NCBI GenBank assembly: GCA_900320225.1
Contig: ONRL01000037.1
Location: 1 to 42,200 of the forward strand
Reading direction: 5' to 3'
Length of the DNA: 42,200 nucleotides
Origin: an uncultured Lentisphaerota bacterium
GTDB taxonomy: Bacteria > Verrucomicrobiota > Kiritimatiellia > RFP12 > UBA1067
The notes under the pieces are model-generated. The model searched no databases and was not told the DNA's origin. It was given only the letters and a program-made list of their open reading frames with translations. Shown in pieces: positions 1-42,200 of the stretch (the stretch's first letter is position 1; each line of letters opens with the position of its first letter). The translations under genes were made by a program, and so were the position numbers.

Positions 1-432
1 CGTCGGCTCGCCCCACGTCTTGCCCTCGTCGAAGGAGCGGCGCAGGACGGGACGGCAGTCCTTCGTGCTGTTCTTGCGGAGGTAGAAGAGCGCGATCTCG
101 CCGCTTTGGAGACGGAGGAGGCTCACGCTCATCACGTTCATGCCGCCCTCGTTCTTGACGATGATCTCATCATTCGTCGTCCAGGTCTTGCCCTTGTCCG
201 AGGAATAGCGCGCGGCGATGTCCGCCGTCGCGTGGTCGGAGCTCGACTTCCCGTAGTAGCGCGAGTAGGCGAACATGATGCGCCCGTCCTTGAGCGGCAT
301 GAACGCGCCCTCGCTGTTGCGCGGGTTGTTCGGGCCGGGCGGAAGCTCAAGCCCGATGTGCACCCCCTTCGCCGGTTCGGCGAAGGCGACCGTTGCGGCA
401 ACAGCCGCGCAAAAACACAGTATCTTTTTCAT
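1..432 (-). CDS. Exported sialidase/BNR-repeat glycosidase, N-terminal part (runs off window)
   Basis: The gene starts at the ATG at 432 and continues past the left edge, so only 144 codons are visible. Residues 1-18 form a signal peptide (MKKILCFCAAVAATVAFA), so the product is exported. The visible part carries sialidase-type Asp-box motifs, SSDKGKTW and a second SFDEGKTWGEP near the edge, and an early Arg-containing segment (GPNNPRNSEGAFMPL) like the region before the first blade of the six-bladed propeller. Known members release sialic acids or act on other glycans. A GAGGA ribosome site lies 7 nt before the ATG, and an extended -10 promoter lies about 30 nt upstream. The AraC gene just upstream is on the same strand and could regulate it. 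The catalytic Tyr/Glu and most Arg residues are outside the window, so true sialidase activity is not shown. Confidence 0.8.
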   Translation of the reverse strand, partial: MKKILCFCAAVAATVAFAEPAKGVHIGLELPPGPNNPRNSEGAFMPLKDGRIMFAYSRYYGKSSSDHATADIAARYSSDKGKTWTTNDEIIVKNEGGMNVMSVSLLRLQSGEIALFYLRKNSTKDCRPVLRRSFDEGKTWGEPT

Positions 433-461
433 AGCATATTCCTCGTTTAGTAAACATTGGT

Positions 462-470
462 ATTCTACCA
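462..470 (-). promoter_or_regulatory. Extended -10 promoter of the sialidase gene
   Basis: On the minus strand the site reads TGGTAGAAT (TG-n plus a 5/6 match to TATAAT). The inferred start is near 455, giving a leader of about 23 nt that contains the GAGGA ribosome site. No good -35 box is visible. Confidence 0.55.
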
Positions 471-489
471 CAATCCGCCGAAACGGTGG

Positions 490-519
490 TTCGTAAAAAT
501 AAAAATATCAAATTACGAA
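490..519. promoter_or_regulatory. Inverted repeat upstream of the sialidase promoter
   Basis: Perfect 7-bp arms, TTCGTAA at 490-496 and TTACGAA at 513-519, are separated by 16 AT-rich bases, in contrast with the GC-rich surroundings. The repeat sits just upstream of the -35 position of the sialidase promoter. It is a candidate operator, perhaps for the adjacent AraC regulator, but AraC proteins more often bind direct repeats. Confidence 0.35.
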
Positions 520-538
520 TATCGGCACGTTGCCCTGA

Positions 539-1447
539 TCACCTCGTGCCGTTACGATGTGTCCGCCAGGCGCGGGGCGTCAGGCCCGTCTCGCGCTTGA
601 ACTGCGTGGCGAAATGCTGGGCCGACGGGAAGCCGAGCCGTTGCGCGATGTCGGAAACATGCGCATCCGACGAGGCCAGTTGCTCCTTCGCCGCCGCCAT
701 GCGGCACGAGACGAGGAACGCATGCGGCGGGATGCCCGTCTTGCGCTTGAAGAGGAGGTTGAGCTTCGGCGCGGACATCGCGGCCCGGCGCGTCATCTCG
801 TCGATCGTCCAGTCGCGTGCGGGCTCGTTGCGCATCTCGGCCATAAGCGACTCGATCACGTCGTCGTCGCGCTCCGGACGGTTCGCGCTCGGCGAGTCGA
901 TCAGCAGCATGAGGAGGTGCAGAACCGCCTCGCGCAGGAGCAGCCGACGCGACGTGCGCTCCTTCGCCGTGTCGTAGACCTGCCAAAGGTGGCGGAAGGC
1001 GCGGCCGACCTCGGCGCCGCCCGCAAGGCGCACGGGCAGCGCACGCAGGCGCGCGACCAGCCAGCGCGTCTCGGCGGGAGAGAGTCCCGCCACCGTCTCC
1101 CTCGCGCGCGGAAGGCGGATCCACAGCCAGTGCATCGCGAGGCTTTTGGGGTACTTCCGCAGGAAATGCGGCGTCTCCGGCTGCGCCACGAACACGTCGC
1201 CCACCCGGAACGGCACCACCTCGCCCGCGCAGTCGAAGGACAGCTCCTCGCCGCGCCGGCAGAAGAGGATCTCGATCATGCCGGGATGGACATGCGGAAC
1301 TGTGCCGTCGCCGGGACGGCTGTAGTGCGCATCGCCGAGAACGGGGATGAACGGCAGGCCGTCCTTCGTCAGATCGACGACCATCACCTCGGAATCAACC
1401 GGGTACGTCGGCAGCGACACGAACGGGATTATCGTCTTTTGCGGCAT
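539..1447 (-). CDS. AraC-family transcriptional regulator with cupin sensor domain
   Basis: The 302-aa product has an N-terminal cupin-like ligand-binding half (residues about 15-110, with the HVHPGMIEI and PETPHFLRKYP metal/ligand-strand motifs) and a C-terminal pair of AraC helix-turn-helix units (about 200-302). The second unit includes VSDIAQRLGFPSAQHFATQF and the closing GLTPRAWR signature. The ATG at 1447 was chosen because upstream extension only reads out of frame into hipA. The gene follows hipA by 11 nt on the same strand, so it may be carried on the hipBA transcript, and it precedes the sialidase gene. AraC/cupin regulators of this size commonly control sugar-use genes; control of the sialidase is inferred from position. 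Confidence 0.88.
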   Translation of the reverse strand: MPQKTIIPFVSLPTYPVDSEVMVVDLTKDGLPFIPVLGDAHYSRPGDGTVPHVHPGMIEILFCRRGEELSFDCAGEVVPFRVGDVFVAQPETPHFLRKYPKSLAMHWLWIRLPRARETVAGLSPAETRWLVARLRALPVRLAGGAEVGRAFRHLWQVYDTAKERTSRRLLLREAVLHLLMLLIDSPSANRPERDDDVIESLMAEMRNEPARDWTIDEMTRRAAMSAPKLNLLFKRKTGIPPHAFLVSCRMAAAKEQLASSDAHVSDIAQRLGFPSAQHFATQFKRETGLTPRAWRTHRNGTR

Positions 1448-1458
1448 GGCTGGGACAC

Positions 1459-2667
1459 CTACGTCGTCTGTTCGTGGAACACCTCTTTGACGCGCGCGAG
1501 CACTTTTGGGGCCGTGCCGACGCCGTAGCGCTCGCCGACGGTCAGGATGTCGTCGTCCGTGATGCGGGAGAACTTGCCGTTGACGGCCAATGCGTGCTGG
1601 TTCTGCCAATCGCTCCAGTTCGGATCGTCTGCGGAGAAATGGCAGCCCGTCAGGTCGTAGGCCGGGGCCAGTTCCCACCGGCCGCCCTCGCGCATCATGA
1701 ACGAGAAATTCTTCGTATGGTCGTCCATCTCCTTGTTGTACACGTTGAACGCCATCCGCCGGAAAATCTCCTCCCTCGCCTCATAGCCCAGCCCCAGCGC
1801 GTCTGCCGTCTCAAACAGGACGTCATACGAGTAGAGTTCGCGCGGTCCGCCCGACGGCAGGTGCTGGAGGGCGCACAGCGTCTGCACCAGATACCGTCGG
1901 CTTCCCTCCCGGTCGAACCGCCTCGTCATGAAATGCTTGACGCCGTCCAGTTCGTAAAGGCGGCACTCGCTCATCTGAATGCCCGCCGCGCGCGCCTTGA
2001 GATAGACCGCATACTCCTCCTCGCCGGCGGAGGGGATCGCGCGCGGCGTGAACTTGATGAGCCAATGCTCGTAGCCGGGCGGGAGCTCGCCGTCTCCTGT
2101 CAGGAACGAGTCGGTCTCCCGGTTCCAGCCAATCACCGCCTTTGCCTGCGCCCCGCCGGCGGATATTCCAATCCTCAGTATCTGCCGCAAGGCATCTGGT
2201 CCCGTATCCGCCAACAGCTGACCGTTCAGCGCCCTTCGGGCCTCCTCGACGAGCTGACGCATCTCGATGGCAGAGGGGTTGTCCGCATTCGGCCCCTTGC
2301 TGGGCTCGTAAGTCAAGGCGCCCATGCCGCGTTTCCCCACATAGGCCAGACGGTCAAGCGTCGAGACGATGGATTTCGGAATTTTCTGCTCGTCCATCCA
2401 CTTGTCGATGAGCGCATTTCCGAACGAATCCGGAAGCGAATCGGCGAACACACCAGGCATTCCGTTAAAGGTTCCTTTGGGGAGGTCAAAAAGAGAGGCT
2501 TTGTAAATGTCGGTGGACAACGGCATCATGATGGGCGCGATCTGGATGCCGGAACGGACGAAATCGGCATCATACTGGAACTGGTAGTACGAACCGAAGT
2601 CGGGCGCAATCTTGCCGACATGCCGTCCCCACAGAAACACATCCACGGCCATCACGCGTTTATACAT
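1459..2667 (-). CDS. hipA: HipA-family serine/threonine kinase toxin
   Basis: The 402-aa protein is full length for HipA. The N-terminal subdomain (about 1-110) has VDVFLWGRHVGKI and a later GMPGVFADSLPDSFGN segment. The kinase core has the Gly-rich AGGAQAKAV loop, the catalytic/metal signature DDHTKNFSF (HipA D-x-H-x-K-N type), and LAPAYDLT for the second metal ligand. HipA kinases phosphorylate tRNA synthetases (GltX in E. coli) and cause growth arrest; the target here is unknown. The ATG at 2667 has an AGGAGG-type site 6-8 nt upstream and overlaps the end of hipB by 8 bp, so the two are translationally coupled. All key motifs look intact. Confidence 0.9.
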   Translation of the reverse strand: MYKRVMAVDVFLWGRHVGKIAPDFGSYYQFQYDADFVRSGIQIAPIMMPLSTDIYKASLFDLPKGTFNGMPGVFADSLPDSFGNALIDKWMDEQKIPKSIVSTLDRLAYVGKRGMGALTYEPSKGPNADNPSAIEMRQLVEEARRALNGQLLADTGPDALRQILRIGISAGGAQAKAVIGWNRETDSFLTGDGELPPGYEHWLIKFTPRAIPSAGEEEYAVYLKARAAGIQMSECRLYELDGVKHFMTRRFDREGSRRYLVQTLCALQHLPSGGPRELYSYDVLFETADALGLGYEAREEIFRRMAFNVYNKEMDDHTKNFSFMMREGGRWELAPAYDLTGCHFSADDPNWSDWQNQHALAVNGKFSRITDDDILTVGERYGVGTAPKVLARVKEVFHEQTT

Positions 2668-2971
2668 GGCTTCCCTCCTTTTTGACGCGCGACGCCCGTT
2701 TGCGTTCCGTGTGCGTGATGAGCGCAATCTGATGGTCGATCTGTTCTTCGGGCGCCAGCTCATGAACCCAGTTCGTGTGTCCGTACGTGCGGCAAAGCGA
2801 CACCAACGCCCACATGGAACCGCCACGTCCGCTTTCAATGTTCTTGACCGTTGAAACGGAAATGCCGCTCTGCGCGGCGGCGACCTCGCGCGTGAGGTTG
2901 AGGAAGAGCCGCCGCGCCCGCAACGACTCGCCCATCTTCTTCAAGATTTCTTTCTTGGTACCTCGCAACAT
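2660..2971 (-). CDS. hipB: HipB-like XRE-family antitoxin/autorepressor
   Basis: The 103-aa protein is a small helix-turn-helix regulator; the HTH covers about residues 18-70, with VAAAQSGISVSTVKNIESGR as helices 2-3. HipB antitoxins bind HipA and repress their own promoter. The ATG at 2971 is preceded by GGAGAG at 7-8 nt. A TTG start at 3010 would lengthen it by 13 codons, but that codon lies upstream of the transcription start predicted from the promoter at 3001-3036, so the shorter form is preferred. The stop overlaps the hipA start by 8 bp. The C-terminus is basic (KRASRVKKEG). Confidence 0.85.
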   Translation of the reverse strand: MLRGTKKEILKKMGESLRARRLFLNLTREVAAAQSGISVSTVKNIESGRGGSMWALVSLCRTYGHTNWVHELAPEEQIDHQIALITHTERKRASRVKKEGSHV

Positions 2972-3000
2972 AATCAAGTCTCTCCGTACCGAACGACGAG

Positions 3001-3036
3001 AGTTTACCAAAACATATTAGCCAAGTCAACTGGCTA
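3001..3036 (-). promoter_or_regulatory. hipBA promoter with overlapping palindromic operator
   Basis: On the minus strand TTGACT (3029-3024) and TAAACT (3006-3001) are separated by 17 bp, a good sigma-70 promoter with a start near 2994. A 19-bp palindrome, TAGCC-N9-GGCTA (3018-3036), covers the -35 box. E. coli HipB binds TATCC-N8-GGATA, so this is the likely autorepression operator; the binding itself is inferred. Confidence 0.7.
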
Positions 3037-3091
3037 GATTTTATCTGTTAGATGTTTACAGATGATTTAACGGGCAATATCTGACCACTTA

Positions 3092-4561
3092 TTAGACTGT
3101 CAGCTCCCAGCCCTTACGGTAGGTCGTGGTGAGGAAGGCGTTTGCGGCGGCATCGTTCGTGATGCGCGTGCCGTCCCAGAGGAGTTTCTTCCCCACGCCC
3201 GCACGCGGCGCGACGTTGCCGAGAAGGACCGTTTCCGCGAGCGGGGCGGAATACTCGAAGTTGCAGCCGCAGTTCCGCTCGGGGTTGCGGATTGCGCGGA
3301 TCCAGTCCGCCTGGTGCGTCATCTTCTTCTCGCGCGGGAAGAGCTTCGGCGGGCGGTGTTTGTAGATCTCCTTCGGGCCGAACACGAGTCCGTCGCCGTG
3401 CGGCCCGATGCGGATCATCCCCTTCTCGCCGATGAAGAGCGAGCCAAGGCAGCCGAGGTTCTGTCCGTACTTGCGCTCCATCTCCTCGACCATCGGCGGC
3501 AGGTGCTGGAACTCGCGCTTCAGGCACACGCCGATCTTGTTGACGTGCTTGTTGTCGTAAGGGATGCCCGGCTTCGTGCCGTCGAACCAATGGAGCGTCA
3601 CGGGGTCCATGCCCGGGCGCGCGGGGTATTTCCACTCCACCTCGGTGGACCACGTCCAGCTACCCGGGCAGCCCCACTCCGCGCGCTTCGCCTCGACGCT
3701 CTCGGGATGGACCGTGTCGAGCGCGAGCGCCCAGAACACGGGGTCGATGATGTGCGTGCCCATGTTGCCGATCGACCCGTTGCCGTAGCCGATCCAGTCG
3801 TGCCAGTCGTGCGGATGCATCCCGTGGTGATGTTCGTCCGGCGCGTAGTAGTCGCACACGGGCGCGGGACCGCACCAGGCGTCCCAGTCCATGCCCGCGG
3901 GCGGCTCGGCCTTCGGCGGACGCGCCAGCATCGCGTTGAGGCGGTCGTCGAAGCTCCACACCTCGCGCACCTGCCCGATCGCGCCGGCGCGGATGTACTC
4001 CACGAGACGGCGCATGCCCTCCTCGGAGTGCCCGTGGTTGCCCACCTGGCCGATCACGCCGTACTTCTTGGCGGCAGCGCGCATGAGCTTCACCTCCGCC
4101 ACGGTGAGCGCCATCGGCTTCTCCACGTACACGTGCAGGCCCTTCCGCATTGCGAGCAGCGCGGCCGGCGCGTGGTGGTGGTTGGGTGTCGCGATCGCCA
4201 CGGCGTCGAGCGAGCCGCCGAACTTCTCCAGCATCTCGCGGTAATCGTAGAAAGTCGCAATCTTCGAGACGTCCGTCGCGGGCTGGTGCGCCTTCACCAC
4301 GGCGCGGATCTTGTCCCAGCGCGAGGGATCGGGCTCGGCCATGCAGACGATCTCGCAATCGTCGCAGAAGCCGTTGAGGATGCCGTAGCGCGTGGAGAGT
4401 CCCATGCGCCCGCCGCAGCCGATGAGTCCGAGCCGTATCTTGCGGTCGGTCGCGCAGGAGCGCGACCCTCCCGTGGCGGCCGTACCGCCGATGGTGAAGA
4501 GCGGTGCCGCAGCAGCGGCCGCCGAGAACTTGAGGAATGAGCGTCTCTGCATGTTTTTCAT
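3092..4561 (-). CDS. Tat-exported Gfo/Idh/MocA-family oxidoreductase
   Basis: The 489-aa protein starts with a twin-arginine signal (MQRRSFLKFSAAAAAAPLF), then a Rossmann NAD-binding fold (IRLGLIGCGGRMG), the EKP motif (HVYVEKPMAL) typical of the family, and a C-terminal alpha/beta substrate domain with MHPHDWHDWIGYGNG and MGTHIIDPVFWAL. Exported members are common in PVC bacteria and act on unknown sugars or glycosides with tightly bound NAD. Residues of the linker after the Tat signal (GGSRSCAT) are encoded by a 24-bp REP hairpin at 4448-4471. The ATG at 4561 lies exactly 7 nt after a -10 box, so the mRNA is predicted to be leaderless; the internal ATG (MQRRS) is the alternative start. It does not look like a GH109 enzyme, but the substrate cannot be read. 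Confidence 0.88.
   Translation of the reverse strand: MKNMQRRSFLKFSAAAAAAPLFTIGGTAATGGSRSCATDRKIRLGLIGCGGRMGLSTRYGILNGFCDDCEIVCMAEPDPSRWDKIRAVVKAHQPATDVSKIATFYDYREMLEKFGGSLDAVAIATPNHHHAPAALLAMRKGLHVYVEKPMALTVAEVKLMRAAAKKYGVIGQVGNHGHSEEGMRRLVEYIRAGAIGQVREVWSFDDRLNAMLARPPKAEPPAGMDWDAWCGPAPVCDYYAPDEHHHGMHPHDWHDWIGYGNGSIGNMGTHIIDPVFWALALDTVHPESVEAKRAEWGCPGSWTWSTEVEWKYPARPGMDPVTLHWFDGTKPGIPYDNKHVNKIGVCLKREFQHLPPMVEEMERKYGQNLGCLGSLFIGEKGMIRIGPHGDGLVFGPKEIYKHRPPKLFPREKKMTHQADWIRAIRNPERNCGCNFEYSAPLAETVLLGNVAPRAGVGKKLLWDGTRITNDAAANAFLTTTYRKGWELTV
4448..4471. repeat. GGAG-type REP hairpin inside the exported oxidoreductase gene
   Basis: Perfect 8-bp arms GGTCGCGC and GCGCGACC flank the loop AGGA, with CTCC (GGAG on the other strand) at the foot. 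The copy is 24 bp, in frame, and codes for GGSRSCAT between the Tat signal and the Rossmann fold. Confidence 0.85.
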
Positions 4562-4567
4562 GCTCCC

Positions 4568-4576
4568 ATTTTAGCA
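4568..4576 (-). promoter_or_regulatory. Extended -10 promoter of the exported oxidoreductase (leaderless)
   Basis: The minus strand reads TGCTAAAAT followed by six bases and then ATG. Standard spacing puts the transcription start on the A of the start codon at 4561. Confidence 0.5.
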
Positions 4577-4611
4577 TTTTCCCGTTCGCCGAATCAAGCG
4601 CGAACTGCGGA

Positions 4612-5511
4612 TCAAACGGCGCCAGCGTCGCGGTAGATGCGTTCGATGAGGTCCACGGACTTCCGCGCCTCATGTCCGTCGATCGGATACGGCGCGCCGC
4701 CGTCAAGCGACTCGACGAACGCGGCAATCGCGCGGCGGTGGTGTTCGACGGGGATGGCACCTGCGTTGGAGCTGCCGCAGACGGCATCCTCAATGACGAT
4801 GGTGCCCTTCGTGCCCGTCAGCTCAATACGCTTCGGACGGCCCGGATAGGATGCGGTGGTGGCGTACACGCCGCCGAGCGCGCCACCCTCGAAGCGGAGT
4901 GCCGCGCTCACGGTGTCCTCCGTCTCGATCGGATGCGCGAGCGCGCCCGCGAACGCCTTCACCTCCGCGACGGGCGGCGTGAGCGCCACGAGCCAGTCCA
5001 CCATGTGAATCGCCTGGTTGATGAGCGCGCCGCCACCGTCCATCTCCTTCGTGCCGTGCCAGTCGGATTTGGTGTAGTATTCGTCGTCGCGCCACCAGGG
5101 CACCTGCACGGCCGCGTAGGTGAGACGCCCCAGCTCGCCGGAATCAACGGCCTTGCGCAGGCGCGCGAACTCGTCGCTCCAGCGTGTCTGGAAGATGCAT
5201 CCGAGCGGCACCTTCGCCGCCTCGCACGCGGCGATCATCGCGTCGACGCGCGCCGTGGTGATGGCGATCGGCTTCTCCACGAGCACCGGCACGCCGTGGC
5301 GCGCCGCGGCGAACACGGCCGCGTCGTGCGCGCCGCTCGCGTTCGCCACGAGGCAGAGCCCCACGCCGGGCTGCGCCAGCGCGGCGTCCCAGTCGTCCGT
5401 GCGACGGCACTTCGCCACCACGCGCAGACCCGGAATCTGCGCCACGGCCTCCTCGTGGAACCGGGCGATGAGCCCGGTGCCGATGATCACGACCCCGCGC
5501 TCAGCGGCCAT
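4612..5511 (-). CDS. Cytoplasmic Gfo/Idh/MocA-family oxidoreductase
   Basis: The 299-aa protein has no signal peptide. It has a Rossmann fold at its start (VVIIGTGLIARFHEEAV), the family EKP motif (VPVLVEKPIAI) near residue 80, and a substrate domain containing GGGALINQAIHMVDWLVAL, where the conserved His is found. Members reduce or oxidise the ring carbons of sugars or inositols with NAD(P). It is shorter than the usual 330-380 aa, mainly in the C-terminal sheet. The start overlaps the 3' end of the agarase-like gene by 11 bp, and it is the last gene of an operon that begins with the metallophosphoesterase at 8139. The context suggests it processes a sugar released by the glycosidase. Confidence 0.85.
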   Translation of the reverse strand: MAAERGVVIIGTGLIARFHEEAVAQIPGLRVVAKCRRTDDWDAALAQPGVGLCLVANASGAHDAAVFAAARHGVPVLVEKPIAITTARVDAMIAACEAAKVPLGCIFQTRWSDEFARLRKAVDSGELGRLTYAAVQVPWWRDDEYYTKSDWHGTKEMDGGGALINQAIHMVDWLVALTPPVAEVKAFAGALAHPIETEDTVSAALRFEGGALGGVYATTASYPGRPKRIELTGTKGTIVIEDAVCGSSNAGAIPVEHHRRAIAAFVESLDGGAPYPIDGHEARKSVDLIERIYRDAGAV

Positions 5512-7216
5512 AGCGCCTCCTGTACATGGAGGCTGCCACGTCGCGCGCGGCCTGCACGAGCTCGGGATACGGCACGTCGGCCACGTTCAGGAAGCCGATC
5601 TGGTAGTTTTCGCCGTCGCTGCGGCCGGTGAGCGCCTGGTCCTGCCACTGGAACCAGTGCGTGCCCACGAAGCGCGGATGGTCGAGGCAGGCGTTCACGA
5701 AGTCGCGGTAGCACTGCGCGCGCTCGTCCTGGTGAACTCGCCGTTGATCATCGGCTTGTCCTCGGCGTCGGGCGGGAGGTCCTTGACGGGACGCCGGTTG
5801 TAGATGTTCACGCTCACCACGTCGCAGTGGCGCGCGGCCGCGCGGTAGATCACGTCCGTGCCCCACGCGATGCGGCAGCCGAGGTAGAGGTGGTTGGGCA
5901 ATTCCTCCTTGAGCACGCGGCGGATGGTGCTGAAGTATTTCTCGGCAACGTCCTTCATGCGCTCCTCGCCGTTCCAGGAGAGTTCGTTATCCACGAACAC
6001 GCCCACGCACCACGGGTCGTCGCGCATGGTCTTCGCGGCGTTGCGGGCACGTTCGCGGAATTTCTTCTCGAACTCCGGGTTGAACGGGTCGGGCAGCGCG
6101 CCCCACCAGCCCTTGGAGTCCTTCAGACGCGGCGTGCCGTACGTGCCGAGGCAGAGCGTGTACGGCGTGCGGTCAAGCGAGTAGATCTCGGACCAGCTCC
6201 AGTTCGCAATCGTGTTAAGACCCCACGCGCGGAGACGCCGGTGTGCGCGGTCGATGTACTCGGCCTTCCACCCTTCGCCGTACTTGCGGCGCAGGTTGGC
6301 GTTCGCGAAGCTGAACGTGTCGTAGGGGATGTGCGCGGGGTCCTTGTAGAAATTGTGCGCGGCCGGCCAGGTGCACGTGCCCCAGAACCCGCCGAACGCC
6401 GGATCGTCCTTCGCGGGCAACCACGAGAAGTACTTTTCGCGGAAGCCGATGCCGGTGGTGCCGTTGCCGATCCCCACGCAGTCGACGCCGTGCGAGAAGA
6501 AGAGCCGCCCGTCGGGGTCGACGAGCCACCACTTGCCGTTCACCTTCTCCGTGCGGAAGAAGCCCGTCGCCTTGAGCTGCGGACCTCCCGCCCAGCCGCC
6601 GAAGCGGTCGGCCTCGGGGATGGGCGTGGCGCCGTTCTTCGCGAGCCAGGCGTCCTCGTCCACCTTCGTGCGCGCGAGCTCGGCCTCGTCGTGCACCTTG
6701 CCCGGCCAGTCGTCGTGCATGAACTGCCCGAAGCGGTCCACGAACGGCAGGAACGTCTTCGCGGGCAGCACCTTCGGAGGCGGCACGCCCACGCCGTCGG
6801 CCGTCACGCGCAGCACGCTGAAGCCGCTCGCCACGCCGTCCTGGCAGAAGAAGATGTGGAAGGAGGTCGTGTGGCGGATGTTGAAGCCGCCGCCGGCGTC
6901 GTCGAGCGCGGCGGGGCGTCCGTTCATGCCCTCGAGCTTCGCTGAGGTGCACGGTGCGCGTCTCCTCGGTCGTGTTGCTCACCGCCACCACGAAGCGCCC
7001 GAAGCGCGAGAGGTCGGCCTCGCCCTTCGCGAAGTCCATGCGCACGCCCGGCCAGCTGGCCTTCACGCCGGTCTTCACCGACACCGCGCCGTCGGCGAGC
7101 GTGGTGATCGACGAGTCGCTCTGCGCGCGCATCACGGTGTCCGAACCGGGCCACAGCGTCTCGGCCCACGCCCCCGCCGCCACAGCGGCCGCCAAGGCAC
7201 ATGCAATCTTCTTCAT
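5501..7216 (-). pseudogene. Agarase-like (GH50/GH86-type) glycoside hydrolase, interrupted by two frame changes
   Basis: Three reading-frame pieces together make one secreted glycosidase. Piece one (7216 to about 6935) has a signal peptide (MKKIACALAAAVAAGAWA) and a beta-sandwich-like start ending VSNTTEETRTVHLS. Piece two (about 6935 to 5730) holds the TIM barrel with PDGRLFFSHGVDCVG, the acid/base motif GVFVDNELSW, and INGEF, the probable nucleophile strand. Piece three (about 5730 to 5501) ends the barrel with DERAQCYRDFVNACLDHP and THWFQWQDQALTGR. The first break is at 6931-6948 and the second at 5725-5735, immediately after GEF, where family members have roughly 15-20 more residues. There is no slippery sequence at either break. 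The ATG at 7216 has AAAGGA 8 nt upstream. The gene lies between the metallophosphoesterase and the Gfo/Idh gene in one operon. Assembly error is the alternative to a true pseudogene. Confidence 0.75.
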
Positions 7217-7221
7217 GTCGT

Positions 7222-8139
7222 TCATCCTTTCTTCGGCCAACGCGCGGTCTCCGCCTTGCGCCAGCCCTTCACGCAAATCGTTCCGTCCACGCCGAGCGAG
7301 GCCACGGCGTAGCTGTTCTCCTCCTCGCCCGTTCCCACCACGAGTGCGCGGAGCGAGTAGTAGGGGATGCCGCGGATGAGATTCACGCCGCCGAAGTGCT
7401 CGTGGCCCGTGAAGACGGCCTTCACTTTGCCGGACTTCTCGAGGACGGCGCGGACGTCCGCGGAGTTCTTCACCTCGTGCTGCGCCCAGGCCCTGGGGTC
7501 GATGCGCTGGTGGCAGAACACGATGACGGGACCGGGGGCGCGCGCGAGCTCGCCTTCGAGCCACGCAAGCTCCTCGGGCGGCACGTTCGCGTCGTCCCAG
7601 GGGTTGTTGCGCGAGTAGTGGCGCATCTGGGAGTCGTAGCAGGCGTCCAACACGATGAACGTCACGCCCTTGCGCGTGAAAGAGTAGTTCGGCAGCGTCT
7701 GCGCCTGCCCCGCGTTGTGGACGTGGGAGAGGTAGTCCTCGAGCGTGAGGCAGTCGAAGTCGTGGTTGCCGAGCACGTGGAAGCGGTCGCCGTTGAAGCC
7801 GGCGAACGTGCGCTCGATCGCGTCGAGGCAGGCGAGCGTCTGCTCGCGTCCGCCCGTGAGGTCCTTGAAGTCGCCGAGCTCGATGAAGAAGTCGGGCTTC
7901 ACGCGGTTCATCACGTCCACGGCCTCCTGCAGCTTGCGACACGACTCGCGGTAGTAGCGGTCGCCCACCGGCGGCAGACACGGTCCCATCGGGATGTCCG
8001 CGTAGTGGAGGTCCGTGACCATGCCGAAGCGCACGAGCGTGCCGTCCGGGCATTCCGCGCCGAACAGCGTTTCGCTCCGGAGCAGCGGCCCCGCCGCGCA
8101 TGCGCAGGCCAGTCCTTTCAAGAACGATCTTCTCTGCAT
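7222..8139 (-). CDS. Tat-exported calcineurin-like metallophosphoesterase
   Basis: The 305-aa protein begins with a twin-arginine signal (MQRRSFLKGLACACAAGPLL). The metallophosphatase motifs follow in order: VTDLHYAD (D-x-H), ELGDFKD (GD), VLGNHDFD (GNHD), VIVFCHQR and FTGHEHFGG (GHxH). These coordinate two metal ions for phosphoester hydrolysis outside the cytoplasm. The ATG at 8139 was preferred to an upstream one at 8193 because it begins the Tat signal and has AGGAAGGA upstream, inside a 27-nt leader. The stop is 5 nt before the start of the agarase-like gene, so the three genes form an operon. The substrate is unknown; related proteins are fused to or encoded beside glycan-degrading enzymes. 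Confidence 0.88.
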   Translation of the reverse strand: MQRRSFLKGLACACAAGPLLRSETLFGAECPDGTLVRFGMVTDLHYADIPMGPCLPPVGDRYYRESCRKLQEAVDVMNRVKPDFFIELGDFKDLTGGREQTLACLDAIERTFAGFNGDRFHVLGNHDFDCLTLEDYLSHVHNAGQAQTLPNYSFTRKGVTFIVLDACYDSQMRHYSRNNPWDDANVPPEELAWLEGELARAPGPVIVFCHQRIDPRAWAQHEVKNSADVRAVLEKSGKVKAVFTGHEHFGGVNLIRGIPYYSLRALVVGTGEEENSYAVASLGVDGTICVKGWRKAETARWPKKG

Positions 8140-8172
8140 CTTGTCATTCCTTCCTGTTTGGGTGTTGCAAGC

Positions 8173-8181
8173 ATTATACCA
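8173..8181 (-). promoter_or_regulatory. Extended -10 promoter of the metallophosphoesterase operon
   Basis: The minus strand reads TGGTATAAT, a perfect extended -10, within the recurrent GATTGTGG context. The inferred start near 8166 leaves a 27-nt leader with a ribosome site. Confidence 0.65.
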
Positions 8182-8206
8182 CAATCCCGGCATGTGTGGC
8201 GGCGGC

Positions 8207-8230
8207 GGTCGCGCAGGAGCGCGACCCTCC
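8207..8230. repeat. GGAG-type REP hairpin just after the thioesterase stop
   Basis: Perfect 8-bp arms, AGGA loop and CTCC foot, identical in design to the copy at 4448-4471. It starts 2 nt beyond the thioesterase stop codon and could act as a 3' stabiliser or attenuator. Confidence 0.85.
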
Positions 8231-8232
8231 CG

Positions 8233-8628
8233 TCAGGAGTCGAGGATCGCGAGGAACTTCTCGGGCGGGGGGATGGGCCTGAAACTCGTAGTCGACACGA
8301 AGCAGTGGCGCGTGAAGCCATCCACGAGCAATTCGCCGTTCACGCGCACCTCGCAGGTGATCTCGAGGCGCACGCCCTTGTGGCTGCTGCACCAGGCCGT
8401 GACCTCCAGCAGGTCGTCGTAGCGGGCGGGGCGGTGGTAGTTCACCTCCGCGTGGGTGACGGGGAGCATCCACCCTTCCGCCTCACACTGCTTGTAGGTG
8501 TAGCCGCAGGCGCGCATCAGCTCGTTGCGCGCGCGCTCGAAGATGGTGAGGTAGTTGCCGTAGTAGACAACGCCCATCTGGTCGGTGTCCGCATACGGCA
8601 CGCGGTACTGCAAAGTCGTTTTACGCAT
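8233..8628 (-). CDS. YbgC/4-hydroxybenzoyl-CoA-type acyl-CoA thioesterase
   Basis: The 131-aa protein is a single hot-dog domain. The catalytic loop VPYADTDQMGVVYYGNYL holds the conserved Asp (YADTD) and the Y-x-N-Y segment, followed by FERARNELMRACG (helix with the conserved Glu/Arg). Members hydrolyse acyl-CoA or acyl-carrier thioesters and often sit with tol-pal genes, but none is nearby here. The ATG at 8628 was chosen over one at 8637 because the -10 box at 8638-8643 puts the transcription start near 8631, leaving only 3 nt of leader and no ribosome site. Its stop is followed directly by a REP hairpin. Confidence 0.87.
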   Translation of the reverse strand: MRKTTLQYRVPYADTDQMGVVYYGNYLTIFERARNELMRACGYTYKQCEAEGWMLPVTHAEVNYHRPARYDDLLEVTAWCSSHKGVRLEITCEVRVNGELLVDGFTRHCFVSTTSFRPIPPPEKFLAILDS

Positions 8629-8637
8629 GGCGCACAT

Positions 8638-8646
8638 AGTATACCA
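8638..8646 (-). promoter_or_regulatory. Extended -10 promoter of the thioesterase gene (near-leaderless)
   Basis: The minus strand reads TGGTATACT in the GGATTTGTGG context. Its distance to the ATG at 8628 predicts a leader of about 3 nt. Confidence 0.55.
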
Positions 8647-8660
8647 CAAATCCGCCCCCG

Positions 8661-8745
8661 GGAGGGCCGCGCTCCGTCGCGGCCGTAAGGTGGGGCGAGC
8701 CGTCCCGGCGAGCCGCATGGTGGGGCGAGCCGTCCCCGGCGAGCC
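8661..8745. repeat. REP cluster: one GGAG-type and two GTGG-type hairpins
   Basis: The GGAG-type copy (8661-8684) has arms GGCCGCG/CGCGGCC, a T-to-C change matched on both sides. The GTGG-type copies are at 8690-8714 and 8720-8745, in direct orientation. They fill the gap between the thioesterase promoter and the 3' end of the next gene. Confidence 0.85.
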
Positions 8746-8759
8746 GCGCAATTCGCGCG

Positions 8760-9380
8760 CTATTCGGCGTCTCGCACAGGACGAACAGACTGCACGCCGC
8801 CGAGATCGTCGTCCGCATCGCCAAAGACCACCGCCTTGAAGAACTGCATGGTGGGGAGAGCCGTCCCCGGCGAGCCGCCGCGGCTCGGCGAGACGCCTCG
8901 CCCTACCTCCTCCGTCACCGTCCCCCACGATCCCTCCAGCGTCGCCGCGCCCTTCCACGTCACCGGCGCGTCCGGCACGTTCCACTGCGCCTTCGGCGGA
9001 TCGAACGCGACGTTCGCGAAGTCCGGCGTGCCATCCGCCTTCATCGGGAACGACGCGATCCGGAAGTCGCTCGCCGCATCCTGCGGGTCAAGCCCCAGCG
9101 CGTAGCACGCCCACACCGGACGCCCGTTCGCCGCCATCGCCTTCGCGGCCGCCTCGTACGCCTCATACTCGTCGACCACGCTCGGAACGTGCGCCCGCAG
9201 CCACGCATACGGAACCGGAACCGGCGTCGTTTGCGTTTCCGAGACGGGCGGCAGGTCGTACGTGACGATGCCGAACGCGCCGTACTGCCGCGCCAGCGGC
9301 TCGCCGGGGACGGCTCGCCCCACCAGCAGCAGCAACGCCGCCACGGCCAATTTACAACTCAAAACTCTCAACTTTCTCAT
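8760..9380 (-). CDS. Small exported protein of unknown function with in-frame REP segments
   Basis: The 206-aa product has a good ribosome site (AAGGAG, 8 nt) before the ATG at 9380 and a signal-peptide core (residues 9-20, KLAVAALLLL). The residues straight after the core, VGRAVPGEPLA, are REP-encoded (9298-9323), so the putative cleavage site lies in repeat-derived sequence. The middle (VPYAWLRAHVPSVVDEYEAYE, then YALGLDPQDAASDFRIASF) resembles the C-terminal module of large PVC surface proteins. Near residue 160 a pair of inverted REPs (8851-8906) codes for VGRGVSPSRGGSPGTALPT before FFKAVVFGDADDD. The gene may be a decayed tail of a larger protein re-equipped with a signal peptide. The start overlaps the transposase stop by 4 bp (ATGA). 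Function unknown. Confidence 0.6.
   Translation of the reverse strand: MRKLRVLSCKLAVAALLLLVGRAVPGEPLARQYGAFGIVTYDLPPVSETQTTPVPVPYAWLRAHVPSVVDEYEAYEAAAKAMAANGRPVWACYALGLDPQDAASDFRIASFPMKADGTPDFANVAFDPPKAQWNVPDAPVTWKGAATLEGSWGTVTEEVGRGVSPSRGGSPGTALPTMQFFKAVVFGDADDDLGGVQSVRPVRDAE
8851..8906. repeat. Inverted pair of GTGG/GTAG REP hairpins inside a coding region
   Basis: Copies at 8851-8876 (GTGG foot) and 8882-8906 (inverted, foot CTAC, that is GTAG) face each other 5 bp apart, a BIME-like arrangement. Both are read through in the 206-aa protein. Confidence 0.85.
9298..9323. repeat. GTGG-type REP hairpin at a signal-peptide junction
   Basis: A 26-bp copy (arms GCCG/CGGC, loop GGGA in this orientation) codes for VGRAVPGEP right after the hydrophobic core of the 206-aa exported protein. 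Confidence 0.85.
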
Positions 9381-10246
9381 TGTTCTTCTCCTTTTAAATG
9401 GTGGGGTTCACTTACAGGGTGGGGCGAGCCGTCCCCGGCGAGTCGCCCAGGGTGGGGCGAGCCGTCCTCGGCGAGCCGCCCAGGGTGGGGCGAGCCGTCC
9501 TCGGCGAGCCGCGGCTCGGCGGGACGCCTCGCCCCACCTTCTCCATGCGGCTCACCCAGAGGGTTCGCCCTACCCGGCTCGGCGGGACGCCTCGCCCCAC
9601 CTGTCGCCCCACCTGTCTGCCGTCCGGTCACCGGATTGAATGCAATCCAATAGCGCCATTCGTCCTGCAGGCCAACCAGCCCCTTGCGGACTGGATTCTC
9701 ACGAATGTAATGCCACTTTTCGGCAAGCTCGCTCTCATTCCTGATGCGGTGCTCAAAACAATCGCTTTGAAAGCGGATGCCTGCCGTTTTCCTCAAAAAC
9801 CCCTTCCACGATCCACAAGTCGCCTTGCAGTTTCCGGGCGGGAAAGTCGCAAGCATGTGCAAATGATCTGGCATGATCAGGAAAAGGTACAAAAACCATC
9901 TTCCATGTTCGTGGTAGAATTTCGCTGCGGCGAGTATCTTTTCTGCAACAGCAAGAAAAGGCTTTCCGCCTCTCTCCGCCGCATTGACCGTCACAAACTG
10001 GACAATGGGGCCCTGAACCGGAAATGGCGGCAACCCGTGCGGAAGCTTCCGACGTACCGGTAGGGCGAACCCTCCGGGTGAGCCGGGTGGGGCGAGCCGC
10101 CCAGGGTGGGGCGAGCCGTCCTCGGCGAGCCGCCGCGGCTCGGCGGGACGCCTCGCCCCACCAAGCGGCTCGCCCAGAGGGCTCGCCCCACCTTCGCCCC
10201 ACTGCTCACCCGGAGGAAACTTGACGACCTGCTCTATCGACGCCAT
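9377..10246 (-). CDS. REP-associated tyrosine transposase (RAYT, Y1/IS200-like)
   Basis: The 289-aa frame contains a RAYT core at residues about 65-208. RRKLPHGLPPF and FVTVNA open the fold, MPDHLHML supplies the HxH metal motif (H128, H130), and WHYIRENPVRKGLV supplies the catalytic Tyr (Y180) of a single-Tyr HUH nuclease. RAYTs bind and cleave REP hairpins and are thought to have spread them. Here residues about 12-63 and 208-282 are translated from REP arrays that flank the core on both sides. The ATG at 10246 is the only in-frame start I find before the core, but it has no clear ribosome site; a REP-derived tail runs to the stop. The stop overlaps the next start by 4 bp. All core motifs look intact, so the enzyme may be active if it is translated. 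Confidence 0.85.
   Translation of the reverse strand: MASIEQVVKFPPGEQWGEGGASPLGEPLGGARRPAEPRRLAEDGSPHPGRLAPPGSPGGFALPVRRKLPHGLPPFPVQGPIVQFVTVNAAERGGKPFLAVAEKILAAAKFYHEHGRWFLYLFLIMPDHLHMLATFPPGNCKATCGSWKGFLRKTAGIRFQSDCFEHRIRNESELAEKWHYIRENPVRKGLVGLQDEWRYWIAFNPVTGRQTGGATGGARRPAEPGRANPLGEPHGEGGARRPAEPRLAEDGSPHPGRLAEDGSPHPGRLAGDGSPHPVSEPHHLKGEEQ
9419..9600. repeat. REP array, six hairpins, downstream flank of the RAYT core
   Basis: Copies lie at 9419-9444, 9452-9477 and 9485-9510 (direct), and at 9513-9537, 9549-9573 and 9576-9600 (inverted). Arms change together (GCCG/CGGC, GGCG/CGCC, ACCC/GGGT) so pairing is kept. The array is read in frame as the C-terminal tail of the transposase; shorter fragments continue to about 9612. 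Confidence 0.9.
10060..10191. repeat. REP array, four hairpins plus a half copy, upstream flank of the RAYT core
   Basis: Copies lie at 10060-10084 (GTAG foot, arms ACCC/GGGT), 10106-10131 (GCCG/CGGC), 10137-10161 (inverted, GGCG/CGCC) and 10167-10191 (inverted, GCCC/GGGC). A half copy starts at 10087 and another trace follows at 10194-10220. The array is translated as the N-terminal extension of the transposase. Confidence 0.9.
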
Positions 10247-10278
10247 ACGGGAAGAAAGAATTAAAGAACTAAAGAATT

Positions 10279-10304
10279 GAATGCGCTCACTTCGTTCGCT
10301 ATTC
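10279..10304. repeat. Short palindrome at the 3' end of the Fib_succ_major gene
   Basis: The sequence has GAAT/ATTC outer arms and an inner GC-TC-AC-TTC-GT-TC-GC core. It repeats the REP design of paired arms broken by a TC/TC (GA/GA) mismatch around a 3-nt loop, with different bases. The stop codon of the Fib_succ_major gene (10299-10301) lies within it. Confidence 0.4.
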
Positions 10305-11234
10305 GGTGAACCCTTGGACAGGACGAACAGACCGCCCGTAGTAGCGGCTGTCGTCGTACGTGTAGTGGTAGCCCGAGTAGAAGTCCAACCCGTAGGCGTA
10401 GTCGTAGTCCGAGTACGGGACGGACGACCAGTAGTAGCCGTACGAACCGGAATCGCTGAGCGAAGTCCCGCCGCCGTAGCCGACGCAGGGGAGGAAGATG
10501 CTCGCGGAGGCGTACGCACCTCGGCCCTTGACGAGATACCCTTGGACGCCGTTCTGCGTAGTCCACGTCCAGTCACATTTGCCGGCGAGGTCGGAGAGTT
10601 CCTGATACGTCGGCATGCGCCAACTGCCGCCCCAATGGACGTGCGCCGCGTCATGCGCCGGCGCGAGGACGCCGCCCTCCGTGATCCAGCCGTCGTTCTT
10701 CAGCGTGGCAATGCTCATGTCGTAGGTCGGCGTGTTGCTTCTACTAAACGAGAAGTTCGCCGATGAGCCGTCGGTAGCAACCCACTTGTTGTTCTCGCGC
10801 TTGTAGCCCACCGTGTCGCCCCACCAGAAGTAGTAGCCGTATTCCTCCGGCTTCGAAGCGCCCACGTTGCACTCCGCCCAGTACGGGCCGCCCTCCCACA
10901 GCTGCACGCCGCCGAGCCCGATTGTCACAACGAATGACGCGTTGGTGAGCAACAGCGCGCCGCCGAAAGACGAGGCGAAGTCGATCACATGCGAATTCGC
11001 GCCCGCTACAATGTTTCTCTGTGTGAAGGTCGCGCTCGCGTCATCCGTGTTGATCGTGATCTCGGCGACGGCGTTCGCGGGGAGCGTCCCGCCCACCGTG
11101 TATTCGACCGTCGCCTTGCCCGAGTAGGGATACGACTGGTGGAACTTCGTCACCTTCACGGTGTTGGTGATCTCCGCCATCGCGCCCACCGCCACCGCGG
11201 CGACGACGCCCATTATCATCAGTTTTGCTTTCAT
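10299..11234 (-). CDS. Exported Fib_succ_major (TIGR02145-like) C-type-lectin-fold protein
   Basis: The 311-aa protein has a signal peptide (MKAKLMIMGVVAAVAVGAMA), a beta-sandwich-like N-terminal domain (about 25-110), and a C-terminal domain of the Fibrobacter succinogenes major paralogous type. The latter has GPYWAECNVGASKPEEYGYY, WRMPTYQELSDLAGKCDW and the closing YYWSSVPY through RSVRPV. About 45 residues before the end are crowded with Tyr, Asp, Ser and His, nearly all with NNC codons (TAC, GAC, CAC), the pattern seen in variable regions of diversity-generating retroelement targets; no reverse transcriptase is in the window. The ATG at 11234 has AAAGGA 8-9 nt upstream. These proteins are thought to be surface-displayed; the ligand is unknown. 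Confidence 0.8.
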   Translation of the reverse strand: MKAKLMIMGVVAAVAVGAMAEITNTVKVTKFHQSYPYSGKATVEYTVGGTLPANAVAEITINTDDASATFTQRNIVAGANSHVIDFASSFGGALLLTNASFVVTIGLGGVQLWEGGPYWAECNVGASKPEEYGYYFWWGDTVGYKRENNKWVATDGSSANFSFSRSNTPTYDMSIATLKNDGWITEGGVLAPAHDAAHVHWGGSWRMPTYQELSDLAGKCDWTWTTQNGVQGYLVKGRGAYASASIFLPCVGYGGGTSLSDSGSYGYYWSSVPYSDYDYAYGLDFYSGYHYTYDDSRYYGRSVRPVQGFTE

Positions 11235-11279
11235 TTTGCTTTTCCTTTCAAATTGGTTCTTTCTGTTTGCGGCTCGCCC

Positions 11280-11405
11280 GGCTCGGCGGGACGCCTCGCC
11301 CTACCTTGCGGCTCACCCAACAGGTGGGGCGAGCCCTCCGGGCGAGCCGCTACGGCTCGGCGGGACGCCTCGCCCCACCCGGCTCGGCGGGACGCCTCGC
11401 CCTAC
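11280..11405. repeat. REP array, four hairpins, in the 11235-11610 intergenic region
   Basis: Copies lie at 11280-11304 (inverted, GTAG foot), 11324-11348 (direct, arms GCCC/GGGC), 11354-11378 and 11381-11405 (inverted, GGCG/CGCC). A fragment lies at 11310-11319. The rest of this 376-bp gap holds the 68-bp element below; 11543-11610 shows nothing recognisable. Confidence 0.9.
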
Positions 11406-11474
11406 CTGGCTTTGCACGGCCTCCCCGCCATGCTGAATCTGCCTTGTTTGAGGTTTCATGCGTTGAAAATGATA

Positions 11475-11542
11475 CCACATTCCCCCACTCAAAACAAGTG
11501 GGGAGCTTGGGAATTGAAGTTTTGCGCGCGGTGAGAATGTGG
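11475..11542. mobile_element. 68-bp terminal-inverted-repeat element, copy 1 (MITE-like)
   Basis: The element begins CCACATTCCCCCAC and ends GTGAGAATGTGG, imperfect inverted repeats of about 12-14 bp around a shared interior (TTGAAGTTTTGCGCGCG). A second copy of exactly the same length lies at 12193-12260 in the same orientation, and homology extends some 10 bp outside on each side. At its left edge the minus strand reads TGGTATCAT, an extended -10-like box pointing toward the Fib_succ_major gene. No transposase with matching ends is visible. Confidence 0.65.
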
Positions 11543-11610
11543 ATGCGCGGCGGTCACGTGCGCCCTTCCGGAATCGTCTCCCGTAAAACCCGTTGCGTGG
11601 CCGGACAAAA

Positions 11611-11823
11611 CTACCAGATCGTCGGTACAGGGTATTGCGGGATTATCCTATCCCGCGTGATAATTGTCATCTTGCCGATGCACTGCTTGATGGCGATTTC
11701 CCAGAAGGAGGCGATACTGACCGCAACATATTCCGCATTGTCTATCAGGGCATGTGCCGATGCGGAAAGTTCAGGCGAATCACGCAGATACCAAAGCATT
11801 GCATGCGTGTCGAGCAAGTACAT
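11611..11823 (-). pseudogene. vapC: VapC-like PIN-domain toxin with internal deletion
   Basis: The 70-aa frame starts with a normal PIN N-terminus (MYLLDTHAMLWYLRDSPELS, with the first catalytic Asp at residue 5) and goes on to VSIASFWEIAIKQCIGKM (second acidic residue). It then jumps directly to TIITRDRIIPQYPVPTIW, which is how complete PIN toxins of about 125-130 aa end. About 50-55 residues are missing, including the DRLIIAQA-type segment with the third acidic residue, with no loss of frame. PIN toxins are RNases, so this copy is predicted to be inactive. The start overlaps the antitoxin stop by one base (TGATG), with AAGGAG 8 nt upstream. Confidence 0.8.
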
Positions 11824-12062
11824 CACATGTACTCCTTGAAACATTCTAGCGGTTCATCGAAATCTGGCGCCATGTAGAACTCGCCTGTAATTCCCCCGGC
11901 ATGGCGTCGTGGAGCATCTGCAGTAACATGAGATGACACTGTACCCTCCGAAGTCGTTGCCTGTTTTTGCCTAAAGATCAGGAAATCCAAAAAAGCCAGC
12001 AACTCCTCGCGATACTGCGGGGATATTTCGTCCACTTTGTCTTTTACTGCTGCATAAGGCAT
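11823..12062 (-). CDS. vapB: VapB-like antitoxin, DUF2281 type
   Basis: The 79-aa protein has an N-terminal helix pair (VKDKVDEISPQYREELLAFLDFLIF) and the C-terminal toxin-binding tail MAPDFDEPLECFKEYM that marks DUF2281 antitoxins paired with PIN toxins. The ATG at 12062 has AGGAG at 7-8 nt; an upstream start at 12098 lacks one. The operon is on the minus strand with vapC overlapping by one base. A possible promoter, TGGCATACT at 12195-12187, lies at the edge of the 68-bp element copy 2. With the toxin apparently disabled, the antitoxin could still be a repressor or an antidote to related toxins. Confidence 0.8.
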   Translation of the reverse strand: MPYAAVKDKVDEISPQYREELLAFLDFLIFRQKQATTSEGTVSSHVTADAPRRHAGGITGEFYMAPDFDEPLECFKEYM

Positions 12063-12112
12063 GGCAAATCTCCTAAACTCTTCATTGACACCTCGCAAAA
12101 TGCTGCGATTGC

Positions 12113-12137
12113 GGTCACGCGGGACGCGTGCCCCTAC
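12113..12137. repeat. GTAG-foot REP variant upstream of vapB
   Basis: A 25-bp hairpin with arms CACGCG/CGCGTG, loop GGA and foot CTAC (GTAG on the minus strand). Length, loop and foot match the GTGG family, but the arms differ and lack the GA/GA mismatch. Confidence 0.6.
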
Positions 12138-12192
12138 CGCAGCGCGTGTAATCTGCTATCTCGCCTTTGAGAGGCTAGACGAAAATAGTATG

Positions 12193-12260
12193 CCACATTC
12201 CCCCACCCAACGCAAGCGTGATCTTGGGAAATTGAAGTTTTGCGCGCGGTGGGAATGTGG
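12193..12260. mobile_element. 68-bp terminal-inverted-repeat element, copy 2
   Basis: Same length and orientation as copy 1 (11475-11542), beginning CCACATTCCCCCAC and ending GTGGGAATGTGG. The two copies bracket the vapBC locus 718 bp apart. The interior differs mainly around 12207-12225. Confidence 0.65.
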
Positions 12261-12285
12261 ATGCGCGGCGTTTCCAGTTGGCGGC

Positions 12286-12402
12286 GGCTCGCCCGGAGGG
12301 CTCGCCCCACCACGGGAGGGCCGCGCCCCGTCGCGGCCATCTGGGGGACGGCGGCTCGGCGGGACGCCTCGCCCCACCGGTCGCGACGGAGCGCGACCCT
12401 CC
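12286..12402. repeat. Mixed REP cluster in the 12063-12410 intergenic region
   Basis: GTGG-type copies at 12286-12310 (arms GCCC/GGGC) and 12353-12377 (GGCG/CGCC) alternate with GGAG-type copies at 12315-12338 (GGCCGCG arms) and 12379-12402 (GGTCGCG arms). The last ends 8 nt beyond the stop codon of the gene at 12411. The rest of this 348-bp gap is the 68-bp element and the hairpin at 12113. Confidence 0.88.
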
Positions 12403-12410
12403 CGCCCCAC

Positions 12411-13481
12411 CTACTTGCAAAGGGAGAGCGTCAGGATCGCGAATGAAGTGACCAGCACGGGGTCGTTCTCCCAGAAGCGGTTGTTGTCGTTCACCCAGCT
12501 GCCGTCCTTCTGCTGGAGCTTCAGCAGCTTCGCCGCAAGCTCCTCCTTCCAATCCACCTTCCGCCCGTCGGGCTGCACCAGCACGTCCACGCCCGCCACG
12601 GAGAGGGCGCGGGCGAGGATGTCGTAGTAGTAATAGAGGCCCTGGCTGCCCATGCCGGGGTTCTCGTCCACGGTCCAGAACTTCGAGCAGTAGTCGAGCG
12701 CGCTCTTCACGCGCGGGTCGTTGCGCGTGAGCTTCGCGTGGCACATGGAGAGAACGGCCGCGTAGCTCATCGAGCCGTAGGCGCGGAGCTGGACGCGTCC
12801 CGTGGCGTTCGTGGCGAGTCCGCCCTGCGGCGTGCGGTCGTTGTAGGCCGCTCCGCCGGCGCGCGGGCCGTCCTTCGCCTGGAGGTGTTCGACGAAGGCG
12901 AGCGCCTTGTCCCAGTTGAGGTCGGCCTTGGCCTCGCCCTTGGGGCGGAACTCCTCCACGCCCTCGGTGCGGCGCATCGCGTCGAGCGCGTAGGAGGTGT
13001 TGGAGAGGTCGGCGTAGCGCCGGCGCGAGACGCGGTCATAGCCAAAGCCGCCGGCCATCGTGTCGTCGCCCGTCAGCTGGCTGCCGGCGATGTAGGTGCG
13101 CGCGTCGAGGATCGCGCGATTCGGCGCGAGGCCGCTCTCGTACAGCGCGCTCACGCACACGCTCGTATTGTAGTTGCCGAGCCCGCTGCCGCCGCGTCCG
13201 GGCTTCGGCACGTAGAAGCCGCCGTCGGGACGCTGCGTGCCCAGCACGAACTGCGCGGCCTTCTTCGCGGCCTCGCCCTTGCCTTCGCCGCCCTTCACGA
13301 GCGCCCAGAGCGGCAGGCCCGTGAGCGCCGGCATGTGCGGGTCGCTGAACGAGCCGTCCGCCGACTGCTGGGCGAGCAAATACTTCACGCCGCGCGCGAT
13401 CGCGGCGTCAATCTCCGCCTGCGGCGCGGCCGTGACGGCACCAGCGGCCGCAAGGGCCAGGGCAAATGCGATTTTCTTCAT
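12411..13481 (-). CDS. Secreted prenyltransferase/squalene-cyclase-repeat (alpha/alpha-toroid) protein
   Basis: The 356-aa protein has a signal peptide (MKKIAFALALAAAGAVTA) and repeated alpha/alpha-barrel motifs: YLLAQQSADGSFSD, FVLGTQRPDGGFYVP and LLKLQQKDGSWVNDNNRFWE. The QxxDGxW/F motifs are the QW-like repeats of squalene cyclases and prenyltransferase beta subunits. No DxDD cyclase motif is seen, so terpene cyclisation is doubtful; exported toroids of this kind are common in PVC bacteria with unknown roles. The ATG at 13481 begins the signal peptide and has AAAAGGA upstream; the longer frame reads through the heptad array and is rejected. REP hairpins follow the stop. Confidence 0.8.
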   Translation of the reverse strand: MKKIAFALALAAAGAVTAAPQAEIDAAIARGVKYLLAQQSADGSFSDPHMPALTGLPLWALVKGGEGKGEAAKKAAQFVLGTQRPDGGFYVPKPGRGGSGLGNYNTSVCVSALYESGLAPNRAILDARTYIAGSQLTGDDTMAGGFGYDRVSRRRYADLSNTSYALDAMRRTEGVEEFRPKGEAKADLNWDKALAFVEHLQAKDGPRAGGAAYNDRTPQGGLATNATGRVQLRAYGSMSYAAVLSMCHAKLTRNDPRVKSALDYCSKFWTVDENPGMGSQGLYYYYDILARALSVAGVDVLVQPDGRKVDWKEELAAKLLKLQQKDGSWVNDNNRFWENDPVLVTSFAILTLSLCK

Positions 13482-13526
13482 CTCAACAATTCCTTTTCTT
13501 TCTCGTGATTGGTGGAGAGGTGGAGA

Positions 13527-13654
13527 GACCTGAGACATGAGACATGAGACTTGCAGGGGTGGGACCTGAGACATGAGACATGAGACTTGCAGGTCTCAGG
13601 TCTCAGGTCTCTTGTCCCGCTCGTCTCAGGTCTCTCGTCTCATGTCTCATGTCC
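13527..13654. repeat. Heptad-repeat array in both orientations
   Basis: The array is built from 7-bp units of the form (A/C)TGAGAC. A 30-bp block occurs twice (13527-13556 and 13563-13592), followed by inverted units (GTCTCAG/GTCTCAT) to 13654, so long hairpins are possible. The rsmI stop codon (TGA at 13649-13647) falls inside an ATGAGAC unit. The array fills the rsmI/cyclase-like gap. Confidence 0.8.
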
Positions 13655-14363
13655 AACCTCTTCCACTGGTCGATTCAACGTCTCTCGTGAACTTCGGGTT
13701 CGCGCCGGCGATCACAAAAGCGACTTCGCCCTTCACCTTCGCGTCCTTGAACTGCGCGGCGAGGTCCGAGAGGTAGCCGCGCGACACGCGCTCGTGCATC
13801 TTCGTGAGCTCGATGCAGACCGCCGCCTCGCGGTCGCCGAACACCTCGTAGGCCGCCTGCAGCGTGGGGCCGATGCGGAACGGCGATTCAAAGCCGATGA
13901 GCGTGTGCGGCAGTTCCTTCTCGGCCGCGAACCAGTTGCGGAGCGCGCCGGGTCCGCGCGGCGGGAAGCCCTTGAACGTGAAGGAGCTCGTGGGGAGTCC
14001 GCTCAGGACGAGCGCCACGTTCACGGCGCTTGCGCCGGGGAGGACGTCGAACGGCACGTTCTCCTGCGCGCAGAGGCGCACGAGGCGGTAGCCGGGGTCC
14101 GAAATCGCAGGGTAGCCGCCGTCCGAGACGAGCACCACCTCGCGTCCGGCGTTCACGGCGTCGATCACGGTGCGGGACACGCGGTCCTCGTTGCCCTGGC
14201 GGTAGCTGATCATCTCCGGACGCGGAATGCCGAAGTGCGAGAGGAGCTGCCAGGTGCGGCGCGTGTCCTCGCAGGCGATGAGCGAGGCGCCCTTCAGCGC
14301 CTCCTGCGCGCGCGGCGTGAGGTCCCCGAGGTTCCCGATGGGCGTGGCGACGACATGCAGCAT
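13647..14363 (-). CDS. rsmI: 16S rRNA (cytidine-1402-2'-O)-methyltransferase RsmI
   Basis: The 238-aa protein has the tetrapyrrole-methylase-fold signatures of RsmI: VVATPIGNLGDLTPRA at the start, ACEDTRRTWQLLSHFGI, the SAM-binding VSDGGYPAISDPGYRLV, and LPGASAVNVALVLSGLP. It methylates the ribose of C1402 in the ribosomal P site. It is slightly shorter than the usual 270-290 aa; the C-terminal tail ends in the heptad array (GRGWT then TGA), which may have truncated it. It starts 8 nt after the dnaB stop, so dnaB-rsmI form an operon. Confidence 0.93.
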   Translation of the reverse strand: MLHVVATPIGNLGDLTPRAQEALKGASLIACEDTRRTWQLLSHFGIPRPEMISYRQGNEDRVSRTVIDAVNAGREVVLVSDGGYPAISDPGYRLVRLCAQENVPFDVLPGASAVNVALVLSGLPTSSFTFKGFPPRGPGALRNWFAAEKELPHTLIGFESPFRIGPTLQAAYEVFGDREAAVCIELTKMHERVSRGYLSDLAAQFKDAKVKGEVAFVIAGANPKFTRDVESTSGRGWT

Positions 14364-14371
14364 GGCGGCTC

Positions 14372-15922
14372 CTAGATCATGAGGTCCTGGACGAGCGAAA
14401 CGGGGACCGGATCCGCGGCGGGCGCGTCAATGGGCGCTTCGAGCACCTCCTGGGACGTGGCGGCGTCGGCCTCGGCGGTTTCGGAGTCCGTCTGGGACTG
14501 TCCGCGCGTGCCGGGCTTGCGGTCGCCGAAGCGCGTGCCCTCCTTGAAGAAGTTGAGGTCCACCTCGCCCGTCTCGCCGTTGCGGTGCTTGGCCACGTCC
14601 ACGATCGCGAGCAGTTCGTCGTCGTGCCACTGGGCGGTCTTCGACCGGCACGGGCGGCGGAGAAGGAACACCACGTCGGCGTCCTGCTCGATCGCGCCGG
14701 AGTCGCGGAGGTCGGAGAGCTTCGGCGTTTCGTCCTTGTCGCCGCGCTGCTCGTTGCCGCGGGAGAGCTGGGAGAGGACGATCACCGGCACCTTGAGCTC
14801 CTTCGCCATCGCCTTGATCTGGCCGGAGATGCGCGAGGTCTCGAGCTGACGGCCCTGGCGGGCGTACTCGCGGCAGTTGCAGAGCTGGAGGTAGTCGATC
14901 ACGATGAGCTCGATGCCGTGCGTGCGCTTCATGCGGCGCGCGCGGGCGCGCATGTCCGAGACGTCGAGCGCGCTCGTGTCGTCGATGAAGATCGGCGCGT
15001 CGCGGAGGGCGTTGGCGGCGGACATCAGGCGCTGGCTCGCGTCGATGCGCTCCTCGCGCGCCATGAGTCCGCGCTGGAGGCGCCACGTGTTCACGCCGGC
15101 GCGGCCGGCGAGCATGCGCTTCGCGAGCGACTCGGTGCTCATTTCGAGGGAGAAGATGAGGACGGGATGTTTCTTGCCGTTGTCGCAGCGGGTGGGCATG
15201 CCGTTGATGTCCTGGCCCATCGCGATGCACTCGGCGATGTTCATGGCGAGGGATGTCTTGCCCACGGAGGGGCGGGCCGCGACCACGATCATGTCGCCGC
15301 CCTTCAGGCCCATCAGCTTCTCGTCGAGGTACTTGAAGCCGGTGGAGAGCCCGTCGAACTGGCCGGCGCCGCCGTCGAAGAGGCGGTCCATGGCCTTGAG
15401 GGTGTTCTCGACGGCGAGCTTCCAGTCCATGCGCACGCTGCTCGCGCCGCCGATTTCAAGGAAGTTTTTCTCGACCTCGCCGAGGAGGATGTCCGCGTTC
15501 GAGGCCTGCGCCTCGTCGAAGCAGCGCGCCTCCGTCTCGCGGGAACGCTGGATCATCGTGCGCAGGAGGTGCTTCTGGCGGACGATGTCAATATAGTACT
15601 CGGCGTGCGCGGAGGTGGGCGTGTTGTCCACGAGCGCCTGGATGGCGGCCACGCCGCCGACCTGCTCGAGGCGACCGGTCGCGCGCAGGCGGTCCGTGAG
15701 CGTGACCGCGTCGATCGGCACGGACGTGCCGCTCATCTCGCGGAAGGTCTCGAAGAAAATGCGGTTGCGCGGTTCGTAGAAGGACTCGGGCGTGAGTCCG
15801 CGCGCCTGACAGAGGTCGAGCACGCGGGCGTCGTCGCCCATCGTCGTGTCGAGCAGGATCGACCCGATGATCCCGCGTTCGGCCTCCGCGCTGTGGGGAA
15901 GTGTTCTAAGTTGTTCGGACAT
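14372..15922 (-). CDS. dnaB: Replicative DNA helicase DnaB
   Basis: The 516-aa protein has the DnaB N-terminal helical domain (LPHSAEAERGIIGSILLD onward, about 5-110), a linker, and the RecA-type ATPase with Walker A (ARPSVGKTSLAMNIAE), SLEMSTESLAKRMLAG, Walker B (LIVIDYLQL) and the arginine-finger region LSQLSRGNEQRGDKDE. It unwinds DNA ahead of the fork as a hexamer. The ATG at 15922 is one base from the predicted transcription start set by TGCTATACT at 15938-15930; no ribosome site exists, so the mRNA should be leaderless. The extension to 15952 would lie upstream of that start. Four helically phased GTTGTC/G motifs lie 43-80 bp upstream. The C-terminal tail (residues about 470-516) is acidic and Ala-rich. 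Confidence 0.95.
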   Translation of the reverse strand: MSEQLRTLPHSAEAERGIIGSILLDTTMGDDARVLDLCQARGLTPESFYEPRNRIFFETFREMSGTSVPIDAVTLTDRLRATGRLEQVGGVAAIQALVDNTPTSAHAEYYIDIVRQKHLLRTMIQRSRETEARCFDEAQASNADILLGEVEKNFLEIGGASSVRMDWKLAVENTLKAMDRLFDGGAGQFDGLSTGFKYLDEKLMGLKGGDMIVVAARPSVGKTSLAMNIAECIAMGQDINGMPTRCDNGKKHPVLIFSLEMSTESLAKRMLAGRAGVNTWRLQRGLMAREERIDASQRLMSAANALRDAPIFIDDTSALDVSDMRARARRMKRTHGIELIVIDYLQLCNCREYARQGRQLETSRISGQIKAMAKELKVPVIVLSQLSRGNEQRGDKDETPKLSDLRDSGAIEQDADVVFLLRRPCRSKTAQWHDDELLAIVDVAKHRNGETGEVDLNFFKEGTRFGDRKPGTRGQSQTDSETAEADAATSQEVLEAPIDAPAADPVPVSLVQDLMI

Positions 15923-15929
15923 GGGAAGA

Positions 15930-15938
15930 AGTATAGCA
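15930..15938 (-). promoter_or_regulatory. Extended -10 promoter of dnaB (leaderless)
   Basis: The minus strand reads TGCTATACT, then seven bases, then ATG. The leader is predicted to be about 1 nt. Confidence 0.55.
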
Positions 15939-15964
15939 AAACGGCCGCCCACGGGAGCGGCCGC

Positions 15965-16002
15965 GTTGTCAACGGTTGTCTAAAGGTTGTCTACCGGTTG
16001 TG
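15965..16002. promoter_or_regulatory. Four phased GTTGTC/G motifs upstream of dnaB
   Basis: GTTGTC starts at 15965, 15975 and 15986, and GTTGTG at 15997, spaced 10, 11 and 11 bp, about one helical turn each. They lie upstream of the dnaB -10 box and beside the end of the anti-sigma gene. They are candidate binding sites; the resemblance to DnaA boxes is weak. Confidence 0.4.
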
Positions 16003-16011
16003 AACAGGAGG

Positions 16012-16437
16012 CTAATTCTCTGAGAAAAGCCCGGAAACCGCGTTTTCGTATGGTGCGTCCTGCCACGCAAGCAGAATCTCCACCTCGGACGTCTCATCTT
16101 CTTCCAGATCGTCGCCGTCAACGGTGCGCAGGATGTCGATTACGTCGGCCACGACATCATTGGACGAGGCCTTCTGGGATGCGACTTCCCGTACGGCGTC
16201 ACCTTCGGACGGCAGCGGATGCGGTTGGACATGAACGGAGAAGATGCAGATGACGGCCAGTGCGGCCGCGGCCAACGCCCCGCCCCAGATGCACATGTGC
16301 AAGCGGCGCACACGCGAACGAGCGCGCGCGCACGCGGTCGCCTCGCGCAAGATCGCGTCAAGACGCGGCGGATCTCCGGAGGCATTCCCCTCCAGTCGCT
16401 TCGTCAGAAAATCAATCAACTTGCCATCTTCCTTCAT
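16012..16437 (-). CDS. Putative anti-sigma factor (single-pass membrane protein)
   Basis: The 141-aa protein has a cytoplasmic N-terminal part (1-55: MKEDGKLIDFLTKRLEGN, then a basic stretch), one membrane helix (about 62-80, WGGALAAAALAVICIFSV), and an acidic external tail (VDGDDLEEDETSEVEILLAW). No sequence family is recognised. The start overlaps the sigma-factor stop by 4 bp (ATGA), the usual arrangement for an ECF sigma and its membrane anti-sigma, so the role is inferred from position and topology. The longer frame from 16488 lies inside the sigma gene and is rejected. Confidence 0.65.
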   Translation of the reverse strand: MKEDGKLIDFLTKRLEGNASGDPPRLDAILREATACARARSRVRRLHMCIWGGALAAAALAVICIFSVHVQPHPLPSEGDAVREVASQKASSNDVVADVIDILRTVDGDDLEEDETSEVEILLAWQDAPYENAVSGLFSEN

Positions 16438-16991
16438 TTCATGCCTCCTAGCAGATCCCTGAGCTTCCGCGTGGCCGTCCGCATCCACGTCAGCGCCGTC
16501 CCAAGCGGAATCGACATCTCCTCGGCGATTTCCTTGAACGACATGTCGCCTTCGATGCGCAGCAACAGCACCTGCCGAGGCCCCTCCGGCAGCACGCGGA
16601 TCGCCTGCCGGACGTCCTCGGACGTCGAACGCGACTCGAACGCCTCGTCCGGATACGGTCCTTCGTCCACAACCGACGCCGCGGCCGCAGCGCCCTCGCC
16701 ATCCTCGTCGTCAAGGCTCACCGTCATGCGCGCGCGGCGCATGTGGTCGATCGCGGCAGAACGTGCGACGGTTGCGAGATAGGGCCTCACCCGGCCGCCG
16801 CGGTAGCTGGAAGCGGCCCGGACGACCCGCATCCACGTCTCCTGAAAGACGTCGTCGACGTCCGCCGCCACGGGGAGCATGCCGCGCAAAAGGGCCTGCA
16901 TCCAGGTGGCGTGGCGGCGGACGAGCGCCGCGAGAGACTGGACGTCCCCGCGGCGCGCGTATGCAAAGAGGAGCTGGGCGTCCTCCTCCAT
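16434..16991 (-). CDS. ECF-type RNA polymerase sigma factor
   Basis: The 185-aa protein has sigma region 2 (LFAYARRGDVQSLAALVRRH, DVDDVFQETWMRVV, ATVARSAAIDHMRR) and region 4 (IRVLPEGPRQVLLLRIEGDM, FKEIAEEMSIPLGTALTWMR). The linker between them is long and acidic/Ala-rich (LDDEDGEGAAAAASVVDEG). It is the middle gene of a Spy-like/sigma/anti-sigma operon; gaps are 6 nt upstream and a 4-bp overlap downstream. The promoter at 17612-17637 (TGAAAC-N16-CGTC) is a classic ECF-type site, so the operon is probably autoregulated. Confidence 0.9.
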   Translation of the reverse strand: MEEDAQLLFAYARRGDVQSLAALVRRHATWMQALLRGMLPVAADVDDVFQETWMRVVRAASSYRGGRVRPYLATVARSAAIDHMRRARMTVSLDDEDGEGAAAAASVVDEGPYPDEAFESRSTSEDVRQAIRVLPEGPRQVLLLRIEGDMSFKEIAEEMSIPLGTALTWMRTATRKLRDLLGGMK

Positions 16992-16997
16992 GCCGCC

Positions 16998-17531
16998 TTA
17001 CTTCGCGTCGGCCGCGCCGCCGCCGCGGGGGCCTCTGCCCTTGCCGCCGCGATGCGGACCGCGGGGACCACGTTCCCCGAACGACTTCTTCATCTCCTCG
17101 CGCGCCTTGGCTATTTGCTCCGGCGTGAGGATCGACTTGATCTCGATCACCCGCTTGACCTGCTCCTTCGCCATCTGCTTGCGCAGATCGAAGACCTCGT
17201 CAATGGACTTCATCACGGCGGCCTCGTCGATCTTCTCCGCCTTCATCAGCTCGATCTGGCGCATCGTGGCCTCGCGGACCCTCTTCATGTTGTCGCGTCC
17301 GCCCTTCACGCGGTCGGCAACGTCTTTAAGTTTCGTCTTCTGTTCGTCGGAAAGGCCGAGCTTCTCCGCGAACTGGGGACGGCCGATGGCAAACACGATC
17401 GGATCCATGCCGATCTCGTGGTGCCGCATTCCACCATGGGGGCCTTCCGGACGGGGACCTCTGCGCTCGGACTCTTGGGCCATCGCCGCACAGCAGAGCA
17501 CGGCAACAGCCATCATCATCAATTTCTTCAT
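16998..17531 (-). CDS. Spy/CpxP-like periplasmic sensor or chaperone
   Basis: The 177-aa protein has a signal peptide (MKKLMMMAVAVLCCAAMA), a His/Met-rich stretch (GGMRHHEIGM) suited to metal binding, and two helix repeats with LTxxQ-type motifs: KLGLSDEQKTKLKDVADRV and SILTPEQIAKAREEM. The tail is Gly/Arg-rich (RGPHRGGKGRGPRGGG). Spy, CpxP, ZraP and CnrX have this fold and act as envelope-stress chaperones or metal sensors. Here it leads an operon with an ECF sigma and an anti-sigma, like the CnrX-CnrY-CnrH group, so it may tune the release of the sigma factor. The ATG at 17531 has AAAGGA upstream; the in-frame extension to 17582 is unlikely. Confidence 0.8.
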   Translation of the reverse strand: MKKLMMMAVAVLCCAAMAQESERRGPRPEGPHGGMRHHEIGMDPIVFAIGRPQFAEKLGLSDEQKTKLKDVADRVKGGRDNMKRVREATMRQIELMKAEKIDEAAVMKSIDEVFDLRKQMAKEQVKRVIEIKSILTPEQIAKAREEMKKSFGERGPRGPHRGGKGRGPRGGGAADAK

Positions 17532-17611
17532 CTCTTTTTTCCTTTCGCGACGATTCCGCCGCTTATTCGCCGACGCCACCATGGCGTCAACACAGATAGA
17601 GACGATGCAAA

Positions 17612-17637
17612 GACGATATTTATTTTACAAAGTTTCA
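17612..17637 (-). promoter_or_regulatory. ECF sigma promoter of the Spy-like/sigma/anti-sigma operon
   Basis: The minus strand reads TGAAAC (17637-17632), 16 bp, CGTC (17615-17612), matching the ECF consensus (AAC at -35, CGTC at -10). The start should be near 17605, about 75 nt before the Spy-like ATG. Confidence 0.7.
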
Positions 17638-17670
17638 GGAAGCCAAAAATTCATCCCCTCTGTTCCTCAA

Positions 17671-18939
17671 TTAGAAGTCGTCTGGCAGGTCGATGCGCAT
17701 GGTCTTGCCCTTCTGCGCCTGGTACGAGGCCTTCGACTCCTCCTCGGCGCGGTGCTCGTCGTGGATCGAGCCGGCCTCGGAGAAGAACGGCACTTCGAAG
17801 GTAAGGCCGCAGTTGGGGCATTCGGCGGGCGTGCCCGCCATGTCCGCCGTGGCCTCGATCTCCTGATGGCAGTTGGGGCAGAAGAACGAGATGAGCTTCT
17901 CCTCCACCGGCTCCTTCTTCGCGGGAGTCGTCGGGTCGTCGAGACCGAGCGCCTCCGCGTCGATGCGAATCGTGCGGTTCTTGAGCTGCGTGGGATCCAT
18001 CTCCTCGGCCTCCTTCGCGGAGACGACGGGTTCCGTGGACTTCGGTGCGTCGCCCACGGACGGACCATACATCGTGCCGGGCTCCGACTTCGCCGGCACC
18101 ACGACGATGTTTCCGCACATCGGGCATTCGGCGTCGAGTCCAATTGCATCAACCGGCGCCTCGATTTCCTGTCCGCAGCCCGGGCACTTGAACGAAATCG
18201 CATCCACCTGCGGCTCCTCCTGCGCGGGCTCAGGCGCGGGAGCGGGCTCCGGTGCGGACGGCTCCGGCGCGGGTTCTGGCGCTGGTTCAGCTGCAGGTTC
18301 CGCCGTTGGAGCGGTTTTGGGTTCTTCGGCCGGGGCTTGTGCCGGAGTGGGCTCTGGTGTCGGTGCAGGGGCGGGTTCCGCCGCAGGAGCGGGTGCGGGC
18401 TCTTCGGCCGGAGCCGGTGTTGGCGTGGCCTCTTGCACCGGAATCGGCTGCTCAACGGGTTCAGATGCGGGCGCGGGTTCGACCGCTGGAGCCGGCGCGG
18501 GCGGCGTTTGGTCTACGGGCGCCGGAGCGGGAACGGATGCGGCAGCAGGCTCGGCGGCTGGCGCCGGGACGGGTACGGGAACGGCTGCGGGCGCAGGCGT
18601 CTCCTCGGCCGGCGGTACGTAGAGCGCGGCCGGGACGGCGGGAATGCGCGGCGCAATGGCGAGTTTGGCCGAGCGGGCGGCGGTGATCTTGAGCGCCTTC
18701 TGGGGCGGCATGATGAGCAACTCGCCCGTGCGCGGATTGCGGATGCGGCGGGCTTTCCGGGGCACGAGCTCAAACTTGCAGAGCCCCGGCAGGATGAACG
18801 GGCCGTTGGGCGTCTCGCGCTTGATGATCTCCGCCAACACCTCCAGAATCTGGCGGGACGCGATTTTCTTGATGCCGGCGCGGAACGCCAATTCCTTGAT
18901 CAGACGGCTTTTCGTGTAGACATGGCGATGGTCGTTCAT
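17671..18939 (-). CDS. HU/IHF-type DNA-binding domain fused to two zinc ribbons through a Pro/Ala/Glu linker
   Basis: The 422-aa protein begins with an HU fold (residues about 7-95) that includes the beta-arm segment RIRNPRTGELLIMPP. A low-complexity linker rich in Pro, Ala and Glu (about 100-245) leads to two zinc ribbons of identical spacing, CX2C-X16-CX2C: cysteines 252/255/272/275 and 354/357/374/377. Each ribbon is followed by a T(I/M)RID motif (residues about 323 and 413), so the ribbon-plus-TxRID unit looks duplicated. HU proteins bend and compact DNA; zinc ribbons bind protein or nucleic acid. AGGAGG lies 8 nt before the ATG at 18939. It is transcribed divergently from a PAS protein with a similar linker. 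I know of no described protein with this architecture. Confidence 0.85.
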   Translation of the reverse strand: MNDHRHVYTKSRLIKELAFRAGIKKIASRQILEVLAEIIKRETPNGPFILPGLCKFELVPRKARRIRNPRTGELLIMPPQKALKITAARSAKLAIAPRIPAVPAALYVPPAEETPAPAAVPVPVPAPAAEPAAASVPAPAPVDQTPPAPAPAVEPAPASEPVEQPIPVQEATPTPAPAEEPAPAPAAEPAPAPTPEPTPAQAPAEEPKTAPTAEPAAEPAPEPAPEPSAPEPAPAPEPAQEEPQVDAISFKCPGCGQEIEAPVDAIGLDAECPMCGNIVVVPAKSEPGTMYGPSVGDAPKSTEPVVSAKEAEEMDPTQLKNRTIRIDAEALGLDDPTTPAKKEPVEEKLISFFCPNCHQEIEATADMAGTPAECPNCGLTFEVPFFSEAGSIHDEHRAEEESKASYQAQKGKTMRIDLPDDF

Positions 18940-19004
18940 GGTCTTTTCCTCCTACTCTCTTGCATTTTCTGCTGCAACTCCAATCTGCCTTTGCTTGCGT
19001 CTCT

Positions 19005-19013
19005 ATTCTACCA
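19005..19013 (-). promoter_or_regulatory. Extended -10 promoter of the HU-zinc-ribbon gene
   Basis: The minus strand reads TGGTAGAAT. The inferred start near 18998 gives a leader of about 59 nt with an AGGAGG ribosome site. Confidence 0.5.
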
Positions 19014-19045
19014 TTCAATTTGGACTTTCGCAAACAGAAATTTTA

Positions 19046-19054
19046 TGCTAAAAT
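19046..19054 (+). promoter_or_regulatory. Extended -10 promoter of the PAS gene
   Basis: The plus strand reads TGCTAAAAT in an AT-rich patch. It is back to back with the HU-zinc-ribbon promoter 33 bp away; the leader is about 55 nt. Confidence 0.5.
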
Positions 19055-19115
19055 TATCGCGCTTTGGGAAAACGGGCGAAATGGCCGCATCATCCCGGAG
19101 CAGAGAGAGAGTCGG

Positions 19116-19796
19116 ATGAAATTCTGGTTTGGGAAAAAGGAAGAGCCTGAGTCGGCGCCACCTGCCGCAGTCCCGCCCCGTGCGGAACCGCCGGTTACGG
19201 CACCGGCCGCCGCGCCTGCGCCCGCCGCGCCGGCGGTGGCGCCGCATCCCGCGCCGCCCCCGCTGCAGCCGGACGTGCCGAACGCGGAACGCCCCGTGTC
19301 GCCGCCGCTCGAGCCAGCCACCACGCTCATACGCCCTCAGCCGAACCAGAAGGTGCTCTACTACCAGCTGATGAACGGGCTGTACGACGCCGTGCTGATC
19401 CTGGACCAGAACGGCCACATCGTGGACTGCAACACGCGCGTGACGCCCGTGCTCGCGTACAACCGCGACGAGATGTGGGACATGCCGGTGGCGGACGTGA
19501 TCAAGGGCATCGGCCCGCAGATCTTCCAGCAGATGAAGGACGCGCTCTACAACAACCACCAGGTGCTCATCAACGCGAAATGCACCCGCAAGGACGGCAC
19601 GACCTTCCAGGGCGAGGTGGGCGTGTGCCTCATGCACCTCACGCGCGGCGAGAACCTCGTCTTCACGATCCGCAACGTCGAGAAGCGCATGGCCGAGGCG
19701 ATGCGCAAGGCCCGCGAGCAGCTGCAGGGCACGCAGTCCACGCCGCCGCCCGCGCCGCGCGCCGTGCTGAAGGCCGTCTCTCATCCCGCCAAGTGA
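19116..19796 (+). CDS. PAS-domain protein with Pro/Ala-rich N-terminal linker
   Basis: The 226-aa protein starts MKFWFGKKEEPE, continues with a Pro/Ala-rich segment (about 14-80), and ends with one PAS domain (about 85-185): LMNGLYDAVLILDQNGHIVD, the PYxxx-like loop VLAYNRDEMWDMPVADVI, KCTRKDGTTFQGEV and LVFTIRNVEKR. PAS domains bind small ligands or mediate dimerisation. There is no kinase, cyclase or DNA-binding output domain, so it probably signals through a partner. The linker is like that of the divergently transcribed HU-zinc-ribbon protein, hinting that the two work together. The ATG at 19116 was chosen because it lies after the promoter and a GGAGCAGAGAGAG purine tract. Confidence 0.78.
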   Translation: MKFWFGKKEEPESAPPAAVPPRAEPPVTAPAAAPAPAAPAVAPHPAPPPLQPDVPNAERPVSPPLEPATTLIRPQPNQKVLYYQLMNGLYDAVLILDQNGHIVDCNTRVTPVLAYNRDEMWDMPVADVIKGIGPQIFQQMKDALYNNHQVLINAKCTRKDGTTFQGEVGVCLMHLTRGENLVFTIRNVEKRMAEAMRKAREQLQGTQSTPPPAPRAVLKAVSHPAK

Positions 19797-19819
19797 CGCC
19801 ATCCGAAAGGAACTCCTCC

Positions 19820-20785
19820 ATGACGAACATCCCCCGCCGCAGTTTCCTGCGCCTAGGCGCCGGCGTGCTCGCCGCCGCCGAACTGCCCCGCGCCGCGTGG
19901 GCGAAGCGCGCCCCGCTCGCGCCGCTTGAGCTGAAGCCGATCGAGATCGCCGCCGGCGCGTCGAAGCCGTTCGGCGCCGTGCACGTGTCGGACACGCACA
20001 TCGTGCGCGCGGACAGGCGCGACGACGCCCGCAAGATCACGCTCGCCGCGAACCGCACGTTCGCCCCATGGGGCGAGCACTACCTCGACGAGGCGATCCG
20101 CGCCGCCGAGTCCGCCGGCGAGATGCTGATCCACACCGGCGACCTCATCGACTTCGTGAGCGCCGCGAACCTCGACATGGCCGAGGGGCACTTCGCCGGA
20201 CACGACTGGTTCGTGAGCTCCGGCAACCACGAGTTCAGCCAATACGTGGGCGAAGCAAAGGAGGACGCCGCGTACAAGGCGGCCAGCTACGCGCGCGTGC
20301 AGTCCGCCTACCCGAACGACCTCACGTTCGCCTCGCGCGTCGTGAACGGCGTGAACTTCGTCGCGCTCGACGACGTGTACTACAACGTCACCGCGCGCCA
20401 GCACGAGCTGTTCAAGGCGGAGGTGGAGAAAGGGCTGCCCATCGTGATGCTCTGCCACGTGCCCTTCTACGGCCCGAAGCTCTACGACTTCGTGATGAAG
20501 GCCACGAACAACAAGTGCGCCTACGTGACGGGCGCGCCGGACGAGCTCGTGGACACCTACGAGGCCGGCAAGACCTATCCCGCCGGGCAGGAATGGCGCC
20601 ACCGCGCCGTGCAGCAGCGCGCGGACGCCCCCACGAAGGACTTCATCAAGTGGCAAAAACTCCTCAAGGCGATCCTCTGCGGACACCTCCACTACTTCTT
20701 CGCGGAGCGCTTCTCGCCCACGGCGATGCAGTACGTGTGCAGCGCGACTTTCAAGGGCCACGCCTACCGCGTGCGCTTCTCGTAA
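19820..20785 (+). CDS. Tat-exported metallophosphoesterase
   Basis: The 321-aa protein has a twin-arginine signal (IPRRSFLRLGAGVLAAAEL). The metallophosphoesterase motifs are VHVSDTHIV (D-x-H), HTGDLIDF (GD), SSGNHEF (GNH[D/E]), MLCHVPFY and LCGHLHYFF (GHxH). The second-shell Asp of GNHD is replaced by Glu, as in several Tat-exported families. It lies 23 nt after the PAS gene and has AAGGA 9 nt before the ATG, so it may share that transcript. It converges with pbpC with only 12 bp between stops. The substrate is unknown. Confidence 0.87.
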   Translation: MTNIPRRSFLRLGAGVLAAAELPRAAWAKRAPLAPLELKPIEIAAGASKPFGAVHVSDTHIVRADRRDDARKITLAANRTFAPWGEHYLDEAIRAAESAGEMLIHTGDLIDFVSAANLDMAEGHFAGHDWFVSSGNHEFSQYVGEAKEDAAYKAASYARVQSAYPNDLTFASRVVNGVNFVALDDVYYNVTARQHELFKAEVEKGLPIVMLCHVPFYGPKLYDFVMKATNNKCAYVTGAPDELVDTYEAGKTYPAGQEWRHRAVQQRADAPTKDFIKWQKLLKAILCGHLHYFFAERFSPTAMQYVCSATFKGHAYRVRFS

Positions 20786-20797
20786 AGCGACGGAACG

Positions 20798-22999
20798 TCA
20801 GCGGCCTTCTGCGATCACGCGCACGCGCACGGACGCCGTGACGCCGTCGGCCGTGGCGCAGGAGATCACGTGCTCTCCAGGGCTTGGCTCCCATGCGAAC
20901 GGCGCGCTCCCAACCGTCTCGCCCACAGGCGCGCCGTCCACGAACCACCAGAGCGCGCCGCCCTCCACGTTGCCCGCCACGGTGCAGACGATCCGCTGTT
21001 GCGCGAGACCCGGCACGAGATGGAACTCGGCGTCGTCCTGCGGCTTGCGGATCGCGAGCCGCTCGGCCTTTGCCGCCTCCCCCGTGAACGCGCGGACGAA
21101 AGCGTCGCCGCGCGTGACCACCTCGCCCCCCGCCCCGCGCCGGTGCAGCGTGCAGAGCGCGGGAGAGGAAGCGCCCTGCAGCGCACGCCCCTCCTCGCGT
21201 TTCGGACACTCCGGCGCGGCCGGAAACCCGCTTTCGGCGCAGATTTCCCGCGTGACGACCTCCGGCGGCTTCGCGTACCACGGCCCCTCGTTGCCCGGGT
21301 AGAACCCGCGCGCGAGCTCCCACGCATACGGCGCGGCGGCCACCGCCCCCACCACCGACGTGTCGCCGAAGCCGCCCTCCTTGTGTCCGCACCAGAACCC
21401 CACCACGTACTCCGGGTTCCACACGACCGTCCAAGCGTCGCGGTAGGCGGAGGACGTCCCCGTCTTCCACGCGAAGCGCGGCACCTTCACGTCGGCCGCG
21501 TGCCCGAGCGCGCGCAGGGAACGCTGGTCGCCGGAGAGGATGTCCGAGACGAGCCAGCACGCCCCCGGCGAGAACACGCGCGGCGGCGTGACGCCCTTCT
21601 GCGTCTCCACCTCGCGCGCGAGCGCGCACGGTTCGCGCCACGTGCCGCCGCGCGCCAGGCACCCGTACGCGCCTACGAGCTCCACGAGCGTCACCTCCGC
21701 GTTGCCGATTGCAAGTCCAAGGCCGAATGTCGAGTCCGGTCCGCCCAGATGGCGGCAACCGAGCGCGCGCAGGATCGACCCGAAACGCGGCACGCCAAGA
21801 CGCTGCAGGAGCTGCACGAACGGCAGGTTGAGGGAGAGGACGAGCGCGTCGGAGAGCTTCACCGACCCGCGGTGCGTCGCGGAGAAGTTCGCGGGCGTGT
21901 AGCCGTGGTACGCCTTCGGCACGTCCGCGAGGCGCTCCTCCGGCGTCACGAATCCGCAGTCCATCGCGGCGGCGGTGAGGAACGGCTTGAGCGTGGAGCC
22001 CGCCGGACGCGGCGACACCGCCGTGTTCACCTGCCCCGCGTCGGGCGAGAAATAGTCGCCGGAACACGCGAGGGCGAGCACGGCCGCCGTGTCGACGCGC
22101 ATCACGACGGCCGCCGCGGAGTAGCCGTTCGCGGCGGCACGGTTCACGAGCGTCGTCGCGCGGTCGCCGCTGGAAAGACCCGCGCGCGCCACGCGCGCAG
22201 CCGCCCAGTCGCAGAAGAACGGCTCGGCAAACGGACGCGGCGCGCGCTGGATCAGCGGCACGCTGGCTGCCGCGCCGTCGTGTTGCTCGTCCGTGATCAT
22301 CCCGAGCGCGCGCATACGCCCGAGCACGTAGGCGCGGCGCGCGAGGGCGCGATCGAGGCGGCGGTCGGGACGAAAGCGCGTGGGACACTGCACCATGCCC
22401 GCAAGCAACGCCGCCTCGCCGATGCCGAGGTCCTTCGCGTGCTTGCCGAACCAGCCCTGCGCGGCGGCCTCCACGCCCACGAGGTTCGACCCGAACGGCG
22501 CGCGGTTGAGGTACTGCGAGACGATCCAGAGCTTGTCGTGGAGACGCTCGGTCTGCATCGCGCGGAACGCCTCCACATACTTCCACGCGAGCGTGCGCGG
22601 ATGCGGGCAGATCAGGCGCGTGGCCTGCATCGTGATCGTAGAGGCCCCGCTCACGCGGCGCAGCGCGGTGATGTTCTGGATGGTCGCCCGCACCACGCTC
22701 GGCAGGTTCACGCCGGAATGCTCGAAAAAGCGCCGATCCTCCGCCGCCACGAGCGCCTTCACGATCCAGTCTTCCCTGGAGGCGACGTAGTAGGGGCGGC
22801 AGTCCGCGTCGTCCGGGCCAAGCGACACGCGCAAAACTTTGCCGGCGTTGTCGCGCAGCACAACGCCGCCCGGATATTCATCGGCCCCTTCGAGGTGCGG
22901 GTCGATGAGCCACCACGAAAGACCGAACGCCACCGCGCCGCACACGACGGCGCCGGCGGCGACCCTGGCGGCGATGCCCCATCCCCGCCGCACGTTCAC
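20798..22999 (-). CDS. pbpC: Penicillin-binding protein 1C (class A PBP)
   Basis: The 733-aa protein has an N-terminal membrane anchor (about 9-30). The GT51 glycosyltransferase follows (ALVAAEDRRFFEHSGVN with the catalytic Glu, then GASTITMQ and NRAPFGSNLVG). The transpeptidase has SxxK in GSTLKPFL, SxN in SLNLPF and KTG in WKTGTSSAYRD. It ends with a PbpC-type C-terminal domain (PECPKREEG, VNARTK-like region and GGALWWFVDG). It polymerises and crosslinks peptidoglycan. The start is a GTG at 22999 overlapping the upstream stop (GTGA), so translation is coupled. It is the third gene of an operon after GH27 and a phosphodiesterase, an unusual pairing of wall synthesis with glycan degradation. 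Confidence 0.92.
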   Translation of the reverse strand: MNVRRGWGIAARVAAGAVVCGAVAFGLSWWLIDPHLEGADEYPGGVVLRDNAGKVLRVSLGPDDADCRPYYVASREDWIVKALVAAEDRRFFEHSGVNLPSVVRATIQNITALRRVSGASTITMQATRLICPHPRTLAWKYVEAFRAMQTERLHDKLWIVSQYLNRAPFGSNLVGVEAAAQGWFGKHAKDLGIGEAALLAGMVQCPTRFRPDRRLDRALARRAYVLGRMRALGMITDEQHDGAAASVPLIQRAPRPFAEPFFCDWAAARVARAGLSSGDRATTLVNRAAANGYSAAAVVMRVDTAAVLALACSGDYFSPDAGQVNTAVSPRPAGSTLKPFLTAAAMDCGFVTPEERLADVPKAYHGYTPANFSATHRGSVKLSDALVLSLNLPFVQLLQRLGVPRFGSILRALGCRHLGGPDSTFGLGLAIGNAEVTLVELVGAYGCLARGGTWREPCALAREVETQKGVTPPRVFSPGACWLVSDILSGDQRSLRALGHAADVKVPRFAWKTGTSSAYRDAWTVVWNPEYVVGFWCGHKEGGFGDTSVVGAVAAAPYAWELARGFYPGNEGPWYAKPPEVVTREICAESGFPAAPECPKREEGRALQGASSPALCTLHRRGAGGEVVTRGDAFVRAFTGEAAKAERLAIRKPQDDAEFHLVPGLAQQRIVCTVAGNVEGGALWWFVDGAPVGETVGSAPFAWEPSPGEHVISCATADGVTASVRVRVIAEGR

Positions 23000-24246
23000 C
23001 CCTCGTCGAAGATGCGGGCGAGGCTCTTCGGCGACTCGATCGAGACGGACGCCGTGGAGGCCCAGGCCGTCTCGCATGCGCGCCCGTGCGTGCCCTTGAT
23101 GCGCGTGTGGTCCTGGCACGTGCGCGGCGGGAAGAATCCGCCGAAGGACAGCTCGCTCGGGTCGAAGCCGGGCTTGTTGTGGATGTCGATGTGCGTGGCC
23201 CAATCCGGCGCCTCGCGCGGATCGGTCCACCACGGATACGCGCACCAGCTCCCCTTCTTCGCGACGAGCAGGAGCTCGCCCGCCGAGGGATGCGCCCAGC
23301 CCTGGTCCGCGCGCGGCGTGCAGCTCTCGTACGCGCCGGTCGCCTCGAGCGCGGCGGCCACGGCCGGCACGTCGGCGGGGTCGCGCACGTAGACGTGGGC
23401 GATCTCGTGGTCGCACATCGCGAACGCGCGCGAGGTGTAGAAGTCGGGATACGCGCGGCCGGCCACCGGGCGCACGTTGAAGAACCCCTGCGCGCGCAGA
23501 ACGGCGTTCGGGAACGCGGGCGGCGCGTCCACGGCGTGGATCGCGTAGTCGCCCGTGACGGTGAACGCGGCGTTGCGCCGCTGCGCGAAGTCGGCAAGGC
23601 GCTCCAGCTGCGCGCGGAACTCGTCCAGCGCCGCGCCGTGCGCGGCGGATTCGGGGCCCTCGCGCTGGGCGGCGTAGTCGAGCGTGGGCAGGTAGAGGAG
23701 CGCCCAGTCCGGCTCGCGCGCCTCCACCATCGCCTCGAAGTTCGCCACGACCGCGCGTCCCACCTTGGGGGAGGCGAGCGGACCCCAGTAGCGGTGCAGC
23801 GGGAACGTGCCGAGACGGCGCGCGAGCAAGTCACCCATTTCGGGCGGCTGCGTGTAGTTGCGCATGATCATCCCGCCGCCGTGCTTGTGGATCGGCGCAG
23901 GGGAGAGCACGGCGTCCACGCGCTCGCCGAGCGACTGCTGCCAGAAGTACATCCCCACCGTGCCGCCCGCCGCGCGCGCGGCGTCCCACACGCGCGGGCC
24001 CGATACAAGCGCCGCGCTCTGTTCCCAGAACGAGGGCTTCATGAGGTTTGCGAGCCACACGCCGTTCGACGTCATGCCGTGCTCGCGCGGGTCGCGGCCC
24101 GTGCGGAGCGTGGCCTGAGCCACGCACGTGACGGCAGGGAACGCCGACTTGCCCGGGGCGAACGCGAGCCCCGCCATCTTCAGCGCGCCGCGCCGTTCCA
24201 GTTCGCGGAACCCGAGTCCCGCCGCCACTACAAACAGATGTTTCAT
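22996..24246 (-). CDS. Alkaline-phosphatase-fold nucleotide pyrophosphatase/phosphodiesterase
   Basis: The 416-aa protein belongs to the type I phosphodiesterase/nucleotide pyrophosphatase superfamily. AFPAVTCVAQATLRTGRDP holds the nucleophile Thr and is followed by REHGMTSNG. Metal ligands come from YLPTLDYAAQ, VTGDYAIHAVD and THIDIHNKPGFDP. It could hydrolyse nucleotide-sugar, lipid or glycan phosphodiesters; the substrate is not readable. There is a weak N-terminal hydrophobic stretch (KHLFVVAAGLG) but no clear signal peptide. The ATG at 24246 overlaps the GH27 stop by 4 bp (ATGA), and its own stop overlaps the pbpC GTG. The longer frame reaching 24546 reads inside GH27 and is rejected. 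Confidence 0.85.
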   Translation of the reverse strand: MKHLFVVAAGLGFRELERRGALKMAGLAFAPGKSAFPAVTCVAQATLRTGRDPREHGMTSNGVWLANLMKPSFWEQSAALVSGPRVWDAARAAGGTVGMYFWQQSLGERVDAVLSPAPIHKHGGGMIMRNYTQPPEMGDLLARRLGTFPLHRYWGPLASPKVGRAVVANFEAMVEAREPDWALLYLPTLDYAAQREGPESAAHGAALDEFRAQLERLADFAQRRNAAFTVTGDYAIHAVDAPPAFPNAVLRAQGFFNVRPVAGRAYPDFYTSRAFAMCDHEIAHVYVRDPADVPAVAAALEATGAYESCTPRADQGWAHPSAGELLLVAKKGSWCAYPWWTDPREAPDWATHIDIHNKPGFDPSELSFGGFFPPRTCQDHTRIKGTHGRACETAWASTASVSIESPKSLARIFDEG

Positions 24247-26285
24247 TTTCCTTCTCTCGCCTGCGTGATCTCGTTGAGCCAGGCGTTGTCGCGGATGTCG
24301 CGCAGGCCCGCGCGCAGACGCGCGCCCTTCGCCGGCCAGAGACGGATGAGGTGCGTGGCGTGTCCGAACACCTTCCGGCGGTACTCGCCCGCGAATTCGC
24401 CCTCGTCGCGCTGGCGCCACACGTCGCGCACTTTCCACGCGCCCTCCAGTCCCGCCGCGGCGAGGTCGAACGTCATCTCCGTGGTGATGAAACCGGCGTT
24501 GAGCAGGCCCACCGCGATGGAGCCGTCCTCCAGCGGACGCGCCCATATCTCCTCAAACGGCGCCTTCGCGGCGATTTTCGCCGCGCCCGCGCCGCGGGGG
24601 TCCTGGTCGATGGCGACCACCTCGTCGTTCGCGAGGAGCGAGAACGTGAAGGCGTCGAGTCGCGTCATGTCGCAGCCGATCATGAGCGGCGCGCCCACGA
24701 GACACCAGAGCGAGATGTGCGTGACCTGCTCGTTCGGCGTGAGGCGCGAGCCCTTGAAGCCGTTCCAGTGCATCTTGCCCACGCAGAGCATGTCGGGGTC
24801 GTTCCACGCACCGGGACGCGACCAGTGCCAGAGCGGCGCCTGTTTCTGGATCGACCCGTAGATGCTGGACCAGTTGTCGAACACGTCGCCCGTCGTGCGC
24901 CAGCAGCTGCCGTCGACCGTCGCGCCCCAGCATGAGACGTTGTCCATGCCGTACTGGCAGAGCGAGAAGAGGATGTCGCGCGGCTGCGCGCGCAGCGCGG
25001 CGCCCATGTGAAGGTAGGGGAGTCGCGCGCGAATGGCGCCGTTGCCCACGGCCACGCGCCCGTAGCTGCACCAGTCGTACTTCAGGTAGTCGTACCCCCA
25101 GTCCGCGTACGTCTTCGCGTCCTGGAACTCGTGCTTCCAGCTGCCCGTGCAACCGCCGCAGGTGGTCGGCCCGGGCGAGGAGTAGAGGCCGATGCGGAGG
25201 CCCTTCGCGTGGACGTAGTCCGCGAGCGCCTTCATGTCGGGGAAGCGCGCGTTCGGGTTGATCGAGCCGTCCGGCTTGCGCTCGGGGCCCATGAGCGTCT
25301 TGTCCTTCTCCTCGCCGGGGCGGTTCTGCCAGAAGTCGTCGATGTTGATGTAGTTCCAGCCGTGGTCCGCGAGGCCGCTCGACACCATCGCGTCCGCCGC
25401 GGCGCGCACTTTCGCCTCGTCCACGCCGCCGCCGAACACGTTCCACGAGTTCCAGCCCATCGGCGGGGTGAGCGCGATCGTGTCACCCACGACGAGCGAC
25501 ACCGTGCGCCGCGCCGTGCCCTTCGCGTTCGTGGCCGTGACGGCGAGCGGATAGTCGCCGCGCGCCGCGACTGCGCCGCGCACGCAGGCGGTGGCGGGGT
25601 CGAAAAAGGCGCCGGCGGGAAGGCCCTCCACGGCAATCTGCATCGGACGCTCCCCGCTCACGGGGATACGCCAGAGGATCGGGCTTCCGGGGCGCACGCC
25701 GAAGCGCGCGGGGGCGTTGATGCGCGGCGCGGGCGAGACGGGCGGTGTGAGGATGCCGAGCTGCTCGGTGAGGTCCCGCGGGTTCGCGGGGCCCGTGCCG
25801 TCCTTGAAGGTGAAAAAGGCGTCCGCCCAGTCCGCATGGTCGCTCGAGATGCCGTCGCCGCCGTCCGTCACCTCGAGCACCACCACCTGCACGCCGGTGA
25901 GGTCCGCCTTCAGCTGCGCGCTCCGGCGGCGCTTGCGGAGAAGACCGGAGGAGGCGGCGAGACGTCCGTCGGCCCAGACCTTGAATTCAATGGACGCTTC
26001 GGAGCCACGCTTCTCGTCGTCGATGCCCACGGTCGCCTCGAAGGCGAGGGCGTTGCCGCCCACGGGAACGACGAGCTGGCTCTGGGCGTGCGTACCGAGG
26101 CCGTGCTGGTAGGTCTTGCCGTCCACGCTGAGAAGCCCGCCGTCGATTGAGCGCGCCACGAGCGGGATGCGGTAGCCGCAGGTCATGCCCGAGCGGTCGA
26201 GGTCCTCGATCCACACGCGGCGCTCGGCCGCGCACACGGCCGCCGCACACGCGGCGGCAACACACAAAATTGATTTGCTTCGCAT
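24243..26285 (-). CDS. Secreted GH27 alpha-galactosidase/alpha-N-acetylgalactosaminidase with NPCBM domain
   Basis: The 680-aa protein has a signal peptide (MRSKSILCVAAACAAAVCA), then an NPCBM carbohydrate-binding domain (about 25-165, VDGKTYQHGLGTHAQSQLVV), a putative Ig-like module (about 180-270), and the GH27 barrel from PPMGWNSWN. The nucleophile lies in DYLKYDWCSYG, and the acid/base in CWRTTGDVFDNW. Two Cys-Gly clusters (TCGGCTGSW) are typical. It removes terminal alpha-linked galactose or GalNAc from glycans outside the cell. The ATG at 26285 sits one base from the predicted transcription start, so the mRNA should be leaderless. It heads an overlapping three-gene operon with the phosphodiesterase and pbpC. 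Confidence 0.92.
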   Translation of the reverse strand: MRSKSILCVAAACAAAVCAAERRVWIEDLDRSGMTCGYRIPLVARSIDGGLLSVDGKTYQHGLGTHAQSQLVVPVGGNALAFEATVGIDDEKRGSEASIEFKVWADGRLAASSGLLRKRRRSAQLKADLTGVQVVVLEVTDGGDGISSDHADWADAFFTFKDGTGPANPRDLTEQLGILTPPVSPAPRINAPARFGVRPGSPILWRIPVSGERPMQIAVEGLPAGAFFDPATACVRGAVAARGDYPLAVTATNAKGTARRTVSLVVGDTIALTPPMGWNSWNVFGGGVDEAKVRAAADAMVSSGLADHGWNYINIDDFWQNRPGEEKDKTLMGPERKPDGSINPNARFPDMKALADYVHAKGLRIGLYSSPGPTTCGGCTGSWKHEFQDAKTYADWGYDYLKYDWCSYGRVAVGNGAIRARLPYLHMGAALRAQPRDILFSLCQYGMDNVSCWGATVDGSCWRTTGDVFDNWSSIYGSIQKQAPLWHWSRPGAWNDPDMLCVGKMHWNGFKGSRLTPNEQVTHISLWCLVGAPLMIGCDMTRLDAFTFSLLANDEVVAIDQDPRGAGAAKIAAKAPFEEIWARPLEDGSIAVGLLNAGFITTEMTFDLAAAGLEGAWKVRDVWRQRDEGEFAGEYRRKVFGHATHLIRLWPAKGARLRAGLRDIRDNAWLNEITQAREGK

Positions 26286-26292
26286 GCCGGAT

Positions 26293-26301
26293 AGTATAGC
26301 A
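26293..26301 (-). promoter_or_regulatory. Extended -10 promoter of the GH27 operon (leaderless)
   Basis: The minus strand reads TGCTATACT, then seven bases and the ATG at 26285. No ribosome site is present. Confidence 0.55.
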
Positions 26302-26361
26302 CAATTTCCCCATCGCCGCCCCTCTCGCCGGAAATCGGGAGGGGCGCGCGGCACTCCCCGT

Positions 26362-27375
26362 TTAGACGTGACTCTTACGGGGGAAGCGTGAGTCGAGCGA
26401 CCTCGTCTCGGCGAGGGAACGTGCCCCGCTCACGGAGTCGGGCGCGGCGAGGTTGCACGCGGCCGCGCACGAGGCGAGGCGCAGGCCTTCCTCGGCGGAC
26501 ATCCCCTTCATGATCGAATAGAGCATCCCCGCGCAGAAAGCGTCGCCCGCTCCGACGGATCCCGCGATCCAGCCGTCCGGCAAATCAAGCGACGGCACGG
26601 CGGCGAACGCGCCCGCGCGGTCCACCGACACGCTCATCTCGGGACTGTGCACGACAACCTGCTCCTTCACGCCGAGCGCGAGCACCGCCTCCGCAAGCGC
26701 GCGCAGCGACGCCGCCGTCACGCGGCCCGTCGCATCGGCCGCCGGCAGGCCCGTGGCCGCGGCCGCCTCCAGCTCGTTCACGATCACGTAGTCGCAGTGG
26801 CGGAGCGCGGGGCGCACGATGCGCGTGAAGCGGTCGGACTGCTCGCTCACGAGGTCGAGGGAGGTCTTGATCCCGGCGGCCTGCACGCGCGCGAGGAGGC
26901 GCGCGGCCTGCGTGCCGTACTCGGCGTCCGGCGCGTCGAGTCCGTCGAGGAGGAGAATGTAGCCGAGGTGGAAAATGTCGCAGTCGAGCGCGGACACGTC
27001 CACGTCGTCGGGCACGAGCGCGGAGTCCGCGCCGTGCATGTTGAAGAACGTCCGCTCGCCGGTGCCGGACACGGTCATCACGTCCGTGAACGTGGTGGGC
27101 ACGCCCGGGACGCGCGCGACGCGCGACACGTCGAGCCCCCTCTCGGCGAGGAAGCCCGTCACGAAGGCGCCCGCGTCGTCGTCGCCCACCTTGCCGAGCG
27201 CGGCCACGCGGAGCGACGGGTCGAGCGTCTTGAGGTCCACGCCGGTGTTGCACACGGACCCGCCCACGGCGCGCGTGAGGGAGGTGATCTGCACGAGGCG
27301 GCCTTTCTCGGGCCACGTCGGGATGGTTTTCACGACGTCGTTGAGGATGTTGCCGGCGAAGACGATGCTGTTCAT
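26362..27375 (-). CDS. PfkB-family carbohydrate kinase
   Basis: The 337-aa protein has the two PfkB signatures: an N-terminal GG motif region (TRAVGGSVCNTGVDLKTL, then ALGKVGDDDAGAFV) and the C-terminal ATP/anion-hole motif AGSVGAGDAFCAGMLYSI with the catalytic Asp. Members phosphorylate ribose, fructose, 2-keto-3-deoxygluconate, or nucleosides; the substrate cannot be assigned. AAGGAG lies 9 nt before the ATG. It starts 16 nt after the GH92 mannosidase gene on the same strand, so it probably phosphorylates a sugar linked to the released mannose. Confidence 0.88.
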   Translation of the reverse strand: MNSIVFAGNILNDVVKTIPTWPEKGRLVQITSLTRAVGGSVCNTGVDLKTLDPSLRVAALGKVGDDDAGAFVTGFLAERGLDVSRVARVPGVPTTFTDVMTVSGTGERTFFNMHGADSALVPDDVDVSALDCDIFHLGYILLLDGLDAPDAEYGTQAARLLARVQAAGIKTSLDLVSEQSDRFTRIVRPALRHCDYVIVNELEAAAATGLPAADATGRVTAASLRALAEAVLALGVKEQVVVHSPEMSVSVDRAGAFAAVPSLDLPDGWIAGSVGAGDAFCAGMLYSIMKGMSAEEGLRLASCAAACNLAAPDSVSGARSLAETRSLDSRFPRKSHV

Positions 27376-27391
27376 GGCGTTTTCTCCTTGG

Positions 27392-29593
27392 TTAACGAGT
27401 GGGACGGTCGGACATGTCCACGACCACGCGCGCGCCCTTCGCGATGTCGGCGTGTTTGAGCGGCACGAGGGCGGACGCGGCGGGCGCGCCGTCGACGGAA
27501 ATCGACCGGATGTATTTCACATCGTGCGACGCCTTCGGCGCCTCCACCACGAAGTCCTTGCCGTTCTCGAGGTGGATCGTCGCCTTCGTGAACACGGGGC
27601 TGCCCCATTGGTACTCGGGCAGGCCGGGCGTGACGGGATAGAAGCCGAGCATGGAGAACACGGCGTAGGCGCTCATGCCGCCGCCGTCCTCGTCGCCGCA
27701 GATGCCCATGCGGTCGTTGCGGAACCAGCACTCGAGCGTCTTGCGCACGAGCTTCTGCGTCTTCCACGGCTTGCCGACGTAGTTGTAGAGGTAGGGGATG
27801 TGGAAGGCCGGCTCGTTCGCCATCGTGAACGCGCCCATGAGGCCCGTACAGCCGTCCGGCATCTGCCCCGCGAACTTCCAGCGGGGGCCGACGGACGTGT
27901 TGAACATCTTGTCGAGCTTCGCGTCCATCGCATCCGCCCCGCCGAAGAGCGCGCGGAGCCCGGGGATGTCGTGCTGGACGTCCCAGATGTACGTCCAGGC
28001 GTTGTTCTCGGTGTAGTAGTTGCGCGCGCCGAAGCCGCCGCAGATCATGTAGTCGAACGGCTCGATGAACGCACCCATTTTGTCTTTCGGGTGGAAGAAC
28101 TGCGTCTTCGGGTTCCAGAGGAGCGCGTAGCCCTTCGCCCGCGCGTCGTACTTTGCAAGACGCGCGGCGTCGACGCCGATCTCGCGCCCGAACTCGGCGA
28201 TCGCCCAAGCGTCGTAGCTCGCGCCCTGCGTCACGCTCACGGACTGGCGACGCTCCCAGTCGGTGTGGACCTCCTTCACCCATTCCTTCTCGCCTTCGCG
28301 CAGGGCGGGGTAGTAGCCGTGTTCCTTGTAGAAGCGGTCGAGCTCTGTGAGCGGCCCGCGGTGCCACGGGATGAGGGTCTCCGTCTCCTCCGTGTGGTCT
28401 GTGAGCTCGAACGCCTTCTTCGCGTCGAAGTTGCGGATGCCCTTCCGCCAGGCGTCGAGGAACATGACGGACGGGTGGCGGTTGATCATGCAGTGGGCGT
28501 CGCCGCCGGGGACGGGGAAGACGGGCATCCAGCGGTCGGGACTCTGCTCGGCCATGCGCACGTAGCTCGCGAGCTTGTCGGCCTCCTCGCGCGGCTGGAG
28601 AATCGTCATGAGCGGGTGCGCGGCGCGGAAGGTGTCCCATGTCCAGTCGTCCGTGTAGAAGCGCGCGGCGCCGGCGTCGTGCACCTTGCCGTCGAAGCCG
28701 CTGTAGTAGCGGCCGTCCTCGGTGATGTCCACCATGCGCTCGTGCACGCGCCAGAGCGCGGTGTAGAAGACGGTCCGCTCGTCGTCCGAGCCGCCCTCCA
28801 CCTCGATCTGCGAGAGCGTGCGGTTCCAGGCGTCGCGCGCGCCGGCGGCGAGGCGCTCGAGGTCGAAGTCGGCGATCTCGGCGCGCAGGTTGCGCTCGGC
28901 CTGTTCGGCGGAGATGTAGGAGATGCCCACGCGCATCCGCACGGTCTCGGCCTTCGTGCCGAAGAGCAGCACGGTGCGCGCGCCGGCCTTCCGCGCGCCG
29001 GAGGGCGCGACGTCGAACTCGGCGTGGAGGTACACGCGCGCGGGGAAGCCGCCATGGCCTCTGGAGAAGACATCCACGCCGCGCAGGGCGCGTCCGTCCC
29101 AGACGCAGGAACCCTCCTTGCCGTTGTGGACGCCGAACTGCACGGCGTGCGCCTCGTCGCGTTCGAAGGCGAACGAGAAGATCGCGCTCCGCTCGCCGGG
29201 GGCGACGGCCACCGTCACGTCGTAGGCGTCGAGACGCACGTCGTAGCGGTAGGGCGTGGCGTGGGGCTGGTCCCAGGACGTGCGCCACGGCCCGGCCGCG
29301 CCGTCCGCCGCGCCAGAGTAGGGGAAAAAGGAGAAGACGGGCTGGCCGCGGTGCCCGGGGCTCTGGATCCAGCAGGCCGAGACCGCGTCCTCGGTGAAGT
29401 CCCTGTAGGGAGCATTGAATCGGAACAGCGCGTGCGGGCGCTGCACCGTGCGGAACGTGGGCACGAGCATGTGGCTGATCGAGCCGATGCCCGTGTTCAC
29501 GCAGTCGACCGGCTCGCGCGCCGCGCCGACGCAGGCCGCGGCAAGGGCAAGTGCGCCGCAGGCCGCCGACCGGAACAGGTTCTTTCCTCTCAT
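27392..29593 (-). CDS. Secreted GH92 alpha-mannosidase
   Basis: The 733-aa protein has a signal peptide (about 1-25, LFRSAACGALALAAACVGA). The GH92 N-terminal beta-sandwich begins VNTGIGSISHMLVPT. The (alpha/alpha)6 barrel has TDDWTWDTFRAAHPLMT, FPVPGGDAHCMINRH, WNPKTQFFHPKDKMG and the calcium/active-site block GDEDGGGMSAYAVFSMLG followed by FYPVTPGLPEYQWGSPVF. GH92 enzymes are calcium-dependent exo-alpha-mannosidases acting on N-glycans or yeast mannan. The ATG at 29593 starts the signal peptide and has GAGGAG upstream in a 26-nt leader. Length is normal for the family. PfkB follows in an operon. Confidence 0.93.
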   Translation of the reverse strand: MRGKNLFRSAACGALALAAACVGAAREPVDCVNTGIGSISHMLVPTFRTVQRPHALFRFNAPYRDFTEDAVSACWIQSPGHRGQPVFSFFPYSGAADGAAGPWRTSWDQPHATPYRYDVRLDAYDVTVAVAPGERSAIFSFAFERDEAHAVQFGVHNGKEGSCVWDGRALRGVDVFSRGHGGFPARVYLHAEFDVAPSGARKAGARTVLLFGTKAETVRMRVGISYISAEQAERNLRAEIADFDLERLAAGARDAWNRTLSQIEVEGGSDDERTVFYTALWRVHERMVDITEDGRYYSGFDGKVHDAGAARFYTDDWTWDTFRAAHPLMTILQPREEADKLASYVRMAEQSPDRWMPVFPVPGGDAHCMINRHPSVMFLDAWRKGIRNFDAKKAFELTDHTEETETLIPWHRGPLTELDRFYKEHGYYPALREGEKEWVKEVHTDWERRQSVSVTQGASYDAWAIAEFGREIGVDAARLAKYDARAKGYALLWNPKTQFFHPKDKMGAFIEPFDYMICGGFGARNYYTENNAWTYIWDVQHDIPGLRALFGGADAMDAKLDKMFNTSVGPRWKFAGQMPDGCTGLMGAFTMANEPAFHIPYLYNYVGKPWKTQKLVRKTLECWFRNDRMGICGDEDGGGMSAYAVFSMLGFYPVTPGLPEYQWGSPVFTKATIHLENGKDFVVEAPKASHDVKYIRSISVDGAPAASALVPLKHADIAKGARVVVDMSDRPTR

Positions 29594-29626
29594 CCTCAAC
29601 TCCTCTTTCGCTGTGGGTTGTCCCAT

Positions 29627-29635
29627 AACATACCA
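29627..29635 (-). promoter_or_regulatory. Extended -10-like promoter of the GH92-pfkB operon
   Basis: The minus strand reads TGGTATGTT (a 4/6 match to TATAAT) after CGTGTGG. The inferred leader is about 26 nt. Confidence 0.4.
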
Positions 29636-29689
29636 CACGCGCCCCCGCCGCGCAAGTTGAAACATCATCTGCCACGCGCGCGCGATTTG

Positions 29690-29698
29690 TGGTATAAT
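29690..29698 (+). promoter_or_regulatory. Extended -10 promoter of the ddl-ftsQ-ftsA-ftsZ-mutL cluster
   Basis: The plus strand reads TGGTATAAT, perfect, in the recurrent GATTTGTGG context. The start near 29705 gives a 34-nt leader. It is divergent from the GH92 promoter. Confidence 0.65.
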
Positions 29699-29738
29699 GA
29701 CGCCGTCTGGAAACTGGCGTCAGGAGCGCCGAAAGAAA

Positions 29739-30647
29739 ATGAAGAAAATTTGCGTATTGATGGGCGGCACCTCGAACGAGCGAGACGTGTCGCTCGTGTC
29801 GGGCGGAAACGTCGCCGAGGCCCTGCGCGCGCTGGGCACGTACGACGTGGTGCCCGTGCGGCTCGACGCCGACAGCCTCGACGCCCTCCCCGCGGGCGCC
29901 GACGCGTGCTACATCGCGCTGCACGGCGGCTGGGGCGAGAACGGCGGCGTGCAGGCGGCGCTCGACGCGCGCGGCATCCCGTACACGGGGCCCGGCGCGG
30001 CGGCGAGCCGGCTCGCGATGGACAAGATCGCCACCAAGAAGGTGCTCGACGCCGCGGGCGTGCCCACCGCCGCGTGGGCCGTCGCCACGCCGTCGCGTCC
30101 GCTCGCGGATTCGCCCGTGGGCTACCCCTGCGTCGTGAAGGCGCCGCGCGACGGTTCGAGCGTGGGCGTGTACCTCGTGAGGCGCGCGGAGGACTTCGCG
30201 CACGCCGTCGCGGAGGCGCAGCGGATCGACCGCGAGAAGTTCGGCGGCGAGGGCGAGGCGCTCGTGGAGGCGTTCATCCCGGGCCGCGAGACGACCGTGG
30301 GCGTAATCGGCCGCGAGGCGCTGCCCGTCGTGGAGATCTGCGCGCCGAACGGCTGGTACGGCTACGAGGAGAAGTACAACTCCGACGAGACGCGCTATCC
30401 CTTCCCCGACGACGCCTTCTGCCCCGAGATGCAGCGCGTCGCGCTCGCCGCGTTCGACGCCACGGGCTGCCGCGGCGTGACGCGCGTCGACTTCCGCGTA
30501 ACGCCGGAGGGGCGCCTGTACGTGCTCGAGCTCAACACCTCGCCCGGCATGACCGGACACTCCCTCGTCCCCAAGGCCGCCGCGAAGATCGGCATCGGCT
30601 TCCCGCAGCTCTGCGACCGCATCCTGAGGACGGCAGCCCATGATTAA
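29739..30647 (+). CDS. ddl: D-alanine--D-alanine ligase
   Basis: The 302-aa ATP-grasp enzyme makes the D-Ala-D-Ala dipeptide for peptidoglycan. Signatures are ICVLMGGTSNERDVSLVSG, YIALHGGWGENG (HGxxGE), YPCVVKAPRDGSSVGVYLV (ATP lysine loop), EALVEAFIPGRETTVGV, and the metal-binding RVDFRVTPEGRLYVLELNT followed by PGMTGHSLVPKAA. The ATG at 29739 begins the conserved MKKICVLMGG and follows an AGGAG; a start at 29697 lies within the -10 box. The stop overlaps ftsQ by 8 bp (ATGATTAA). It opens the division and wall cluster. Confidence 0.95.
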   Translation: MKKICVLMGGTSNERDVSLVSGGNVAEALRALGTYDVVPVRLDADSLDALPAGADACYIALHGGWGENGGVQAALDARGIPYTGPGAAASRLAMDKIATKKVLDAAGVPTAAWAVATPSRPLADSPVGYPCVVKAPRDGSSVGVYLVRRAEDFAHAVAEAQRIDREKFGGEGEALVEAFIPGRETTVGVIGREALPVVEICAPNGWYGYEEKYNSDETRYPFPDDAFCPEMQRVALAAFDATGCRGVTRVDFRVTPEGRLYVLELNTSPGMTGHSLVPKAAAKIGIGFPQLCDRILRTAAHD

Positions 30648-31521
30648 GCGCAACGCCAACGTCAACGTCAAAAACCAGAAGGCCGTGCGCCGCCTGTTGC
30701 TCCTCGCGGCGCTCGTGCTCGTCTGCGGCGGCTTCGTCTGCTGGGGCTTCGCCGTCGGCGTCGGCGCGCTCCGCGAGGTCTGGCGCGAGCAGTTCCGCGT
30801 GCAGGACTCCGCGATCGACGTCGTCGTCACCTCCTCGGGCAAGAACGTGACGCCGGCCACCATCGTCTACTATTTCGGCCTCACGAACGGGGCGAACCTC
30901 GCGACGATCCCCTACGACGAACTGCGCAAGAGCCTGATCGCGCGCATCCCGAACATCCATGACATCTCGATCGAGCGGCGGTTGCCGCGCCGCGTGACGG
31001 TCGACGTGAAGGAACGCGAGCCGGCCGTTCGCATCGCGCCGCCGAAGGGCGCGTCGGACTCGGGCCTCGTCGCCGACTACGACGGCGTCGTGTTCCGCAC
31101 CTACAACTCACCCCGGCTGCCAATCATCCGGGAGTCGAGCGAAATCCGCCACACGGCCGGCCACCGGCTGGAGGGCCATGCGCGTGCCGCGCTCCAGCTC
31201 GTGCATCTCCTCGCCGAAGTCGCCGACGGCAAGTCGGACGCCCCGCCCGCGCTTGCCGACCTGCGCGTCCTCGAGCTCGACACGTCGAAGAAGGACTACC
31301 TGCTCGTGACGCTGGGCGACTATTCCACGGCGGAGATCGCCTGGGATCACATGGGCGAAGACTCCGAAATCGCCCACCAGAGCCTCCGGCGCCAGCTCGT
31401 GCACCTTGCGCAGGCCATCGCCACGCGCCTCACCCCGCGCGCCACGCGGTGGATCGCCACTGAATACGAAAAGGGCGGCCGCGTCTACGCCGCCGACCCC
31501 GCGCGACTCGGTGAACGATGA
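30640..31521 (+). CDS. ftsQ: Cell division protein FtsQ/DivIB
   Basis: The 293-aa protein has a short basic cytoplasmic tail, one membrane helix (about 18-42, LLLLAALVLVCGGFVCWGF), a POTRA domain (about 60-130, SIERRLPRRVTVDVKEREP is its conserved end), and a FtsQ-type beta domain (about 135-280). FtsQ links FtsL/FtsB and other division proteins at the septum. Sequence similarity is low, as usual for FtsQ, but the place between ddl and ftsA and the helix-POTRA layout support the call. It overlaps ddl by 8 bp; ftsA starts 12 nt after its stop. Confidence 0.85.
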   Translation: MIKRNANVNVKNQKAVRRLLLLAALVLVCGGFVCWGFAVGVGALREVWREQFRVQDSAIDVVVTSSGKNVTPATIVYYFGLTNGANLATIPYDELRKSLIARIPNIHDISIERRLPRRVTVDVKEREPAVRIAPPKGASDSGLVADYDGVVFRTYNSPRLPIIRESSEIRHTAGHRLEGHARAALQLVHLLAEVADGKSDAPPALADLRVLELDTSKKDYLLVTLGDYSTAEIAWDHMGEDSEIAHQSLRRQLVHLAQAIATRLTPRATRWIATEYEKGGRVYAADPARLGER

Positions 31522-31533
31522 GAAAGGACAACC

Positions 31534-32742
31534 ATGAATCCCTCAGACCCCATCGCCGCACTTGAAATCGGCACCACCCGCACGGTGATCGCCATCGCCG
31601 AGCCGCTCGGCGAGGGACGCATCCGCGTCGCCGCATACGACGGCATCCCGTCCTCCGGCGTCCGCAAGAGCCAGATCGTGGACATCGCCCAGGCACGCTA
31701 CTCCGTCGCGTCCGTGCAGAAAAAACTCGTCACACAGTCCGACTACGCCGTCGCGCAGGCCTACCTCGTCGTCTCCGGCCCGCAAATCCGCACGCAGGAA
31801 TCCTCCGTGCAGATTCCGCTGGCGCGCGGCGTGGTGAGCGACGAGGACATCGAGGAGATCGGCGACCGCATGTACGACGTCACCCTGCCCGCCGAACGGC
31901 AGGCGCTCGAGGTCGCCCGCATCTGCTACGGACTCGACGACATCGAGAACATCGTGTCGCCCAAGGGCATGAACGGCCACATCCTCAAGCTGCGCGCCCT
32001 CTGCATCCATGGCTCGGCGCAGCGCATCGCCGACGCGAAGAGCGCCGCCGACGCCGCGAAGCTTGAGATCCTCGACGTCTGCTACGCCGGCACGAGCGCG
32101 GCCGCCGCCGTGCTCACCGCCCAGCAGAAGCGCGACGGCGCGCTCGTGATCGATCTCGGCGGAGGTTCCACGAATTTCACCGCGTGGGCCGACGGGCGAC
32201 TCCTCTACGCCGACGTGATCGGCGTAGGCGGCGACCACGTCACGGAAGACATCCGCGACGCATTCACCATTTCGGTCGCGCAGGCCGAGCAGCTCAAGTT
32301 CTCCTCCGCGTCCGCCATGATCGGCCCCGACGACGGGAGCGTGCGCATCCCGATCCCCGCATCGACGCCAGGTTTCAACGCGGCTTCCATCTCGCTCCGC
32401 GCGCTCAACACCGTGGTCAACGCGCGCCTCAGCGAGCTCTTCACGATCGTCCGCACGAAAATCGACGAAGCCAACCTCCTGCACCGCCTCAACGCGGGCG
32501 TGTTCCTCACCGGCGGCGGTTCGTCGATGAAGAACATCCTGCCGCTCGCCTCCAACGTCTTCGGCCGTGCCGTGCGCCTCGGGCAGATCGTCCCCGAAGT
32601 GGAGGGGTTGGAGCAGGAGAAGAATCCAGCCGCGCTCGCGACGATCGTGGGCACCTTGATCCAGACCATTCCGTCCGAATCGCCCCGGCGATCCTTTCTG
32701 GAAACAATCCGCCATATTTTCGGAGGTAACAAGAAAAAATGA
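31534..32742 (+). CDS. ftsA: Cell division protein FtsA
   Basis: The 402-aa actin-fold ATPase has phosphate-1 AALEIGTTRTVIAIAEPL, the SHS2/1C domain (about 85-165), phosphate-2 ALVIDLGGGSTNFTAW, the adenosine motif FLTGGGSSMKNILPLAS, and a C-terminal amphipathic tail (PRRSFLETIRHIFGGNKKK) that would bind the membrane. It tethers FtsZ to the membrane and recruits later division proteins. AAAGGA precedes the ATG. The stop overlaps the ftsZ start by 4 bp (ATGA). Confidence 0.93.
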   Translation: MNPSDPIAALEIGTTRTVIAIAEPLGEGRIRVAAYDGIPSSGVRKSQIVDIAQARYSVASVQKKLVTQSDYAVAQAYLVVSGPQIRTQESSVQIPLARGVVSDEDIEEIGDRMYDVTLPAERQALEVARICYGLDDIENIVSPKGMNGHILKLRALCIHGSAQRIADAKSAADAAKLEILDVCYAGTSAAAAVLTAQQKRDGALVIDLGGGSTNFTAWADGRLLYADVIGVGGDHVTEDIRDAFTISVAQAEQLKFSSASAMIGPDDGSVRIPIPASTPGFNAASISLRALNTVVNARLSELFTIVRTKIDEANLLHRLNAGVFLTGGGSSMKNILPLASNVFGRAVRLGQIVPEVEGLEQEKNPAALATIVGTLIQTIPSESPRRSFLETIRHIFGGNKKK

Positions 32743-33848
32743 ACGTCCTCCCCTCTCCCCTTCTTCTTCTGGGCGTCGGCGGCGCCGGCGCCGCCATGCT
32801 CCGCGGCGTCCTCCGCGCCTACGGCCCCGGCATCCGCGCGCTCGCGATCGACACGGACGCGCAGGCCGGCGGAAACGGCGACATCCCCTTCCTGCTCCTC
32901 GGCGGCAACAGGCTCGCGGGGCGCGGCACGGGCGGCCAGCCCGCCTCTGCGCGCGCGGCCTTCCAGGACACGCCCACCATCCTCGACACGTCCCTTGACG
33001 GCGTGCGCACCGTCGTGATCGTCACCGCCCTCGGCGGCGGCACGGGCGGCGGCGCCACGGGCGAAATCCTCAAGCACCTCCACACCCTCGGCATCTCCAC
33101 GCTCGTCTTCGCCACCCTGCCCTTCGCCTTCGAAGGCGCGGAGCGCATGCGCAACGCCCGCACCGCCATCGGACCCATCGAACAACACGCCGACGTCTCC
33201 GTGTTCCTCCCCCTCGACGAGCTCGTCTCCACCGCGGGCACGGACAACATGCGCGACTCCCTCGCGCACGGCATCGACACCCTCGCCCTCGGCGTCACCC
33301 TCCTCTGGCGCGTCCTCGAGCGTCCCGGCTACATCCAACTCGACGCCGAACGCCTTCGTTCCGTCCTCACGGGCTGCGGCCGCGCCCACTTCGCCACCGC
33401 CACGGCCCAGGGCCCCGACCGCGCGGACGCCGTGCTCGCCGCCCTCTCCGAAAGCCCGCTCCTCAAGCGCGACGACACCTCCCCCCACGTGCGCACGCTC
33501 CTCGTGGGCATCCTCGCGGGCGACGACCTGCGCCTCTCCGAAGTCGGCACCGTCGCGAGCGGGCTCTCCGCCGCCTTCGGCCTCGGCGCCGCGCTCGAGC
33601 TCGGCACCGTCAACGACGAGGCGACGTTCTCCGGACGCCTCACCGTCGTGGCGCTCGTGTTCGACGAAAGCGCCACCACCACGCGCAAGCCAACCCCCGG
33701 CACGGTGCGCGCGCCCACGCGCGAACGCGCGGGCGAACGCGCCCTCGCCCGCACCGACAGGTTCCGCCACTCCGACGCGACGATGTGGAACGACGAGGAC
33801 CTCGACATCCCGACCTTTGTCCGCCGCCACCTCACGCTCGACCGCTAG
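32739..33848 (+). CDS. ftsZ: Divergent FtsZ cell-division GTPase
   Basis: The 369-aa protein follows ftsA (4-bp overlap, GGAGGT about 10 nt before the ATG) and has the FtsZ layout: GVGGAGAAML (12-21), DTDAQAG (39-44), the tubulin G-box GGGTGGGATG (99-108, canonical GGGTGTG), FEGAERMRNA (131-140), and the C-terminal peptide DLDIPTFVRR (354-363) that binds FtsA. The core is strongly diverged: the T7 catalytic loop, usually N-x-D-F-A-D, reads QLDAER (200-205), keeping the first Asp but changing Asn to Gln and the second Asp to Arg. A short Arg/Thr-rich linker joins the core to the peptide. It is presumably the division GTPase of this organism; altered GTPase kinetics are an inference. mutL starts 3 nt after the stop. 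Confidence 0.88.
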   Translation: MNVLPSPLLLLGVGGAGAAMLRGVLRAYGPGIRALAIDTDAQAGGNGDIPFLLLGGNRLAGRGTGGQPASARAAFQDTPTILDTSLDGVRTVVIVTALGGGTGGGATGEILKHLHTLGISTLVFATLPFAFEGAERMRNARTAIGPIEQHADVSVFLPLDELVSTAGTDNMRDSLAHGIDTLALGVTLLWRVLERPGYIQLDAERLRSVLTGCGRAHFATATAQGPDRADAVLAALSESPLLKRDDTSPHVRTLLVGILAGDDLRLSEVGTVASGLSAAFGLGAALELGTVNDEATFSGRLTVVALVFDESATTTRKPTPGTVRAPTRERAGERALARTDRFRHSDATMWNDEDLDIPTFVRRHLTLDR

Positions 33849-33851
33849 TCC

Positions 33852-35642
33852 ATGCCGCCCGACGGACACATCCGGCTCCTCCCGAACCACGTCGCCAACA
33901 AGATTGCCGCCGGGGAGGTCGTCGAACGCCCCGCGTCCGTCCTGAAGGAACTCCTCGAAAACGCCCTCGACGCCGGCGCCACGCGCATCGACGTGACCGT
34001 CTCCGCCGGCGGGCGCACGCTCGTCTCCGTGCGCGACAACGGCTGCGGCATGAACCGAGAGGACGCCCTGCTCTCCCTCGAGCGCCACGCGACGTCGAAG
34101 ATCCGCGACGTGGACGACATCGAGCGCATCTCCACGCTCGGCTTCCGCGGCGAGGCGATCCCCTCCATCGCCTCCGTCTCCCGCTTCACTCTCACCACGC
34201 GCCGCACCGACGCCGAAGAAGGCACGCGCATCGTCGTCAACGCCGGCACGCTCGCCGAGGTGAAGACCTGCGGCGCGCCGCCCGGCACGTGCGTGGAGGT
34301 GCGCGACCTCTTCTGCAACGTGCCCGCCCGGCGCAAGTTCCTCCGCGCGTTCGTCACCGAGGAGGGGCACATCCGCGCCACCTTCACCGTCCACGCCCTC
34401 GCCCACCCCGACGTGGGCTTCTCGCTCACCCTCGATGGACGCGAGATCTACCGGCTCCCCCCTGATGCGACGCTCGAGGAACGCATCCGCGCCCTCTTCG
34501 GCGCGCAATTCGCCGAGTCGCTCGTGCCCGTCGCCTCGGATTCCGGTGCCGTGCACGTGCACGGCTACGCCGAACGTCCCGGTCACGATGCCGCCCTGCG
34601 ACGCGACCAGTTCGTGTTCGTGAACGGACGCCCCGCCACGGCCGCCTCCATCACGTATGCCCTTCGCGAGGCCTATCCCCGGCAGCGCGCCGAGGCGCGC
34701 CCCGCCGTGGTGCTGTTCATCGACCTGCCGCCGGAGCAGGTGGACGTCAACGTCCACCCTTCCAAACGCGAGGTTCGCTTCCGCCGATCCAATGAGGTCC
34801 GCGACGCCCTGCTTGCCGCCTTCGCCCCGCAGCGCGCCGAGCGGGAGGAGCCTGCGCCGCCCGCCCCGGAATCGCCCGCCGCAGCGCCCCAGCCATTTGT
34901 CGTCCCCTTCCAGCCCGCGCTCCCCACCACGGGAGGGACGCGCTCCTGCGCGTCCGAAACACCCCTCCCCGCGCACCCCCCTCCTGCGGTCGCGCAGCAG
35001 CGCGACCCTCCCGTTTTGGAGCAAGCCGTGGAGCCGCCGCGCGAGGATCCCCCGCTCCAGGCGGCAACCGGCCCCTGGCGGTGGTTCAAGTTTCTCGCAC
35101 AGACCGGTTCGGGCTGGGTCCTGCTGGAAACCGATGCCGGGCTCGTGACGCTCAACCCGCGCGCCGCGCGCGAGCGCATCGCCTACGAACGGCTCATCGA
35201 CGCGCACGAGACGCTCACGCAGCCGCTCCTCATCCCCGAGACCGTCATGCTGCCGCCGTCCGAATCGGCGCGCATCCGCAGTTTCCTCGCGGAGCTCCAG
35301 GCCGTGGGTTTCGCCGTGGAGGAGTTCGGGCGCGACACGTGGAAAGTCGACGCCGTGCCCGCCCTGCTCGCCGGATGCGACGTGCCGGCCCTGCTCGCCT
35401 CGATCGCCTCCGACATCGCAGAGGCAGGTTCCGGGCGCGGCGGCGCGCGCTGGCGAGACGAACTCGTGGCGAAGAGCGTGGCGCGCTCCTACTCCCGCGC
35501 CAACCTCCAGCTCACGCCGGAGGCGGCCACGCAGCTCGTGGAGGAACTTGCGCGCACGCGCATGCCGTACGTCTGCCCGCGTGGACGCCCCATTATGGTG
35601 TTCACCTCAAACGCCGAACTTTTGCGCAAGTTTGACCGTTGA
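33852..35642 (+). CDS. mutL: DNA mismatch repair protein MutL with degenerate endonuclease site
   Basis: The 596-aa protein has an intact GHKL ATPase: ENALDAGA (Glu36), DNGCGM (62-67), GFRGEA (98-102), then the transducer domain with VDVNVHPSKREVRF. A linker (about 325-405) precedes the C-terminal dimerisation domain (408-596). In that domain the nuclease motif DQHAxxExxxxE reads NPRAARERIAYE (435-446), the ACR-type motif reads KSVARS, and CPHGRP reads CPRGRP (575-580), so the metal site of nicking MutLs appears lost. Two REP hairpins lie in the linker (residues 361-368 and 380-387). It follows ftsZ by 3 nt and closes the division cluster. Confidence 0.93.
   Translation: MPPDGHIRLLPNHVANKIAAGEVVERPASVLKELLENALDAGATRIDVTVSAGGRTLVSVRDNGCGMNREDALLSLERHATSKIRDVDDIERISTLGFRGEAIPSIASVSRFTLTTRRTDAEEGTRIVVNAGTLAEVKTCGAPPGTCVEVRDLFCNVPARRKFLRAFVTEEGHIRATFTVHALAHPDVGFSLTLDGREIYRLPPDATLEERIRALFGAQFAESLVPVASDSGAVHVHGYAERPGHDAALRRDQFVFVNGRPATAASITYALREAYPRQRAEARPAVVLFIDLPPEQVDVNVHPSKREVRFRRSNEVRDALLAAFAPQRAEREEPAPPAPESPAAAPQPFVVPFQPALPTTGGTRSCASETPLPAHPPPAVAQQRDPPVLEQAVEPPREDPPLQAATGPWRWFKFLAQTGSGWVLLETDAGLVTLNPRAARERIAYERLIDAHETLTQPLLIPETVMLPPSESARIRSFLAELQAVGFAVEEFGRDTWKVDAVPALLAGCDVPALLASIASDIAEAGSGRGGARWRDELVAKSVARSYSRANLQLTPEAATQLVEELARTRMPYVCPRGRPIMVFTSNAELLRKFDR
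34932..35011. repeat. Two GGAG-type REP hairpins inside mutL
   Basis: Copy one (34932-34955) has arms GGACGCGC/GCGCGTCC with loop TCCT; its T-to-A arm change is matched on the other side. Copy two (34988-35011) is inverted, arms GGTCGCGC/GCGCGACC, loop AGCA. Both are 24 bp and read in frame (GGTRSCAS and VAQQRDPP) in the flexible linker. Confidence 0.9.
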
Positions 35643-35661
35643 CGCGCGCGGCCGAAAAGAG

Positions 35662-35667
35662 TATACT
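35662..35667 (+). promoter_or_regulatory. -10 box of tRNA-Pro
   Basis: TATACT lies 18 nt before the mature tRNA end, giving a leader of about 11 nt for RNase P removal. There is no TG extension here and no clear -35 box. Confidence 0.5.
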
Positions 35668-35684
35668 ATACGCCGATTTCCTTT

Positions 35685-35761
35685 CGGAGCGTAGCGCAGT
35701 CTGGTAGCGCGTTTGGTTCGGGACCAAAAGGCCGAGGGTTCAAATCCCTCCGCTCCGACCA
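35685..35761 (+). tRNA. tRNA-Pro (anticodon CGG)
   Basis: The full cloverleaf is present: acceptor CGGAGCG/CGCTCCG, D-stem GCGC/GCGC, anticodon stem TTTGG/CCAAA with loop TTCGGGA (anticodon CGG, reading CCG codons), T-stem GAGGG/CCCTC with loop TTCAAAT, discriminator A and encoded CCA. It is 77 nt. Its 3' end overlaps the tail of the opposite-strand ahbAB gene by 22 nt. Confidence 0.95.
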
Positions 35762-36768
35762 TCCCCCACGAAGAACGTCATGGACGTCTTTTTGTATTCT
35801 TTCGTGGAGAGCATCATCAGAGTGGCGGGTTCACAGCCAATCGCTTCCACAAGGGATTGATGGAGGCCGGCATGCTGCGCACGGGCCTCGTCGGAGGATG
35901 TTGCGTGTACCATGGCGAAGAGGTTGTAGGGGAAAGATTCCGAATACGGACGCTCGTAGCAGTGCGTGACTTCGTTGCGCGCGGCGAGGGCACGCCCGGC
36001 ATCGGTCGTGTCCCCTTCCACGCGCCAGCAGCACATGCCGTTCGCCACGTAGCCCGCCGTGCGGTGCGCGAGGAGGAGGCCGATGCGCTTGAGGCGGCCC
36101 CGACGATGCCACAGCTCCAACGTGGAAAGCAAGTCCCACTCCTTCATCCTCGCCTTCTCCGCGACGGCGGCGAAGTAGCCGGCGCGCACCTCGGTGTCGC
36201 CCTGCAGCGCCGCAACAACCGCGCGGTCGCGCGCGCCGAGCGGACCCGAGTCGTCCTCCGTGCGTTCCTCCTGTGCGCGCGTGGCGGCCCCGAACACGAC
36301 GTCCACCTTGTACCGGCGCGTCGCGGGCAGGAACGCGACCGGATGCGGCGCGAGCCGCGCACGGATCTCGTCCACCATCGCGTCGAACACGTCGGAGGGG
36401 TAGGAGAGGGTGAACCAGAGGTTGGGGAGTGAAGCGACAGGAGTGCCGCTTCCTCGAGGGGGAGCCGGTTCGCGGAGGTAGCAGTGCGTGACGCCGAGGA
36501 ACGGAGTGATCTTCGCGGCGACGACGTCGAGGGCGTCGGACGGCACGGCGGCGGCGCAGAGGACGGAGCGGTAACCGAGGCGGCGCGTGTCGAACACGGC
36601 GCCGAAACGGCGCACCAGACCTTCTCGGCGGCATCTGGAGACGAATGAGAGAAGATCCGCCTCGGCGCAGTCCAGCTCGCGCGCGAGCGCCTCGAACGGG
36701 CGCGCGCAGAGCGGGATGCCGCGCTGGAGTTCGGCAAGCCAGCGCTCTTCCGCGGAATTCAGCGTCAC
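35740..36768 (-). CDS. Fused siroheme decarboxylase (AhbA-AhbB/NirDL-like, two Lrp/AsnC-type units)
   Basis: The 342-aa protein contains two tandem AhbA/AhbB units, each an Lrp-like HTH plus an effector domain. The first (about 1-165) has EGLVRRFGAVFDTRRLGYRS and TPFLGVTHCYLREP. The second (about 180-333) has GRLKRIGLLLAHRTAGYVAN and VTHCYERPYSESFPYNLFAM, then the closing STKEYKKTSMTFF. AhbAB decarboxylates siroheme to didecarboxysiroheme for the alternative haem or d1-haem path; it is often misannotated as an AsnC regulator. It starts at a GTG (36768) that overlaps the lptE stop. The frame runs 9 residues past the usual end into the complement of tRNA-Pro. A hairpin repeat (36426-36452) is read in frame in the first unit. 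No other haem genes are in view. Confidence 0.8.
   Translation of the reverse strand: MTLNSAEERWLAELQRGIPLCARPFEALARELDCAEADLLSFVSRCRREGLVRRFGAVFDTRRLGYRSVLCAAAVPSDALDVVAAKITPFLGVTHCYLREPAPPRGSGTPVASLPNLWFTLSYPSDVFDAMVDEIRARLAPHPVAFLPATRRYKVDVVFGAATRAQEERTEDDSGPLGARDRAVVAALQGDTEVRAGYFAAVAEKARMKEWDLLSTLELWHRRGRLKRIGLLLAHRTAGYVANGMCCWRVEGDTTDAGRALAARNEVTHCYERPYSESFPYNLFAMVHATSSDEARAQHAGLHQSLVEAIGCEPATLMMLSTKEYKKTSMTFFVGDGRSGGI
35771..35793 (+). terminator. Rho-independent terminator of tRNA-Pro
   Basis: Stem ACGTC/GACGT with loop ATG, followed by a run of five T (35789-35793), starts about 10 nt after the tRNA CCA. On the other strand the same bases encode the C-terminus of the siroheme decarboxylase. 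Confidence 0.6.
36426..36452. repeat. Possible third REP type inside the siroheme decarboxylase gene
   Basis: A GGAG foot (36426-36429) precedes arms GAAGCG/CGCTTC and an AGGAG-containing loop with one mismatch. It is read in frame as part of PRGSGTPVASLPN, a stretch absent from the second unit of the same protein. Only one copy is seen in the window, so this is tentative. Confidence 0.4.
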
Positions 36769-37307
36769 TTCTTTTCCGGCTCTTCGGCGCGGTTATACGG
36801 GTAGGAGACGACGTCGTCCACGATCTGGCGCGCGAGGTCCTGCGCGATGCGCTGCGCGGCGTTGCGCTGCGCCGTAAGGAGGTCGCCCTGCACGAGGAAC
36901 GTGGTCTCGCCCGTGTAGGGGCGGTTCGCCTGCAGCACGCGGCCGGCATCCTTGTTGAGAATCGACACCTCCGCCGTCACGAAGTAGCGGTACTCGTTGG
37001 CGCGCGAGCCGTAGGCGCGGTCGAAGGAGACGGGACGTCGCTCGGCCTTGACGATGGAACCCTGCACCTCGATCGACGAGGCGCCCGAGCGCCGGATGGA
37101 GAACGTCCCCTCGCGCTGGAACTCGCGCAGCACGTACTGCGAGACGATCGGTCCCAGTTCCGCGCTCATCGTGCGGTTCTCGAACACCGGCACGGCGACC
37201 GTGCGGATTTCATCCGGCACGCGCGAGGTCCAACGGTAGTTGGCACAGCCGCAGAGGGCCAGGGCGGGAAGGAGGAGGGCAAAGCCCGTACGAATGCGTT
37301 TCATCAT
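36765..37307 (-). CDS. lptE: LptE-like LPS-assembly lipoprotein
   Basis: The 180-aa protein has a lipoprotein signal with lipobox LALCGC (mature Cys about residue 21). Its body fits the LptE fold: ANYRWTSRVPDEIRTVAVPV, FENRTMSAELGPIVSQYVL, a central beta region, and a final helix RNAAQRIAQDLARQIVDDVV. LptE plugs the LptD barrel that inserts lipopolysaccharide into the outer membrane. It overlaps the bamD stop (ATGATGA region) and the ahbAB start (GTGA). The choice between ATG 37307 and 37304 is open; AAAGG lies 9-12 nt upstream. Confidence 0.8.
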   Translation of the reverse strand: MMKRIRTGFALLLPALALCGCANYRWTSRVPDEIRTVAVPVFENRTMSAELGPIVSQYVLREFQREGTFSIRRSGASSIEVQGSIVKAERRPVSFDRAYGSRANEYRYFVTAEVSILNKDAGRVLQANRPYTGETTFLVQGDLLTAQRNAAQRIAQDLARQIVDDVVSYPYNRAEEPEKK

Positions 37308-38341
37308 TGCTGAATGCCTTTCTGAATGGTTTCGATGCGCGCGCGGACCTCATCCGCATGGGGCGAGAGCGGATATGCCTTGAGGAAGCGCTCCCAGGCG
37401 GAGACCGCCGCGTGCGGGGTGCGCTGCTTCGTGTCGTAGAACTTGGCCTGGCGGTAGGCGTCCGCCTCCAGGTGTTTCTCCAACTCCGCAAGCCATTCCT
37501 GCATCTCGTCGACGCGGTCGTGGCGCGGGTGGTCCGCGATCATCATCTTGAGGTACTTCTGCGTGTCCTGGCAGCGGGGAATGTTGTACGAGAGGCGGCG
37601 GCAGAGCCACATCCGCGCCTTCGCCTGGAGGTAGATCGCGATGTCGGCCTCGGTGGTCTTGGGGAACTTCATGACGAGCTGGTTGTACACCTGCACAGCC
37701 TCCTCGTACTCGTTGTTCTGCTCGCGGAGGTCGGCGATCTTCAACATCGTCTCGGGTACGTAGGAGGCGCGCGGCGCGCGGCGCACGACCGACTCGTAGT
37801 GCTGGCGCACGATGCGGTCAGACGTGAAGGAGAAGCCGAACATGGTTTTCTTCTCCTTCACCATGAGGTTCGTGAGCTGATAGAGGAACTCCACCATCTC
37901 GAGGTACGGGCACTCGCTCGGGTAGAAGTCGAGCAGGTACTCCAGCTCCTCCAGCGCGTTGTCGTAGTCCTTCTCGTGCTCGTAGATCTTGACGATGCGG
38001 TACTGGGCGCGCCACGCCTCGGGCGAGGCCGGCCATTCGCACACGAGCGCGTCGAACGCGCGGCGCGCCTTGCGGAATGCGCCCGCAGACTCGAACTCCT
38101 CGGCGAGCGCGAACTGCTCGGCGGCCGTGGCGCGGTCCACCCAGTTGAACCAGCCCTTCTCCTTCTTCTCGGGGCGCTTCACGTCGTCCAGCCCGTCGAA
38201 GCCGGGATACGCGTCCGTCGCGTAGGGGGAATTCGCGGCGAACGCGGAACCGGCCACGTTCCGTGGGGGATCCGCCAGCGCCGTCGTGCTCGCACACGCG
38301 GCGACGATGATGGACAAGCAGATTCTGCGCAGTCGTTTCAT
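37304..38341 (-). CDS. bamD: BamD-like outer-membrane-assembly TPR lipoprotein
   Basis: The 345-aa protein has a lipoprotein-type signal (ICLSIIVAAC, lipobox VAAC). TPR-like repeats include AEEFESAGAFRKARRAFDAL, YRIVKIYEHEKDYDNALEEL, IADLREQNNEYEEAVQVYNQ and FLKAYPLSPHADEVRARIET. BamD works with BamA to fold outer-membrane proteins. It is longer than E. coli BamD (245 aa) by an N-terminal extension and extra repeats, so another TPR lipoprotein role is possible. No ribosome site precedes the ATG; a heptad-repeat array occupies that space. It is the first gene of bamD-lptE-ahbAB. Confidence 0.78.
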   Translation of the reverse strand: MKRLRRICLSIIVAACASTTALADPPRNVAGSAFAANSPYATDAYPGFDGLDDVKRPEKKEKGWFNWVDRATAAEQFALAEEFESAGAFRKARRAFDALVCEWPASPEAWRAQYRIVKIYEHEKDYDNALEELEYLLDFYPSECPYLEMVEFLYQLTNLMVKEKKTMFGFSFTSDRIVRQHYESVVRRAPRASYVPETMLKIADLREQNNEYEEAVQVYNQLVMKFPKTTEADIAIYLQAKARMWLCRRLSYNIPRCQDTQKYLKMMIADHPRHDRVDEMQEWLAELEKHLEADAYRQAKFYDTKQRTPHAAVSAWERFLKAYPLSPHADEVRARIETIQKGIQQ

Positions 38342-38346
38342 TTTTG

Positions 38347-38379
38347 TTGGTAGTTGGTAGTTGATAGTTGGTCGTTGGG
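38347..38379. repeat. Heptad tandem repeat upstream of bamD
   Basis: Units TTGGTAG, TTGGTAG, TTGATAG, TTGGTCG and a partial TTGGGG follow each other, four and a half heptads. The array fills most of the 49-bp gap between the phosphatase stop and the bamD start, where a promoter or ribosome site would be expected. Confidence 0.7.
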
Positions 38380-38390
38380 GAGTGGGGATG

Positions 38391-39671
38391 CTATTCCAAC
38401 ATGATGGAGCGGAATTTTTCGATTTCGGACGGCGTCACGCCGCAGTCGAGCAGGTAGAGCTCGATCTTCTTGTTCCAGGACGTGTTGGCGTCGCCGTACT
38501 TCGCGAAGCCTTCGTCGAAATACTGCTCGCGCCGCCAGTAGGTCGGGCCGTTGTATCCCTTCTCGAGCTCCGGCAGGGAGGGATAGAACGTGGACTCCCA
38601 GTCGGTTTCGAGGTCGTGCTTGTCTACGCCGAGGATGCCGTTGAGCACGTAGGCGAGCGAGCCTGTGCGGTCCGCACCGCCGATGCAGTGGAAGTAGATG
38701 GGGTAGTTCTTCTCGTCGCAGAACACGCGGAAGTTCGCGGCCATCGTCTTCATGCCGTCGGAGCTGAGCGCGTCCGGCTTCTTCTTGAAGATGCCGTCAT
38801 AGGCGGACGACGGGTGGTGGATGAGCTTCACGCCGGGGCCGAGGGGCGACTGCTTCATGTCGGCGAGCTCGCGGCCCGAGCGCAGGTCGAGGTCGGTCTT
38901 GACGCCCAGCGTGTTGACGAAGAAGTCGACGTCCTCCACCATCAGGCGGTTGCGCCCCTTCGCGTCGCCGTTGGTGCTGTTGTCGTTGAGGCCCTGGCCG
39001 CGGAACACCAGGCCCTGCTTCACGCGGCGGCCGTCGCGCGCCTTCCAGCCGCCGAGGTCGCGGATGTTGCCCACGCGCCCCTCGATGGCGATCCAGCGCG
39101 GCGGCTGGGCGTCCGTCGTGAACGAGGCAATGGGCGACTCGTGCGCCTTCTTCGCCTTGCCGCACGCGCAGGGTCCCTTCAGCGTCGAGCCGCAGGAGTA
39201 CTCCTTGCACTTGATGTCGCTCCACACCTTCCAGTAGTAGGTCTGTCCCAGCAGCAGGTTCGGGCGCGGGACGGTCCACTTGTGGCGCATGGTCTCGCCC
39301 TCCTTGCGCGACGAGACGTGGCTCGACTCAAGCCAGTGCGCCTTTGCGTCCGAGAGGTCCGGCTTTGTGCCGATCACGATCTTCCAGGGGCCCTTCTCGC
39401 CGGCGGTCGTGCGCCACCGCAGGACGAGCGGGGGGGAGATGCGCCACTTGTTCGCGCGGTCCTTGCCGTAGGTGCGGTCGTCATGCGGCTTCTCGTGGTC
39501 CGCCTTCAGCACGGCCAGGCGCTCCGCGTACGTGGGAATCGCCATGATCTGGCGCTGCTCCTCCGTAATGAGCTTCACCGTGGCGCCGCCCACCGGGGAG
39601 ATGGGCGTCACGTCCGCGCGCGCAAACACGGCTCCGGCAACCGCCGCCAACGCCAAAAGGATCTGCTTCAT
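38391..39671 (-). CDS. Secreted tyrosine/dual-specificity phosphatase with N-terminal beta domain
   Basis: The 426-aa protein has a signal peptide (MKQILLALAAVAGAVFA), a fibronectin-III-like domain (about 60-195, with WRTTAGEKGPWKIVIGT and LLLGQTYYWKVWSD), a Cys-rich loop (KCKEYSCGSTLKGPCACGK), and a PTP-type domain. The latter has NIRDLGGWKARDGRRVKQG and the P-loop HCIGGADRTGSLAYVLNG (C-x5-R), with LDLRSGRELADM as the general-acid region. Related exported phosphatases act on phosphoproteins, phosphoinositides or phosphoglycans. The ATG at 39671 was chosen for its signal peptide and AGGA site; the ATG at 39689 would leave a leader of only 4 nt. Confidence 0.87.
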   Translation of the reverse strand: MKQILLALAAVAGAVFARADVTPISPVGGATVKLITEEQRQIMAIPTYAERLAVLKADHEKPHDDRTYGKDRANKWRISPPLVLRWRTTAGEKGPWKIVIGTKPDLSDAKAHWLESSHVSSRKEGETMRHKWTVPRPNLLLGQTYYWKVWSDIKCKEYSCGSTLKGPCACGKAKKAHESPIASFTTDAQPPRWIAIEGRVGNIRDLGGWKARDGRRVKQGLVFRGQGLNDNSTNGDAKGRNRLMVEDVDFFVNTLGVKTDLDLRSGRELADMKQSPLGPGVKLIHHPSSAYDGIFKKKPDALSSDGMKTMAANFRVFCDEKNYPIYFHCIGGADRTGSLAYVLNGILGVDKHDLETDWESTFYPSLPELEKGYNGPTYWRREQYFDEGFAKYGDANTSWNKKIELYLLDCGVTPSEIEKFRSIMLE

Positions 39672-39700
39672 GTTGTCGTTCCTATTCATACAGGCGCGTA

Positions 39701-39709
39701 ATTATACCA
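39701..39709 (-). promoter_or_regulatory. Extended -10 promoter of the secreted phosphatase gene
   Basis: The minus strand reads TGGTATAAT, perfect, in the context GATTATGG. The start near 39694 gives a 23-nt leader to the chosen ATG. Confidence 0.6.
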
Positions 39710-39738
39710 TAATCTCGCCGGGGCGTCATATACCTTAG

Positions 39739-41679
39739 TTACTTCGCCGTCGTGATGAACTTCGTGATGGTGGCGGTCTTGTCGGGATCGACGCCGTGCG
39801 GATGGTGGCCGAACGCGCCGCGCTTGACCACCTCGATCCGGCCGCCGGCCTCCTTGAAGCGGGCCGCGAACAACTCGGCGTTCTTCGCCGGGGGAACGCT
39901 CTGGTCGTGTCCGCCGTAGAGCAGCAGCACGGGGATGTCGCCCTTCACCACCGCCGGGGCCATGTTCACCGGCATGCGCGGATCGGCCGTCCAGTTGCCG
40001 TCGGCCGGCGGCTTCGCGGCCCACGGGCCGATCGACATCGAGTTGAACCCGTCGAAGTTGAGGAGCGGCGCGTCGAGGTAGATGCGGCGCACGTTCTGCG
40101 GGTAGGCGGCGGCGTAGCGCACGGAGAAGAACCCGCCCCAGCTCATGCCGATCAGGTTGCACTTCTTCACGAAGCCCAGCTCCTTCACGAGGAAGTCCTG
40201 GAACGCCGCGCACGCCTTCAGCCCGTCGTCGTCCATGCGCGTGTTGAACACGTCGAGCGTCACGTGGTGGTAGCCCTTCGCGAGCAGGTCGGGGACGCCC
40301 GTGCGGTCCACGAACGCCTCCGCCCACTGCATCGTCCACGTCCACGGCACGCCCTTCTTCGGCGTGCCGGACGGCTCCACGACCCAGGCGGTGCGGCCGT
40401 TGAAGTCGAACTTCGTGCGGCGGTAGCCGTACCACATGTCCTCGGCGAGGATCTTGTGTCCCTTCGCGATCTTCGCGCGCAGGGACCCGCCCGCGCGCTC
40501 GGCGTCCATCTGCGCGTTGACGTGGCGGATCACGTCGATCTCCTTCGGGTCGTAGGGGTGGTGCGACGGACGGAAGAGGTCGTGGTACCACTTCGTGACC
40601 GGCGCGTCGGGGTGCCTGTAGTTGAACTGGTCCGCCCACGCCGACTCGTACGGCTCGTAGGTCTGGTACTTGCCCGCCACGAACCCCCAGCAGGTGCAGC
40701 CCACGCGGTTCTGCGCGAAGAGCGGATACGACGTGAACACGTCGTCGCCCTTGATGCGCGCCAGCCATTCCGTGTTCACGAGCGGACGCCCCCAGCGCGC
40801 GCGCAGCGCCTGGATCGCCTGTTGCTGCTGCTGGAGGTTGCCATAGCAGTGGTAGCTGATGATGTCGGAAAGCTCGCCCGCCATCTTCTCCGCCGGCGAA
40901 CATCCCTCGGCGTGTCCGCCGATCACCCGCCAGACGTCGGCCGCGAGCGGCTGCTTCGGGTCGATGCGCCACGCGATGTCGAAGAGCTTCCGCAGGTTCA
41001 CGACCGTCAAGGGCGACCGGTTGTTGTTGCCCGGCTCGTTCCAGAGGTTCCAGAAGAGCACCCGGTCGTCGTCGCGGTACTTCGTGAGCAGCTCCTCGCA
41101 CATCCGGTAGAACTTCGGGGCCAGCTCGGGGTCGTCAAGGACGGTGTAGCCCACCGCGCCGGGAAACGACCCGTGCTGCGTGCGCCGGCGTCCGCCGTGG
41201 TAGCCCACGTCGTACTGCTGAACGCCCGGCTTCGGCAGCGTCCAGATCTCCTTCGGGCGCGAGCAGTCGTTGCCCAGCACCACGATCGCGCGCATCCTGT
41301 GCTTCGCCATGATGGAGAGCATCCGCTCGAAGCGCGCCATGAAGCCGTCGTGCTCCGCGAGCCACACGCCGAACCCCTGCTCCTCAACGAGGATGCGCAG
41401 GGCGTTGAAGCCGATCGTCTCGGCGAGCGCCAGCTCGCGCTCGACCTCCGCGAAACGCTCCTCGCACCCCAGCTCCTGCCACTGGTCCACGCGGTTCGCC
41501 GCGCTCGCCGGCATGTAGTTGCAGCCGCGGATCCACGGCTGGGCGTTGTACCACTCCCATGCCTTCTCCTTGGACCACGGCGCGGTGCGCGCCGCAAACA
41601 GGTTCGCCGCCGCCAGAAGCGCGCCAAGAAGCGCCATCTTGCGCAGCCCCACGGGAAAAATGTCTTTTACGGGTTTCAT
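39739..41679 (-). CDS. Secreted GH5-like endoglycosidase fused to an alpha/beta-hydrolase esterase
   Basis: The 646-aa protein has a signal peptide (about 12-30). A TIM-barrel glycosidase (about 35-385) carries WIRGCNYMPASAANRV, the acid/base LFWNLWNEPGNNNRS and the nucleophile strand RPLVNTEWLAR. A C-terminal alpha/beta-hydrolase (about 400-646) has the nucleophile elbow LIGMSWGGFFS (G-x-S-x-G), LYGGHDQSVPP (Asp) and AFGHHPHG (His). Both catalytic sets look complete. The first half could cut a beta-linked polysaccharide; the second could remove acetyl or other ester groups from it. AAAGGA lies 9 nt before the ATG at 41679 in a leader of about 16 nt. The exact GH family is not certain. Confidence 0.85.
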   Translation of the reverse strand: MKPVKDIFPVGLRKMALLGALLAAANLFAARTAPWSKEKAWEWYNAQPWIRGCNYMPASAANRVDQWQELGCEERFAEVERELALAETIGFNALRILVEEQGFGVWLAEHDGFMARFERMLSIMAKHRMRAIVVLGNDCSRPKEIWTLPKPGVQQYDVGYHGGRRRTQHGSFPGAVGYTVLDDPELAPKFYRMCEELLTKYRDDDRVLFWNLWNEPGNNNRSPLTVVNLRKLFDIAWRIDPKQPLAADVWRVIGGHAEGCSPAEKMAGELSDIISYHCYGNLQQQQQAIQALRARWGRPLVNTEWLARIKGDDVFTSYPLFAQNRVGCTCWGFVAGKYQTYEPYESAWADQFNYRHPDAPVTKWYHDLFRPSHHPYDPKEIDVIRHVNAQMDAERAGGSLRAKIAKGHKILAEDMWYGYRRTKFDFNGRTAWVVEPSGTPKKGVPWTWTMQWAEAFVDRTGVPDLLAKGYHHVTLDVFNTRMDDDGLKACAAFQDFLVKELGFVKKCNLIGMSWGGFFSVRYAAAYPQNVRRIYLDAPLLNFDGFNSMSIGPWAAKPPADGNWTADPRMPVNMAPAVVKGDIPVLLLYGGHDQSVPPAKNAELFAARFKEAGGRIEVVKRGAFGHHPHGVDPDKTATITKFITTAK

Positions 41680-41701
41680 AGCTGATTTCCTTTGAGCCGC
41701 A

Positions 41702-41710
41702 AGTTTACCA
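41702..41710 (-). promoter_or_regulatory. Extended -10 promoter of the GH5-like/esterase gene
   Basis: The minus strand reads TGGTAAACT (4/6 match to TATAAT with TG extension). The leader is about 16 nt and holds AAAGGA. Confidence 0.45.
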
Positions 41711-41779
41711 TTTCCCTCCCCCAGTGTCTAGCCCACATGCGGCGGACTCGTTTTTCGGTTCGCAGTTCAGGCGCACTTT

Positions 41780-41788
41780 TGGTATACT
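41780..41788 (+). promoter_or_regulatory. Extended -10 promoter of the hndA/nuoE-like gene
   Basis: The plus strand reads TGGTATACT. The start near 41795 leaves a 56-nt leader with a small hairpin (CCCTG/CAGGG, about 41812-41834) and a GGAGAG ribosome site before the ATG at 41851. Confidence 0.55.
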
Positions 41789-41850
41789 ATGCGCCCGTTC
41801 TGAAAAAGCCCTGCGGCAGACAGCCCCAGGGACGATTGGAGAGAGAAATC

Positions 41851-42200
41851 ATGTGTAACTGTTGCGAGAAAAGCGACCTGTCGCGGCTGACGCCCGTCTT
41901 CGAGGCGTACGCCGGCGACGAACACGCGCTCATATCGATCCTGCAGAAGGCGCAGGAGATCTACGGCTACCTGCCGACCGACGTGCTGTACGCCATCGCC
42001 GAGAAGACGGGGAACAGCCCCGCCAAGGTGATGGGCGTGGCGACGTTCTACACGCAGTTCCGTCTCAAGCCCGTCGGCAAGAACCTCATCCTGCTCTGCA
42101 AGGGCACGGCCTGCCACGTGAACGGCGCGGACTCCATCGAGAAGGCGCTCGTGGAGGAGCTGGGCGTCGGCGACGGCGAGACGACCGACGACGGTCTCTT
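41851..42200 (+). CDS. 2Fe-2S thioredoxin-like subunit, HndA/NuoE/HydC type (runs off window)
   Basis: About 116 codons are visible. ALISILQKAQEIYGYLP and GNSPAKVMGVATFYTQFRL are the conserved N-terminal part of NuoE-type proteins, and ILLCKGTACHVNGADSIEKA gives the first two cluster cysteines (C-x4-C). The second Cys pair lies beyond the window. Such subunits carry a [2Fe-2S] cluster in complex I or in NAD(P)-linked, often electron-bifurcating, [FeFe]-hydrogenases; in anaerobes with a separate promoter in front, the hydrogenase role is more likely, but the neighbours needed to decide are outside. An extra N-terminal MCNCCEKS brings three more cysteines. The ATG at 41851 has GGAGAG 8 nt upstream. 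Confidence 0.88.
   Translation, partial: MCNCCEKSDLSRLTPVFEAYAGDEHALISILQKAQEIYGYLPTDVLYAIAEKTGNSPAKVMGVATFYTQFRLKPVGKNLILLCKGTACHVNGADSIEKALVEELGVGDGETTDDGL

Follow-up and report, generated by a model that had tools for sequence, protein, structure and literature searches.

The window, as we call the whole 42,200-nucleotide stretch of DNA analysed here, carries on its minus strand a gene that probably encodes a functional or until recently functional RAYT (TnpA_REP), with an intact HUH-Tyr active site, whose own REP array has grown into gene ends that tolerate it. The open reading frame (ORF) runs without a stop from an ATG at 10246 to a TGA at 9379-9377 and encodes 289 amino acids.

The catalytic core occupies residues 65-212 (9611-10054, minus strand) and is recognised by profile, by PDB sequence and by fold. 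The NCBIfam model REP_Tyr_transpos (NF047646) matches the ORF with an E value of 4e-17 and 62.4 bits, below its curated cutoff of 80 bits, which is an annotation threshold and not a biological feature; other members of this RAYT family score 62-75 bits and likewise stay below it. By sequence, the best PDB match is 4er8_A (E=1e-5), and the same chain ranks first among the fold matches to the AlphaFold model (E=2.6e-8, TM 0.66 on target); this entry is E. coli TnpA_REP (YafM). In an alignment of 26 relatives, the catalytic motif H128-L-H130 and Y180 are invariant, as are Q160 and N184. These relatives, together with the agreement with 4er8 in sequence and fold, confirm the intact single-tyrosine HUH core proposed in a preliminary description of this DNA. 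Compared with the orthologue L017, the core differs mostly at synonymous sites (dN/dS ~0.08, a rough value since dS is near saturation), and on this codon comparison it is under purifying selection. The AlphaFold model is confident over the core, with a mean pLDDT of at least 88 per ten-residue block over residues 81-210, and both tails are of low confidence and predicted to be disordered. Membership of the RAYTs is indicated by the HUH motif and single catalytic Tyr in an IS200/IS605-like fold, by the inverted REPs of a dispersed family that flank the gene in both orientations at both ends, and by the form of the REP itself, a GT[AG]G foot plus an imperfect hairpin. The window RAYT is present as a single copy in its genome. 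The genome also has another, distantly related RAYT (L013:1183-2091, G000:C293), in which repeat peptides (GGSRSCATEGGVVVADARERVPP) are encoded in frame in the leader and in the core, ahead of the WQ motif.

In the REP unit, the GT[AG]G foot is followed by GGC-GA-N4-TCC-N4-GA-GCC, a hairpin whose stem contains tandem G-A mismatches. The N4 arms occur as GGCG/CGCC, GCCG/CGGC, GCCC/GGGC and ACCC/GGGT, and the stem arms are fully paired in 53 of 62 genomic matches, compared with a mean of 21.6 and a maximum of 33 in re-paired random controls. Since the arms covary, the hairpin is real. Minimum-free-energy folding of single REPs, which was weakly better than that of shuffles, was set aside as hairpin evidence and covariation was used instead.

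The order of elements within the gene is leader, N-terminal array, core and C-terminal array. The leader, residues 1-14 (MASIEQVVKFPPGE; 10205-10246, minus strand), is ancestral, with homologous leaders in L055 (MASYEQIVG) and L136 (MAAYEQVIKFEGE). The N-terminal array, located by hairpin search at 10058-10204 (about residues 15-63), contains four hairpins and half-copies; two hairpins lie on the plus strand (10060-10084 and 10106-10131) and two on the minus strand (10137-10161 and 10167-10191). The C-terminal array, located in the same way at 9418-9612 (about residues 212-276), contains six hairpins and half-copies, with 9418-9446, 9452-9477 and 9485-9510 on the plus strand and 9513-9537, 9549-9573 and 9576-9600 on the minus strand. 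Its start coincides with the native C terminus: the proteins of relatives extend little beyond F(D/N)RxTGxE, as in ...FDRxTGxELPHR followed by the stop. Beyond this point, the frame of the window gene runs through REPs on to the next gene, and its last 13 residues are not REP. The core itself holds no REP insertion. REP-derived residues (about 16-63, 48 residues, and about 212-276, 65 residues; RLAEDGSPHPGR is an example of an array-encoded peptide) amount to ~113, so that over one third of the predicted protein is repeat-coded, which calls for caution in annotation.

This anatomy bears out the earlier statement that a four-copy and a six-copy hairpin array are in frame with the core, as the hairpins at 10060-10191 and 9418-9600 lie within a stop-free ORF. 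The accompanying estimate of about 50 N-terminal REP-derived residues agrees with our count; the figure of about 75 at the C terminus corresponds to the length of the tail rather than to its REP part. It had also been suggested that repeats eroded the ends of the gene. The involvement of the ends holds, but with an old leader and a native C terminus still recognisable, insertion fits better than erosion.

Ten hairpin copies lie inside this 870-bp ORF, compared with 62 pattern matches in the whole 5.2-Mb draft genome, on which the genome-wide counts were made by pattern searches; chance would give far less clustering than this. Other copies are found close by but outside the gene, and the remainder are scattered across the genome. 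Downstream, hairpin search located two copies at 8690-8745 (plus strand) and an inverted pair at 8850-8906, the latter inside a secreted-protein ORF (8760-9380) that contains a further copy at 9298-9323 (minus strand), where its apparent signal peptide ends. Upstream, a four-copy array at 11280-11405 precedes a FISUMP/Lcl_C-like gene, and pattern search gave two further copies at 12286-12377 (minus strand). We examined 35 REP arrays in the window's genome, including the RAYT's own N array. Twelve of the 34 others lie in ORFs extending at least 50 residues to both sides, and by inspection or Pfam only about three of these ORFs are plausible genes with in-frame REPs (L099:1215-2495, L102:658-3000 on the minus strand, and L080:1214-1918), a count made by judgement from spanning ORFs and Pfam rather than with a trained gene finder. 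Because only about three of the 34 other arrays sit in plausible genes, the pile-up of REPs at the RAYT is local, and REPs within genes are uncommon elsewhere in the genome. The products of L102, L080 and L099 are glycosidase-like, unknown and a metallophosphatase, respectively. A codon-usage classifier for intragenic REPs was dropped, as it separated coding from non-coding frames poorly. Several REP families coexist in the genome: at 12113-12137 the window has a single copy of another family (GGGCACGCGTCCCGCGTGACC), which is close to the in-gene REP of the G004 and G076 RAYTs.

The nearest named relative found, Verrucomicrobia bacterium UBA4286, belongs to another genus and has an orthologue (L017/L037, 73% identity) with the same layout: leader, in-frame REPs of the same family, core, and in-frame REPs. 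The upstream neighbour, a FISUMP/Lcl_C-like secreted protein (10299-11234, minus strand, in the window), is also found upstream of this orthologue. The concern raised in the preliminary description, that close homologues might have the same tails with no repeat homology, did not materialise: the tails of this closest homologue do have repeat homology. Its REP copies differ from those of the window in number and order, and the distance from leader to core is 159 nt, compared with 192 nt in the window, both being multiples of three. The repeats thus turn over without loss of the frame. Of the six real copies of this REP family in the genome of the orthologue (G076), four are inside the RAYT gene, in line with the reading that we prefer.

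By analogy with its family, the RAYT would recognise single-stranded GTGG- or GTAG-footed hairpins; by the guide rule of PMC8266576, cleavage would be directed at CC by GTGG feet and at CT by GTAG feet. Its gene sits amid a cluster of its own REPs, where this substrate is at its densest. Single-strand cleavage and joining of GTGG/GTAG hairpins, recombinational expansion of the array, or both may have generated new REP copies at the locus, and these would have been inserted between the short native leader and the core and again at the native C terminus. Because the repeat DNA is GC-rich and stop-poor and its length is a multiple of three, the frame would have stayed open, and both arrays would be read by ribosomes. 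The added peptides would form disordered tails that leave the active site untouched and are tolerated. That the REPs were mobilised in this way, that the gene is translated in the cell and that the tails are neutral is what we infer from these features, and mere tolerance of the tails is the economical reading.

The wider family yields evidence both for this reading and against mere tolerance. About 35 RAYT loci were gathered from scans of 144 related genomes and 115 family members, and many family RAYTs carry in-frame GTAG-type hairpins, compared with a codon-shuffled background of mostly 0.02-0.3 per gene. In a sister clade that is well supported in the tree (97/94, nine members), all 13 complete genes (L042, L043, L047, L048, L049, L054, L055, L057, L058, L118, L121, L128 and L135) have a plus-strand REP in the beta1-alphaA loop and only minus-strand REPs in the HUH-Tyr loop; some also have minus-strand copies in the first of these loops. 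Although the sites are fixed, the hairpin sequence differs between genomes. In most members of this clade, the hairpins are dispersed repeats of the respective genome (60 copies in G007, 39 in G004, 28 in G003, 27 in G011 and 20 in G071). In G034 (4 Mb), only two copies were found with two mismatches allowed, both inside the RAYT gene, and the two are told apart by a compensatory change in the stem, which substitutes one amino acid. The window RAYT and L017 form a separate lineage, and their grouping with L055 was rejected (p 0.003).

Neither the fixed sites and orientations nor the gene-only copies of G034 are predicted by tolerance. They would be explained if the embedded REPs were kept for work in cis, as linked substrate or as an autoregulatory DNA or mRNA site, the peptide being a by-product; we consider this unlikely but not far-fetched. 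The placement of differing hairpins at two fixed loops, the stem compensation in G034 at the cost of an amino acid, and the small number of copies that G076 has outside its RAYT locus are all consistent with it. However, the sister clade is one lineage, so its fixed sites may go back to a single inheritance; copies that were already paired when recently inserted would also give good hairpins; and the window RAYT lacks the two core-loop sites. We also entertain, tentatively, the broader possibility that the RAYT genes of this verrucomicrobial family maintain REPs as a built-in component, with inverted hairpins as linked cis elements whose position, orientation and frame are fixed while the sequence follows the REP family; the window gene would then be an extreme form. 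The family-wide recurrence makes a role for in-gene REPs testable, and synonymous recoding could separate the DNA role of a hairpin from the encoded peptide.

The reading that we prefer, a RAYT whose own REPs have grown into tolerated gene ends, has the arrays translated together with the core. Stops are absent from five of the six frames across the N array and from four of six across the C array; with most frames open in this way, being in frame is weak evidence when taken alone. No in-frame ATG, GTG or TTG occurs between ATG1 and TTG72, the latter lying in frame just inside the core, 12 codons before beta1. The earlier claim that no in-frame start exists between the first array and the core is therefore correct up to residue 65 but overlooks this TTG. 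A start at TTG72, or no translation at all, would make the N array an untranslated leader and the frame through it fortuitous. Such a start would give a length near that of E. coli TnpA_REP, the openness of the arrays in most frames agrees with it, and Di Nocera et al. 2013 (PMC3733652) warn that many N-terminal REPs are annotation errors. Nevertheless, we judge it distinctly unlikely. The stretch around this codon, RRKLPHGLPPFPV, shows only synonymous differences from the 73%-identical UBA4286 orthologue; TTG72 is CTG there; RK.L.H is conserved in distant relatives; and the ATG belongs to a leader homologous to those of other RAYTs. The residues before TTG72, RRKLPHG, are conserved with synonymous changes only, and since no start lies between ATG1 and TTG72, the N array is translated if RRKLPH is. 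No conserved start was found downstream of the array, and on these comparisons the long 289-aa protein is the best reading, in keeping with the earlier proposal of REP-derived tails translated with the core.

It is improbable that the repeat-coded tails are functional parts of the protein that bind DNA, mediate oligomerisation or regulate the HUH core. Both are kept in the orthologue, and the C-terminal tail of E. coli TnpA_REP contacts the GTAG foot (PMC8266576), but the window tails are predicted to be disordered, their length and order differ between orthologues, and some relatives of the same family have no such tails. A pseudogene, in which an accidental open frame covers a dead RAYT and its arrays, is very improbable: the RAYT is single-copy and GC-rich repeats easily give open frames, but the catalytic residues are intact, dN/dS is low and the layout is conserved in another genus.

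The protein resembles E. coli TnpA_REP (YafM, PDB 4ER8, group 2) in its fold, its HUH-Y residues and the REP arrays around the gene. E. coli TnpA_REP, however, has 165 aa and REPs outside the gene, whereas the window RAYT has 289 aa and REPs inside it. The tail peptides also recall the Rickettsia palindromic elements (RPE), mobile palindromes from which many unrelated proteins gain in-frame peptides; the window REPs are set beside RPE by description only, the likeness being the repeat-coded in-frame peptides. To our knowledge, RPE have no associated tyrosine transposase, nor do they cluster in a single gene responsible for their processing. A closer parallel is subclass 2.4 of the tnpA_REP genes, reportedly the same as RAYT group 4 of Bertels. 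According to section 13 of Quentin et al. 2018 (PMC6006769), genes of this subclass contain frame-preserving internal REPs, mostly between HuH and Tyr. The window gene shares with them cognate REP hairpins within an unbroken frame, but its multi-copy arrays lie at both termini, and it has DHLH, FQ and YIRENP with no core insertion where Table 1 of that paper gives NH[IFV]H, WQ and YIxNNP. The sister clade has the HUH-Y insertion in common with subclass 2.4 and a second site as well. With their tandem G-A mismatches, the window REPs resemble the long REPs of the E. coli group, whose stem is bulged (PMC8266576). The main text of PMC3733652 describes intragenic GTAG REPs, commonest in the verrucomicrobium Opitutus terrae, marks RAYT genes whose 5' or 3' ends are overlapped by REPs, and reports REP clusters coding 43-82 aa in other genes; these share with the window REPs in frame inside ORFs, and a RAYT with both ends built from four and six REP copies is not described in that text. 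The statement that REPs normally lie outside the RAYT gene is therefore true in general, but not of subclass 2.4 (PMC6006769) or of the RAYT-end overlaps (PMC3733652). In-frame REP insertion in RAYT genes is already known in kind from these two papers; what goes beyond their main texts is the double-ended multi-copy tails, the recurrence across a bacterial family, and the fixed in-gene REP pair of the sister clade.

What keeps RAYTs matched to their REPs in the long term, and why RAYTs are kept single-copy, are standing questions; a gene that encodes the enzyme and holds its substrate hairpins in frame would be a simple way to keep both linked.

The surroundings of the gene gave further minor observations. 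The downstream ORF at 8760-9380 (minus strand), apparently secreted, has an ATG that overlaps the RAYT stop (ATGA). A diversity-generating retroelement (DGR) was considered for the FISUMP gene from its variable C-terminus; a search of the genome turned up no reverse transcriptase. The RAYTs of the window, L017, L055/L116, L065 and L136 all lie close downstream of FISUMP/Lcl_C-like genes. In addition, the window RAYT, L017, L055 and L136 share a MA[SA]xEQ-type leader, and their cores fall into two lineages, as if swapped behind one leader.
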